Below the pieces are notes generated by a model, which searched no databases, had not been told where the DNA came from, and saw nothing but the letters and a program-made list of their open reading frames with translations. A DNA stretch of 51,853 nucleotides, from positions 195,171 through 247,023 of the forward strand of contig NZ_KI912266.1 in NCBI RefSeq assembly GCF_000235425.2, given 5' to 3'. This document shows, piece after piece, positions 1-51,853 of the stretch (positions are counted from its first letter, which is position 1; every line of letters starts with the position of its first letter). The position numbers and the translations under genes are program-made. The DNA is from Pseudofrankia saprophytica. Its GTDB lineage: Bacteria > Actinomycetota > Actinomycetes > Frankiales > Frankiaceae.

Positions 1-1
1 C

Positions 2-1528
2 GACGCGGCGAGCGGGCCGGCCGGCGCCGGCGGGCACGGTCCCGAGTCGGGAAGTGACGGACCGGCCGGAGCCGAAGCCCGCGGTGGGTATCCTGGGCCG
101 GCCGCGCGGACCTGGCGAGACCGGCTGCGCCACGGCTCCCTGATGATCACGCCGCTGCTCGCACTGATGCTGATCGCCGTCCTGATCCCGGTGGTGCTCG
201 GGCGCTCGCCCGCGCCAAGCCCGACGCCGGCCTCGCTTGCCACCGAGGTCGCCACGTCCGCCGACAAGATCCGTTCCACCGACGCGAAGGTCGCCGACGC
301 GCTGAGCCTCGCCGCCTTCCGGATCAGCCCGGCGCCGGCCGCCCGGGCAAGCCTGCGCACCTCGTTCGCCGGCGCCGCGGCGACCCCGTTGCCCGGCCAC
401 ACCGCGTCGGTGCTTGGCGTCGCCGTGAGCCTCGACGGCCGGCTCGCCGCCACCGCCTCCGCCGACGGCACCACCCGTCTCTGGGACCTCGCGGCCCTGA
501 CCGGCCAGGCCGGGGAAGTGGGCTCCCGGGAAGCCGGCTCCCGGGATCCCGCTTCCCAAGAGGCTCTGCCAGCGGAGCCGGCCGCCCCGGCGGGGACGGC
601 GGGGACGGCGGGGACGGCGACGCCGCCCAGGCCGCTCGCGGTCCTGCGCGGTCACGACGGCTGGGTCACGGCCGCCGCCTTCAGCCCGGACGGGACCCTG
701 CTCGCCACGGCGGGCTATGACCGCACCGTGCTCCTGTGGAACGTGAGCAACCCGGCCAACCCGGTGAGGGTCGCGACGCTGACCGGCCATGAGGGCTACG
801 TGCTGTCCGTCGCCTTCAGCCCGGACGGCGGGCTGCTGGCGACGTCCGGGTACGACGACACCGCGCGGATCTGGGACGTCGCCGACCCGGCACACCCGAC
901 ACAGCTGAGCGTCCTGACCGGCCATACCGGCTGGGTACGTCAGGTGGCGTTCAGCCCCGACGGCCGGCTGCTGGCGACGGCCAGCACGGACCGCACGGCC
1001 CGTCTCTGGGAGATCGGCGACCCGCGCCATCCCCGCCAGCTCGCCACGCTGTCCGGTCACACCGACTACGTGTGGGCGGTGGCGTTCAGCCCCGACGGCC
1101 GCCAGCTCGCCACCGCCGGCTACGACGGCGTCGCGCGTCTCTGGGACGTCACCGATCCGGGGCACCCGCGCCCCCTGGAGACGATCAGGGCGGATTCCCA
1201 CTGGGTGCTCGCGCTGGCCTTCAGCCCCGACGGCCGCACCCTCGCCACCGCCGGCCGTGACGACACGGTCCATCTCTGGGACCTCACCACGAGCGGTCGG
1301 CCAGCCCCCGTCGGGCAGCTCTCCGGCCACACCGACTGGATCCAGGACCTGGCCTTCACCCCCGACGGCCGGTCGACCCTCACCGTCGCCGCGGACCACA
1401 CGGCGCGGCTGACCCCGCTCGATGACGCCACCCTCCTGGCGACCGCCTGCCGCACCGGATCCAACCAGCTCGATGCCGTCCAGTGGCAGCACTACATTCC
1501 CACCGCCCCCTACCGTCCCGTCTGCTGA
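2..1528 (+). CDS. Membrane-anchored WD40-repeat protein, 5' end missing
   Basis: The frame is open from the left edge of the window, so the true start lies outside it; the first internal ATG is at 143. From that ATG the protein begins with a membrane segment (residues about 2-20, MITPLLALMLIAVLIPVV), preceded by a basic WRDRLRHGS stretch that predicts a cytoplasmic N-terminal part. A linker follows, containing an 'ADALSLAAFRISPAPAARASL' type segment common in actinobacterial WD40 proteins. Seven WD40 units then follow, with recurring GH, FSPDG and LWD cores. That is enough for one seven-bladed propeller. The protein ends with a family-typical QWQHYIPTAPYRPVC tail. WD40 propellers are protein-binding platforms. 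In actinomycetes this arrangement often follows a kinase, TIR or STAND ATPase domain, which here would be off the window. Partner and function are unknown. Confidence 0.88.
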   Translation, partial: DAASGPAGAGGHGPESGSDGPAGAEARGGYPGPAARTWRDRLRHGSLMITPLLALMLIAVLIPVVLGRSPAPSPTPASLATEVATSADKIRSTDAKVADALSLAAFRISPAPAARASLRTSFAGAAATPLPGHTASVLGVAVSLDGRLAATASADGTTRLWDLAALTGQAGEVGSREAGSRDPASQEALPAEPAAPAGTAGTAGTATPPRPLAVLRGHDGWVTAAAFSPDGTLLATAGYDRTVLLWNVSNPANPVRVATLTGHEGYVLSVAFSPDGGLLATSGYDDTARIWDVADPAHPTQLSVLTGHTGWVRQVAFSPDGRLLATASTDRTARLWEIGDPRHPRQLATLSGHTDYVWAVAFSPDGRQLATAGYDGVARLWDVTDPGHPRPLETIRADSHWVLALAFSPDGRTLATAGRDDTVHLWDLTTSGRPAPVGQLSGHTDWIQDLAFTPDGRSTLTVAADHTARLTPLDDATLLATACRTGSNQLDAVQWQHYIPTAPYRPVC

Positions 1529-1893
1529 CGGCGGCCCCGCAGGCACCGCGCACTAAGCTGGCACGACCGCCGCCGTTCTTTGCTCTATTTATGCACCGAC
1601 TTTCGGGCCATGGTTCGTCACGGCTTACTTCGACTCGCTTCAGCGCGTCACGGCAGACGGTCAACCATCGACGCGACTACCGCGCCAGCCGAATCGGCCC
1701 TAATACTCGACCAGCCGATATTACAGCAAAGCTGGCCTCGATCGTCAAATGAGCGGACCGGGGGTGCATTCTGACTACCCCCTCCATTCAAGCTGGGGAG
1801 GGCAGCGGGAATGACCGGTCCGGCACGACTGAACGTACCCGGCCCGCATTCCGAACTGGTTGATTTTTCCCTTCCCCGAGTTATCATGAACAC
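1529..1893. other. Intergenic region, less GC-rich than its flanks
   Basis: This stretch lies between the WD40 gene and the DUF222 gene. It is visibly less GC-rich than the flanking coding DNA, with patches such as TTTGCTCTATTTATG near 1580. Short reading frames across it lack the third-position GC bias of the real genes. It presumably holds the promoter of the downstream gene, but I cannot assign -35/-10 boxes, an RNA or a convincing terminator. Confidence 0.4.
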
Positions 1894-3546
1894 ATGTTCG
1901 ATACGCGTGACGGCCATGCTCCGTCGTCGCCCGACGCACCGGCGGTTTCCACGGATACCGCTCCACCGCGAAAGGGTGTCCGATCCGGGCCCCCCTCCCG
2001 GCCCACCGGTTCCAGACCATCCCCGTTCGGCTCCCCGGCCCCACGGCGGTCGTCGCCCCGATCGGTGGCGCGTCCCTCCCGCCCGATCGCCGCCGCCGCC
2101 CAGATGCCCGTCCCCGCGGCGGAAGAGCCGGACGCGATGTCTCTGGACGCGGGGTCTGCGATGTCTCTGGACGCGGGGTCTTCTGTCGCGGGGCCCGAAG
2201 GTGGACCGTTGAGGTGGCTCGCCCAGGCGGATACCGCCCTGGAGGCCGTACTGGCCGGGCTGGCTGGCTGCGCCGAGAGGGAGGCGTTTGACCTGGTGGC
2301 GGGGCTTGTCCGGCTGGCTTCCCGTCTGCAGGGGTTGACGATCCGGGCGCAGGTCCAGCTGGCGAGGCTGCGGCCGGCGCCTCCTGGCTGCGGCGATGAG
2401 GACGGTGGGCCCTACTCGGAGTTCCTTGCCGACGAGTTGGCCGCCGAGCTGGGTCAGTCGCCCCGCACCGCTTCCGACCGGCTCGCGCGGGCCTGGGATA
2501 TCGCCCATCAGGTGCCCGACGCGCTCGACGCGTTGACGTCGGGCCAGCTGGACTACCCCCGGCTACTCGCGCTGCACGACGTCACCCAGGCACTGTCCGG
2601 CGGGCAACGAGCCACCGTCGAGACACAGATGCTGGCCGGCAGCCGGTTGAAGTCGCCGTCGCAGTGGCGCCGCAAGCTGCACCGGATGGTCGCTCGGATC
2701 GATCCGGACGCCGCCGCGCGGCGGCGCAGGGAAGCCCACGCCCAGCGCGGGGTCACCGTCCGGCCACTCGAAGACGGTATGGGCCTGCTGTCGGCGACGT
2801 TGACGGCCCAGGACGCACACGCGATCTTCGAGCGGATCGACCGGATCGCGAAAGCCGATGCCCGTGCCGACGGCGACAGACGGCCGATCGACGCCCGGCG
2901 CGCGGACGTTCTCGCGGCGCTGGTGCTGGGTAACCGCCGCGAGCTGGTGAAGGTCGAGATTCAGGTCATCGCCGCCGTCGGCACCCTCGCTGGGCTGGAC
3001 GACAACCCCGCCGAACTCGTCGGACATGGCCCGATCCCGGCCACGGTCGGCCGGACGCTGGCCGCCGACGCGAACTGGCGCCGTGTCCTGACCGACCCGG
3101 AAACCGGCACGGTCCTGGACCTCGGACACCGACGGATCCCGACCCCGGCGCTTGCCCGGCTCATCCGACATCGAGACACCCGATGCGTCTTTCCCGGCTG
3201 CGGAATGCCCGCCACCTGCTGCGACATCGATCATACGGTCGCTCACGCCACGGGCGGTCGCACGGCGCTCGACAACCTTGGCCTGCTCTGCCGCCATCAC
3301 CATTCGGCAAAACATCGAGGTGGCTGGACGTTGGGCCAACCAGAACCAGGAATCTTCATCTGGACCAGTCCAACTTCCCGGATCCACCGGGTCGACACCA
3401 CCGCGAACGACGAGGAAGGCCTACTCCCTGACGAAGACACCAAGAACTGGACCACCAAACCCGCCGCCCCTTTGGCAAACTCACCGACCCGCCTCAGCGC
3501 CAGCGACAAGACTCGAACGCGCAGGGAAGCTCCCTGCCCCTTCTAG
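1894..3546 (+). CDS. DUF222 / HNH endonuclease signature protein (13E12 repeat family)
   Basis: A 550-residue protein of the actinobacterial 13E12/DUF222 family. Residues 1 to about 105 are disordered and rich in Pro, Ser and Arg. They include a perfect in-frame duplication of AMSLDAGS (two 24-bp units near 2137-2184). A helical DUF222 region follows. The C-terminal HNH module (about residues 425-475) shows CVFPGC, DIDHTVAHATGG and LDNLGLLCRHHHSAKH, so the zinc cysteine pair and the H-N-H metal and catalytic residues are present. Family members are abundant and often multicopy in actinomycetes. They are predicted DNA nucleases, and some are thought to be mobile or selfish. The ATG has no convincing ribosome site; ATGs at about 2104 and 2137 would remove most of the disordered leader. 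The gene stands alone. Confidence 0.88.
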   Translation: MFDTRDGHAPSSPDAPAVSTDTAPPRKGVRSGPPSRPTGSRPSPFGSPAPRRSSPRSVARPSRPIAAAAQMPVPAAEEPDAMSLDAGSAMSLDAGSSVAGPEGGPLRWLAQADTALEAVLAGLAGCAEREAFDLVAGLVRLASRLQGLTIRAQVQLARLRPAPPGCGDEDGGPYSEFLADELAAELGQSPRTASDRLARAWDIAHQVPDALDALTSGQLDYPRLLALHDVTQALSGGQRATVETQMLAGSRLKSPSQWRRKLHRMVARIDPDAAARRRREAHAQRGVTVRPLEDGMGLLSATLTAQDAHAIFERIDRIAKADARADGDRRPIDARRADVLAALVLGNRRELVKVEIQVIAAVGTLAGLDDNPAELVGHGPIPATVGRTLAADANWRRVLTDPETGTVLDLGHRRIPTPALARLIRHRDTRCVFPGCGMPATCCDIDHTVAHATGGRTALDNLGLLCRHHHSAKHRGGWTLGQPEPGIFIWTSPTSRIHRVDTTANDEEGLLPDEDTKNWTTKPAAPLANSPTRLSASDKTRTRREAPCPF

Positions 3547-3566
3547 CTCCGTTTCTGTATAACCAC

Positions 3567-3615
3567 TTTTCCGTCCAGCCCTGTTTCCGTGCGGCTCCGT
3601 TTCCGTCTAGCCCTG
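3567..3615. repeat. Two-copy direct repeat (TTTCCGTCYAGCCCTG)
   Basis: Just after the HNH gene, TTTTCCGTCCAGCCCTG (3567-3583) recurs as GTTTCCGTCTAGCCCTG (3599-3615), a 32-bp period with one internal C/T difference. Partial copies (GCTCCGTTTCTGT, CTGTTTCCGTG) surround them. No function is apparent. It may be replication slippage in a neutral spacer. Confidence 0.6.
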
Positions 3616-3698
3616 CGTCTTTGATGCGAAGCGCGGACACTCGCCACCCATGCCAGGTCCTCCCCTATAGCCGCCAACTGCCGCGACCGGACTAGCCA

Positions 3699-3755
3699 CA
3701 GGTGCCGGAGACAGGTGCCAGCCACAGCTACCAGCAACAGGTACCGGAGACAGGT
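3699..3755. repeat. Two-copy direct repeat (CAGGTRCCGGAGACAGGT)
   Basis: CAGGTGCCGGAGACAGGT (3699-3716) recurs as CAGGTACCGGAGACAGGT (3738-3755), a 39-bp period with one mismatch. The second copy ends next to the stop codon of the minus-strand methyltransferase-like gene. The related words AGCCACAG and CAGCAACAG lie between. This looks like local tandem duplication between two convergent gene ends. No long hairpin is visible. Confidence 0.6.
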
Positions 3756-6181
3756 CAGGAGGGGCGGTCGGGTTTCTGGTTGCGGTCGGAGGCCTGACCA
3801 CCGTTGCGGCCGGAGGCCCGGTGGCGGGGCTCGTGCCGGTCGGCGGCGAAGGCACCGCGGCGGCGGCGGGGGACGCCAGAGCGGTCGAACAGGGGTGGCT
3901 GGCCGGGTGCGCCGAGCTCGGCCGGTCGGCCGGAGTCCGGCGGATGGACCGACGCGCCTGGCGGGATGGACTGGCCGGCGGGAATCGGCCGACCCGGCTG
4001 GATCGGCGTCACCGACTGGGCCGGGCTCGACGGTCCCCCACCGGCCAGCGGCGGGGGAAACGGCGACGACACCGGCGACCGGACGGACGCGCCACCGGTC
4101 GAGGACGGGTCGAACAAGGCCGGGTCGAGCATGGACGGGGCGGCCAGGGGCGACAGCGGTGGCGACGACGGAAGCGGGGACGGCGAGGGAGGCGGTAGTG
4201 ACGGAGCGGGTAGTGACGGAGTCGGTATCGGCGCCAGCGGCGACGGGGTCAGCAGGACGGCGCCGGCGCCCGCGCCCGGCGGGACCGACAGCGCGAGCGG
4301 CTCACCCGGAGGCGGCACGGGCGGAGGCGGTGGCACGGGCGGCACGGGCGGAGAGGGCGGCACGGACCACCCGGCGCGGGCCCGCCGCGGCGGGTCGGCG
4401 GCGGACTGGCCGGGGGTCCACAGCGAGGGTTCCTGGTGGCCTGGGCCGCTGGCGACGATGTCCGGCCCGTCGGCGTGGTGATGTGGCCGGTGACGGCCGC
4501 GAAGTCGCTCGTCGGCTTCCTGGCCGGCGCCGGGCCTCCGGCTGGCGGTGCCACCGGCCGCCGGACCGCCGCCGGTGGAGCCTGGCGGAAGGGCCAACGC
4601 CCGAGCCCCACCGTCACCGTCGCCGCTCATGCCGAGGTCGCCGCCGAGCGAGCCGTGGACGGCGCCGTCGGGGCCGTCGGCGCCCGGGCCGCTGCCGGGC
4701 GGCAGGGCCAGCCGGCCGAAGGCGCCGGCCGCGGCCGGGTCTGCGAGCTGGGTGCGGCGGCGTTCCTCCTCCTGGGCGAGCCGGGCCCTGGCCTGCTCGT
4801 AGCGGCTCGGGCCGCGGCGCAGCCTCGCCCGCAGCCGGGAGTCGGCGGAGCGGGCGGCGGCGACCAGGCGCGGTTCCTCCAGCCGGGCGCCCAGTGCCTC
4901 GGCGGCCATCGCCCGCTCGGCGGCGAGTTCCCGTTCGAGCTGGGCGATCCGGTCGGACTTCTCGATGTCGAGCGCGACGAGGCGCATGCGCTCGGCGTCG
5001 AGCTTCATCCATTCCTGCTGGTGCAGCTGGGCGGCGGCCATCGCATCGTCACGGGTAGCCACGGCCCGCAGGTACAGCTCGATCCGGTTGCGCTCCAGCC
5101 GGGCCAGCAGCGGGTTGGCCACCCAGGGCGACAGCAGCTCGGCGACCCTGGTCGCGAACGGTGCCCGCCGGTCGACGACGACCCCGAGGCCGAGGACCGG
5201 CGCGACGGTGAAGAACCGAAGCTCGGGGTGGCCGGCGACGAACTCCTCGACGGCGGTGCGCACCCCGTTGCGCGGCCCGCCCTCGGCGAGCGCCCACGCG
5301 TAGGCGCCGCCGCCGCGCATCCCGCGGCCCAGGACGGCGTCGGACGCGTCGAGCGTCACTCCGGCGTCCCAGGAGTGCGGCTGAAGGTCGGCGTCGGTGA
5401 GGCGGTCGGGGGCCCGGTACTGGTCGCGCCGGCCGGTGGGCCAGCCGACGTCGTGGACGATGACCAGCGGGAACGTGGTCCGGCCGAACTCGTGGACGGC
5501 GTCGTCGACCGCGCCGAGCGTGGCGGCGACGGTGGCGTAGTTCGCGTCGCCGTCGATCAGGTAGGCGTCGGTCGGGGTGTGCCCCTCGAGCCCGGCGGCG
5601 CCGTGGTCGCGTACCACCTCGATGTCCAGGCCGCGCCCGGCGCTCGGCACCCGGCCCGGCTCGAGGTCGACGACGAGGAGCCGGCCGCCGCCGCCGGCGC
5701 GGAGCAGGTCGACGAGCAGGCTGGTCGTCGAGCCGTTCTCGGCGCCGAGCAGGGTGATGCTGCGGGCGCCGGCCGCGCCCAGCAAGGGCAGCCACACCTC
5801 CCGCAGGTCGACGACCGACCGCAGCGGCATCGGCTGGCTACCGCCGCGGTTCGCGGCGCTCGGGTCGTAGCCCTGGACCGCGCCGCGGCCGCCCGGGCCG
5901 TACACGGCGATCTCGCCAGCACCGGGTGCACCGGGCGAACCAGCCGCACCGGCCGCGTCGACGGCCGCCGCCAGGTCGGCGAAGCTCGCCCGCAGGGCGC
6001 CTTCCCCGGGCCCGGCGCCGTCGGTACCGGGAAGGCGCAGGGGGCCGGTGTTCGCCGACGCGGTCGAACGGACGTAGGGGCGCGCGGTGTGGGAGATGGG
6101 CTGGTCGTCCAGGCCATCCGGCCCGTCGAGGCCGTCGGGGCCTGCCGGCTCGGCCGGGACAGTGTTCGGTGTGTCGTTCAC
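3755..6181 (-). CDS. SAM-methyltransferase-like protein with coiled coil and long Pro-rich tail
   Basis: An 808-residue protein. Residues about 118-345 look like a class I SAM-dependent methyltransferase of the Methyltransf_24 type: LLGAENGSTTSLLVDLL (144-160) as the glycine-rich motif I, LLVVDLE (168-174) as the acidic strand-2 end, DAYLIDGDANY (205-215) and IVHDVGW (241-247). Residues about 350-440 form a charged helical or coiled-coil stretch (IEKSDRIAQLERELAAERAM). From about 460 to the end it is proline/serine/glycine-rich and probably disordered. It lies 88 bp after the HAD gene on the same strand, so the two are likely co-transcribed and part of the glycan locus. Methylation of a sugar, or capping of a glycan chain, is plausible but inferred. 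The tail is unusually long for the family. Confidence 0.8.
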   Translation of the reverse strand: MNDTPNTVPAEPAGPDGLDGPDGLDDQPISHTARPYVRSTASANTGPLRLPGTDGAGPGEGALRASFADLAAAVDAAGAAGSPGAPGAGEIAVYGPGGRGAVQGYDPSAANRGGSQPMPLRSVVDLREVWLPLLGAAGARSITLLGAENGSTTSLLVDLLRAGGGGRLLVVDLEPGRVPSAGRGLDIEVVRDHGAAGLEGHTPTDAYLIDGDANYATVAATLGAVDDAVHEFGRTTFPLVIVHDVGWPTGRRDQYRAPDRLTDADLQPHSWDAGVTLDASDAVLGRGMRGGGAYAWALAEGGPRNGVRTAVEEFVAGHPELRFFTVAPVLGLGVVVDRRAPFATRVAELLSPWVANPLLARLERNRIELYLRAVATRDDAMAAAQLHQQEWMKLDAERMRLVALDIEKSDRIAQLERELAAERAMAAEALGARLEEPRLVAAARSADSRLRARLRRGPSRYEQARARLAQEEERRRTQLADPAAAGAFGRLALPPGSGPGADGPDGAVHGSLGGDLGMSGDGDGGARALALPPGSTGGGPAAGGTASRRPGAGQEADERLRGRHRPHHHADGPDIVASGPGHQEPSLWTPGQSAADPPRRARAGWSVPPSPPVPPVPPPPPVPPPGEPLALSVPPGAGAGAVLLTPSPLAPIPTPSLPAPSLPPPSPSPLPSSPPLSPLAAPSMLDPALFDPSSTGGASVRSPVSSPFPPPLAGGGPSSPAQSVTPIQPGRPIPAGQSIPPGASVHPPDSGRPAELGAPGQPPLFDRSGVPRRRRGAFAADRHEPRHRASGRNGGQASDRNQKPDRPS

Positions 6182-6269
6182 CGCGGGCCTCCCAGCCGGC
6201 CGTCTCGACCTGTCCAGGCCCGGCGCCGGATCCCGCGAGGCGGGTCGCCCGCCCGGGGCCTTCCAGCTG

Positions 6270-9248
6270 TCACCGCAGGCCTCCCAGCTGTCGCATCACC
6301 CGGCGGGCAGCCCGGCGAGGCAGCTGCGGCCCGGAGGCCGAGCCCGCCGCGGCAGGCGCGGGAGCGGCCACTGGGTCCCCCCGGATCCCCATCCAACCAA
6401 AGGCGAACTCGACGTCAATTGCGTACGTGCCACCCAACTCTGGCATGCCGGGCAGATCCAGGTTGTAGACGAGTTGCGGGTCGTCGTCGAGGATTTCGAC
6501 CAAGTTGGGCTGCAGTATTCGCAGTCCCACCAGGTTGAGAACAATGCCGCGCCTACGGTCCGCCAATCCGGCGCCGCCGACCGCCCGGGCGGGGATACTG
6601 CCTCCCACCACATCCGGAAGCGAACCCGGCCCGTCGAACGCGGTGATGGTGATCTGTCGAGGCTCACCCGAGCCGACGACATGGAAGCCGAGGGTGAGCC
6701 AGTCGAGCCGGAGCAGGCCCCGCCGGCCGGCGGGATCGACCCGGACGCGGCGCACGCCGACGGCGTCGACGACCCGCAGCCGCACCAGCGACAGCCCGTC
6801 CCGGCCGGCGTAGGGCACCGCGGTGGCCTTGGGGCCGCGGGCGAAGTCCGCGCCGGTGTCCACGTACACCTCGACGGGGCCGGCCGCGGCCGGCGCGGAC
6901 AGCTCCCCTGGGTCGATCCCCGCGGCGGCCGCGAGCTCGGTGACGACCGCCAGCGGCCGGTTCGCGACGGCGGCGACGGCCGCGGGCCAGGTCGCCTCGC
7001 GCAGCGGCAGCTCCGCCAGGCCCGCCGGGCTCAGATAGGGCATCCGCCTGATCAGCTCGGCGGGCAGCAGGCCCCGGCCGTCGTGCTCGGCGGGTTGGGC
7101 TGGCTGGGCGGGCCCACGCCGGCCGGCGGGTGCCGGGGCACTCGACGCCTGGATGCCGATCGGCTCGTCGTCGTCGCCGTCATGGCGCCAGGAACCGAAT
7201 GCGGCGGCCTCCGCCGCCGTCGGTCGGGCGACGAAGCGGGCCAGCATGCGCAGCAGCGCGAGCCGGGCGCTGTCACCGCCCAGCGACGGCAGCGCGCTGT
7301 CGGGGCTGTCCAGGCTCTCCGCGCGCCGGCAGCGCAACCACTCCTGCTGGAAGGCGCGGGCGCCGTCCTGGGCCGCCGCCCGCTGCGCGAGCTGGGTGCG
7401 GCTGGTCCGGGTGAGGCCCAGCAGCGGGGTGGACGTCTCGTCGAACGAGGCGAGCCGACCCGTGTCGGCCATGGCGACCTGCTCGACGACCGCCGGGGCG
7501 CGCAGCAGCTGCCCGGCGAGGCGCGCTGGCTGGCCGCCGGAGGCGAGGTAGCCCTCCATCCGGTGGCCGGCGAGCCGGTGCTCGAGCGCGACGGGACCGG
7601 TCGCCAGGTAGAGCCCGACGGGTTTGACCTCGCGGCCGGTGGCGGTGAGCAGCCGGGCGAGCAGCGCCTGGGTGGTCCCGTCCCAGCCGAGATCGACGAG
7701 CACCGCCGGGCCCCGCTCGGGCAGCCGTTCGTCCAGGTAGCGCAGGAACCGTTCGCGCAGCCGCTCGGCGGCCAGCACGATCTCGCCGCGGACGCGGTCG
7801 TCCCGGCTGAGCGTCTCCAGCAGCTCGTCGAGGATCTCGTCGAGCAGCCCGGCCGGCACGTCCAGCCGGCGGCCGGCGAGGGCGGAGATCCCGGGGGCGG
7901 CGGCGAGGTCGACCCGTAGCCGGCGCAGCAGCGCCCCGACGGTGCCCACCGCGCCCCCGGCGCCAGGAGCCGGGCCGGGGCCGGCGTGCGCGGGGCCGGT
8001 GCCGGCATGCCGCAGGAAGGCTCGCAGCTCCTCGGGTGAGGCCTCGAAGACGTTCGCCAGCGCGCACACCTCGCGCGACGCCCACAGCGGCCGGGCGGCG
8101 ACGCCGGCGTCGCGCCCGGGGCCCTCCAGCAGGCTCGCGACGAACCGGCCGGAACGCATCAGGCAGAACGCCTCGTCGGCGCCCAGCTCCCGGGTGCGCT
8201 CGACGACCCACTCGGCGAAGCCGGTGAACACCGGGCCGAACACGGTCGCCCCGGTGTCCCAGAAGCGGCGCAGCGCCCGGGGGACGGCGGCGGCGTCGGC
8301 CCGGTGCAGGACGCGGGCGCGCAGCGCGGTCAGCCCGAAGTCGCCGTACTCGAGATCGACGGGGGAAGCGTCGTCCGGGTCGTCGAGCAGTCCCTCCATC
8401 GCGAGCGTCGCGCGCAGGTCGCGGGCGGGACCGCCCCTGCGCATGATCGTGACGCTCCGCCCACCGCGGCCGTCATGGGCACCCGAACCGCCCGAACCGC
8501 CCAGCCCACCCGAACCACCCGAACCACCCAGCGCGCCCTGCCCACCGATCGGGTCCTGGCCGGCCGAGCCGGTGTGCTCGCCGACCGGGTCGCCGGCCAG
8601 GTATAGCAGCCTCGACGCGGGGGCGCCGGTCGCCGCGAGCACGTGGCCGAGCAGGCCGTCGGCCGTCCCGACGCCGATGTCGGCCGAGGTGAACGGGCCG
8701 GCGAACGGGATGCCCACGAGCTCCGGACGGGCCAGCAGGCGTTCCAGCTGCGCCGCGGACAGGCAGGTGTCGGCGACGAGGTAGACCGGCAGGCCCAGCT
8801 TGAGCGCGGCGAGCTCGGCGAGCTCGGCGGCGGCGAGGTCGACGCGGTGGGCCGCCCGCAGCGCGGCGACCTCGGCCTCCACCAGCGGGGCGAGCTCACC
8901 AGCGCCCGGCAGCGCGGGCAGCAGCAGCGTCCAGATCTCGTCCAGCCGCGGCGGGGGGCCGTTGTCATCGCCGGCGACGGCCGCGCCCTCGCGGGTGGCC
9001 AGCGCCCGGCGGCCGGCCTGGCGCTCGGCGAGGATCCTCAGCTGGGCGAACTGCGCGGGGGTGACGCCGGCCGGCAGCCGGCCGGCGGCGGCGAGCCGCT
9101 CACCGAGCAGCAGGAACACGTGCGCCGGGCGCGGTGCCAGCCGCCACAGCAGCGTGTCGAAGACGTCGACGACCAGCGCGTCGGCCCCGCCCGAGTCGAG
9201 GTGCGACCAGGCATCCCCCAGCCTCGCGTCGGTGAACACCGCGGTCAC
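6270..9248 (-). CDS. HAD-superfamily protein, COG5610-like, glycan-cluster associated
   Basis: The N-terminal half carries HAD-type motifs: VVDVFDTLLWR (motif I, nucleophile Asp about residue 28 from the chosen start), VYLVADTCLS (motif II-like) and LLYLAGDPVGEHT (degenerate GDN/SD motif). The second half (AVPRALRRFWDTGATVFGPV, FCLMRSGRF, LWASREVCAL) resembles the C-terminal region of COG5610 proteins, which occur in polysaccharide clusters and have no settled biochemical role. I chose the GTG at 9248. A GTG at 9374 preceded by GAAGG would add 42 residues, but that segment has many A/T third positions and no family look. Roughly 990 residues. It is divergent from the ABC exporter operon, so it probably belongs to the same surface-glycan system. 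A phosphatase activity is not certain because motif III is altered. Confidence 0.82.
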   Translation of the reverse strand: MTAVFTDARLGDAWSHLDSGGADALVVDVFDTLLWRLAPRPAHVFLLLGERLAAAGRLPAGVTPAQFAQLRILAERQAGRRALATREGAAVAGDDNGPPPRLDEIWTLLLPALPGAGELAPLVEAEVAALRAAHRVDLAAAELAELAALKLGLPVYLVADTCLSAAQLERLLARPELVGIPFAGPFTSADIGVGTADGLLGHVLAATGAPASRLLYLAGDPVGEHTGSAGQDPIGGQGALGGSGGSGGLGGSGGSGAHDGRGGRSVTIMRRGGPARDLRATLAMEGLLDDPDDASPVDLEYGDFGLTALRARVLHRADAAAVPRALRRFWDTGATVFGPVFTGFAEWVVERTRELGADEAFCLMRSGRFVASLLEGPGRDAGVAARPLWASREVCALANVFEASPEELRAFLRHAGTGPAHAGPGPAPGAGGAVGTVGALLRRLRVDLAAAPGISALAGRRLDVPAGLLDEILDELLETLSRDDRVRGEIVLAAERLRERFLRYLDERLPERGPAVLVDLGWDGTTQALLARLLTATGREVKPVGLYLATGPVALEHRLAGHRMEGYLASGGQPARLAGQLLRAPAVVEQVAMADTGRLASFDETSTPLLGLTRTSRTQLAQRAAAQDGARAFQQEWLRCRRAESLDSPDSALPSLGGDSARLALLRMLARFVARPTAAEAAAFGSWRHDGDDDEPIGIQASSAPAPAGRRGPAQPAQPAEHDGRGLLPAELIRRMPYLSPAGLAELPLREATWPAAVAAVANRPLAVVTELAAAAGIDPGELSAPAAAGPVEVYVDTGADFARGPKATAVPYAGRDGLSLVRLRVVDAVGVRRVRVDPAGRRGLLRLDWLTLGFHVVGSGEPRQITITAFDGPGSLPDVVGGSIPARAVGGAGLADRRRGIVLNLVGLRILQPNLVEILDDDPQLVYNLDLPGMPELGGTYAIDVEFAFGWMGIRGDPVAAPAPAAAGSASGPQLPRRAARRVMRQLGGLR

Positions 9249-9374
9249 CCCCGTTCCAACGTCGTCGGCCAGGTGACGGCGCGGGAGACGGCCGGTGGCA
9301 TCCCGGAAAGCCCCAGATGTCCGCGCCGCCGCGTACGGTCGCCTCCGACAGGTCACGAGGGAGGAGCCGGCCAC

Positions 9375-9746
9375 CCTACCTTCGGCGGGGTGGACTGCAC
9401 CGTCACGCCTCCTTCGGCCAGGGCGGGGACAAGGCGCCGACCGGTGCCGGAGCAGGCTGGCCGATACTATGAACCGCTTCCCGGATAGCGGGCACCGGCG
9501 TCAACGGCGACGCGGACGGTGGGGTGGCCGTGCGCCCACCGTGCTCTTCCCGTGCGACGGTGGTGCCATCCGGGTGCGACATGAACGCAGGGCGCTACCG
9601 TCGCCAAATCCGGACCTCACCCGCCTCGGTGGGCACAACCGGGACCATGGCACGATCTGGACAACAACCGGGGCCGCGCCAAGGCGCGTGACGGTCCCGC
9701 GACGTCCAGGGTCCGGCGTCGTACAGGGTCGAGAAGGAGCCGAGGA
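9375..9746. promoter_or_regulatory. Divergent promoter region of the glycan locus
   Basis: About 370 bp separate the minus-strand HAD/methyltransferase pair from the plus-strand exporter operon, so promoters for both should lie here. A possible extended -10 (GATACTATG) sits at 9463-9471. I could not find a good -35 partner. No open frame here has normal codon bias. Confidence 0.4.
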
Positions 9747-10897
<1,151 letters not shown>

Positions 10898-10898
<1 letters not shown>

Positions 10899-12220
10899 TG
10901 AGCCAGACCTCCCCACCCCTGCCCGTCGGCGCGGCCGCGACGTCGGCGCTCGCCCGGCCGGCCGGCGGTGGCGCGACCGCCAGCGTCAGCGCCGGGGTGC
11001 TGCCGACCGGGGGCGCGAGCGCCAGGGGCGGCCCCGCGGCCGGGGCCGGCCCGACCGTGATCCGCGCGACCGGCGTCAGCAAGAAGTTCGTCTCGTACCA
11101 CAAGCGGGCGACCAGCCTGAAGGAGGCGTTCGTCCGCCGCGGCGGCCTGGCCGGCGAGGACTTCTGGGCGCTGCGCGACATCAACATCGAGATCGCTCGC
11201 GGCCAGACCGTCGGCCTCGCCGGCGCGAACGGCTCCGGCAAGTCGACGACGCTCAAGGTGCTCGCCGGGATCCTGCGCCCGACCAGCGGCAAGGTCGAGG
11301 TGCACGGCCGGATCGCCTCGCTGCTGGAGCTGGGCGCCGGGTTCAACGGCGAGCTGTCCGGCCGGGACAACGTCTACCTGAACGCCTCCCTGCTCGGCCT
11401 GTCCAAGCGTGAGATCGACAAGCTGTTCGACTCGATCGTCGACTTCGCCGAGCTGTCACACAAGATCGACGACGAGGTGAAGCACTACTCGTCCGGCCAG
11501 TACGTCCGGCTCGGCTTCGCCGTCGCCGTGCACGTCGACCCCGACATCCTGCTCGTCGACGAGGTGCTCGCCGTCGGTGACGAGGCGTTCCAGCGCAAGT
11601 GCCTCGCCAAGATCGACGAGTTCCGGAACCAGGGCCGCACGATCCTGTTCGTCACGCACTCCCTCGACCTCATCGAGAACATGTGCGACCGGGTGGTCGT
11701 GCTCGAGGCCGGCAAGGTGATCCACGACGGCGCCCCGGCGGTCGGCACGAAGCTGCTGCGCCAGCGGCTGGGCAGCTCGCCGACCGAGGGCGCCGGCGCC
11801 TACGGCACGGCGACGGTCCGGCCGGAGACCGTCACCTTCAGCTCGTCGCCGGGCGGGGCGCCGCAGATCTCCTTCGACCCGGGCGACCCGATGACGATGA
11901 GCGTCGGCATCGAGGTCACCGAGGGCGCGCCCGAGCGGGTCCGCGCGCGCTGCGTCATCGTCGGCCAGAACGAGATCCCGATCTGGGTGATGGAGACTCC
12001 GCCCGCGGGTATCCCGGTCAGCCAGGGCTTCACCATCCTCGACTTCACCATCGGCTCGATACCAGCGCTGCTCGGCGCGTTCGCGGTGCGGGTGGAGGTC
12101 GCCGACGCGGCGACCGGCACGCCCATCACCTCCCGCCGCTTCCACGAGCTGTTCGGGATCAACAGCTCGCACGCCGAGGGCCTGGTCCACGTCGACTACG
12201 AGGCAAGGCCGCGGACATGA
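10898..12220 (+). CDS. ABC transporter ATPase, Wzt-like, with C-terminal glycan-binding-type domain
   Basis: A 440-residue ATP-binding subunit of a polysaccharide exporter. Residues 1 to about 50 are low-complexity. The nucleotide-binding domain follows, with Walker A GANGSGKST (109-117), the ABC signature YSSGQ (197-201, the variant typical of Wzt/TagH-type exporters), Walker B ILLVDE (217-222) and H-loop His254. From about 290 onward a beta-rich domain resembles Wzt C-terminal domains, which in O-antigen exporters recognise the modified chain end. This suggests that export here is substrate-gated, perhaps by the methylation or HAD pair encoded divergently (inference). The start GTG overlaps the permease stop, and the 3' end overlaps the next ATG (ATGA), so translation is coupled on both sides. 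Confidence 0.93.
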
Positions 12221-13884
12221 GCCACATCGCCGACCTGACCACCAGCGACCCAACCAGCAGCGGCCTGACCGGCAGCGGCCTGGCGCACGGCGGCCGCCAC
12301 GGCGGCGGCCTGACGACGGGTGCCGCGCTCGGCCCGGCCCCCGGGACGGTGGCCGCGGGTTCGCTGACCAAGGCCACGCCGGACGCCCCGAGCGCCGGCG
12401 GCGTCTCAGGTGCCCCCACGGGGGACGGCGCGATGCCCGCCGCCGGCCACCCCGACGGCGGCGGGTCCGGCGCCGGCTGGGGTGGGCGACCGGTGGCGAC
12501 CATCGTCATCGTCAACTGGAACGGCGCGCACCTGCTACCGCCCTGCCTGGACGCGGTCGCCAAGCAGAACACCGCCTTCGGCTTCCAGACCTGGGTCGTC
12601 GACAACGCGTCCAGCGACCACTCGCGGGCGATGCTCGCCGAGCGCTACCCCTGGGTGCGGGTGATCGAGTCGCCGAAGAACCTCGGCTTCGCCGGCGGCA
12701 ACAACCTGGCGCTGCGCCAGGTGAACACCGCCTACGCGGTGCTGCTGAACAACGACGCGGTCCCGGAGCCGGACTGGTTGGCCAACCTGCTGGCCCCGTT
12801 CGACCAGCCCGGCGGGGACAAGCTCGGCGCCGTCACCGGCAAGGTGGTGTTCCTGCCGCGGTTCCTGCGGCTGCGCCTGGAGACCGCGACCTTCTCGCCG
12901 GGCCCGCACGACTCGCGCTCGCTCGGCGTGCGAATCTCGTCGGTGACGGTCAACGGCCGCGACGTGCTACGCGAGGTCCTCTGGGAGAAGCTGACCTTCG
13001 GGGCCGAAGGGCCGCCCACCGCGCCGTTCTTCTGGACGCGCGGCACCGGCGAGCTGCTCGTGCCCGTGCCCGAGCGCGGGTCGGTCACGCTCGGGCTGGC
13101 CTGGGCGGCCGAGGCCGCGAAGACGGTCATGCTCAGCTGGGACGGGCACACCGGCCCGGCCGACGGCGGCCCCGGCTGGGCGGAGGCCGACGGCGGCGCC
13201 GCCCGCTTCGCCGCGCTGCCGGTCACCGGCACCGAGCCGAACGCCGTCTCGGTGACGATCGACGACACCGCGCCCCGCGTCGACGTCATCAACAACGTCG
13301 GCGGGATCGTGCTGCGCGACGGCTACGGCGCCGACCGCGGTTACCAGGAGGTCGACACCGGCCAGTTCGCCAACCCCGAGGAGGTCTTCACAGCCTGCGG
13401 GAACGGAATGGCGATGCGCGCGGCACTCGGCCACGACCTCGGCTGGTTCGACGACGACTTCTTCCTCTACTACGAGGACACGGACCTGTCCTGGCGGATC
13501 CGCTCGCGGGGATACAGCATCCGCTACGTCCCCGGTGCCGTGCTGCGGCACGTGCACTCGGCGTCGAGCGTCGAATGGTCGCCGCTGTTCGTCTTCCACA
13601 CCGACCGCAACCGGCTGCTCATGCTGACCAAGGACGCGACGCTGCCGCTCGCCCTGTCCGCGGTCGCGCGCTACCCGGTGACCACCACGTCGATCGCCGT
13701 ACGTACGCTGCGCCAGGCGTGGCGGGCGCGCAGCCGGCCGGCGGTGCGGCCCACGCTGCTGCGACTCAAGGTGATCGGGTCATACCTGCGACTGTTCCCG
13801 GCCATGCTCGGGAGGCGCCGGGAGATCGGGCGCACCGCGAGCGAACGGCGTCGATCGCTGCAGGACTGGCTGGTGTCACGATGA
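12217..13884 (+). CDS. Family 2 glycosyltransferase with inserted beta domain
   Basis: The start is the ATG of an ATGA overlap with the ATPase stop, giving 555 residues. Residues 1-90 are Gly/Ala/Thr-rich and probably disordered. The GT-A fold begins at VATIVIVNWNGAHLL, with VVDNASSDHS (127-136), NLGFAGGNN and the metal-binding region LLNNDAVPEPDW (176-187). A later acceptor-side motif FLYYEDTDLSWRIRSRGY is typical of rhamnosyl- and related GT2 enzymes of the WsaE/RfbN type. Between the two GT motifs lies a ~170-residue insert (LLVPVPERGSVTLGLAW ... VSVTIDDTAPRVDVINN) that looks beta-rich and is absent from minimal GT2 enzymes. It acts at the cytoplasmic membrane in assembly of the exported glycan. 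Its stop again overlaps the next ATG by ATGA. Confidence 0.9.
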   Translation: MSHIADLTTSDPTSSGLTGSGLAHGGRHGGGLTTGAALGPAPGTVAAGSLTKATPDAPSAGGVSGAPTGDGAMPAAGHPDGGGSGAGWGGRPVATIVIVNWNGAHLLPPCLDAVAKQNTAFGFQTWVVDNASSDHSRAMLAERYPWVRVIESPKNLGFAGGNNLALRQVNTAYAVLLNNDAVPEPDWLANLLAPFDQPGGDKLGAVTGKVVFLPRFLRLRLETATFSPGPHDSRSLGVRISSVTVNGRDVLREVLWEKLTFGAEGPPTAPFFWTRGTGELLVPVPERGSVTLGLAWAAEAAKTVMLSWDGHTGPADGGPGWAEADGGAARFAALPVTGTEPNAVSVTIDDTAPRVDVINNVGGIVLRDGYGADRGYQEVDTGQFANPEEVFTACGNGMAMRAALGHDLGWFDDDFFLYYEDTDLSWRIRSRGYSIRYVPGAVLRHVHSASSVEWSPLFVFHTDRNRLLMLTKDATLPLALSAVARYPVTTTSIAVRTLRQAWRARSRPAVRPTLLRLKVIGSYLRLFPAMLGRRREIGRTASERRRSLQDWLVSR

Positions 13885-16800
13885 CGGACCGCCCCGACGA
13901 CAGCACCCGCAGAGACCGCCCCTTCGACGCGCGCGGCCGAGACGGCCGAGACGGCTTGGACGGCGGCTGGTCCGGTGAGGAATGGTCGGCACAGCGGCCC
14001 GACTCGCTCGCCGCACCGGCGTCGAGGGAGTCGGCACCGATCGACTTCGACCCACTCGACCCGCTGGGCCTGAGCCGGCTCGGACGGCTGGACCCGCCAA
14101 ACCGTGTGGACCCGCTGGACCTGCCCACCCGCTACGACGAGAGCGCGCGGCCAGCCCCCCTCGGCTCGTCCTTCGACCCGCTGGACCGGCCGGGCATGCT
14201 GGAGCCCCTGCGCGGGCTGGAGCCGCTGCCGCCGCTGGGCGCTCCCATCCGGTCGGACGAGGGCACCAGGCCGGCACCGCCGCGGTCACGCCCGGACCCG
14301 TTCTCCTCGCTGGAACGCCTGTCGCCTTTGGAGTCCATGCCGTTGTCCGAGGCATGGTCGTCCCGCGAGCCGCTGACGTCGCCACGGGCCGCCGCACCGA
14401 CGGAACCGACCGACTCCGACTCCGCCGGCCAGGAGCCGTTCGGCCCGTCCTCCGGCCTGGAACCGCTCACGGGTCGTGGTGGCGGCATGCCGCTGGAAGG
14501 ACAGGTCATCGACCGGGCCACCGGTCGCCCGGTCGACATCGCCGCCCAGGACGCCCGTCTGGCCGGCGCGTCGTACTTCGGCTCGAGAGCGTCCGCCGAC
14601 GATGACCCCGACGCCAGGCTGGGCACGGTCGCGGCGCCGGGCGGTCACGGCCCCGCCGACGACGGCGACGACGACCACGGCGGCGTGTTCTCCCGTGTGT
14701 CCCTCGGGCTGGACGACGAGGCGCGTCAGATATTCGATGGCGCGGTACTCGACGAGGCGGTTCTCGACGAGGCGGTTCTCGACGACTCGGTCCTCGACGC
14801 GGTGGTACTCGACGCGGATCAGGTGATCGACGTCGACCCGGTGCTCGACGTGGACCTGCGCGAGCCACTCGACGAGCTGCCCCGCTGGGACCCCCTCTCC
14901 GACGACCTGCCGGACGAGCTGGCCGCGGGCCTCACCGCCGAGCCGACGCCGGCCGACGACCTGCTGGCTGGCCAACCGCCCGCGGTCATCCCCGACCCGG
15001 ACGCGGCCCCGATCGGGTTCGTCCCGGACGGCGGGTTCGTCCCAGACGGCGGGTTCGTGCCAGACGACGGGTTCGTCCCGGATCCTGGCGCCGCCTCCGG
15101 CGGTGGGCTGGTGTTCGACGATGGCCGGATCTTCGACGACGACCTCGCGGCCCCTTCCACCGCCTTCAGCGGCCCGATGTTCGACGACGGCCAGGTCTTC
15201 GACAGCGGCCAGGTCTTCGACAGCGGCCGGGTTCTCGACAGCGGCCGGGTTCTCGACAGCGGCCAGGTTCTCGACGATGGTCCGGCGTTCCCCGCGCCCG
15301 GCTCGTTCGACGACATCCCGGCGTTCCCGGCCCCCGGCTCGTTCGACGAGCGGCTTGGCTTCGTCGGTGCTCTGGGCGGCGACTACGGTGACGCGCTGCC
15401 CGCCGATGTCCTCGGCCCCGTGCTCGACGACGCTCGGCTCGAAGACGCTCGGCCGGCATCGGCCGGTAGCGACACTTACGAGCCCGCGATCGAGCTGCCC
15501 GACGCGGAGGCGGACGACATCGCCGACTCCGACCTCGAGAGCGCCGACAACGTCGACGCCCTCTCCGGCGTCGATCTCCCCATGGACAGAGGCGTCTTCG
15601 AGGCCGTCGACGAGCTTCCCGCGAGCGAGCTTCCCGTCGACGAGCTTCCCGTCGACGAGATTTCCGCGAGCGGGCCGGCACCGACGGGCGGGGATGGTGC
15701 CGCCGAGGTCGTCGAGGCCCCGGAGACTCCCGCGGCCGTCGCGGCCGTCGCGGCGGACGACGCGGTGCACATAGACGACGCGGTGCTCGTAGCCGACACG
15801 GGCCTCTCAGATCTCTCAGATCTCCCGGACGAAGCGGGCATCGACGAGACGGGTACCGACGGCGCCGGACCTCGCGGCGAGGACGACGCCGCGGAACCCC
15901 CCAACCCATCAGCGCCGGTGCATCCCGGCCAACCGACCGAGCGGGCGTTCATGCTGTACTCCGGTTTCTCCGGTGAGCGCCGGCACGTCGGTTTCCAGAT
16001 CGGGACCCTGCCGGAGCCGGCGATCCCGGAGCGCGCGGTGCCGAACCTGGCCGTGCCGTCGCCCGTGGCCGCCGAGCCGAGCGCCGCGGCACCCGTCTCC
16101 AGCGGCGGCGCCGTCCCGCTGCGCGCACGGTTCGCGGGCGGGCTGGCGGCCGGTGACGACCTGGCCGACGCTTACCGGGTGGCCCAGGACGAGAACGTCC
16201 CGACGCGGCAGCCCGCCCAGACGAGCGCGGCCACGACGACGCCCGCTGACGCCGCCGGCACAGCGACGGGCGCCGGCACAGCGGGTGTCGGCACTCCCGT
16301 GGCGGGCGAGGCGGCGGCGACCGGATCGATGATCATCCCGGCGGGCCGGCGGGTGCGGGCGGCCGTCTACAACCGGTTCTGGCACTCGATGGGCGGCGGC
16401 GAGCGCCACAACGGCATGATCGCCCAGGTGATGGCCGCGGACGGCGTCGAGGTCGACATCCTCGGTCACTCGGACGTCAATCTCGCCGACCTCGGCGCGC
16501 ACCTCGGCCTGGACCTTTCGGACTGCCGCTACGTCCGGATCCCGGACCGCGGCGAGGAGGACCTGTCGGTCCGGTCCGGTGAGTACGACCTGTTCATCAA
16601 CGGCTCCTACATGAGCCGGCTGCCGACCCGGTCGCGCAAGGCCGCCTACCTGTGCTTCTTCCCGACGCCGTTCGACCACGACATGGCGGCCTGGCGCAAG
16701 GCGGCCGTGCGCTCGGCCGGGCCGTTGCTGCGCGGGGTACGCCCGGCGGTCGACTTCGGCGTCGGCTGGTACCCGCCGGAGGGCGGCCGGGTGCGCCAGT

Positions 16801-17900
16801 GGCGCTGGTCGTCCGGGAACGCGGTGCTCTCGATCTCCCCCGGCAGCGAGCGGGTGCTGCGCGGAGACTTCGGCCGGCCCGGCGCTCCGACCGGCACCTC
16901 GCTGCGGATCATCGACGCCGACGGTGAGACGCTCGCCAAGATCGACGTGGGTGCGGAGTTCGTCGCGCACGAGATCCCGCTGCCCGAGTCGCCGACCGGC
17001 ACCGAGATCACCCTGGTCTGCGAGCCGTTCACCCCCGGCCCCGCCGACGTACGCGAGCTCGGCGTGGCCATCAGCCGGCCGCGGGTGACCGACGCGGACG
17101 AAAGCCCGCGCGCCAAGGTGGCGCTGCGCTTCCCCTGGCTGCTGCGCGACCCGCACGACCTGGCCTGGCTCGACCGCTACGACGCGGTGATGGCCAACTC
17201 CGACTACACCCGCGGCTGGATCCGGCGGATGTGGCGGCAGGAGGCCGACGTCCTCTACCCGCCGATCCAGGTCGAACGGCTGCACCCGGCGGCCACGCGG
17301 GAGAAGACCATCGTCACCGTCGGACGGTTCTTCGCACCCGGCCTCGGGCACGCGAAGCGCCAGCTGGAGATGGTCCAGTGGTTCGGCGAGCTGCATGCCA
17401 GTGGGACGATGCCCGGCTGGACGATGCACGTCGTCGGCGGCATGGAGGACTCGCAGAAGCCGTACGTCGAGCAGATCAAGAAGGCCGCGGTCGGTCTGCC
17501 GGTCGAGGTGCACCCGAACGCGGCCCGCGGCGACGTCGAGCGGCTCCTGTCCACGGGCTCGGTGTTCTGGTCGGCGACCGGGTGGGGCGAGGACGAGCGG
17601 CGCCGGCCGTGGACGGCCGAGCACTTCGGGATGACGACGGTCGAGGCGATGGCCGGCGGCTGCGTTCCGGTGGTCATCGACCGCGCCGGTCAGCGCGAGA
17701 TCGTCCGGCACAGCATCGACGGCTTCCGCTGGACGGAGCCGGACCAGCTGCTGTCGTTCACCCGCCGGCTCGCCACCGAAGAGGATCTGCGTGCCCGGCT
17801 GGCCACCGAGGCGGCCGGGCGGGCCGGGCACTTCTCCGACGCGGCGTTCGCCGAGCGCTGGCGTTCGATCGCCGCGCACCACCACCTGTACGAAGGCTGA
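13881..17900 (+). CDS. GT4 glycosyltransferase with 816-residue acidic repetitive N-terminal region
   Basis: The start is the ATG in an ATGA overlap with the preceding GT2 stop, giving 1339 residues. Residues 1-816 are strongly acidic, rich in Asp, Leu, Val, Pro and Gly, and contain several runs of short tandem repeats. No catalytic domain is visible there. From Met817 the protein is a GT-B enzyme: AAVYNRFWHSMGGGERHNG, then a ~130-residue beta-type insert, KTIVTVGRFFAPGLGHAKRQ, and the donor-side motif WTAEHFGMTTVEAMAGGCVPVV (E-x7-E type). The catalytic half alone (~520 residues) is normal size for mannosyl/rhamnosyl-type GT4 enzymes. The internal ATG at 16329 has no ribosome site, whereas the ATGA junction implies that the long form is made. 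The acidic half may be a scaffold or spacer. Its role is unknown. Confidence 0.88.
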   Translation: MTDRPDDSTRRDRPFDARGRDGRDGLDGGWSGEEWSAQRPDSLAAPASRESAPIDFDPLDPLGLSRLGRLDPPNRVDPLDLPTRYDESARPAPLGSSFDPLDRPGMLEPLRGLEPLPPLGAPIRSDEGTRPAPPRSRPDPFSSLERLSPLESMPLSEAWSSREPLTSPRAAAPTEPTDSDSAGQEPFGPSSGLEPLTGRGGGMPLEGQVIDRATGRPVDIAAQDARLAGASYFGSRASADDDPDARLGTVAAPGGHGPADDGDDDHGGVFSRVSLGLDDEARQIFDGAVLDEAVLDEAVLDDSVLDAVVLDADQVIDVDPVLDVDLREPLDELPRWDPLSDDLPDELAAGLTAEPTPADDLLAGQPPAVIPDPDAAPIGFVPDGGFVPDGGFVPDDGFVPDPGAASGGGLVFDDGRIFDDDLAAPSTAFSGPMFDDGQVFDSGQVFDSGRVLDSGRVLDSGQVLDDGPAFPAPGSFDDIPAFPAPGSFDERLGFVGALGGDYGDALPADVLGPVLDDARLEDARPASAGSDTYEPAIELPDAEADDIADSDLESADNVDALSGVDLPMDRGVFEAVDELPASELPVDELPVDEISASGPAPTGGDGAAEVVEAPETPAAVAAVAADDAVHIDDAVLVADTGLSDLSDLPDEAGIDETGTDGAGPRGEDDAAEPPNPSAPVHPGQPTERAFMLYSGFSGERRHVGFQIGTLPEPAIPERAVPNLAVPSPVAAEPSAAAPVSSGGAVPLRARFAGGLAAGDDLADAYRVAQDENVPTRQPAQTSAATTTPADAAGTATGAGTAGVGTPVAGEAAATGSMIIPAGRRVRAAVYNRFWHSMGGGERHNGMIAQVMAADGVEVDILGHSDVNLADLGAHLGLDLSDCRYVRIPDRGEEDLSVRSGEYDLFINGSYMSRLPTRSRKAAYLCFFPTPFDHDMAAWRKAAVRSAGPLLRGVRPAVDFGVGWYPPEGGRVRQWRWSSGNAVLSISPGSERVLRGDFGRPGAPTGTSLRIIDADGETLAKIDVGAEFVAHEIPLPESPTGTEITLVCEPFTPGPADVRELGVAISRPRVTDADESPRAKVALRFPWLLRDPHDLAWLDRYDAVMANSDYTRGWIRRMWRQEADVLYPPIQVERLHPAATREKTIVTVGRFFAPGLGHAKRQLEMVQWFGELHASGTMPGWTMHVVGGMEDSQKPYVEQIKKAAVGLPVEVHPNAARGDVERLLSTGSVFWSATGWGEDERRRPWTAEHFGMTTVEAMAGGCVPVVIDRAGQREIVRHSIDGFRWTEPDQLLSFTRRLATEEDLRARLATEAAGRAGHFSDAAFAERWRSIAAHHHLYEG
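14742..14816 (+). repeat. Coding 15-bp tandem repeat, five units
   Basis: Five in-frame 15-bp units encode variants of (A/S/V)VLD(E/A/D). Units 1-3 are nearly identical (GCGGTWCTCGACGAG) and units 4-5 are diverged. They lie in the acidic front half of the large GT4 protein. Slippage expansion is the simple explanation. The reading frame and the acidic character are preserved. Confidence 0.8.
15015..15083 (+). repeat. Coding 18-bp tandem repeat (GFVPDG)
   Basis: Nearly four in-frame 18-bp units encode GFVPD(G/D), with base changes confined mostly to third positions (GTCCCG, GTCCCA, GTGCCA). This indicates selection on the protein sequence after duplication. It is within the acidic region of the large GT4. 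Confidence 0.8.
15180..15281 (+). repeat. Coding 18-bp tandem repeat ((F/L)D(D/S)GQV)
   Basis: Five full 18-bp units plus a partial one encode FDDGQV, FDSGQV, FDSGRV, LDSGRV, LDSGQV and LDDG. The F to L switch and the Q/R alternation suggest successive rounds of duplication. A second duplicated block (PAFPAPGSFD, twice) follows at once. Confidence 0.8.
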
Positions 17901-17924
17901 CGGGCGCTGAAGACGAACGGCAGG

Positions 17925-19154
17925 GTGACGAGCGGCCAGGTGCCGCCGCTCCAGGTGCCGCCGCTGCGAGTCGTGCTCGACGGCACCCCCCTGCTGGGCC
18001 GGCGGACCGGTGTCGGGCGCTATGTCGAGAACCTGCTGGCCGGGCTGGCCGACCCCGCCCGCGACGAGCCGGCGACGCGTCCGCTGGAGCTCGCCGCCAC
18101 GGCGTTCACCTGGCGGGGCCTCGACGGTCTCGCCGAGGCGCTGCCACCGGGCGTCGCCCCCGCGGCGCGGCGGGTGCCGGCCCGGCTGCTGCAGGAGATC
18201 TGGGCCGGCGGCGAGCGGCTGCCCATCGAGCTGCTCACCGGGCGGGCCGACGTCGTCCACGGCACGAACTTCGTGCTGCCGCCGCTGCGCGCCGCGCGCG
18301 GCGTGCTGACCATCCACGACCTGTCCTACCTGCGCACCCCGGACACGGTCAGCGCCGCCTCCGCCCGCTACACCACGCTGGTCCCGCGCGGGCTGCGCCG
18401 GGCCGCGGAGGTCATCACCCCGAGCCAGGCGGTCGCCGAGGAGGTGATCGCGGCCTACCGGATCGACCGCGACCGGGTCACCGCCACTCCCCTCGGGGTG
18501 GACGACGCCTGGTTCGACGCGGTGCCGCCCAAGCCTGGCTGGCTCGAGGAGCGCGGTCTCCCCGAGCGCTACCTGCTGTTCGTCGGCACCGCCGAGCCGC
18601 GCAAGAACCTTCGGGTGCTGCTGTCCGCGCTGCGCGGCCTGCACGGGACCTACCCGGACATCCCGCCGCTGGTGCTGGTCGGCCCGCCGGGCTGGGGGGC
18701 GGCGCTCGACACCGCGGGGCTGCCCGCCAGGGCGGTCATCAGTGCCGGCTACCTCGACGAGGCCGACCTGCGTACCGCCGTCGCCGGAGCGATCGCGCTG
18801 TGCTTCCCGTCCCGCTATGAGGGTTTCGGCCTGCCGCCGCTGGAGGCACTCGCCGCCGGGACACCTGTCATCGCCGCGGACATCCCGGCGGTCCGCGAGG
18901 TGACCGGGCCGGTCGTCGGCGCCGCGGTCCGCCTCATCCCGCCCGCGGACGTCGACCGGCTGGCCGACGCCCTGCTCGACGTGATCGACGGTGGTCACGG
19001 CGGTCTGGCCGACGGCTCGGCGCGGGCCGGCGGCGCCGCCGTGGCCGGCCCCGCGGACCCGCGCCGCGCCGGCCGCGAACACGCCCGCACCTTCACCTGG
19101 CGCCGCACCGCCGCGCTGACCGCCGAGGTCTACCGCCGAGCCGCCGGCTCCTGA
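17925..19154 (+). CDS. GT4 family glycosyltransferase
   Basis: A 409-residue GT-B glycosyltransferase. The N-terminal acceptor domain starts LRVVLDGTPLLGRRTGVGRYVENLLAGL, a hallmark of the mannosyltransferase/WbaZ-like subgroup, with GRADVVHGTNFVLPP and LTIHDLSYLRTP next. The donor half has YLLFVGTAEPRKNLRVLL and the E-x7-E motif in FPSRYEGFGLPPLEALAAG. It would transfer a sugar from a nucleotide donor to the growing surface glycan on the cytoplasmic side. The GTG start lies 24 bp after the large GT4 stop, so it probably belongs to the same transcript. Its ribosome site is weak (GGCAGG). It closes the exporter operon; the next gene is convergent. Confidence 0.92.
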   Translation: MTSGQVPPLQVPPLRVVLDGTPLLGRRTGVGRYVENLLAGLADPARDEPATRPLELAATAFTWRGLDGLAEALPPGVAPAARRVPARLLQEIWAGGERLPIELLTGRADVVHGTNFVLPPLRAARGVLTIHDLSYLRTPDTVSAASARYTTLVPRGLRRAAEVITPSQAVAEEVIAAYRIDRDRVTATPLGVDDAWFDAVPPKPGWLEERGLPERYLLFVGTAEPRKNLRVLLSALRGLHGTYPDIPPLVLVGPPGWGAALDTAGLPARAVISAGYLDEADLRTAVAGAIALCFPSRYEGFGLPPLEALAAGTPVIAADIPAVREVTGPVVGAAVRLIPPADVDRLADALLDVIDGGHGGLADGSARAGGAAVAGPADPRRAGREHARTFTWRRTAALTAEVYRRAAGS

Positions 19155-19161
19155 GCCGCGC

Positions 19162-19176
19162 GGCGAGCCGCTCGCC
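19162..19176 (+). terminator. Hairpin after the glycan operon
   Basis: GGCGAG-CCG-CTCGCC forms a 6-bp GC stem with a 3-base loop, 8 bp beyond the last glycosyltransferase stop and before a convergent gene. There is no U-tract. Repeated CTCGCCCGGC words follow. It may act for either strand. Confidence 0.4.
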
Positions 19177-19231
19177 CGAACCCGCCCGGCCTCGCCCGGC
19201 CTCGCCCGAGCCCGCCCGGACGGCCGGCCGG

Positions 19232-21103
19232 CTAGTCGCCGGGTCGGGCAGTGGACTCGGCGGTGGCGGCCAGGACCTCCGGGCCGTCGATGACGGCCAC
19301 CGTGGGCAGGATGGACGTCGCGGGTACGGGCTCCGTGGGTGTGGTCGGACCGTCCGCGTGGATATAGCGGCCGCCGCGCAGGAGGGACGCGGCGGCGGCG
19401 ATCAGCGTCATGACGATCGACATCGTGAAGACGATCGTCAGACCGTGGTGGAACGGGCCGGTGATCAGGGAGGGGAAGAACTCCTTGCCGGTCAGGGCCT
19501 GGGCATCGCCCGGTGGCAGGTTCGCGAGCGTGTCCTGGCCTACGAGGTGCTCGATGGGGTTGTAGCCGAGGAACGCGGCGAACAGGCTGCCGACCGGGGG
19601 CAGCGAGCCGACCTGGCCCGCCACGTCCGCGGGCACGCCGTGGGAGGTCAGACCGTCGGTCAGAGTCCTGGGCAGCACCGAGGCGAGGCCCGCGATCATC
19701 AGCGAGAAGAACACGCCGATGGACAGCACACTGCCGGAGTTCATGAACGTCGACCGCATGCCGGACCCGCTCCCGCGCAGGTCGGTCGGTATCGAGTTCA
19801 TGATCGCCGCCGAGTTGGGCGCGGCGAACAGGCCGGAGCCTATGCCGTTCAGCAGCAACAGCAGCGCGAACGGCACGTAGTGGAAGTTCGTGGGTATCAG
19901 GAGCAGACCGACGAGCGAGCACGCGGACAGCACCAGCCCACCCGTGGAGAAGACCCGGGCGCCGAACCGGTCGGACAGCGCCCCGGACACCGGCCCCGCG
20001 ACGAGGAAGCCGAGCGTCAGCGGCAGCATGTAGATGCCGGCCCACAGCGGGGTCTGCTCGTAGTCGTAGCCGTGTAGCGGCAGCCAGATCCCCTGCAGCC
20101 AGATGATCAGCATGAACTGCAGGCCGCCCCGGGCGATCGCGGTCAGCAGCAGGGCGATGTTGCCCGCCGCGAAGGAACGGATCCGGAACAGCTGCAGCCG
20201 GAACATCGGGTGCGCGACCCTCGTCTCGATGACGGCGAACGCCCAGAGCACGGCCACGCCGCCGATCAGCCCCGTGAGCACCTTGGGGTTCGTCCAGCCC
20301 ATCAGGTGGCCGCCGTATGGCTGGATGCCGTAGGTAACGGCGGCGAGCAGCGCGGTCAGGCCGACGGCGAACGTCAGGTTGCCCAGCCAGTCGATCTTCG
20401 ACGCGGTGCGGCGACCGTTGTCCCGCAGGCTGATGTAGGCCCACACGGTGCCTGCCAGGCCGATCGGGACGTTCACCCAGAAGATCGCCCGCCAGTTCCA
20501 CTCCGACAGCACACCGCCCAGGACGAGGCCGAGGAAGGAGCCGGCGAGCGCGGCGACCTGGTTGATGCCGAGCGCCATGCCCCGCCGGTTCGCGGGGAAC
20601 GCGTCGGTGATGATCGCCGCCGAGTTGGCCATCAGCATCGCGCCGCCGATCCCCTGGAGGATCCGCACCACGATCAGGAACATCGCGGCCTTCGAGCCCG
20701 TCCACGGGGTGAGCGCCAGGGCCGCGGACGTGACGGTGAAGACGGCGAAGCCGGCGTTGTAGATCCGTACCCGGCCGAACATGTCGCCGAGCCGCCCGAG
20801 CGTGACGACCAGCACCGCGACCGCGACCATGTATCCCATCAGCATCCAGAGCAGGTAGCTGATGTTGCCTGGTTCCAACGGGTCGAGACCGATTCCCCGG
20901 AAGATCGCCGGCAGAGAGATGATCACAATGGACGCGTCGATCGACGCCATCAACACGCCCACGGTCGTGTTCGACAGCGCGATCATGGCGTAGTGCCGCC
21001 CGCGGTCGGGTGACGCCGCGCCGCCACCCCCGGTGGAGTCGGCGTCGGCGGAGTTGGCGCCGGGGGCGGCCGGGCTGGCGGGTGAGGGCGGCCTCGCGGT
21101 CAT
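19232..21103 (-). CDS. DHA2-family MFS efflux transporter
   Basis: A major facilitator of the 14-helix DHA2 (EmrB/QacA) type, probably a proton-driven drug or metabolite exporter. Visible motifs are SIDASIVIISLPAI in helix 1 (the acidic residue typical of DHA2), LGRLGDMFGRVRIY (motif A), RILQGIGGAM and the motif C-like GSFLGLVLGGVLSEWNWR followed by IFWVNVPIG. The longest frame begins at 21133, but the ATG at 21103 has GGAGGGGAG upstream whereas 21133 has none, so I chose 21103 (623 residues). The cytoplasmic tail is long. The gene is convergent with the glycan operon and has no regulator beside it; a short inverted repeat lies about 100 bp upstream. Confidence 0.9.
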   Translation of the reverse strand: MTARPPSPASPAAPGANSADADSTGGGGAASPDRGRHYAMIALSNTTVGVLMASIDASIVIISLPAIFRGIGLDPLEPGNISYLLWMLMGYMVAVAVLVVTLGRLGDMFGRVRIYNAGFAVFTVTSAALALTPWTGSKAAMFLIVVRILQGIGGAMLMANSAAIITDAFPANRRGMALGINQVAALAGSFLGLVLGGVLSEWNWRAIFWVNVPIGLAGTVWAYISLRDNGRRTASKIDWLGNLTFAVGLTALLAAVTYGIQPYGGHLMGWTNPKVLTGLIGGVAVLWAFAVIETRVAHPMFRLQLFRIRSFAAGNIALLLTAIARGGLQFMLIIWLQGIWLPLHGYDYEQTPLWAGIYMLPLTLGFLVAGPVSGALSDRFGARVFSTGGLVLSACSLVGLLLIPTNFHYVPFALLLLLNGIGSGLFAAPNSAAIMNSIPTDLRGSGSGMRSTFMNSGSVLSIGVFFSLMIAGLASVLPRTLTDGLTSHGVPADVAGQVGSLPPVGSLFAAFLGYNPIEHLVGQDTLANLPPGDAQALTGKEFFPSLITGPFHHGLTIVFTMSIVMTLIAAAASLLRGGRYIHADGPTTPTEPVPATSILPTVAVIDGPEVLAATAESTARPGD

Positions 21104-21201
21104 CGTCGGTGCTGCTCCCCTCCGGGCCGGCATTCAGCGCCGTCAGAGGTGAACCCGCGGACGCGCGCCCCCGACCAGGCCCGGCGAGTCGGCGGCACAT
21201 A

Positions 21202-21216
21202 CTTGCTTAACACAAG
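21202..21216 (-). promoter_or_regulatory. Possible operator upstream of the MFS gene
   Basis: On the minus strand CTTGTGTTAAGCAAG is an imperfect palindrome (arms CTTG/CAAG, symmetric centre) in an AT-rich patch about 100 bp before the MFS start. It could be a regulator site or part of a promoter (GTTAAG as a -10). No regulator gene is adjacent. Confidence 0.3.
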
Positions 21217-21374
21217 CTAACGATCGACATGTCCTCCCGGCCAAAAATCTGACGTTCACGTAACTGATCGACTCCAGGGGCGTCACACCCGAGGTCACGC
21301 CGCGTCCGGTGGTGGGCACAGACGGGCGGTCGGACGGTCGGGCGGGGGCGGTCGGGCAGAATTTTCCCGGACGG

Positions 21375-21401
21375 TGTCGATCCGGCCAGAGGTCGTTCGT
21401 C
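21375..21401 (+). promoter_or_regulatory. Candidate ECF42-type promoter
   Basis: TGTCGA (21375-21380), a 17-bp spacer, then CGTC (21398-21401), located about 50 bp before the DGPF gene that precedes the ECF sigma factor. From memory, ECF42 promoters carry TGTCGA at -35 and CGA/CGTC-like sequence at -10, so this fits autoregulation. The assignment depends on the sigma factor being ECF42. Confidence 0.55.
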
Positions 21402-21452
21402 GGATCGGTGAGCGGCCCGAGAGGCGGGCCGCGCGACAACTGGGGACGCGCG

Positions 21453-21800
21453 ATGACACAGTACCTGATCCTGATCTACGAGGACGAGGCCGGCTACGTC
21501 GCCGGCGGCGAGGCCGCGAACGACCGGGCGATGCGCGAGCACACGGCGTTCGGGGAGAAGAACGGGGCGTCGCTGCGCGGCGGCAACGCCCTGCAGCCGG
21601 TCAGCACCGCGACGTCGGTCCGCGCGGACGGCGCCGGCGGGTTCACCGTCACCGACGGCCCGTTCGCCGAGACGAAGGAGGCCCTCGGCGGTTACTACCT
21701 CGTCGAGGCCGCCGACCTCGACGAGGCGATCGCGATCGCGAAGGAGGTCCCGGCGCCGTACGGCGGTGTCGAGGTCCGCCCGATCATGACCTTCGAGTAG
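21453..21800 (+). CDS. DGPF / YCII-related domain protein
   Basis: A 115-residue single-domain protein. It opens MTQYLILIYEDEAGY, the usual beginning of the DGPF (DUF1330/YCII-like) family. It contains the diagnostic TVTDGPFAETKEALGGYYLVE and ends VEVRPIMTFE. Ferredoxin-like dimeric folds of this class are thought to be small enzymes or binding proteins; substrate unknown. The start ATG has GGGGA 6 bp upstream; longer in-frame starts exist but extend into the likely promoter. It is followed 54 bp later by the ECF sigma gene, the standard partnership for ECF42 sigma factors, and is probably their main regulatory target. Confidence 0.92.
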   Translation: MTQYLILIYEDEAGYVAGGEAANDRAMREHTAFGEKNGASLRGGNALQPVSTATSVRADGAGGFTVTDGPFAETKEALGGYYLVEAADLDEAIAIAKEVPAPYGGVEVRPIMTFE

Positions 21801-21854
21801 GCCGGGAACACCTGGTGGGCGCGGACCTGTTCTGAGTGTTTCCGGAGGTCCGAG

Positions 21855-23195
21855 ATGCGTTCCGCCGAGGTCGCGGCCGCGGTCGCCGACGCGCACCGGC
21901 GCGAGTGGGCGTACGTGCTCGCGGCGACCGTCCGCGTCACCCGCGACCTCGACCTCGCCGAGGAGTGCGTCCAGGAGGCCTACGCCCGAGCGCTGACGGC
22001 CTGGGCGGACGAGGGGATCCCCGCGCGGCCGGGCGGCTGGCTGACGACGGTCGCCCGGCGCCGCGCCATCGACCTGCTCCGCCGGGACGCGGCCCTGCGC
22101 CGCAGCCTGCCGCTGCTCATCGAGAACGAGGCCGCGCCAGGCCCGGAGGACGAGGTCGCCTCGCTCTCCGGGCCGCGTCCCCGGTCACGGCCCGGGATGC
22201 CGGCGCTGGACCTCACCGACCTGCCGGTGGTCGAGGGCGCCGCCGACGACCGGCTTCGGCTGATCTTCACCTGCTGCCACCCGGCGCTGGCGCCCGAGAC
22301 GCGGGTGGCGCTCACCCTGCGGCTGCTGTGCGGGCTGACGACGGCCGAGGTGGCGCGGTCGTTCCTCGTCAGCGAGCCGACGATGGCCGCCCGGATCACC
22401 CGGGCCAAGAAGAAGATCACGGCGGCCCGGATCCCGTACCGGGTGCCGCCGCCGGCCGAGCTTCCCGAACGGGTCGACGCGGTGCTCGCCGTCGTCCACC
22501 TGCTCTTCACGACCGGCCACACCGCGCCCGCCGGTGCCGACCTGGTCCGCCGCGATCTCGTCGAGCGGGCGCTGGATCTGGCCAGGATGCTGCGGCTGCT
22601 CCTGCCCGACGACCCGGACGTCGCCGGCCTGCTCGCCCTGATCCTGCTCACCGATGCCCGGGCGGCCGGGAGGGTCGGCCCCGACGGGCGGCTGCTGCTG
22701 CTCGCCGAGCAGGACAGGGCTCAGTGGGATCGGGCCGCGATCGACGAGGGCGTCGCCCTGGTCCGCGAGGCGCTGCGTCGGCGCGGGCCGGGCCACGGCC
22801 CCGGCCGGCTACCCGGCCGGTACCCGCTGATGGCCGCGATCGCGGCGGTGCACTCCGGCTCGCCCAGCTGGGCCGACACCGACTGGCGGGAGATCGTCGG
22901 CCTGTACGGACTGCTGGCCGCGCGCTGGCCGTCGCCGGTGGTGGCTCTCAACCGGGCGGTCGCGGTCGGCTTCGCGGACGGGCCAGCCGCCGGCCTCGCC
23001 GCGCTGGACGACCTCGCCGCCGAACCCCAGCTCGCCGGCTACGGCTACCTCCCGGCCGCCCGCGCCGACTTCCTGCGCCAGCTCGGCCGCTCGAGCGAGG
23101 CCCGCCTCGCCTACGAGGAGGCTCTGGCCCTCACCGACAACGCCGTCGAACGCGACTTCCTCACCACCCGCCTCCACCAGCTCGACCGACCCTGA
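21855..23195 (+). CDS. ECF42-type RNA polymerase sigma factor with C-terminal TPR-like extension
   Basis: A 446-residue extracytoplasmic-function sigma factor. Region 2 is at about residues 10-75 (DLDLAEECVQEAYARALTAW, GGWLTTVARRRAIDLLRRD). Region 4 is at about 150-190 (LRLLCGLTTAEVARSFLVSEPTMAARITRAKKKI). A ~250-residue C-terminal extension (DUF6596-like, then TPR-like helices ending SSEARLAYEEALALTDNAVERDFL) marks group ECF42, in which the extension is reported to be needed for activity and no anti-sigma factor is encoded. It has a textbook ribosome site GGAGG (21844-21848) 6 bp before the ATG. It likely drives its own operon through the upstream TGTCGA/CGTC promoter. The inducing signal is unknown. 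Confidence 0.92.
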   Translation: MRSAEVAAAVADAHRREWAYVLAATVRVTRDLDLAEECVQEAYARALTAWADEGIPARPGGWLTTVARRRAIDLLRRDAALRRSLPLLIENEAAPGPEDEVASLSGPRPRSRPGMPALDLTDLPVVEGAADDRLRLIFTCCHPALAPETRVALTLRLLCGLTTAEVARSFLVSEPTMAARITRAKKKITAARIPYRVPPPAELPERVDAVLAVVHLLFTTGHTAPAGADLVRRDLVERALDLARMLRLLLPDDPDVAGLLALILLTDARAAGRVGPDGRLLLLAEQDRAQWDRAAIDEGVALVREALRRRGPGHGPGRLPGRYPLMAAIAAVHSGSPSWADTDWREIVGLYGLLAARWPSPVVALNRAVAVGFADGPAAGLAALDDLAAEPQLAGYGYLPAARADFLRQLGRSSEARLAYEEALALTDNAVERDFLTTRLHQLDRP

Positions 23196-23251
23196 GGCCC
23201 GGGGCTCGAAGGGCGGGGGCAGAGGGCGGAGAGCGGAGGGCGGAGGAACCG

Positions 23252-23845
23252 TCAGCCGGCCTGGGCCAGCTCCCGTGGGGCGGCGGCCAGGGCGAGCAGC
23301 TCGTCGACGGACCACTGGTCGTAGGCGTGCTCGCCGTACTTGACGGCGAGCACCTTGCCGTCTGGCGTGATCAGGAAGTCGCCGGGCAGGCCGACGCGGC
23401 CGTGCGGCTGGCGCCGGGCCGGCGGGCGGTCCCGCCCCCGCAGGACTGCCCAGGTGCTACGGGCGACCCCGCCGATGACCGCCCCCCAGGCCCGCGGGTC
23501 GAGCAGCGCGCGGGCGGCCGACTCGACCCCGAAGTCGGCGTAGAGCCGCTTGTCCGGGTCGGCGACCAGCGTGAAGGGCAGCTCGTCGGCGTAACGGGCG
23601 AGCTCGGCCGCCGGCGAGTGGAAGACGACGACCTCCCGTACCCCGGCCTCTTCGATCTCCGCGATCCGCCGGGCGACCGAGCGAAGGTGCAGGTTGCAGA
23701 TGGGACAGCCGGCGAACCGCCGGAACTGCAGGTGGACCAGCCGGCCAGCCGGGTCGGGCACGGGTACGGGCGGGCCGGCGACGGGCACAAGCTCGCGGGC
23801 GGCGACCAGGTCACCGGGCCGCACCGGGTTTCGCGGGGTGTACAT
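23252..23845 (-). CDS. Peroxiredoxin-like (AhpC/TSA-type) protein
   Basis: A 197-residue thioredoxin-fold protein of the peroxiredoxin-like family. The active-site loop is FRRFAGCPICNLHLRS, with a CxxC pair (Cys47, Cys50) after the first beta strand (GRLVHLQF). VVVFHSPAAELARYADELPFTLVADPDKRLYADFGV matches the core of AhpC/TSA proteins, and GLPGDFLITPDGKVLAVKYGEH is the usual strand near the C-terminus. Expected role: cytoplasmic reduction of peroxides or disulfides. It is transcribed divergently from a TetR regulator, and a consensus-like promoter (TTGACA-16-TACTCT) overlaps two palindromic sites, so it is almost certainly controlled by that regulator. The ATG has GGGAG about 11 bp upstream. 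Confidence 0.9.
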   Translation of the reverse strand: MYTPRNPVRPGDLVAARELVPVAGPPVPVPDPAGRLVHLQFRRFAGCPICNLHLRSVARRIAEIEEAGVREVVVFHSPAAELARYADELPFTLVADPDKRLYADFGVESAARALLDPRAWGAVIGGVARSTWAVLRGRDRPPARRQPHGRVGLPGDFLITPDGKVLAVKYGEHAYDQWSVDELLALAAAPRELAQAG

Positions 23846-23864
23846 CAGGTGCTCACTCCCACCG

Positions 23865-23885
23865 TAGGCGTACGGGGTACGCCTA
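23865..23885. promoter_or_regulatory. TetR operator 1 (perfect palindrome)
   Basis: Arms TAGGCGTAC and GTACGCCTA around a GGG centre, 21 bp, perfect. It covers the predicted transcription start of the peroxiredoxin-like gene. Together with the second copy 27 bp away it lies between that gene and the TetR gene, the expected place for an autoregulated TetR operator. Confidence 0.8.
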
Positions 23886-23887
23886 CC

Positions 23888-23915
23888 AGAGTAGGCGTAC
23901 GTTGTACGCTGTCAA
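23888..23915 (-). promoter_or_regulatory. Promoter of the peroxiredoxin-like gene
   Basis: Read on the minus strand: -35 TTGACA (23915-23910), 16-bp spacer, -10 TACTCT (23893-23888). A start near 23881 would give a short leader to the ATG at 23845. Both operators overlap this promoter, which predicts repression by blocking polymerase. Confidence 0.6.
23892..23912. promoter_or_regulatory. TetR operator 2 (imperfect palindrome)
   Basis: The left arm TAGGCGTAC is identical to operator 1; the right arm is GTACGCTGT, mismatched at its outer end. Its centre is 27 bp from that of operator 1. It sits in the spacer and on the -35 of the minus-strand promoter. Confidence 0.75.
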
Positions 23916-23973
23916 CCCCAGCTCGGCGGCCGCCGACCGTCGAACCGCCCCGACTACCCGATGGACGGTCACG

Positions 23974-24606
23974 ATGCCGCGCCGCCCCTCGCTCACCCAC
24001 CTGCAGCTGGCGTCGGCGGCCCTCGACGTCGTCGACCGGGACGGCCTCGCCGGACTGACCATGCGAGCCGTCGCCACCCAGCTCGGCGTGAGCACGATGG
24101 GGCTCTACCGATACGTCCAGGACCGGGACGAGCTGGAAGCGCTGGTCGTCGAGACCGTCCTCGGCGAGATCGACACCGACCAGCCGGGGCCAGGCGACGC
24201 CGCGTCCTGGCAGGAGCAGCTCACGGTGATGGCCAGGCGGCTGCGCGCCGCGGTGGGCACCCACCCGTCGACCGTCCCACTGGCGCTCACCCGCCGGTAC
24301 CGTTCGACGGCGATCATGCGCTGGTCGGAGACGGTGCTCGCCATCCTGGCCGGCGCCGGCATCGACGGCGAACGGCGCGTGATCGCGTTGCGCAGCCTCC
24401 TGGCCTACGCGATCGGCGCCATCCAGCTCGAGCACCTCGGCGGCCCATCCGGCCTCGACGCCCTGGCCACCGCCCCGATCCCCGGCCCCGTCGCCTCGTC
24501 GGAGTTTCCGTTCCTGGCAGACAGCGCGGCCGTGGCGGCCGCCGTCAGCCGCGACGACGAGTTCGTCGGCGGCGTGGCCCTTCTCCTGGACGGCCTGACT
24601 CCCTAG
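23974..24606 (+). CDS. TetR-family transcriptional regulator
   Basis: A 210-residue repressor. The N-terminal helix-turn-helix spans about residues 7-55: HLQLASAALDVVDRDGLAGLTMRAVATQLGVSTMGLYRYVQDRDELEALVV, with the recognition helix at STMGLYRYV. The remainder is a helical ligand-binding and dimerisation domain of TetR_C type. I chose ATG 23974 because the longer frame would begin at a TTG inside operator 2. A weak GGACGG ribosome site precedes 23974. It is divergent from the peroxiredoxin-like gene and probably represses both. The stop codon overlaps that of the convergent downstream gene (shared CTAG). Inducer unknown; an electrophile or redox-active compound would fit the target. Confidence 0.9.
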   Translation: MPRRPSLTHLQLASAALDVVDRDGLAGLTMRAVATQLGVSTMGLYRYVQDRDELEALVVETVLGEIDTDQPGPGDAASWQEQLTVMARRLRAAVGTHPSTVPLALTRRYRSTAIMRWSETVLAILAGAGIDGERRVIALRSLLAYAIGAIQLEHLGGPSGLDALATAPIPGPVASSEFPFLADSAAVAAAVSRDDEFVGGVALLLDGLTP

Positions 24607-25196
24607 GAGGCGGGATCGGTTCCTACGTCGAGGTCGACGAGGATGCCGGTCTGCACCGTCCCTATCTGCCCTGGCCGCAGGGCGGTCTGGAACCGTTTCG
24701 GTGCGGTGGTCACGTCTTCGTAGGACGGCGGCTCGTCGGTGGGCTGCCAGCTTTTCGGCCCGACCTCGATCATGCGGCGAGTCTGGACCCGAATGCCGCG
24801 GATGGTGCCGTGGGTCTCCGGGAACGACTCCGGAACACCGGCGTGATGGTCCTCACCGATGTAGCCGGTAAGCCGGACCGGACCCGCCGTGGGCTGGCGC
24901 GCCACCCAGTAGAGCGACAGACCGTCGGCGACGTCCGGAGCTCCCAGCCAGGTGCCGTAGCGGGGACTGTTCGGCGGCATCGGCGCCGTCGGGGAGTCCA
25001 GGTGCGCGGCGACCAGGTCCAGCTCGACCAGCCCGGCCCCGTCGGAGCCGTTGCGCCCCGACTGTTCGGTGAACACGAGCTGCCATCTCACGCGGTCTCC
25101 CACCGAGAACGGGTCCATGCAGCACTCGATCTGCCAACTTTCGACGTGCACAGGCAGGCGCATGTCTACATGGTCCCGGGCTGATGGCCACGACAT
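24603..25196 (-). CDS. DUF6578-like protein
   Basis: A 197-residue protein. The start ATG at 25196 has GAGGGG 9 bp upstream, and codon bias fades beyond it, so I rejected the 366-residue frame. The opening LPVHVESWQIECCMDPFSVGDRVRWQLVF resembles DUF6578 domain proteins of actinomycetes: a small beta-barrel-like fold with a WQxxCC motif and an 'F.VGD.V.W' strand. A later segment, GPVRLTGYIGEDHHAGVPESFPETHGTIRGIRVQTRR, recurs in the family. Function unknown; no catalytic signature is recognisable. The stop overlaps the convergent TetR stop within CTAG. It has no obvious operon partner. Confidence 0.75.
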   Translation of the reverse strand: MSWPSARDHVDMRLPVHVESWQIECCMDPFSVGDRVRWQLVFTEQSGRNGSDGAGLVELDLVAAHLDSPTAPMPPNSPRYGTWLGAPDVADGLSLYWVARQPTAGPVRLTGYIGEDHHAGVPESFPETHGTIRGIRVQTRRMIEVGPKSWQPTDEPPSYEDVTTAPKRFQTALRPGQIGTVQTGILVDLDVGTDPAS

Positions 25197-25374
25197 TCGG
25201 CATATCCCCTCAACAGCACGGTCGACTTTCGCGGGCCGACCGGGGCGGGGCGCGCCGCCTGTGCGTGTCTTGACGCGCGTCTTGCGGCCCAGGCGTCGTC
25301 CGGCGACGCTTCGAACCTGTCCTGGTTTGTTTCCCAGGGGATCCCACTCGAAGCGGATGTTGAGAGGCGTGAGC

Positions 25375-26154
25375 ATGGCGACGGAAGGCAGCGGGTCCGC
25401 TGGTCCGTTAGCGGGCAAGGCCGCGATCGTGACCGGCGGGGGGCAGGGAGTCGGCCGTGGCATCGCGCTCGCGCTGGCAGCGGCCGGGGCGCGAGTGGTC
25501 GTCTGCGGCCGGACCGAGTCGACGCTCGATGACGTCCGCGAGGAGATCGGGGCGCGCGGCGGCACCGCCCGCTCCATCCGCTGCGACGTCACCGTGCCCA
25601 CCGACCTCGACCGGCTCGTGGAGCTGACGGTCGCCGCGTTCGGGACCGTCGACATCCTCGTCAACAGCGCCATGATTGTGCCGCACGGAACGCTGCTGGA
25701 CATCGGCGACGAGACGATCGCGGCCGGCTGGGAGTCGGGCCCGCTCGCCGCGCTCCGCCTGATGCGCCGGTGTCATCCGTACCTGCGTGGTGGCGGCGCG
25801 ATCGTCAACGTCTCGTCCGGCGCCTCGATCGCGCCGATGACCCACCACCGGGCCGTCTACGCGGCGACGAAGGCCGCGCTGAACGCGATCTCACGCGGCG
25901 CGGCGGTCGAGTGGGGCCCAGACGGCATTCGCGTCAACACGATCATGCCGTTCGCGCACTCCCCCGCCCTCGACCGCTTCGCCGCCGACGAGCCTCAAGC
26001 CCTGGCGGACGTCCTCGCCGCCATCCCGCTACGGCGCACCGGCGACCCCGAGTCCGACATCGGCCAGGCCGCGGTCTTCCTCGCGAGTCCCGCGGCCGCC
26101 TACATCACCGGCGCCATCCTTCCGGTCGACGGCGGCGCGGCCTACGTGCGGTAG
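25375..26154 (+). CDS. Short-chain dehydrogenase/reductase (SDR)
   Basis: A 259-residue classical SDR. The NAD(P) motif TGGGQGVG is at 20-27, followed by the strand-2 end VVVCGRTES, where the arginine after the strand hints at NADP preference. The catalytic residues are Ser147/148 (NVSSGAS), Tyr162 and Lys166 (YAATK). The C-terminal ITGAILPVDGGAAYVR is standard. The usual NNAG motif reads NSAM (97-100), a modest variation. The ATG has GAGAGG 6 bp upstream; an earlier in-frame ATG (25357) lacks a good site. Substrate is not predictable. The last 126 bp lie opposite the 3' end of the convergent membrane protein gene. Confidence 0.92.
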   Translation: MATEGSGSAGPLAGKAAIVTGGGQGVGRGIALALAAAGARVVVCGRTESTLDDVREEIGARGGTARSIRCDVTVPTDLDRLVELTVAAFGTVDILVNSAMIVPHGTLLDIGDETIAAGWESGPLAALRLMRRCHPYLRGGGAIVNVSSGASIAPMTHHRAVYAATKAALNAISRGAAVEWGPDGIRVNTIMPFAHSPALDRFAADEPQALADVLAAIPLRRTGDPESDIGQAAVFLASPAAAYITGAILPVDGGAAYVR

Positions 26155-28278
26155 CCGCCCAGGCGACCGCGGGACGGGCCAGGTGGGGACGGCGGCGATG
26201 GACAGGGACCACATCGCGACGGTGAGGAGGGCCAGGCCGAGGAGCGCGACGAGGCCGAGGGTCCAGAGCGTGAAGGTGGGCTCCGGGACGCCACTGAGGA
26301 CCAGCGCCGACCGGAGGCGTCCGACCGTGTCATAGAGGTGCAGCGCCGGGAGCTTGAAGGCGAGCTCTCGTGCTGTCATGACGCCGGCCGCGGTGGCGAG
26401 CGCGGCGACCGCGGCGACGGTGGGCAGGCCGCGGCGGGCGCCCGGCAGCGCGGCGAGGGCGGCGGCGAGGAGCAGGGCCCCGATCGGCACGGCCGGCAAC
26501 AGGTAACGGGCGAACCAGGCGCCACCGGCGGCGACGTAACCGACGAGCGTGGCGGCCACGACCGCGACATGCAGCACGATCAACGCCCACGCGACCACGC
26601 CAGGGGCCCGGCGTCGCAGCCACGGGCGAGTCAGCCAGGGGCCAGGCGGCCACGAACCGAGGAGGCCCGTCGCCGCGCCGTCTCCCTTCCCGTCCAGCCC
26701 GGTGGCCCCGCGCGCGGCGCGCGGCCACCGGGCCGCGCACCAGCGCGCGGCGCGGCGCAGCGCGGCGAGCACGAGGCCCGTGACGAGCACCAGCAGCACC
26801 AGTTTCGTCCCGTCCGTCAGGTCACGTCCGTCGGCGAGCAGGCGCGGACGGCCGTAGAACCCCCGGTAGATGGCCCAGGCGAAGGTGCGCGAATGCAGGA
26901 TCTCGTCGACCGTCATCGGCTTTTCCGAGATCGGAAACATCTTGGCGATCAGCCCGCTCGCCGTGGGATCGCCGTAGAGCTGGTCGTTCCGCCAGTAGAA
27001 CCAGCCGATTCCCGCGCACACGCCCGCCGCGCCGCCCGCCACGGTGGCGATTCCGAGCCCGAGCCGGCGCCACCGCCCACCGGTGTGAAGAGCTACGGCG
27101 ATCCCGGCGGCGGGCAGGAGCAGCCCCGCCACGAGCAGGCCGCTCGCCCGGGTCGCCGCCGCGGCGAGCACCACCACGGCCAGGCAGAACAGGCGCGGCG
27201 CGGACGGCCCGCGCCGTAACAGGGCGACCGTGGCCGCCAGGCCCGCGATGATCGTGGCGAGAGACAGCCCGTCGTTGTAGATCTGACCGCAGGAATTGAT
27301 GAACATTCCGACGGTGCCCATGACCGCCGTGGCGCCCACGGCCAGGTCCGGGCGCGTGGGTAGGAGTTCGCGCACCAGCCAGGCGACCGCGGCCAGCGCC
27401 GCGATGCCCATGACGACGTTGAGAAGCCGGGCCGCGCGGAAGCCCGCGATCGGGTGGCCGCTGTGGATTCCGGCCTCGAGGGGCACCGACTCGATGGCGT
27501 AGAACAACGGCGGATGGTTGGCCGTGTAGGTGAGCTGGGTGTTGCTGTGGACTCCCCGCGGCCCGCGGGCGCAGGCGGGCATTCCGCCGGCCGACGCCAT
27601 CTCCAGGGCCATCGACGGCGGACGGACGGTTCCAGCGCTGGCACCGGCGCCGGCGCCGGCGGCCGTCGGCCGGGCCGGGTCGGTCCTGTCGGCGACGGCC
27701 GAGGTGGTCGTTCGGGGCTGGCGGGACTCGACCGGACGAGGCTCCCCTCGCGATCCTTCCCCGAAGCCGGCGGCCGAGCCGGGACCGCGGCTGGCGTCGG
27801 CGTCGCGGGCGATCCGCGCGCGGGCCGCTTCGAGACCCAGCCTGACTTGTTCGGGGGTGACGACGCAGTCCGCCGGGATGCCGGGCATTCCAGGGAGGAG
27901 GGCCCGGACCGGGGTGTCGATCACCGGCAGGCTGCCGCCGCCGACGTCCAGTGCGTAGGAGGTGTGCTGGGCCTCGTCTGCGCTGGTGAAGGGCGGAATG
28001 GCAAGCGCTGTCAGCGTCGCGAGCGCGGCGAACACCAGACTCGCCCCGGCGACGCCGACGACCACCCACCGCCGCACCGCCGAGCGGCCATTGCCTCGGC
28101 CAGCAACGCCGATGGCGACGCCCACGCCGACACCGACACCGTCGACGCCCCCGGCTCCGGTGTCGTGATCATCCTTGTCATGGCCGTCGTCGCCGTGCTT
28201 GTCATGGCCGTCATCGCCGTGATCGATCTTGAGGTGGTCGTGAACGTGCTCCGACCGCCGCTCCCCCGCCGTCCCCAC
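26029..28278 (-). CDS. DUF2142-like polytopic membrane protein (putative GT-C glycosyltransferase)
   Basis: A 749-residue polytopic protein. After a basic stretch the first membrane helix (WVVVGVAGASLVFAALATLTAL) is followed by IPPFTSADEAQHTSYALD, the acidic periplasmic loop of DUF2142/GT-C enzymes that use polyprenyl-phosphate sugars. Further features are NHPPLFYAIES, about ten more hydrophobic segments, and FARYLLPAVPIGALLLA near the end. Expected role: sugar transfer on the outer face of the membrane. The N-terminus (first ~40 residues) is extraordinarily rich in His and Asp. The GTG start at 28278 has only a weak GGGAT site, so this leader may be shorter. The C-terminal ~60 residues are read from DNA antisense to the SDR gene. 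Confidence 0.82.
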   Translation of the reverse strand: MGTAGERRSEHVHDHLKIDHGDDGHDKHGDDGHDKDDHDTGAGGVDGVGVGVGVAIGVAGRGNGRSAVRRWVVVGVAGASLVFAALATLTALAIPPFTSADEAQHTSYALDVGGGSLPVIDTPVRALLPGMPGIPADCVVTPEQVRLGLEAARARIARDADASRGPGSAAGFGEGSRGEPRPVESRQPRTTTSAVADRTDPARPTAAGAGAGASAGTVRPPSMALEMASAGGMPACARGPRGVHSNTQLTYTANHPPLFYAIESVPLEAGIHSGHPIAGFRAARLLNVVMGIAALAAVAWLVRELLPTRPDLAVGATAVMGTVGMFINSCGQIYNDGLSLATIIAGLAATVALLRRGPSAPRLFCLAVVVLAAAATRASGLLVAGLLLPAAGIAVALHTGGRWRRLGLGIATVAGGAAGVCAGIGWFYWRNDQLYGDPTASGLIAKMFPISEKPMTVDEILHSRTFAWAIYRGFYGRPRLLADGRDLTDGTKLVLLVLVTGLVLAALRRAARWCAARWPRAARGATGLDGKGDGAATGLLGSWPPGPWLTRPWLRRRAPGVVAWALIVLHVAVVAATLVGYVAAGGAWFARYLLPAVPIGALLLAAALAALPGARRGLPTVAAVAALATAAGVMTARELAFKLPALHLYDTVGRLRSALVLSGVPEPTFTLWTLGLVALLGLALLTVAMWSLSIAAVPTWPVPRSPGRLPHVGRAAVDRKDGAGDVGGRGTREEDRGLADVGLGVAGAP
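28174..28221. repeat. 24-bp tandem repeat, two units
   Basis: Two units that differ at one base (GTCGTC against GTCATC), each beginning CTTGTCATGGCCGTC. On the minus strand they encode two copies of HGDDGHDK within the His/Asp-rich N-terminus of the DUF2142-like protein. Confidence 0.85.
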
Positions 28279-28454
28279 CTGGCATCCCGATCATCGCGGG
28301 TGGCCGGGCCTTCGTCGGCCAATGCGCCCAAAGAAGACGTTAGCGGTCCACTCCACAGACGACGCACGCACCCTGCGGAGTCGGGTAATCACGTCAGACC
28401 GGCACGACCTGGAACACCTCGCGCTGGAACACCTGGCGCTGGAACAGCTCGCGC

Positions 28455-29381
28455 TCAGGTCTGGGCGGCCGAGCCCTCGGGCGTCGAATAGGGGCGACGC
28501 GACGGGTCTGCGGCGCCGGGCTCGCCCGCGGCGGGCAGCGGGCGGAGGTCCGCGATGGCGGAGAAGTCGTCCTCCCCCTGGCCGCGGCGGGCGGCCTCGG
28601 CGGTGAGGCCGAGTACCGCCTGGGCGACGCCGAGGGGTCGCGGAGTCGCGCGGACGGCCAGCCGGACGTCCTTCGCGAGGGCCTCGACGGTGAACGCGGG
28701 CGGGGCGAAGGACCCGGACTCGATCATCGGCCGCTTGTAGCCGAGGACTCCGCCCAGGAACCCGCCGGCCAGCTCGTCGAGCACGACCCCGCGGTCGAGC
28801 CCCAGGTCGACGCCGAGCGCGACGGTCTCCGCGACCGCGGCCATCGCCTCGGCGAGGCTGAGGTTGACGACGAGCTTCAACGCGCTGCCCGCGCCCACCT
28901 CGCCCACCCGGACGATCCGCTCCGGGTCTCCGAACAGCTCCAGGGTCGGCCGAGCGGCGGCGAGGTCAGCCTCGCTCGCGCCCACGAGGATCTTCAGCTT
29001 GCCCTCGCGGGCCGGCGCGAGGGTGCCGACGACCGGCGCGTCCACATACCGCAGCCCGGCGCCGGCCGCGGCCCGGCCCAGCTCGCGAGCCGACTCCGGC
29101 CCAACCGTCGTCCCGTTGATCACCAACAGTCCGGCGGGCGCGGCGACGTGAACCGACTCCATCACCTCACCGGCCGACTCCGGCCCGAACAGCATCAGGA
29201 CGGCCACATCGGCGTCCGCGACGGCGTCCGCGACGGAACCGGCCTCGCGGGCGCCGGCCGCGACCAGCTCGGGCGCCCGCCCGGGCGTCCGGTTCCAGAC
29301 GGTCAGCTCATGCCCGCCAGTCAGCACCCGAGCCGCCATCAGCCGGCCCATCTTGCCCATCCCGAGAAATGCCACCCGCAC
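28455..29381 (-). CDS. 3-hydroxyisobutyrate dehydrogenase-like NAD(P)-dependent oxidoreductase
   Basis: A 308-residue member of the beta-hydroxyacid dehydrogenase family (6-phosphogluconate dehydrogenase NAD-binding plus all-alpha C-terminal domain). VRVAFLGMGKMGRLMA gives the GxGxMG dinucleotide motif at 7-12. YVDAPVVGT (112-120) corresponds to the DAPVSGG substrate loop. VGAGSALKLVVN (162-173) carries the catalytic Lys169 and the conserved Asn173. The GTG at 29381 has GGGAGG exactly 6 bp upstream, so I preferred it to a frame 27 codons longer. Likely reaction: reversible NAD(P)-linked oxidation of a small beta-hydroxy acid, or an imine reduction. The neighbours are unrelated membrane proteins, so no pathway is indicated. 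Confidence 0.9.
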   Translation of the reverse strand: MRVAFLGMGKMGRLMAARVLTGGHELTVWNRTPGRAPELVAAGAREAGSVADAVADADVAVLMLFGPESAGEVMESVHVAAPAGLLVINGTTVGPESARELGRAAAGAGLRYVDAPVVGTLAPAREGKLKILVGASEADLAAARPTLELFGDPERIVRVGEVGAGSALKLVVNLSLAEAMAAVAETVALGVDLGLDRGVVLDELAGGFLGGVLGYKRPMIESGSFAPPAFTVEALAKDVRLAVRATPRPLGVAQAVLGLTAEAARRGQGEDDFSAIADLRPLPAAGEPGAADPSRRPYSTPEGSAAQT

Positions 29382-29528
29382 GTTCGGCCTCCCATCGCCA
29401 TGCGACTGCCGCCACGAACCATGGCCTACCCGGCTCAACCGGCCTCGCCCGCCAACCAGCACGGATCCAGGTCGTCATGGCACGGTCGCCAGGAGCGTTC
29501 TCGTCACGAACCACCTACGACGCCTGTC

Positions 29529-31160
29529 TCATCCCCGGACCACCCTGCCAGGCGCGGGAACGCCGGGTGAGGGAAGGCCGGGCGCGGGAATCTCGAGAAC
29601 CGGCGCGGGGACGGTGGCGTCGGCGTCGGGCCGTGGCCGGGTCTGGACGGGGGCGTGCCGCAGGGCACGCGCGAGGCTCGCGGCGCCGAGGACGGCGCCG
29701 GCGCCGAGGATGCCGATGACGGACGAGAGGTAGCGGTAGTCGAAGCCGGCGGTCAGCGCGCTGATCGCGAGCACCGACAGGCCGCCGCCGCCCGCGAGCC
29801 AGTACATCGGCGGCGGGCCGGGCCGACGGCGCCGCCGGGCCACCGGGACGGCGATCAGCCCGGCGACGAGCCCCGCGCCGACCAGGGGCATCGGCGCGTA
29901 GCCGAGCCGCGAGTAGCCGGCCAGCCCCTGCGCGAGCCCGCTCCGCATCGACGTCACGACGTAGTAGCCGTCGGCCGAGCGCGGGTCGCTGTCCGGCAGG
30001 ACGTTGGTGAGGGTGTCCGGCAGCTCCCAGGTGTCCGCGCGGGACGTCGTGGCGGTCTCGTGCCGTGCCGGCGAGAAGTAGCCGACCAGGTAGCCGCCCG
30101 ACGTCCGGAGCACCATCCAGGGCTGCGCGCGGACGATGTCGTTCGCGAACTCGCCGGCGAGCTCCTCCCGGCCCTTGGGAATGCGGGTGTGGCCCTGGCG
30201 CAGCGGCGAGCTCGCCGGCCACAGGTAGGTGTCTGGCTGGGAGCGCTGCGCCACCGGCCGCCGGTCGCACAGGGTCCGCAGCACGGGACGGTCCTCGGGC
30301 AGCGCGGCGCAGTCGGCGAACGGCGCGACCCGGCCGTACAGGAAGAACCCGGAGTGCGCCGAGACGTTGAAGTGCCCGCCCTCCGCGAGGCTCCACCCGC
30401 TGTACGCGCACACCGGCGCCGCCACCGCCCCGGCGAACGAGGAGACCACGGCGAGCACCCGCAGGGCCCCGGGGAGCCTGCCCGTGCCGTGCTCGCGACG
30501 GGCGCGGACGGCGGCGGCCGTCGTGGTCACGAGCAGGACGACGAACGCGACCGCGAGCGGCCCATAGCCGACCGTCCGGACGGTGAGGCTCGCGCCGAGC
30601 AGCAGCCCGGCGAGCACCACGGCCCACATTCGTGGACGGCCGGGCATCGCGAGCAGCAACAGCCCGAGGCCCGTGAGCACGCTGAACAGCGCCTCCGCCA
30701 GCACGAACTGGCCGAGGTCGAGCACCCAGGGCGACAACAGCATCGGCGCGGCGCACAGCGTGGCCACCCACGTCCGCCGGGTCACCCGGAGGGCGACCGC
30801 GTACAGCCCGACGCCGACGGCGAAGGTCAACAGGTGCTGGATGATCACTAGCCGGGTGAGGTGGGCCTGGCCGTCGACCAGCCGCAGCAACATCGGGTAG
30901 CCGGACGGCCGCCAGTCCTCCGGCCACAGGCCGTGCCACGCCTGATCGAGGTAGGCGCCCGAGTCCCCCAGGTACATCAGCGCCGGCCGGTAGGTGGCCA
31001 CGACGAGCGCCCTGACGGCGAGTGCCACCAGGGCGACCGCGCCGAACAGCGCGTGCCGCCGCGCCCACGCGCCCAGCCGCCGTCGCGTCTCCGGGGTCGC
31101 CGAACCCACGACCGGCTGGGTCGTCACGGTCGGGACCGGCTGGTCGAGCGGCGTGGCCAT
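29529..31160 (-). CDS. Polytopic GT-C-type membrane glycosyltransferase
   Basis: A 543-residue integral membrane protein. The first helix is AVALVALAVRALVVATYRPAL, followed by the short acidic loop MYLGDSGAYLDQAWHGLWPEDWRPSGYPMLLRLV. Its aspartates match the metal and catalytic loop of GT-C (ArnT/PMT-like) enzymes that take sugar from a polyprenyl phosphate. About ten further hydrophobic helices follow, then an extracytoplasmic segment between about 270 and 390 and a proline-rich tail. I chose ATG 31160, which follows a short N-terminal basic cytoplasmic pattern; the longer frame back to 31742 runs through the regulatory region of the divergent transporter. It is transcribed away from the MFS/TetR group. 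The acceptor is not known. Confidence 0.85.
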   Translation of the reverse strand: MATPLDQPVPTVTTQPVVGSATPETRRRLGAWARRHALFGAVALVALAVRALVVATYRPALMYLGDSGAYLDQAWHGLWPEDWRPSGYPMLLRLVDGQAHLTRLVIIQHLLTFAVGVGLYAVALRVTRRTWVATLCAAPMLLSPWVLDLGQFVLAEALFSVLTGLGLLLLAMPGRPRMWAVVLAGLLLGASLTVRTVGYGPLAVAFVVLLVTTTAAAVRARREHGTGRLPGALRVLAVVSSFAGAVAAPVCAYSGWSLAEGGHFNVSAHSGFFLYGRVAPFADCAALPEDRPVLRTLCDRRPVAQRSQPDTYLWPASSPLRQGHTRIPKGREELAGEFANDIVRAQPWMVLRTSGGYLVGYFSPARHETATTSRADTWELPDTLTNVLPDSDPRSADGYYVVTSMRSGLAQGLAGYSRLGYAPMPLVGAGLVAGLIAVPVARRRRRPGPPPMYWLAGGGGLSVLAISALTAGFDYRYLSSVIGILGAGAVLGAASLARALRHAPVQTRPRPDADATVPAPVLEIPAPGLPSPGVPAPGRVVRG

Positions 31161-31348
31161 CGTCGTCAAGTGTCCCAGCCGATCCCACCGTGACCGCTCC
31201 GACCTCCCTGGTGTCTCGCCGTGTCTACGCCTCCCGGCGCGCGCGACCTGCGCCTCCGGTGGCACCAACCGGCCTCCGGGCCCACCCGCCCCTCTCGCCG
31301 CCCCGAGGTGACGCAGATCTCTGCAGTCTCGGAATTTTTGCGTTGACT

Positions 31349-31377
31349 GCAAACTTGTAGCAGAGGCAAAGTTGTAG
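31349..31377 (+). promoter_or_regulatory. Paired operator before the first MFS of the TetR group
   Basis: GCAAACTTGTAG (31349-31360) and GCAAAGTTGTAG (31366-31377), a direct repeat with a 17-bp period. TTGACT (31343-31348) lies immediately before the first copy, as a -35 would. The same pair, with the same period, occurs before the TetR gene at 33283. The local site is inferred to bind that regulator. Confidence 0.75.
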
Positions 31378-31533
31378 TGCACGCACGATCGACCGGCCCG
31401 GCACCGCGTCCAGCACCGACGCGAGCCCTGACCCGTGGCCGAGGCCGGCGATCGCGCAGGGCCGCCGAAACGAGAGCGACGAGCCGCGAACCACGAGCCC
31501 AAGGCCCGGACGCGCACCTTTGGAGACACGTAG

Positions 31534-33246
<1,713 letters not shown>

Positions 33247-33282
33247 TCCGGACCGGCAGCTGGCCCAAAGATTTCACTGGCT

Positions 33283-33311
33283 GCAAACTTGTATTGACGG
33301 CAAACTTGTAG
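33283..33311 (+). promoter_or_regulatory. Paired operator before the TetR gene
   Basis: GCAAACTTGTAT (33283-33294) and GCAAACTTGTAG (33300-33311), with the same 17-bp period as the site before the upstream transporter. A promoter fits across it: TTGACG (33295-33300), 17-bp spacer, CAAGAT (33318-33323). The second copy then lies in the promoter spacer, predicting autorepression. Confidence 0.78.
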
Positions 33312-33362
33312 GGCGCGCAAGATACGGAAGCAGGAGCGCGGAAGGGGAAGGAGGGACGCCCG

Positions 33363-34055
33363 ATGGGAGTGAGTGCGGGCGTGGCCGAGCCCACCGAGCT
33401 CGGGCTGCGCGAGCGCAAGAAGCGCCAGACCCGCAACGCGATCCGGGAGGCCGCCGTCCACCTCGTCGCCGACCGTGGCCTCGAACGCGTGACCGTCGAC
33501 GAGATCGCCCAGGCCGCGAACGTCTCCCCGCGCACGTTCTTCAACTACTTCCGGTCCAAGGAAGACGCCTTGGCCGGGATCGACAAGGACGACATCGAGG
33601 AGGCGTGCGCCGCGCTGCGCGCCCGGCCGGCCGACGAGCCGCCGCTGCGCGCCCTCGCCGCCGTCCTGACCAACCGGCTGGAACGCCAGACGGTCGACCC
33701 GCGGGCGAACCTGGCGCGGGCGCAGATGCACCAGAGCCACCCGCAGCTGTTCGGCGCGCACGCCGCCACCTGGCGCCGCTTCGAGCTCAGCCTGGCCGAG
33801 GTCATCGCCGAGCGCACCGGCCTGTCGGTCGACGAGCACCCGTACCCGACGACCGTGGTCGCCGTGGCGATGGCCGTCGTCCGGTCGACGATCTCGCACT
33901 GGCAACGGACCGAGAACCCCTCCGCCGCGGCGCTCTCGGAGAAGCTGCGAGCGGGGTTCGACAACGTCGAGCGCGGCCTCGCGCCACCCACGCCCGGCCA
34001 GCCGCTCGCCCCCGGCCAGGCGCCCACGCCCGGCTGGCCGGGCACGGCCCCATGA
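33363..34055 (+). CDS. TetR-family regulator of the flanking efflux genes
   Basis: A 230-residue TetR protein. The DNA-binding domain is at about 14-65: LRERKKRQTRNAIREAAVHLVADRGLERVTVDEIAQAANVSPRTFFNYFRSKEDAL. The recognition helix SPRTFFNYF is typical of the actinobacterial 'acyl-CoA-like ligand-binding' TetR subgroup. The C-terminal helical domain is followed by a Pro/Gly-rich tail (PPTPGQPLAPGQAPTPGWPG). The ATG has a strong GGAGGG site. It sits between two paralogous DHA2 transporters in the same direction, and identical operator pairs precede it and the first transporter, so it most likely represses that transporter and itself, with a toxic or metabolic ligand as inducer (inference). 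Confidence 0.92.
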   Translation: MGVSAGVAEPTELGLRERKKRQTRNAIREAAVHLVADRGLERVTVDEIAQAANVSPRTFFNYFRSKEDALAGIDKDDIEEACAALRARPADEPPLRALAAVLTNRLERQTVDPRANLARAQMHQSHPQLFGAHAATWRRFELSLAEVIAERTGLSVDEHPYPTTVVAVAMAVVRSTISHWQRTENPSAAALSEKLRAGFDNVERGLAPPTPGQPLAPGQAPTPGWPGTAP

Positions 34056-34111
34056 GCCCGCCGCCGGCCGTGCCGACGCTCGCGCCGCGGGCCGACGCCG
34101 CGCACGCCTGA

Positions 34112-35941
<1,830 letters not shown>

Positions 35942-36090
35942 CGCACAGAGAGCGAACAGTCAGACACGGCTGAACGGGCCTCTGGCAGCCGACCACAGCC
36001 CGCCGGACTGATCCCCCCGGGGATCCTCTGGGCCCACCCACCACCCCCAGAGACACCGCCCCGCCGGGCCTCCCTGGATGGTCGGACCGC

Positions 36091-36195
36091 GTCAGCTCAG
36101 CGTGTCCATAGACACCCTGAGCTGACACACCTCAAACGACCGGGGGTGAAGTGTGTCGGATCAGCTGCCCTATAGACGGGCTGAGGTGACACGGA
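36091..36195. repeat. Cluster of nested inverted repeats (GCTGA/GACAC words)
   Basis: A 36-base inverted repeat has 16-base arms GTCAGCTCAGCGTGTC (36091-36106) and GACACCCTGAGCTGAC (36111-36126), one mismatch and loop CATA. Its right arm also starts a second inverted repeat: CTGACACACCTCA pairs with TGAAGTGTGTC...CAG near 36147-36165. A third, imperfect one follows (GTGTC...CAGC.CCC / GGGCTGAGGTGACAC, to about 36191). It could be a strong bidirectional terminator between the MFS gene and the convergent membrane gene, a structured RNA, or a mobile-element remnant. Confidence 0.75.
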
Positions 36196-36318
36196 TTGGT
36201 CTTGGAGCTGGCCGCTAAGCCCGGGGGCGTCGTGGCGATCTCGACCGACATAGCGGGCATCTGTTAACAAAGCGTGCGGATGTGCAGCCTCGCCGCGACC
36301 CCCGCTGGGCGCCACCGG

Positions 36319-38334
36319 CTATCGGGAACCCACCGTGGCTTCTGGGCCGACGGCGTCAGCTGGCCGCAGGGGCGCGGGGCTCGCGGCGTCCGTGGTGGGC
36401 GCCGTCGAACCGTCGCCCACCACGGACGCCTCCGACGGCGGGTCCTGAAGGGATGAGTGGACGGCGACGACGAGCGCCGCAACCACGAGCGCGCCGGTGG
36501 CCGCGAGGATCGTCCAGGTGACGCCCACGGGGAACGGCGCCCAGCGGGCGATCGCGGCGGCGGCGTCCGGGATCCGCGCCGGGGTGAGGGCGACGCCGCG
36601 GCCGAGCCAGTAGTAGCTGCAGATGGCCAGCAGCGCGAACGCCTGCATGAGGACCGCACCGACGAGCATGACCACCGGGGTCCAGCGTGCGCGCCGGCCG
36701 AGCAGCCGGGCGAGACCCGCCGCGGCGACCACGGCGATGCCGACGACGCCGAGATAGAGGTAGCGGCCCTGGACGGCGATGCCGCGGGTGTAACGCTCGT
36801 AGTCGGCCCAGCTGCGCTGGCCGACCGTTATGTAGGCGAACACGGCCGGCAGCAGCAGGACTGCCGGAACCGCGGGCGTACGCAGCCGGCCCAGCCAGGC
36901 CCGCCAGCCCCGCCCGGCCGGTGACGGCGCCGTCGCCGTCGCCGCGTCGGCCGGCGCCTGCGCCGGGATCGCCACGACGATCGACTCCGCGGGCCCGCGA
37001 CCACGCCCGCGTGAACCGGCGAGACCGGTCGCGAGCCCGACGAGGCCCACCGCCACCACGACGACGGTCGCGGAGACGATGGCGATCGGCGTCAGCTGAG
37101 GCGGTTCGAACATGCCCAACCCCGCCCAGAAGCGGTTGAACATGGTCTCGACGAAGTACCACAGCCAGGTCCAGAAGGAGTCGGGCAGCAGCAACGGCTC
37201 CCGCCGGGGCGGGTCGACGCCCCAGCCGTTCGGCTGGACCGCTCCGTAGAGCACGTAGTTACGCACCCACCACCAGCCGCCGCCGGCGAGCCCGACGCCG
37301 AGCGCGATCGCGGCCGGCCGCCAGGGCAGCGAGCCGAGCGCCGCCCGCCGGCGCGCCGCGCGCGGTTCCGCGGCGGCCGGCCGCGGGTCCCGAGTGCGCC
37401 ACCAGCCGACGAGGTAGGCGGCGCCGACCATGAGCGGCAGCAGCAGGGCCGTCCCCTTGGTCAGCAGGGTCACGGCGAGCCACACCCCGGCCCAGATCGC
37501 GGTGCGCGCGCGCCGGTCGCCGAGCAGCACGCCGGCGAGGACGAACGTCAGGACGCTCGCGGACAGCATGAGGATGCCGTCGTTGTTGAACGACGAGCCG
37601 ACCCGGGTGAGGCCGGGCACCGCCAGCGGCAGCACCGCGGCGCCCCGCGCCACCGTCTCGGCGAGGCCGAGGCGGCGCGCCGTGGCCCAGGCCAGCAGCG
37701 GCAGCGGCGCGACCAGCAGGATGTTGAGCAGCCGCAGGACGTAGACCTGCTTGTCGTAGGCCCAGTCGTCCGAGCCGGGCAGCGCGGACAGCACCGCCGC
37801 GCCGACGGCGTAGACCAGCGGCGGGTGCTGCACCATCTGGTTCGACAGCCGGCCGTCGGTGACGGGGTCCGGCCCGCCGAGCTCGTCGAACGAACCGCGG
37901 TCGGGGCGGGGCGTCGGGGTGATCTCGGCGAACGACGGTGCGCCGCGGCGCTTGCCGCCGGACTGGAACATGTCGGCGTAGTCGCCCCGGTCGAAGTCGT
38001 CCGAGGTCGCCGCGACCCCCTTGGAGATCATCTTGTCGCCCGGGCCGGGCCAGCCGGAGCCGTGCTGGAGCCCGTAGACCATGTCGACGTGCTGCGCCTC
38101 GTCGTAGCCGGCCCAGGTCGGGTAGATCACCGAGTAGGTGGCGAGCAGCGCGACGTGCAGCGCGGTGATCAGCAGCACGACCTTCGGCACCCGCCGGGCC
38201 AGCGCCCCGCCGGCCCGGACCGCCTTCCCGAGAGCCAGCGGCGGGCGCGGCGAGTGCCACGGGCGCCGCGGACGGCCTGGCGCGCCGACGGCGGCCGGGT
38301 CGGGCGCGGTCGGGTCGGCGGCCGGGTCTGGCAC
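36319..38334 (-). CDS. Polytopic DUF2142/GT39-like membrane glycosyltransferase
   Basis: A 671-residue integral membrane protein. The first helix is VVLLITALHVALLATYSVI, followed by YPTWAGYDEAQHVDMVYGL, the acidic first extracytoplasmic loop shared with the protein at 26029. A ~90-residue extracytoplasmic insert follows, then QHPPLVYAVGAAVL, GSSFNNDGILM and about ten helices. YTRGIAVQGRYLYLGVVGIAVV near the end resembles the conserved 'QGRYLFP' region of DUF2142 proteins. Expected role: sugar transfer from polyprenyl-phosphate donors outside the membrane. The GTG start has no good ribosome site, though no better start is visible in the open upstream frame. It is divergent from rmlD with a 370-bp gap. 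Confidence 0.85.
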   Translation of the reverse strand: MPDPAADPTAPDPAAVGAPGRPRRPWHSPRPPLALGKAVRAGGALARRVPKVVLLITALHVALLATYSVIYPTWAGYDEAQHVDMVYGLQHGSGWPGPGDKMISKGVAATSDDFDRGDYADMFQSGGKRRGAPSFAEITPTPRPDRGSFDELGGPDPVTDGRLSNQMVQHPPLVYAVGAAVLSALPGSDDWAYDKQVYVLRLLNILLVAPLPLLAWATARRLGLAETVARGAAVLPLAVPGLTRVGSSFNNDGILMLSASVLTFVLAGVLLGDRRARTAIWAGVWLAVTLLTKGTALLLPLMVGAAYLVGWWRTRDPRPAAAEPRAARRRAALGSLPWRPAAIALGVGLAGGGWWWVRNYVLYGAVQPNGWGVDPPRREPLLLPDSFWTWLWYFVETMFNRFWAGLGMFEPPQLTPIAIVSATVVVVAVGLVGLATGLAGSRGRGRGPAESIVVAIPAQAPADAATATAPSPAGRGWRAWLGRLRTPAVPAVLLLPAVFAYITVGQRSWADYERYTRGIAVQGRYLYLGVVGIAVVAAAGLARLLGRRARWTPVVMLVGAVLMQAFALLAICSYYWLGRGVALTPARIPDAAAAIARWAPFPVGVTWTILAATGALVVAALVVAVHSSLQDPPSEASVVGDGSTAPTTDAASPAPLRPADAVGPEATVGSR

Positions 38335-38704
38335 GGTCGGCTGAGAGGGGATCTCCGTGCTGCCCGCCCCGGGCGTGAGCGCCGGGGGCGGGGTGTCGGT
38401 GCGCTCGCTGATCGTCGGCTCCGTGGTCGCTTCATCGCGGGCGCGTCGCGCGCCCTCCTCCGGCTCTGCCGGTGCGAGCCCGGCTCCGCCGGCTCCGTGC
38501 CCGTTCTGGCCGAACCGTCCCCGCTCGGGGGCCGTGGCTCATCGGGGCTCGGCCTGGTATGGTCCGTCGCCCGTCGGTCCAGCCTAGACGACCCGGTTGC
38601 GGCACCCGGTGGCCCGGTGCGTCGGGCACCTGCCCGGGAAGGCGCGGCATGCGCATACTTAACGTTGCTGCCGGGTTGTTCGTCGGTCTGCCAGACTGCG
38701 AACC
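38335..38704. promoter_or_regulatory. Divergent intergenic region before rmlD
   Basis: It lies between the minus-strand membrane glycosyltransferase and rmlD. Most of it is GC-rich, and part stays open in the frame of the membrane gene without a start codon. An AT-rich patch, CATACTTAACGTT (38654-38666), about 45 bp before rmlD, is the likeliest promoter core for that gene. No repeats or RNA genes were noticed. Confidence 0.4.
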
Positions 38705-39595
38705 GTGCGCGTACTCGTGATCGGTACTGGTGGCCAGGTCGGCTCCGACCTGTGCCGGCTGCTCGCCGCTGATCCCCGGCTGCCGGCCTCCGCCGGGCTG
38801 ACCAGGGCGGAGTGTGACATCACCGATCCGGCCAGGGTCCGGGCGGTGATCCGCGACCAGGCCAGGCCGGCGAAGATCCAGGGTGGGCTCACCGTCGTGA
38901 ACACCGCTGCCTGGACCGACGTCGACGGCGCGGAGACCGACGAGGCTGGTGCCTACGCGGCCAACGCCGCCGGGCCCGCGCACCTGGCCGCGGCCTGCGC
39001 CGAGGCCGGCGCGACGCTCGTCCATCTCTCCACCGACTACGTCTTCGACGGCACCGCCGACAAGCCGTACGAGGTGGACGACCAGACCGCCCCGGTCTCC
39101 GCCTACGGGCGGACCAAGCTGGCCGGTGAGCAGGCCGTGCTCGCGCTGTGCCCGTCGGCTTACGTGATCCGTACAGCCTGGGTGTACGGCGCGGTCGGGG
39201 CGAACTTCGTCAAGACGATGGCGCGGCTGGCCCGGGAGCGCGACCAGCTCACGGTCGTCGACGACCAGCGCGGCTCGCCCACCTGGTCGGCCGATCTCGC
39301 CGCCGCGATCATCGAGCTGGCGCTCTCGGGTGTCTCGCCGGGGCTGTACCACTACACGGACGCCGGCGACACCACCTGGTTCCGCTTCGCCCAGGCGATC
39401 ATGGAGGAGCTCGGGCACGACCCGGCCAAGGTCGCCCCGACGACCACGGCGGCGTTCCCGCGCCCCGCGCCCCGGCCCGCCTACTCGGTGCTGTCCGCCC
39501 GCCGCTGGATCGACGCCGGCCTGACCCCGCCACGGCACTGGCGGGACGCCCTCGCCGCCGCCTTCGCGGCCCACCCCGCCGAGCTGCGCGGCTGA
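38705..39595 (+). CDS. rmlD: dTDP-4-dehydrorhamnose reductase
   Basis: A 296-residue extended SDR of the RmlD/RfbD family, which makes dTDP-L-rhamnose from dTDP-4-keto-L-rhamnose with NAD(P)H, the last step of the rhamnose donor pathway. Motifs: GTGGQVG (7-13) nucleotide loop, VNTAAWTDVDGAE (65-77, the family signature), STDYVFDG (109-116), and the catalytic Tyr134/Lys138 in SAYGRTK. RTAWVYG and VVDDQRGSPTW are further RmlD hallmarks. The start is GTG, with weak ribosome binding. It is cytoplasmic. Rhamnose is consistent with GT2-type transferases at 12217 and with wall-linker synthesis upstream of the LCP genes. The other rml genes are not in the window. Confidence 0.95.
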   Translation: MRVLVIGTGGQVGSDLCRLLAADPRLPASAGLTRAECDITDPARVRAVIRDQARPAKIQGGLTVVNTAAWTDVDGAETDEAGAYAANAAGPAHLAAACAEAGATLVHLSTDYVFDGTADKPYEVDDQTAPVSAYGRTKLAGEQAVLALCPSAYVIRTAWVYGAVGANFVKTMARLARERDQLTVVDDQRGSPTWSADLAAAIIELALSGVSPGLYHYTDAGDTTWFRFAQAIMEELGHDPAKVAPTTTAAFPRPAPRPAYSVLSARRWIDAGLTPPRHWRDALAAAFAAHPAELRG

Positions 39596-39664
39596 CGCCG
39601 CCGCGGGCGGTTGACGAGAACGAGGGCCAGCCGCGCCGTTGGCCCGTTGTCGCGGTGAGAATCG

Positions 39665-39684
39665 GTTACCCCCCGGGGGGTAAC
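39665..39684. promoter_or_regulatory. Perfect 20-bp palindrome just upstream of metG
   Basis: Arms GTTACCCCCC and its exact complement GGGGGGTAAC abut with no spacer, ending 8 bp before the metG GTG. It occupies the position of the ribosome site. It could be an operator (its TACCCC/GGGGTA core resembles sites of CsoR-type repressors) or act through mRNA structure. No similar site was seen elsewhere in the window. Confidence 0.7.
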
Positions 39685-39692
39685 GTGAAGCC

Positions 39693-41399
39693 GTGACCGC
39701 GCAGATCAGCCCGCCCGTACCGCCGGGGGCCAACCGCGGGCCCGCGGGCCGTCCCACCCTGGTGGCGGTCGCCTGGCCCTACGCCAACGGCGCACCGCAC
39801 CTTGGGCACATCGCCGGCGCCTACCTGCCGGCCGACATCTTCGCGCGGTTCCAGCGGATGGTGGGCAACCGCGTGCTGATGGTGTCCGGGTCGGACACGC
39901 ACGGCACGCCGATCACGGTGCGCGCCGAGGAGGAGGGCATCACCCCGCAGGAGGTCGTCGACCGTTACCACCCGATGTTCCTGGACATCTGGGAGCGGCT
40001 CGGCATCTCCTTCGACCTGTTCACCTCCACCCGGACGGACAACCACACCCGGGTCACCCAGGACGTGTTCACCAGGCTGCGCGACGCCGGCTACATCTCC
40101 GTCGAGGAGACGACGCAGTTCTACGACCCCCAGGCGGGGCGGTTCCTGCCCGACCGTTACGTGCTGGGTACCTGCCCCTACTGCTCCTACCCGAGCGCGC
40201 GCGGCGACCAGTGCGAGAACTGCGGCCGCACCCTCGACCCGGACCAGCTCATCGACCCGCGCAGCAAGATGACCGGCGCGGTGCCCGAGCAGCGCCGGAC
40301 GTCGCATTTCTTCCTGCGGCTGTCGGCGCTGTCCGACGAGCTGCTGGCGTGGCTGCAGAGCAGGCAGGGCTGGCGCCGGCATGTGATCAACTGGTCGGTC
40401 CAGTTCGTCAAGGACGGCCTGCACGACCGGGCGATCACCCGCGACCTCGAGTGGGGCGTGCCGCTGCCGACCGACGAGCTCGGCCCGGGCAAGCGGATCT
40501 ACGTCTGGTTCGAGGCAGTGATCGGCTACCTGTCGGCGAGCAAGGAGTGGGCGGCGACCGTCGCCGGCGACCCGGAGGCGTGGCGCGCCTGGTGGGAGAA
40601 CCCGGACGCGGCCGCGTACTACTTCGTCGGCAAGGACAACATCCCGTTCCACACGGTGATCTGGCCGGCGATGCTGCTCGGCTACGGCGGCCTGAACCTG
40701 CCGACCGACGTCCCGGCGAACCAGTACGTCACCTTCGGCGGGGCGAAGGCCTCGAAGTCGGCCGGCATCGGACGGACGGTCCCGGACTATCTGGACGTCC
40801 TCCAGCCGGACGCACTGCGGTACGCGGTCTCGACCGTGCTGCCCGAGCAGAACGACACCGAGATCACCGACGCGGACATCATCCGCCGGGTCAACGACGA
40901 GCTGATCGCCAACTGGGGCAACCTCGTCAACCGGGTGATGGCGCAGATCAACAAGTTCTTCGACGGGGTCCTGCCGGCCGTCCCCGACCCCGCGGAGCTG
41001 GGCGGCCAGCACGCCGAGCTGCTGGCGAAGGTCGACGACGGCCTGGTCCGGGTCGCCGAGCTGCTGGACAAGGTCGAGCTGCGGGCCGCGCTGCGAGCCG
41101 CGATGGAGATCTCCGGCGAGGTGAACCAGTACCTCTACCGCGAGGAGCCCTGGAAGACCGTGAAGGTCGACCGGGAGGCCGCCGCGGCCAGTCTTGCCAC
41201 ATCGGTGCAGGCGATCGCCGGTATCGCCGTCGCGCTGGCCCCGTTCCTGCCGTTCAGCTCCGAGCGGCTGGCGTCCGTGCTCGGCGTCGACCTGAGCGTG
41301 TGGCGGCGCCAGACGGTCCCGGCCGGCCGCCGCCTCGAGTGGTCGGGCGCGCTGTTCACCAAGTTGGACCCCAAGGCTCTGGACGTCCCGGCGGTCTGA
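39693..41399 (+). CDS. metG: Methionyl-tRNA synthetase
   Basis: A 568-residue class I aminoacyl-tRNA synthetase that charges tRNA-Met. The ATP-binding HIGH motif is HLGH (36-39, in YANGAPHLGHIAG) and the KMSKS motif reads KASKS (352-356). The connective-peptide zinc knuckle shows CPYC and CENC. WPYANGAPHLGH, VSGSDTHGTPI and YFVGKDNIPFHTVIWPAMLLG are diagnostic. It lacks the C-terminal dimerisation domain found in longer bacterial enzymes, like many actinobacterial forms. The start is GTG at 39693, directly after a perfect palindrome that replaces a normal ribosome site. A strong hairpin terminator follows the stop by 20 bp, so it appears to be a separate transcription unit. Confidence 0.97.
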   Translation: MTAQISPPVPPGANRGPAGRPTLVAVAWPYANGAPHLGHIAGAYLPADIFARFQRMVGNRVLMVSGSDTHGTPITVRAEEEGITPQEVVDRYHPMFLDIWERLGISFDLFTSTRTDNHTRVTQDVFTRLRDAGYISVEETTQFYDPQAGRFLPDRYVLGTCPYCSYPSARGDQCENCGRTLDPDQLIDPRSKMTGAVPEQRRTSHFFLRLSALSDELLAWLQSRQGWRRHVINWSVQFVKDGLHDRAITRDLEWGVPLPTDELGPGKRIYVWFEAVIGYLSASKEWAATVAGDPEAWRAWWENPDAAAYYFVGKDNIPFHTVIWPAMLLGYGGLNLPTDVPANQYVTFGGAKASKSAGIGRTVPDYLDVLQPDALRYAVSTVLPEQNDTEITDADIIRRVNDELIANWGNLVNRVMAQINKFFDGVLPAVPDPAELGGQHAELLAKVDDGLVRVAELLDKVELRAALRAAMEISGEVNQYLYREEPWKTVKVDREAAAASLATSVQAIAGIAVALAPFLPFSSERLASVLGVDLSVWRRQTVPAGRRLEWSGALFTKLDPKALDVPAV

Positions 41400-41419
41400 A
41401 CCTCCGGATCCGCGCGGAC

Positions 41420-41449
41420 GGCGCGGCCGCCCTCCGGGGTGGCCGCGCC
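41420..41449 (+). terminator. Hairpin terminator of metG
   Basis: Stem arms GGCGCGGCCGCCC and GGGTGGCCGCGCC (13 bp, one G-U pair) with a TCCG loop, starting 20 bp after the metG stop. There is no U-tract, as is common in high-GC actinomycetes. Confidence 0.8.
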
Positions 41450-41740
41450 GATCTCGTTCGGGCCGGCCGCGACCGGCGCCGCGCGGGTGAGCAGATAAGG
41501 GTGAGCAGGCGAGCTGTCCGCCCTCTCCAGGTGACTCTCCCTCGGGTGACTGTCCCCCCGAGCGAGGTGAACCGTCTCACGGCTCACCGGCGATCATCAC
41601 TCAAAGCATCAATAACAACGTCATGCGTACGGGAGACGGGTATCGATGGCCGGCAGCGGGTACTTTAAGTATCAAGACATGTTCGGAGAGTATCTGCCTG
41701 CCGGGTAATCACCCGGGCGGGGGTGGGAGGTGCTGGCCCG
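41450..41740. other. Intergenic leader before the first LCP gene
   Basis: It lies between the metG terminator and the LCP gene. The last ~150 bp are AT-richer, with a small palindrome TACTTTAAGTA (41660-41670) and CAATAACAACG near 41610. A promoter for the LCP operon is likely here. No RNA gene or coding frame with normal bias was seen. Confidence 0.4.
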
Positions 41741-43306
41741 GTGACCGAAGCACCGCCCAAACCCCCGACAGACGCCTCCCTCGTTCTTCCCCCTGAGCTC
41801 GACCCCCGCCGCCGGCCGCGGCCGCGGGGCGTCGACGTGCCGCACGGGCGAGCCCGCCGCGCGCTGGTGACGCTGGTCGCGGTGCTGTCCTGCCTGGTCT
41901 TCGTCGCCGCCGTCGGCGGCTACACGGTCTACCGCTACTTCGACGGGCAGATCTCCCGCATCAAACTCAACCTCGGCGGCGACCGCCCGACGGGAAACCC
42001 GGGCGGCGCGGTGAACTTCCTGCTCGTCGGCTCGGACAACCGGGAGGGCACGGGCAACGAGTTCGAGAGCGAAGGCGCGGTCGACGGCGAGCGCTCCGAC
42101 ACGACCATGATCGCCAATCTGGCGCCGAACGGCACGACCACGCTGGTCTCGTTCCCCAGGGACACGCTGGTCGCCATCCCGGGCCACGGCAGGGGCAAGC
42201 TGAACTCCGCGATCACCATCGGCGGCCCGTCCCTGCTGATCAAGACGGTCGAGCGGATGACCCAGATCCGCATCGACCACTACGTCTCGGTCGACCTGGA
42301 TGGCTTCCGCCGGATGACGAACGCGATCGGCGGGGTGACGGTGTGCCTGCGGCCGCTGCCCGACGGCTCCACGGCGAACCTGCGTGACCCGTGGTCACAG
42401 TGGCGCGGGGTGGTCGGAGCCAACCACATCGACGGCGAGCAGGCACTGGCGTTCGTCCGCCAGCGCCACGGGCTGCCGGGTGGCGACTTCGACCGGATCC
42501 ACCGCCAGCAGCAGTTCATCGGCGCCGTGTTCGAGAAGGCGACGAGCACCGGCGTGCTGGCCAACCCGGCCCGCCTGGAGGGGCTGCTGCAGGCGGCGCT
42601 CAGCTCGCTGACCGTCGACGACTCCACCAAGATCGACGATCTGCAGCGGCTCGCCATCCGGCTGCGCGGCCTCTCCGCCGACCAGATCCGCTTCGAGACC
42701 ATCCCGGTCCGGCCACCGACGCCGGCGGAGGGCGCGAACGCCCTCGGCGAGCTCCCGGTCTACGGGTCCGTGCAGATCTACGACCAGAGGTCTCTCGCCG
42801 CGTTCCTCGCCCCGCTACGGGGCGAACGACCCCCGACCGGCTCTTCCGCCGCGACCGCCGGCCCCGGCGGCGTGCCCGCGGGGCCCGTCTCGCGGCGCTC
42901 CGCCGTGCGGGTGGACGTCTACAACGGCACCGGCGTCGCCGGCACGGGTGACACGACCACGAGTTCGCTGTCGACCGCCGGCTTCAGGACCGGCGCCGCG
43001 CACACCTGGACCGGCGAGTCCCCGGCGGCGAGCGAGATCCGGTACGCCCCCGGGCGTGAGGCGGACGCGCGGGCGGTCGCGGCGGTCGTCCCCGACGCGC
43101 GCCTGGCCGTGGACCCGGCGCTGCGCGCCGGGACGGTCACGCTGATCCTCGGCACCGGCTTCACCGGCCTCGACCGCGCCGCCGCGGGCACGAGCTCCGG
43201 GGCGTCGTCGCCCACCGCCGCCGGCACGGGCACAGGCACCAGTGCCCCGGCGACCCCGCCCCCGCCGCGGACGGCCGCGGATCTCACCTCCAGCTGCACG
43301 TACTGA
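41741..43306 (+). CDS. LytR-CpsA-Psr (LCP) family protein with LytR_C domain
   Basis: A 521-residue wall-polymer ligase. It has a short cytoplasmic Pro/Arg-rich N-terminus, a membrane anchor at about 41-62 (ALVTLVAVLSCLVFVAAVGG), then the extracytoplasmic LCP domain: VNFLLVGSDNREGTG, RSDTTMIANL, TTTLVSFPRDTLVAIPG, KLNSAITIGGPSLL and GEQALAFVRQRHGLPGGDFDRIHRQQQFI. Its conserved acidic and arginine residues bind metal and polyprenyl diphosphate. A LytR_C domain (VDVYNGTGVAG ...) and a Pro/Thr-rich tail follow. LCP proteins transfer glycans from lipid carriers to peptidoglycan, as arabinogalactan ligases do in mycobacteria. GTG 41741 was chosen with GGGAGG 10 bp upstream; GTG 41723 lies before that site. 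A paralogue follows at 43891. Confidence 0.94.
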   Translation: MTEAPPKPPTDASLVLPPELDPRRRPRPRGVDVPHGRARRALVTLVAVLSCLVFVAAVGGYTVYRYFDGQISRIKLNLGGDRPTGNPGGAVNFLLVGSDNREGTGNEFESEGAVDGERSDTTMIANLAPNGTTTLVSFPRDTLVAIPGHGRGKLNSAITIGGPSLLIKTVERMTQIRIDHYVSVDLDGFRRMTNAIGGVTVCLRPLPDGSTANLRDPWSQWRGVVGANHIDGEQALAFVRQRHGLPGGDFDRIHRQQQFIGAVFEKATSTGVLANPARLEGLLQAALSSLTVDDSTKIDDLQRLAIRLRGLSADQIRFETIPVRPPTPAEGANALGELPVYGSVQIYDQRSLAAFLAPLRGERPPTGSSAATAGPGGVPAGPVSRRSAVRVDVYNGTGVAGTGDTTTSSLSTAGFRTGAAHTWTGESPAASEIRYAPGREADARAVAAVVPDARLAVDPALRAGTVTLILGTGFTGLDRAAAGTSSGASSPTAAGTGTGTSAPATPPPPRTAADLTSSCTY

Positions 43307-43333
43307 CGCCGCGGCGGCGGCCCCGGGCGTCCT

Positions 43334-43363
43334 GGCCGCGGCCCGTGGCCCGTGCCCGCGGCC
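43334..43363 (+). terminator. Hairpin after the first LCP gene
   Basis: Perfect 8-bp arms GGCCGCGG and CCGCGGCC with a 14-base loop, 27 bp beyond the LCP stop. Plausible GC-rich terminator without a U-tract. Confidence 0.5.
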
Positions 43364-43621
43364 GATACCATCGCCACAAGGCTAGGTAAACACCGCGGAA
43401 ACTCCAAAAAGACAACAGATCGGGCGGCCGACCAGCCTGTGCCAACGGTCTCCGGACCGCGCGTCAGCGGCCCGCGGGCCCCCGACGCGGACCCAGCCGT
43501 GACGCCGTGGTGAATCTCACGACCGATGCCTTCGGTCGGATGCGGCACCGGCCGGCGGACCTGCGCGGCTGCCCGCCTGCGCGCCAGACCGCCCACGCAC
43601 CAGCCCAAGCACCCCACTGCC

Positions 43622-43647
43622 GTGACGTTCTGTGACAACAACGTCAC
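43622..43647. promoter_or_regulatory. Inverted repeat in the promoter region of the second LCP gene
   Basis: Arms GTGACGTT and AACGTCAC are perfect, 10-bp spacer. An overlapping second pair, GACAACA (43634-43640) and TGTTGTC, lies at the same place. Position about 250 bp before the LCP start. It may be a regulator site or a transcript hairpin. The ~580-bp gap between the two LCP genes holds no credible coding frame. Confidence 0.5.
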
Positions 43648-43890
43648 ACTCGTCTGTTGTCTCTAAGCTCGCATGGCCGGATGGCAACGTCCAAGCGAAG
43701 CGATGCGTCCTAACTCGGGACAACGACACTGGTCTGGGATCGTTCCGCCCACGGCGCGCCGGAGCGGTGGCCGCGACGCGCGCGGGGGGACGCGGGCCAG
43801 CGGACACGTCCCGTCGGCCCAGCCGACGGGACCGTCCCAGCCGTCCGGTCTGTCTGGTTGTCCGACCCGCCGAGGAGGGCCGCACCGCCG

Positions 43891-45441
43891 GTGAGCCACG
43901 CAACCCTGCCGCGCCCGGCTCTGCCGCCGGAGCTCAACCCCCGAGCCCCCCGCCGCCGCCGCTCCTCGCTGCGGCGACTCTCCCTGGTCAGTTGCTCCCT
44001 GCTGTCGACCCTCGTGCTCGCGCTGAGCGGGGTCGGCTGGTTCCTCTACAACCAGTTCGACAGGAACCTCACCCGCAACAGCGCCTGGAACGTCGGCGGG
44101 GACAGGCCGGCGGAGGTACCGGGCAGCGTCAACATCCTGCTGCTCGGCGACGACAGCCGCGACGGCACGGGCAACGAGTACGGCGGCGAGGCCGTCGAGG
44201 GCAACCGGTCAGACACGACGATCATCGCCCACTTCGACAAGGACGGCACCGCGACGCTGCTCTCGTTCCCCCGCGACGAGCTGGTCAAGGTGGTCGTCCC
44301 GACGTCCGCGGCGAAGGACGTACCGCGGGACGGCAAGGACAAGCTCACCAACGTCATGACCTACGGCGGCGTGCCCGGTCTGATCACCACCCTCGAGGCG
44401 CTGACGGACCTGCACATCGACCACACCATCAAGATCGACCTGGCCGGCTTCAAGCAGATAACGGACGCGATCGGTGGTGTTACCGTCTGTGTCACACGGA
44501 TGCCAAACGGCAGCACCACGAATCTGAACGACAACTTTTCGCAGTGGCACGGCCAGCTGGGGGAGAACCACCTGAACGGGGACCAGGCGTTGGCCTTCGT
44601 CCGGACCAGGCACGCCCTGGGTGACGAACGGTTGCGGATCCTGCGGCAGCAGCAGTTCCTGTCCAAGCTGCTGACGCAGGCGACCAGCACCGGCGTGCTC
44701 ACGAACCCGGCGAAGATCACCGCGCTGCTCGGTGCCGTAGGCGGCGCGATCGAGATGGACTCGGGCCTCGGCCAGACGGAGCTGATCAAGCTCGCCGACC
44801 GGGTCAGCAAGCTCGGCTCCGGCAAGGTCAAGTTCGTCACCGTGCCGACGCACGTCCCGCTGGAGAGCGAGGGCGCCTCGGACATGTACGGCACCTATGG
44901 CGTCCACGGGGCCGTGTTGTTCATCAACACCGAGGAGTTCGAGCAGATCCTGGCGCCGCTGCGCCCCGCGTCGCCGCAGGACGCGGCGATCGCCAGCGCC
45001 CCGCCGGTGGCGCCCGCCCAGGTCATCGTCGCCTCGATCGCCAACGCGTCGGGCCGCACGGGGCTCGCCGCCGCCACGTCGGCCGACCTGCGGGCGCTCG
45101 GGTTCGGCGGTTTCATGGCCGCCACGACGGCCACGGCCGACCAGAGCGCGACCGAGGTCCGCTACGCGCCAGGCCAGGAGGGCGCCGCCAAGACCCTCGT
45201 CGCCAGGATCCCGGGCGCGCGGGCGGTGGCCGATGCCACGCTCACCGGCAGCGGCCTCGAGCTCGTGCTCGGCTCGTCGTTCACCGGTGTCGCGGGCGGC
45301 GCCGGGCCGACGGGCGCCAGCGCCGCCACCGGCGCGGCTCCCGCGGCCGGCGCGGCGGGGACGGCTGCGACGGTCGCGCCGACGACCACCGCGCCGCTGG
45401 GGTCCGGCGGCATCCCGGCCGACACCTCGTGCACGCCGTGA
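43891..45441 (+). CDS. LytR-CpsA-Psr (LCP) family protein with LytR_C domain (second copy)
   Basis: A 516-residue paralogue of the preceding LCP protein with the same plan: Arg-rich cytoplasmic tip, membrane anchor at about 31-53 (SLVSCSLLSTLVLALSGVGW), and the LCP domain with VNILLLGDDSRDGTGNEYGG, NRSDTTIIAHF, TLLSFPRDELVKV, KLTNVMTYGG and GDQALAFVRTRHALGDERLRILRQQQFL. A LytR_C domain (VIVASIANASGRTGLAAAT) and a low-complexity tail follow. It should attach a lipid-linked glycan to the cell wall outside the membrane. GTG 43891 was chosen with GGAGGG upstream; a TTG at 43858 is less likely. Its TGA overlaps the ATG of the TIGR03089 gene (TGATG), so the two are translationally coupled. Confidence 0.94.
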   Translation: MSHATLPRPALPPELNPRAPRRRRSSLRRLSLVSCSLLSTLVLALSGVGWFLYNQFDRNLTRNSAWNVGGDRPAEVPGSVNILLLGDDSRDGTGNEYGGEAVEGNRSDTTIIAHFDKDGTATLLSFPRDELVKVVVPTSAAKDVPRDGKDKLTNVMTYGGVPGLITTLEALTDLHIDHTIKIDLAGFKQITDAIGGVTVCVTRMPNGSTTNLNDNFSQWHGQLGENHLNGDQALAFVRTRHALGDERLRILRQQQFLSKLLTQATSTGVLTNPAKITALLGAVGGAIEMDSGLGQTELIKLADRVSKLGSGKVKFVTVPTHVPLESEGASDMYGTYGVHGAVLFINTEEFEQILAPLRPASPQDAAIASAPPVAPAQVIVASIANASGRTGLAAATSADLRALGFGGFMAATTATADQSATEVRYAPGQEGAAKTLVARIPGARAVADATLTGSGLELVLGSSFTGVAGGAGPTGASAATGAAPAAGAAGTAATVAPTTTAPLGSGGIPADTSCTP

Positions 45442-46391
45442 TGGACGACGCGCCCCGGCTCATCCCGGTCGAAGCGCTGCTCGACCTGGCGGGGCCGGGC
45501 GGCGGGGCCGCCGCGAGCGGCGCGGCACCGTTCCCGGGGGTGGCGGCGGCGCTGGCGGCCCGGCTGCGGGCCGACGGGGCGAGCCCGATGGTCACGTTCT
45601 ACGACGACGCCACCGGCGAGCGGGTCGAGCTCTCGGGCGTGACCCTGGACAACTGGGTGGCCAAGACGGCGAACCTGCTGGTCGACACCCTCGGCCTCGG
45701 ACCGGGCGACCGCGTCGGCGTGGACCTGCCGGCCCACTGGCTCGCCGTCGTCATCCTGCTGGCCGCCTGGTCGGCCGGTCTCGAGGTCCTCGTCGCCCCC
45801 GACTCCGCGGGCGCGGAGACCGGGCCGCTGGCGGACGGAACAGAAGCAGCGGACGAGGCCGGCCAGGTGGCTGGGGGTGATGTCCAGGCCTTCTTCGTCG
45901 CCGAGAGCCGGGTCGACGCCGCGCTGGCGCTCGGCGCGGACGAGGTCGTCGCGCTGTCGCTGCGCCCGTTCGGCGCCCGGATGGCCCACCCGGTGGCCGG
46001 GGTGCTCGACTTCGCCGCGGAGGTGCCCGCGCACGGCGACCGGTTCGCCGCGCCCGCGCCACCCCCGGCCCAGACGGCCCTGCTCGCCCGCGCCGCCTCG
46101 GCGGCGGGGTTCGCCGGCCTCGGACCTGGCGACCGGCTGCTGGCCGCCGCGGGGCCCGGCGACGCCGAGGGCCTGCTGGCCGCGGTGCTCGCGCCGCTCG
46201 TGACCGGCGCGTCGGTGGTGCTGTGCCGCCACCTCGACACTCACCTCGACGACGGCGCGCTCGCGCGCCGGATCGCGACGGAGCGGGTGACGGCCGTCTG
46301 TGGCACGCGCCGTCCGCTGCCCGCCGGCGTGCGCCAGCTGTCTCTGGCGGAAGCGGCGACGCCGCCGGGGCGCGCGCCGGATACGGACTGA
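45441..46391 (+). CDS. TIGR03089 family protein (AMP-binding-like fragment)
   Basis: A 316-residue protein of an actinobacteria-specific family that resembles only the N-terminal part of AMP-forming acyl/aryl-CoA ligases: PMVTFYDDATGERVELSGVTLDNWVAKTANLL, GLGPGDRVGVDLPAHWLAVVILLAAWSAGLEVLV, and LAAVLAPLVTGASVVLCRHL. The adenylation P-loop and the C-terminal catalytic domain of true ligases are not visible, so enzymatic activity is doubtful. It overlaps the second LCP gene by TGATG. The same neighbour relation (LCP followed by TIGR03089) is known in mycobacteria, also near rmlD, implying a conserved but unexplained link to cell-wall polymer attachment. Confidence 0.88.
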   Translation: MDDAPRLIPVEALLDLAGPGGGAAASGAAPFPGVAAALAARLRADGASPMVTFYDDATGERVELSGVTLDNWVAKTANLLVDTLGLGPGDRVGVDLPAHWLAVVILLAAWSAGLEVLVAPDSAGAETGPLADGTEAADEAGQVAGGDVQAFFVAESRVDAALALGADEVVALSLRPFGARMAHPVAGVLDFAAEVPAHGDRFAAPAPPPAQTALLARAASAAGFAGLGPGDRLLAAAGPGDAEGLLAAVLAPLVTGASVVLCRHLDTHLDDGALARRIATERVTAVCGTRRPLPAGVRQLSLAEAATPPGRAPDTD

Positions 46392-46693
46392 GCGACGGCC
46401 CCGGAAGGTGGCGAACGCTCCAGGTGGGTATTTCACAGCGTGACCATCAGCCAGCCTCCGCGCCCGGATGATCCCGATTCGGGTGCCGAGGTCGTCGCGG
46501 ACGAACGCCTCCGCAACGCGGGGTTACCACCAGCGGGCAGGTTGGCGGACGGCGCAAACCGGCCCAACCGGACTCGGTGGCGCCGGTTACCGTCGGCTGG
46601 CTGGCCGGGCCGGCCGGGCCGGGCCGAACCGCCAGCCGCGCAGGCATCGGTGCCGGCACAGACATCGGTGATGACACAGAGAGGCAGCGAACC

Positions 46694-48136
46694 GTGAGCT
46701 GGTCGAGCGTGGGCACGTCGAGCACGTCCGAGCGGGCCACGGCGCCGCCCGGAGCCGAGTCCGGGCCGCGGGTCGCCGTGCTCGGCACCGGCTACCTCGG
46801 CGCGACCCACGCCGTGTGCATGGCGGAGCTGGGCTTCACCGTGATCGGTTACGACGTCGACGCGGCGAAGGTGGCGCGGCTGTCGATCGGGGAGGTGCCG
46901 TTCTTCGAGCCGGGCCTCGAGGAGCTGCTGCGCAAGAACCTCGAGTCGGGACGGCTGTCGTTCACCGCCGGGATCGGGGACGTCGCCAGCTGGGCCGACG
47001 TGCACTTCATCTGCGTCGGCACCCCGCAACGCGCCAGCGACGGCGGCGCCGACCTGACCTACGTCGACGCGGCCGTGGACGCACTGATCGACGTGGGCCT
47101 CGCGCCCGGCGCGCTGGTCGTCGGCAAGTCGACCGTGCCCGCCGGGACGGCGGCGACGCTGGCCGCCAGGATCCATGCCGCCGCGCCCGACGTCGAGCTC
47201 GCCTGGAACCCGGAGTTCCTGCGGGAGGGCTTCGCCGTCAACGACACGCTGCGCCCCGACCGGCTGGTGTTCGGCGTCGCGCCAGGCGGCGCCGCCGAGG
47301 CTCGTCTGCGCACGGTGTACGCCCAGACGATCGAGGCGGGCACACCGGTGGTGGTCACCGACTACGCCACCGCCGAGCTGGTCAAGGTCGCCGCGAACGC
47401 CTTCCTTGCCACCAAGATCTCGTTCATCAACGCGATGGCGGAGATCTGCGACGTGGCCGGCGCCGACGTGTTGGAGCTGGCCACCAGCATCGGCTACGAC
47501 GCCCGGATCGGCAGCCGCTTCCTGCGCCCCGGCATCGGTTTCGGCGGCGGTTGCCTGCCCAAGGACATCCGCGCGTTCCAGACCAGGGCGACCGAGCTGG
47601 GCGCGACGGACTCGCTGGCCTTCCTGGCCGAGGTCGACGCGGTGAACCTGCGGGCGCGCGAGCGGGCGGTGACGCTGACCCGGTCGGCACTCGGCGGCGC
47701 CGTCGACGGCCGGCGCCTGGGCGTGCTTGGCGCCGCGTTCAAGCCGAACTCCGATGACATCCGCGACTCGCCGGCGCTCGACATCGCCGCGGCGCTCGCC
47801 GTCGAAGGCGCGCTGGTGACCGTGTACGACCCGGCGGCGGTGCCGAACGCGCGGCTGCGCTACCCGTCGCTGGACTACGCGTCCTCGGTGCGCGAGGCGG
47901 TCACCGGCGCCGACGCGGTGCTGGTACTGACCGAATGGGGCGAGTTCCGCGAGCTCGACCCGGCCGCGTTGCTGTCCTACGTGGCCGGCGCAGTGGTGGT
48001 CGACGGCAGGCACGCCCTCGACGCGGGCCGCTGGCGTGCCGCGGGCTGGGCGTACCACAGCCTCGGCCGCCCGAGCGACGCTCGGGTGCCGGCGCCGACC
48101 GACGAGAGGTCGGCCGGCCAGGGACACGGCGGCTAG
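46694..48136 (+). CDS. ugd: UDP-glucose 6-dehydrogenase
   Basis: A 480-residue UDP-glucose/GDP-mannose dehydrogenase family enzyme: two NAD-linked oxidations turn UDP-glucose into UDP-glucuronate. Motifs: VAVLGTGYLGATHA (GxGYLG at 31-36), VGTPQRASDGGADLTYVDAA, KSTVPAGTA, NPEFLREGFAVND, the lysine-rich AELVKVAANAFLATKISFINAM, and the catalytic Cys287 in GFGGGCLPKDIRAF. The last domain has LGAAFKPNSDDIRDSPAL. The family could also act on other UDP-sugars. GTG 46694 was chosen with GAGAGG about 10 bp upstream. The first 25 residues are a non-conserved leader. It supplies acidic sugar or a pentose precursor (via UDP-xylose) to envelope glycans. It stands between TIGR03089 and GtrA. Confidence 0.95.
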   Translation: MSWSSVGTSSTSERATAPPGAESGPRVAVLGTGYLGATHAVCMAELGFTVIGYDVDAAKVARLSIGEVPFFEPGLEELLRKNLESGRLSFTAGIGDVASWADVHFICVGTPQRASDGGADLTYVDAAVDALIDVGLAPGALVVGKSTVPAGTAATLAARIHAAAPDVELAWNPEFLREGFAVNDTLRPDRLVFGVAPGGAAEARLRTVYAQTIEAGTPVVVTDYATAELVKVAANAFLATKISFINAMAEICDVAGADVLELATSIGYDARIGSRFLRPGIGFGGGCLPKDIRAFQTRATELGATDSLAFLAEVDAVNLRARERAVTLTRSALGGAVDGRRLGVLGAAFKPNSDDIRDSPALDIAAALAVEGALVTVYDPAAVPNARLRYPSLDYASSVREAVTGADAVLVLTEWGEFRELDPAALLSYVAGAVVVDGRHALDAGRWRAAGWAYHSLGRPSDARVPAPTDERSAGQGHGG

Positions 48137-48524
48137 CCTGCGGCCGGGTCACGTCGTCCGACCAGACCCGGCCCGGCCCGGCCCGGCGCGTCCCGGCCTG
48201 CCCACCCAGCCCGGCCCAGCCCGGCTACGGCCGTATGCCCGGGAGGGCACTCGGCGTCCCGGGGGGCGGCGGATGATCCGACTCGGGCTCCACAGGAAAC
48301 TTTCCCCGGGTCGAAAGTGGGGTGCCCGCCGGTGCCGGGGGCGTCGCCCCGGGTGTCGGACTCGCCCCGCGCGGGCGCCCTCTACAGTGAAGAGACCGAC
48401 GAGGTGCCCGACCTACAGGACATCTGGCCGCCCGCTGGTTGGGGACAAGGGGAACGGTGTCACCGACAGCAAACGAGGGCAGACCGTCTGTCGACGAAGT
48501 ACACCCACCCCTCAAGGAGGATCT
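48137..48524. other. Long leader before the GtrA gene
   Basis: 388 bp without a credible gene. It starts with CCCGG-type simple repeats, includes a GC hairpin at 48335-48352 and small stems further down (CAGAC-C-GTCTG at 48480-48490). It ends in a strong ribosome site AAGGAGG (48514-48520). No known riboswitch consensus was recognised. Confidence 0.4.
48335..48352 (+). terminator. Possible terminator after ugd
   Basis: CCGGGG and CCCCGG arms with a six-base loop GCGTCG, about 200 bp beyond the ugd stop. The GC stem is strong, but the distance and lack of a U-tract make the role uncertain. Confidence 0.35.
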
Positions 48525-49163
48525 TTGCCTTCCGTCGTTGATCCGGCCGCGTCCGTATCGACCCGCCGCCGCGCCCAGCGGATCGGGCGGGGGCGGTCGA
48601 AGGGCCGCCGGGTGGCGTCGGTAGTCTCGGAGGGTGGCAGAAATCAGCCTGAGTTGTCTGTCGTGAAGCACCGGGCACGGCCATCACGGCTGGCGCTGCT
48701 CATCCGCGAGTTGAGCAAGTTCGGTGCGGTCGGCGCGGTCGCGTACGTGGTCGACGTACTCGTCTCCAACCTGTGTCACTCGCAGCTCCACATGGAGCAG
48801 CTGACTGCGAAGACCGTTTCCACGATCGTGGCGGCGACGATCGCCTACATCGGAAACCGGACCTGGTCGTTCACCCACCGCGCACGCACCGGCGTGCGGC
48901 GTGAGTACACGTTGTTCATCGTTCTGAACGCGATCGGCCTTGGTATCGCCTTGGCCTGTCTGGGCTTTGGCAAGTACGTGTTGGGACTGCAGGGCGCGCT
49001 CGCGTTCAACCTGTTCGGCAACGTGCTCGGCACCGGCCTTGGTACGGTCTTCCGCTTCTGGGCGTACAAGCGCTGGGTGTTCCTGCACCCGGACCACCCG
49101 CGCGCCGTCTCCGGCCCCGCCAACGAGCGGGCGGCCCGCGTGCCCGAGCCAGCCGGGCGCTGA
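48525..49163 (+). CDS. GtrA family membrane protein
   Basis: A GtrA-like protein with four membrane segments: FGAVGAVAYVVDVLVSNL, VSTIVAATIAYIGNRTWSF (including the conserved NRxWTF-type turn), LFIVLNAIGLGIALACLGF and FNLFGNVLGTGLGTVFRFWAYKRWVF. GtrA proteins are thought to flip or position polyprenyl-phosphate sugars for GT-C enzymes, consistent with the GT-C genes at 26-38 kb and with ugd next door. I chose TTG 48525 because AAGGAGG lies 4 bp before it (212 residues). A GTG at 48663 would give a 166-residue protein of more typical GtrA length, so the ~45 basic N-terminal residues are provisional. Confidence 0.88.
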   Translation: MPSVVDPAASVSTRRRAQRIGRGRSKGRRVASVVSEGGRNQPELSVVKHRARPSRLALLIRELSKFGAVGAVAYVVDVLVSNLCHSQLHMEQLTAKTVSTIVAATIAYIGNRTWSFTHRARTGVRREYTLFIVLNAIGLGIALACLGFGKYVLGLQGALAFNLFGNVLGTGLGTVFRFWAYKRWVFLHPDHPRAVSGPANERAARVPEPAGR

Positions 49164-49171
49164 ACGAAACA

Positions 49172-49186
49172 CCGGAGCAACTCCGG
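49172..49186 (+). terminator. Small hairpin after the GtrA gene
   Basis: CCGGAG-CAA-CTCCGG, a 6-bp stem 8 bp after the stop. Weak candidate terminator. Confidence 0.45.
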
Positions 49187-49759
49187 GTACCGCCACTCCG
49201 CTCGAGTCGGGTATCCAGTGGTAACCACGAGTAGCCGAACACAGTCACCGGCCGACCGGGGTAGTCGATACGAGAGCCACGCCCGCGTTCCGCCGATGCC
49301 GTCGATCTCGTAATCCCCCCGTGAGAAGCGCCGCCCATGCCCGCCGTAAGCCGCGGCCGGATGGCTGGAGCGCGAATTCCTGTGGTCCTCTTCCCGGCTA
49401 GCTGGACACAGGGTCCGTCTCGGAAATAAGCAACGGATGCACAATATTGCCGCTCGTTTGCCAACCCTGAAGCGGTCGCAGATGCCGCGGCGGGCTCTGC
49501 CCTGACGAAGCCGTAACCGCTCTCATACGCCGGTCGGCCGGCATTTCCCCCGTCGGCGCCTACTCGGCGAGGCGGCCAGCGCGGCCCACCAACCGGTCTT
49601 CATCGGCCCGCCGGCACGACATCGTCATGTCGTACGCGCGACGTCCGATGTCCGACAACCGACCGCGAGATGCCGCAAGACGGCACGACCTCCTAACATC
49701 GGACACCGGCCCTGGGGATGGAGCGTGGGGCACCCGGGGACCCTTTGGGAGGGAAAGTC
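49187..49759. other. 570-bp intergenic region, AT-richer, with inverted repeats
   Basis: It lies between gtrA-like and the QGY-rich membrane protein gene. It includes AT-rich patches (GGAAATAAGCAACGG, CACAATATTGCC near 49420-49450), a perfect inverted repeat with arms ACGACAT and ATGTCGT (49616-49633, loop CGTC), and a wider pair GTCCGATG (49643-49650) / CATCGGAC (49697-49704). Reading frames here do not show coding bias. It is presumably a promoter or regulatory region and might encode a small RNA. Confidence 0.4.
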
Positions 49760-51085
49760 ATGCAGCCAACAGGCCACGAGCCGGACAACTCGGACGCCGA
49801 GACCCAGCTCGTCGGTGGGTCCGGGGCGGCGCCGGGCCGGTCGCCCTACGGGCAGGGCCCATCCGCGCCCGGCGCAGGCGGCCAGCCGGCGGACGACTCG
49901 GACGCCGTGACCCGGATGGTCGGCGGCGGCACCGCCGACCCGTACCGGGCGAACACGCCGGGGGCGACGCCGCCCGGCGCCGCGCCCGGCGGAACACCGG
50001 GCTACCAGCCGACCACGCCCTACCCGCAGCAGGGCGGTTACCCCCCGCCGGGTGGGTACCCGCCGCCGCAGCAGACGCCCGCGCCGGGTGGTTACCCCGC
50101 GGCGCCGCAGACGCCCGCGCCGGGTGGTTACCCGCCGCCGCAGACACCCGCCCCAGGCGGATACCCGGGCCAGACGCCGGCTCCGCAGGGGTACGACCAG
50201 CAGGGCTACCCCCAGCAGGGTTACGGAGCCACGCAGGGCTACCAGCAGCCGGACTATGGTCAGCAGCCCGCGGGCTACGACTACGGCCAGCAGACCCAGC
50301 AGGGCTACGGCGGCTACCAGCAACCGGGTTACGGTCAGCAGCCCGCGGGCTACGACTACGGCCAGCAGGGCTACGCGCAGCAGCAGGGCTATGGCGGCGC
50401 CGGCTACCCCGGCGGCGGCCAGCCGCAGCCGCCGCGCAACAACAACCGCCGCAACCTGATCATCGGCGGGGTCGCGGCCGGCGTCGTGCTGATCATCCTC
50501 ATCGTGGTGCTGGGGGTAACCCTGGCCGGTGGCGACGACAAGCCGAAGCCGGTGGCGTCGGGCACGCCGACCACGCAGCCAACGGTCTCCGCGTCCGCGA
50601 CGACGAGCCCCACGCTGCCGCCGACCACCACCCCGGCCCCGTCGCCCACGGCTTCCGGCGCGCTCAGCCTGGCCGAGCAAGCACTGGTGTCCCAGCTGGA
50701 CCCGGACGCCGTCTCGGACTGCGAGGCAGCGTCCGACCAGGAGGACAGCGACGTCCAGGCGGCGGTGCTGTGCTCGGCCACCGATGACGGCCGCGGCATC
50801 TTCGCGTTCAGCTTCTTCGACGCGGACGCGCTGAAGCGCGACACGGACGCGCGCAGCAAGACGATCAACGACGCGGGTGACTGCAAGGACGGCAAGGACC
50901 AGGTCGGCACGTGGAACTTCACGGACAGTGAGGTCGACGAGGGCGCGCTGCTCTGCGGGCACACCGACGACGGCTCGTTCTACATGCACTGGACCTACGA
51001 CGACGACCTGCTCGCCTTCTTCGCCACCGACAAGGACGGGGTCGCCCTCTACCAGTGGTGGACCGACTTCGACCCGCTCGCCTGA
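49760..51085 (+). CDS. Single-pass membrane protein with QGY/PGGYP-rich cytoplasmic domain
   Basis: A 441-residue protein. The ATG has GGGAGGG upstream at good spacing. Residues 1-70 contain two similar acidic-Thr motifs, DAETQLVGG and [10 protein letters not shown], resembling Ser/Thr-kinase/FHA target sites. Residues about 75-225 are built of PAPGGYP and QQGY/YGQQ repeats without charged or bulky aliphatic residues (prion-like, low complexity). A single membrane helix ([25 protein letters not shown], with basic NNNRR before it) places the C-terminus outside. After a Thr/Pro linker, a ~130-residue domain with several cysteines (VSDCEAA, VLCSA, GDCKDG, LLCGH) resembles extracellular sensor domains attached to actinobacterial kinases and lipoproteins. 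Function unknown; a signalling or clustering role is inference. Confidence 0.85.
50258..50368 (+). repeat. Exact 36-bp direct repeat in the QGY region
   Basis: The 36 bp from 50258-50293 (encoding [12 protein letters not shown]) recur exactly at 50333-50368, a 75-bp period. Identity at all third positions points to recent duplication or recombination within the low-complexity domain. Confidence 0.85.
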
Positions 51086-51130
51086 TCCATCCCCACCGAT
51101 CGTCCGGCCGGGGGCCGACGCGGGACGGGC

Positions 51131-51163
51131 GGCGGCCGACGCGCCTCCCGCCGCTCGGCCGCC
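51131..51163 (+). terminator. Hairpin after the QGY-rich gene
   Basis: Perfect 9-bp arms GGCGGCCGA and TCGGCCGCC with a 15-base loop, 45 bp beyond the stop. Plausible factor-independent terminator of the GC-rich type. Confidence 0.5.
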
Positions 51164-51417
51164 GGCCGGCTCGGTCACCCTTGGCCACAGTCGGTCGCCG
51201 ATCTCCTGGCCTGCCGGACGTCTCGGGCGGGTTCTCGGACCAATCGCCTCGTTCCAGCCATAGGCCGCCAGTGGTCGAAAACCGACGGCCGCGCAACAAT
51301 GGTCAAACCCACGGCCGAGGCCTGCCAACGGATATGTGATCGGGCCGGCCAGCTGGGTCCGGTGTCAGATCGTGTCCAGACCGCGCGTGGCCGCGGGCGC
51401 AACCCGCGGGAGGAACG

Positions 51418-51853
51418 GTGGCAGGCCCATCCGATGACCGGCCGCCGGGACCCGACGGCCTGGCGCCCACCAGCGCCGCCGGCCCCGCCGGGCACCCGCC
51501 GGCGTCTTCCGAGTCGGACACGTTTCCCGGTCAGGCCGCGCCCGCCTGGGGCGAGGCACCGGACGAGGACGCCCGCTGGACGTCGCTCGCCGGCTGGGCC
51601 GACGTCACCCCCACCAGCCTGCGCCTCGAGGACATCGACCCCGACACCACGCCTCGCGGCAGTCTGCGCCTGGCTCCCCTCGCTCCGCCGGCCGCACACC
51701 CTCCGCCGGCGCCCCTCGGCCCGCCGGCACGTCCCGCGGGCACCGCCCGTCCCGCGGCCGCCGCCCCTCCCGCGGTCCCGGCACCGGCACCGGTCCCACC
51801 CCGGCTCCCACGGCCCGCGCCTCCGGCGCCAGCCCCGTATTCACGGCCGGTCG
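51418..51853 (+). CDS. N-terminal part of a Pro/Ala-rich protein, cut by the window edge
   Basis: GTG at 51418 is preceded by GGGAGGAAC, a good ribosome site. The frame then stays open to the right edge (about 145 codons) with high G/C third positions, so this is very likely a real gene continuing outside. The first ~40 residues are Pro/Ser/Gly-rich. A more ordered stretch, WTSLAGWADVTPTSLRLEDI, follows. Then comes a Pro/Ala-rich segment (repeated APPA, PAPVP). No domain is recognisable in the visible part. Confidence 0.7.
   Translation, partial: MAGPSDDRPPGPDGLAPTSAAGPAGHPPASSESDTFPGQAAPAWGEAPDEDARWTSLAGWADVTPTSLRLEDIDPDTTPRGSLRLAPLAPPAAHPPPAPLGPPARPAGTARPAAAAPPAVPAPAPVPPRLPRPAPPAPAPYSRPV

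Follow-up and report, generated by a model that had tools for sequence, protein, structure and literature searches.

What is an acidic, repeat-bearing tail of more than 800 residues doing ahead of a normal GT4 glycosyltransferase? The question is raised by a gene in the 51,853-nucleotide stretch of Pseudofrankia saprophytica DNA analysed here (the window), in which a sequence-only reading had seen a fused architecture that might serve as a scaffold, spacer or cation-binding brush. We propose that the tail is a translated, probably disordered docking or scaffold arm for a glycan assembly complex that depends on an ABC exporter, and that it works like the arm of RNase E. We give this reading about an even chance (0.5); disorder, docking, the identity of the partners and the role in glycan assembly are the parts of it that we infer.

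The GT4 gene and its acidic tail

The gene (13881..17900, forward strand) encodes 1339 amino acids; its ATG start codon and the TGA stop codon of the upstream GT2 glycosyltransferase gene (12217..13884, +) share the sequence ATGA. The GT2 gene is likewise ATGA-coupled to a gene for a Wzt-like ABC ATPase (10898..12220, +), which follows that of a Wzm-like ABC-2 permease (9747..10898, +), both with putative start codons; the operon's second GT4 glycosyltransferase, GT4b, lies downstream (17925..19154, +). The catalytic core of the long protein (16353..17897, +) measures 515 aa in 7/7 Pseudofrankia. Its C-terminal Rossmann half matches Pfam Glycos_transf_1 (PF00534; residues 1138-1311, 45.6 bits, cut-off 26.4) and PF13692 (35.1 bits, cut-off 27). 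The GT4 signature, E-x7-E, reads EHFGMTTVE in all seven Pseudofrankia, and both glutamates are invariant in a 28-row alignment. Profile and signature both assign the protein to the GT4 family, and no NCBIfam model reached its cut-off on the core. With that family the protein shares the catalytic core with E-x7-E; it differs by an apparent insert of 113 aa in the first half of the core (16767..17105, +; boundaries set by eye), whose end is similar to a portion of the GT2 protein, and by an N-terminal tail of 824 aa (13881..16352, +).

The tail is coding. The frame runs through 1339 codons without a stop, GC by codon position is coding-like throughout the tail, and the tail frame is the only one of the six that is open in all seven Pseudofrankia, where ATGA start and unbroken frame are identical in kind. 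The long frame and the overlap noted in the sequence-only reading thus recur in every Pseudofrankia compared, and a frameshifted or non-coding N-terminal part, which it had named as the alternative, is rejected by the open frame, the codon-position GC and the comparison across strains, together with the constraint on the motifs described below.

In the window strain the tail holds 162 D+E against 51 K+R and neither lysine nor cysteine. Lysines number 0-2 per tail across the seven Pseudofrankia, and net charge lies between -0.10 and -0.14 per residue in each. Among 245 ORFs with 400 aa or more, taken in all frames from a genome sample of 20 x 20 kb plus the window, the tail ranks first in net acidity per 400 aa (90; runner-up 51). 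The count of more than 800 acidic residues ahead of a normal GT4 is therefore borne out, at 824.

On a crude disorder scale, with a cut-off of our own choice, 76% of the residues of the window-strain tail and 82-99% of those in the six relatives' tails lie above the cut-off, which is passed by 21-30% of core positions. Composition and crude scales agree overall with the apparent disorder described earlier. Patches of the window-strain tail nevertheless score as ordered, which counts against the docking-arm reading, and its charge-hydropathy score is borderline (0.003), those of the other six being slightly negative, on the disordered side. Applied to genome samples, disorder scans of our own making failed to tell real ORFs from those in a wrong frame and were uninformative. 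Judged by its composition, the tail is probably disordered.

Distribution and origin of the tail

In Pseudofrankia, a genus of soil actinobacteria, the tail measures 824-979 aa in 7/7 readable genomes; it does not exceed 63 aa in 28 of the 31 rows from outside the genus, the remaining three being not comparable. The GT2-GT4 gene pair is conserved in relatives, and in those with short tails GT4 likewise starts at an overlap of this type. Independent long tails in L049 and L078 were rejected, as a GT4b gene sits there between GT2 and GT4. Tail-bearing cores form one group with 100/100 support, that is, one change on the core tree, and a profile of the tail matched only the seven Pseudofrankia among 58 genomes (up to 15 candidates scored per genome). 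The search for homologues with the same architecture, suggested at the outset, thus found the long tail in every readable Pseudofrankia and in no other comparable row, indicating that the tail is restricted to Pseudofrankia and that it was gained once on the core tree.

A Pfam scan of the seven tails at E up to 1 returned no family, which, together with the restriction of the tail profile, rejects fusion with a known domain. Because relatives with the same overlap are short-tailed and no tail-like sequence was found elsewhere, the tail seems to have grown out of one already present, not to have been joined on from another gene; of the "fused" architecture, the long tail on a GT4 stands and the word itself is inexact. 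In a small control for general tail growth in Pseudofrankia, with uncertain starts, no end difference of 200 aa was seen in six other orthologous pairs (13 pairs minus five operon genes, the long-tailed protein P0003 and one antisense-frame artefact).

Drifting repeats and conserved motifs

Repeat units of 15 and 18 bp, or multiples thereof, were confirmed with TRF, in more arrays than the three first reported. On the forward strand we find 15-bp arrays encoding AVLDE (14742..14814; not kept between strains) and VDELP (15604..15659), and 18-bp arrays encoding GFVPDG/D (15014..15079) and G[QR]V[FL]DS (15188..15275). Repeats cover 21.5% of the tail versus 1.5% of a 400-kb sample of the same genome and 3.3% of a Frankia sample; across the seven Pseudofrankia they cover 8-22% of each tail and 0 bp of each core. 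They differ between strains in both place and sequence, and around the G[QR]V[FL]DS array the window strain has six imperfect units versus three in its two nearest relatives. The claim that copies vary mostly at third positions fails, the variable columns of five arrays falling 4/6/6 at codon positions 1/2/3. Since place and sequence change between strains, the repeats lack support as a functional element, and a conserved cation-binding brush built of them is likewise unsupported. Calcium-binding repeats of the RTX or EF-hand kind carry GGxGxD or DxDxDG motifs; per tail, GGxGxD occurs 0-1 times and a loose D-x-[DN]-x-[DG] pattern 0-5 times, too few for such repeats.

Six short motif islands are common to all seven tails (coordinates on the forward strand): M1, IxFDPxDPLGLSRL (14040..14081, residues 54-67); M2a, PLDxPTR (14112..14132, residues 78-84); M2b, L[ED]PLPPL (14217..14237, residues 113-119); M3, EGxVIDRATGxP[VI] (14496..14534, residues 206-218); M4, RWDPLSDDLPxxLAxGLxxE (14883..14942, residues 335-354); and the longest, M5, 49 aa, NPxxPVxPxxPxxxAFMxYSGFxGxRRHVGFQxGxLPxPxxPxRxVPxL (15903..16049, residues 675-723). 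The ratio pN/pS is 0.09-0.33 in the islands (pS 0.24-0.42), 0.30 in the core (pS 0.23) and 0.90 in the spacers (pS 0.43), the spacer values including alignment error. The low pN of the motifs is partly by construction, as they were picked for conservation; their normal pS is the independent part, silent sites in the motifs diverging normally. The best stretch has 16 of 20 ungapped columns invariant (0/2000 shuffles), and [DE]PL occurs 7-12 times per tail versus 1.6-2.1 in shuffles, the observed number being reached by 0-5 of 1000 shuffles. These comparisons indicate that the motifs are under protein-level constraint.

Searches with M5 gave seven strong matches among 58 relatives (E <=1.2e-32; next best 0.009; up to 120 candidates scored per genome) and five among 296 genomes of the class, all Pseudofrankia (scoring covered up to 23 candidates per genome in the rows listed); one additional match in the class (E 8.7e-4) has a stop codon inside and was taken as chance. 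None of the motifs has a known counterpart in Pfam, and M5 has none among solved structures; both results count against the docking-arm reading.

The near-neutral evolution of the spacers also counts against it, and suits an account by nearly neutral growth, in which slippage during replication of a GC-rich genome stretched a permissive tail that hangs off the enzyme and is therefore tolerated without function. The strain-specific repeats point the same way, as do a small repeat, ATDAAATDAAA, in the short tail of Frankia QA3 and equally repeat-dense stretches in the Frankia genome sample (up to 656 bp in 2472). We hold this account to be unlikely, as six islands are kept in 7/7 despite normal silent divergence, and length and net charge stay within the ranges given above. 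Alternatively, bulk acidity and length alone might matter, the tail acting as an electrostatic or entropic brush that maintains solubility, holds the enzyme away from the anionic membrane or surrounds it with counter-ions. The strong, conserved negative charge, the scarcity of lysine and a composition that stays as the sequence drifts would fit, but the invariant RWDPLSDDLP and the near-neutral M5 (charge -1 to +1) are left unexplained, making a pure brush distinctly unlikely. Control in cis, with the motifs folding back on the GT4 or being modified or cleaved, might be read from the position of M5, the motif nearest to the core (91-130 residues ahead), but that distance varies by strain, and we consider such regulation improbable.

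That a short form begun near the core is the real enzyme, the tail being little or not translated, is very improbable: conserved start codons do occur in 7/7 Pseudofrankia at residues 691 (ATG) and 825 (GTG), a point against the docking-arm reading, but Met817, the alternative start first suggested, lies 8 residues ahead of the core start and is not conserved in the homologue alignments, while frame, codon-position bias and motif constraint reach the N-terminal part, and in short-tailed relatives, too, the gene opens with an overlap of this type. No Shine-Dalgarno-like match was found upstream of candidate starts up to 80 codons from the core in 7/7 or, on visual inspection, ahead of Met691 in the window strain; since the ATGA start likewise shows no well-spaced one on inspection, this lack carries little weight.

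A possible docking arm and its counterparts

A role as scaffold or spacer agrees with what the comparison of strains shows, namely the seven open frames and the constrained motifs. In our proposal the arm arose a single time, at the root of the genus, from a GT4 whose N-terminal tail had been short, and it lengthens and shortens mostly as 15- or 18-bp units are duplicated in tandem and in frame. Such duplication would let tail length and spacers drift, and selection would retain the acidity of the tail along with some six short motifs as docking sites. The resulting flexible scaffold may keep partner proteins near the catalytic domain; candidate partners in the assembly of a glycan exported by Wzm/Wzt are GT2, GT4b, the exporter or P0003. 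The cores of the four other operon proteins are slightly more basic on average in Pseudofrankia, most of all Wzt (-9.9 vs -22.7 per 1000 aa), with overlapping ranges and relatedness not corrected.

P0003 (3755..6181, reverse strand), methyltransferase-like by a sub-threshold match, has a proline-rich C-terminal tail (364 aa, 3755..4849, -) that is long only in Pseudofrankia: 282-440 aa in the same seven strains, 59-79 aa in five relatives. The tail ends in a conserved basic block, the last 45 aa (3755-3892, -; LFDRSGVP[RM]RRR...EPRHRA.GR...PDRP), which finds only itself in its own genome, the other 15 matches having E of about 0.5 or worse. No credible match to solved structures was found for P0003 or P0002. 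Homology between M5 and the basic block is unsupported (hhalign probability 1.2%), which gives no indication that the two dock to a common partner. It is a speculative and rather unlikely extension that matched disordered arms, the acidic one of GT4 and the proline-rich, basic-ended one of P0003, arose in the Pseudofrankia ancestor and tether or condense the assembly complex as a degradosome-style scaffold for polysaccharide synthesis. A WbdD-like role of P0003 is only a guess.

Enzymes of glycan assembly are thought to act in complexes, which in the known examples rely on folded or coiled-coil scaffolds. Work on WbdD (PMC11231755) describes enzymes of ABC-transporter-dependent pathways forming complexes on a membrane-associated scaffold protein; WbdD uses a coiled-coil ruler together with an amphipathic helix. 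As with WbdD/WbdA as described there, our cluster is ABC-exporter-dependent, has several glycosyltransferases, and includes one protein whose putative scaffold region is separate from its catalytic part. In contrast to the WbdD ruler, the GT4 tail is Pro/Gly-rich and gave a heptad signal in 4/797 windows only of a crude home-made scan, so that a WbdD-like terminator with a coiled-coil ruler does not describe it. In Borg elements, according to a published account (PMC9879509), amino-acid tandem repeats create disordered regions and ORF repeats are under very strong selection. The GT4 tail is alike in having fast, independently arising in-frame repeats that would make disordered protein; it differs in that the repeats are the changing part.

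The closest working parallel may be RNase E of gamma-Proteobacteria, whose noncatalytic region (PMC4435900) is a disordered degradosome scaffold of <500 to >800 residues; its composition is biased, short conserved microdomains are embedded in it, and tandem repeats have been proposed as the material it grew from. The GT4 tail likewise is a long region of biased composition on an enzyme, with frequent tandem repeats and short motifs kept within fast-drifting sequence in 7/7 Pseudofrankia. It differs in being N-terminal rather than C-terminal, acidic, on a glycosyltransferase and confined to one genus. To our knowledge the two share no sequence relation, and the Pfam scan of the tails found none; the resemblance would be in how they work, not homology. 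If the docking-arm reading is right, the single gain in one genus and the short-tailed orthologues in its closest relatives would provide a clean comparison for a disordered scaffold arising from tandem repeats and then acquiring docking motifs, and the six motifs would be concrete bait peptides for a partner search. Such an origin from repeats has been proposed for RNase E, where it is hard to see at its beginning.

Layout and coding status of the GT4 gene

The gene encoding the GT4 glycosyltransferase (13881-17900, +; 1339 residues) is an open frame whose ATG lies in an ATGA overlap with the stop codon of GT2, the gene upstream of it. The start of GT2 is most likely 12217, in a second ATGA overlap, with the Wzt-like gene. 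The GT4 core (residues 825-1339) matches Pfam Glycos_transf_1 above cut-off and contains E-x7-E. Residues 1-824 form an acidic tail (162 D+E vs 51 K+R, with neither lysine nor cysteine) that yielded zero Pfam family matches (E up to 1) and bears tandem arrays with units of 15 and 18 bp. The sequence-only reading had described a GT4 of normal size behind more than 800 acidic residues, the ATGA overlap with the preceding gene and the 15- and 18-bp repeats, and all of these are borne out.

GC content by codon position is of the coding type along the whole frame, tail included. In all seven tails from Pseudofrankia (here genus g1 of the genome taxonomy, which includes records named Frankia nepalensis CN7 and Frankia sp. 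AgB1.9) one frame of six is open, that of GT4, and dN/dS of aligned tail codons is 0.49-0.80 (21 pairs), the core giving 0.06-0.37. The ATGA start is kept in 7/7 Pseudofrankia; in 20 other rows the GT2 stop context reads ATGA (15), GTGA (2) or TTGA (1), two being unreadable. Met817, earlier put forward as an alternative start, is not conserved among Pseudofrankia. Two further start codons common to all seven are ATG 691, within the conserved motif M5, and GTG 825; given this conservation, an additional short form of GT4 may, on sequence grounds, be made from one or the other.

A stretch F[ST]PGPxDxRxLGVxIS (54% over 24 residues) is common to the GT2 protein (at 12892-12963, +) and the GT4 protein (at 17028-17099, +), and may mark a related domain inserted into glycosyltransferases of two unrelated folds.

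Distribution of the tail among relatives

The order Wzm-Wzt-GT2-GT4-GT4b is complete in 31 of 39 rows compared, the other eight being cut by a contig or stretch end or reordered (L049, L078). In the latter two GT4b sits between GT2 and GT4, and the cluster is therefore rearranged in a related group. The length of the GT4 tail, taken from the GT2 stop onwards, is 823-978 aa in 7/7 Pseudofrankia rows and -1 to 63 aa in 28 of 31 other rows (30 genomes), the remaining three having no comparable length (L071, with a misplaced GT2 stop, and L049 and L078, with GT4b in between). The search for the same fusion in related genomes that the sequence-only reading had proposed thus finds the long tail throughout these Pseudofrankia rows, the 28 comparable other rows being short. 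One more row of the genus (G007/L055), which a contig end truncates within the region, is outside the seven counted.

Among the matches listed, the whole-tail profile matched 7 of 58 relatives, the M5 profile strongly matched the same seven, and of 296 class genomes five gave strong M5 matches, all Pseudofrankia. The GT4 core has matches at E 1e-60 or better in 37/393 class genomes, 33 within the family and four outside; of these four, the tail comparison covers the two other than G067 and G084. In a core tree of 30 rows, built without L055 and L068 (no anchor) and without L075 and L076 (incomplete), all rows with the long tail fall into a single group (support 100/100) that requires one change.

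Constant motifs and changing repeats

Six islands are kept in 7/7 Pseudofrankia tails: M1 (IxFDPxDPLGLSRL), M2a (PLDxPTR), M2b (L[ED]PLPPL), M3 (EGxVIDRATGxP), M4 (RWDPLSDDLPxxLAxGLxxE) and M5 (49 residues). Their order is constant and the lengths of the spacers between them vary. The islands have pN/pS of 0.09-0.33, a low pN that is partly circular because they were chosen for conservation, and the spacers 0.90, a value that includes alignment error. Independent of that choice are silent divergence, with island pS (0.24-0.42) not lower than core pS (0.23), and a clustering test, in which 16 invariant positions among 20 columns were equalled in 0/2000 shuffles. [DE]PL triplets number 7-12 per tail vs 1.6-2.1 in shuffles, a 3.6- to 6-fold enrichment reached in 0-5 of 1000 shuffles.

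Tandem repeats are present in 7/7 tails and 0/7 cores, and their position and sequence differ from strain to strain. VFDSG-like units number six in the window strain vs three in P. asymbiotica and BMG5.36, whose tails have arrays of their own at other places. Repeats cover 8-22% of each tail vs 1.5% of a 400-kb sample of the window genome, whose densest 2472-bp stretch holds 318 bp of repeats, the window-strain tail holding 531 bp. This density is unusual within the window genome, yet not unique in the family, since a Frankia sample has 3.3% repeats with stretches up to 656 bp.

Cluster neighbours and a proposed role for the tail

In P0003, a methyltransferase-like protein (3755-6181, -; Methyltransf_24 at 18.1 bits, below the cut-off of 26.3), the C-terminal tail measures 282-440 aa in 7/7 Pseudofrankia and 59-79 aa in the five Frankia and Parafrankia genomes compared. 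The long tail is 15-25% proline, and its last part is a conserved basic block with a net charge of +6 to +7 that occurs once in the window genome; no sequence relation was found between this block and M5. Among the cluster rows compared, the other five cluster proteins have no Pseudofrankia-specific end extension of 200 aa, and a small control sample outside the cluster shows no end difference of that size (0/6 orthologous pairs). The GT4 tail may have P0003 as a partner.

Divergent from the exporter operon lies a 1034-residue protein (6270-9374, -), present in 11/11 cluster stretches compared and without a match in Pfam, NCBIfam or PDB, whose N-terminal start we take by eye to be HAD-like. 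Elsewhere in the window are a 455-residue protein (49718-51085, +) with, by eye, a repetitive Gly/Tyr/Gln/Pro-rich N-terminal half followed by a transmembrane-like segment; a WD40 repeat protein (143-1528, +) whose DNA holds a 135-bp tandem repeat; and a perfect 24-bp direct repeat in two copies (2134-2181, +) inside a DUF222/HNH ORF.

Judging by composition, the tail is probably disordered. As to the export subtype, models of Wzm/Wzt for galactan and teichoic acid export matched below their cut-offs. Among the matches listed in the open-access literature (subscription papers and preprints being outside its scope), no title or abstract describes such a tail, and we know of no such disordered scaffold arm on this class of enzyme. 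An enzyme joined to a disordered scaffold with microdomains is a known architecture; what would be new here is that a glycosyltransferase carries it.

We propose that the GT4 tail would most likely be a disordered docking arm, binding partners and serving this cluster's glycan-assembly complex, because its feature set resembles that of RNase E and because glycan enzymes can be scaffolded. For ABC-transporter-dependent glycan pathways, PMC11231755 describes enzymes in complexes around a membrane-associated scaffold protein. For the noncatalytic region of RNase E, PMC4435900 proposes lengthening by slippage, with some segments then fixed as binding microdomains; common to that region and the GT4 tail are long biased composition, repeats and short constrained motifs.
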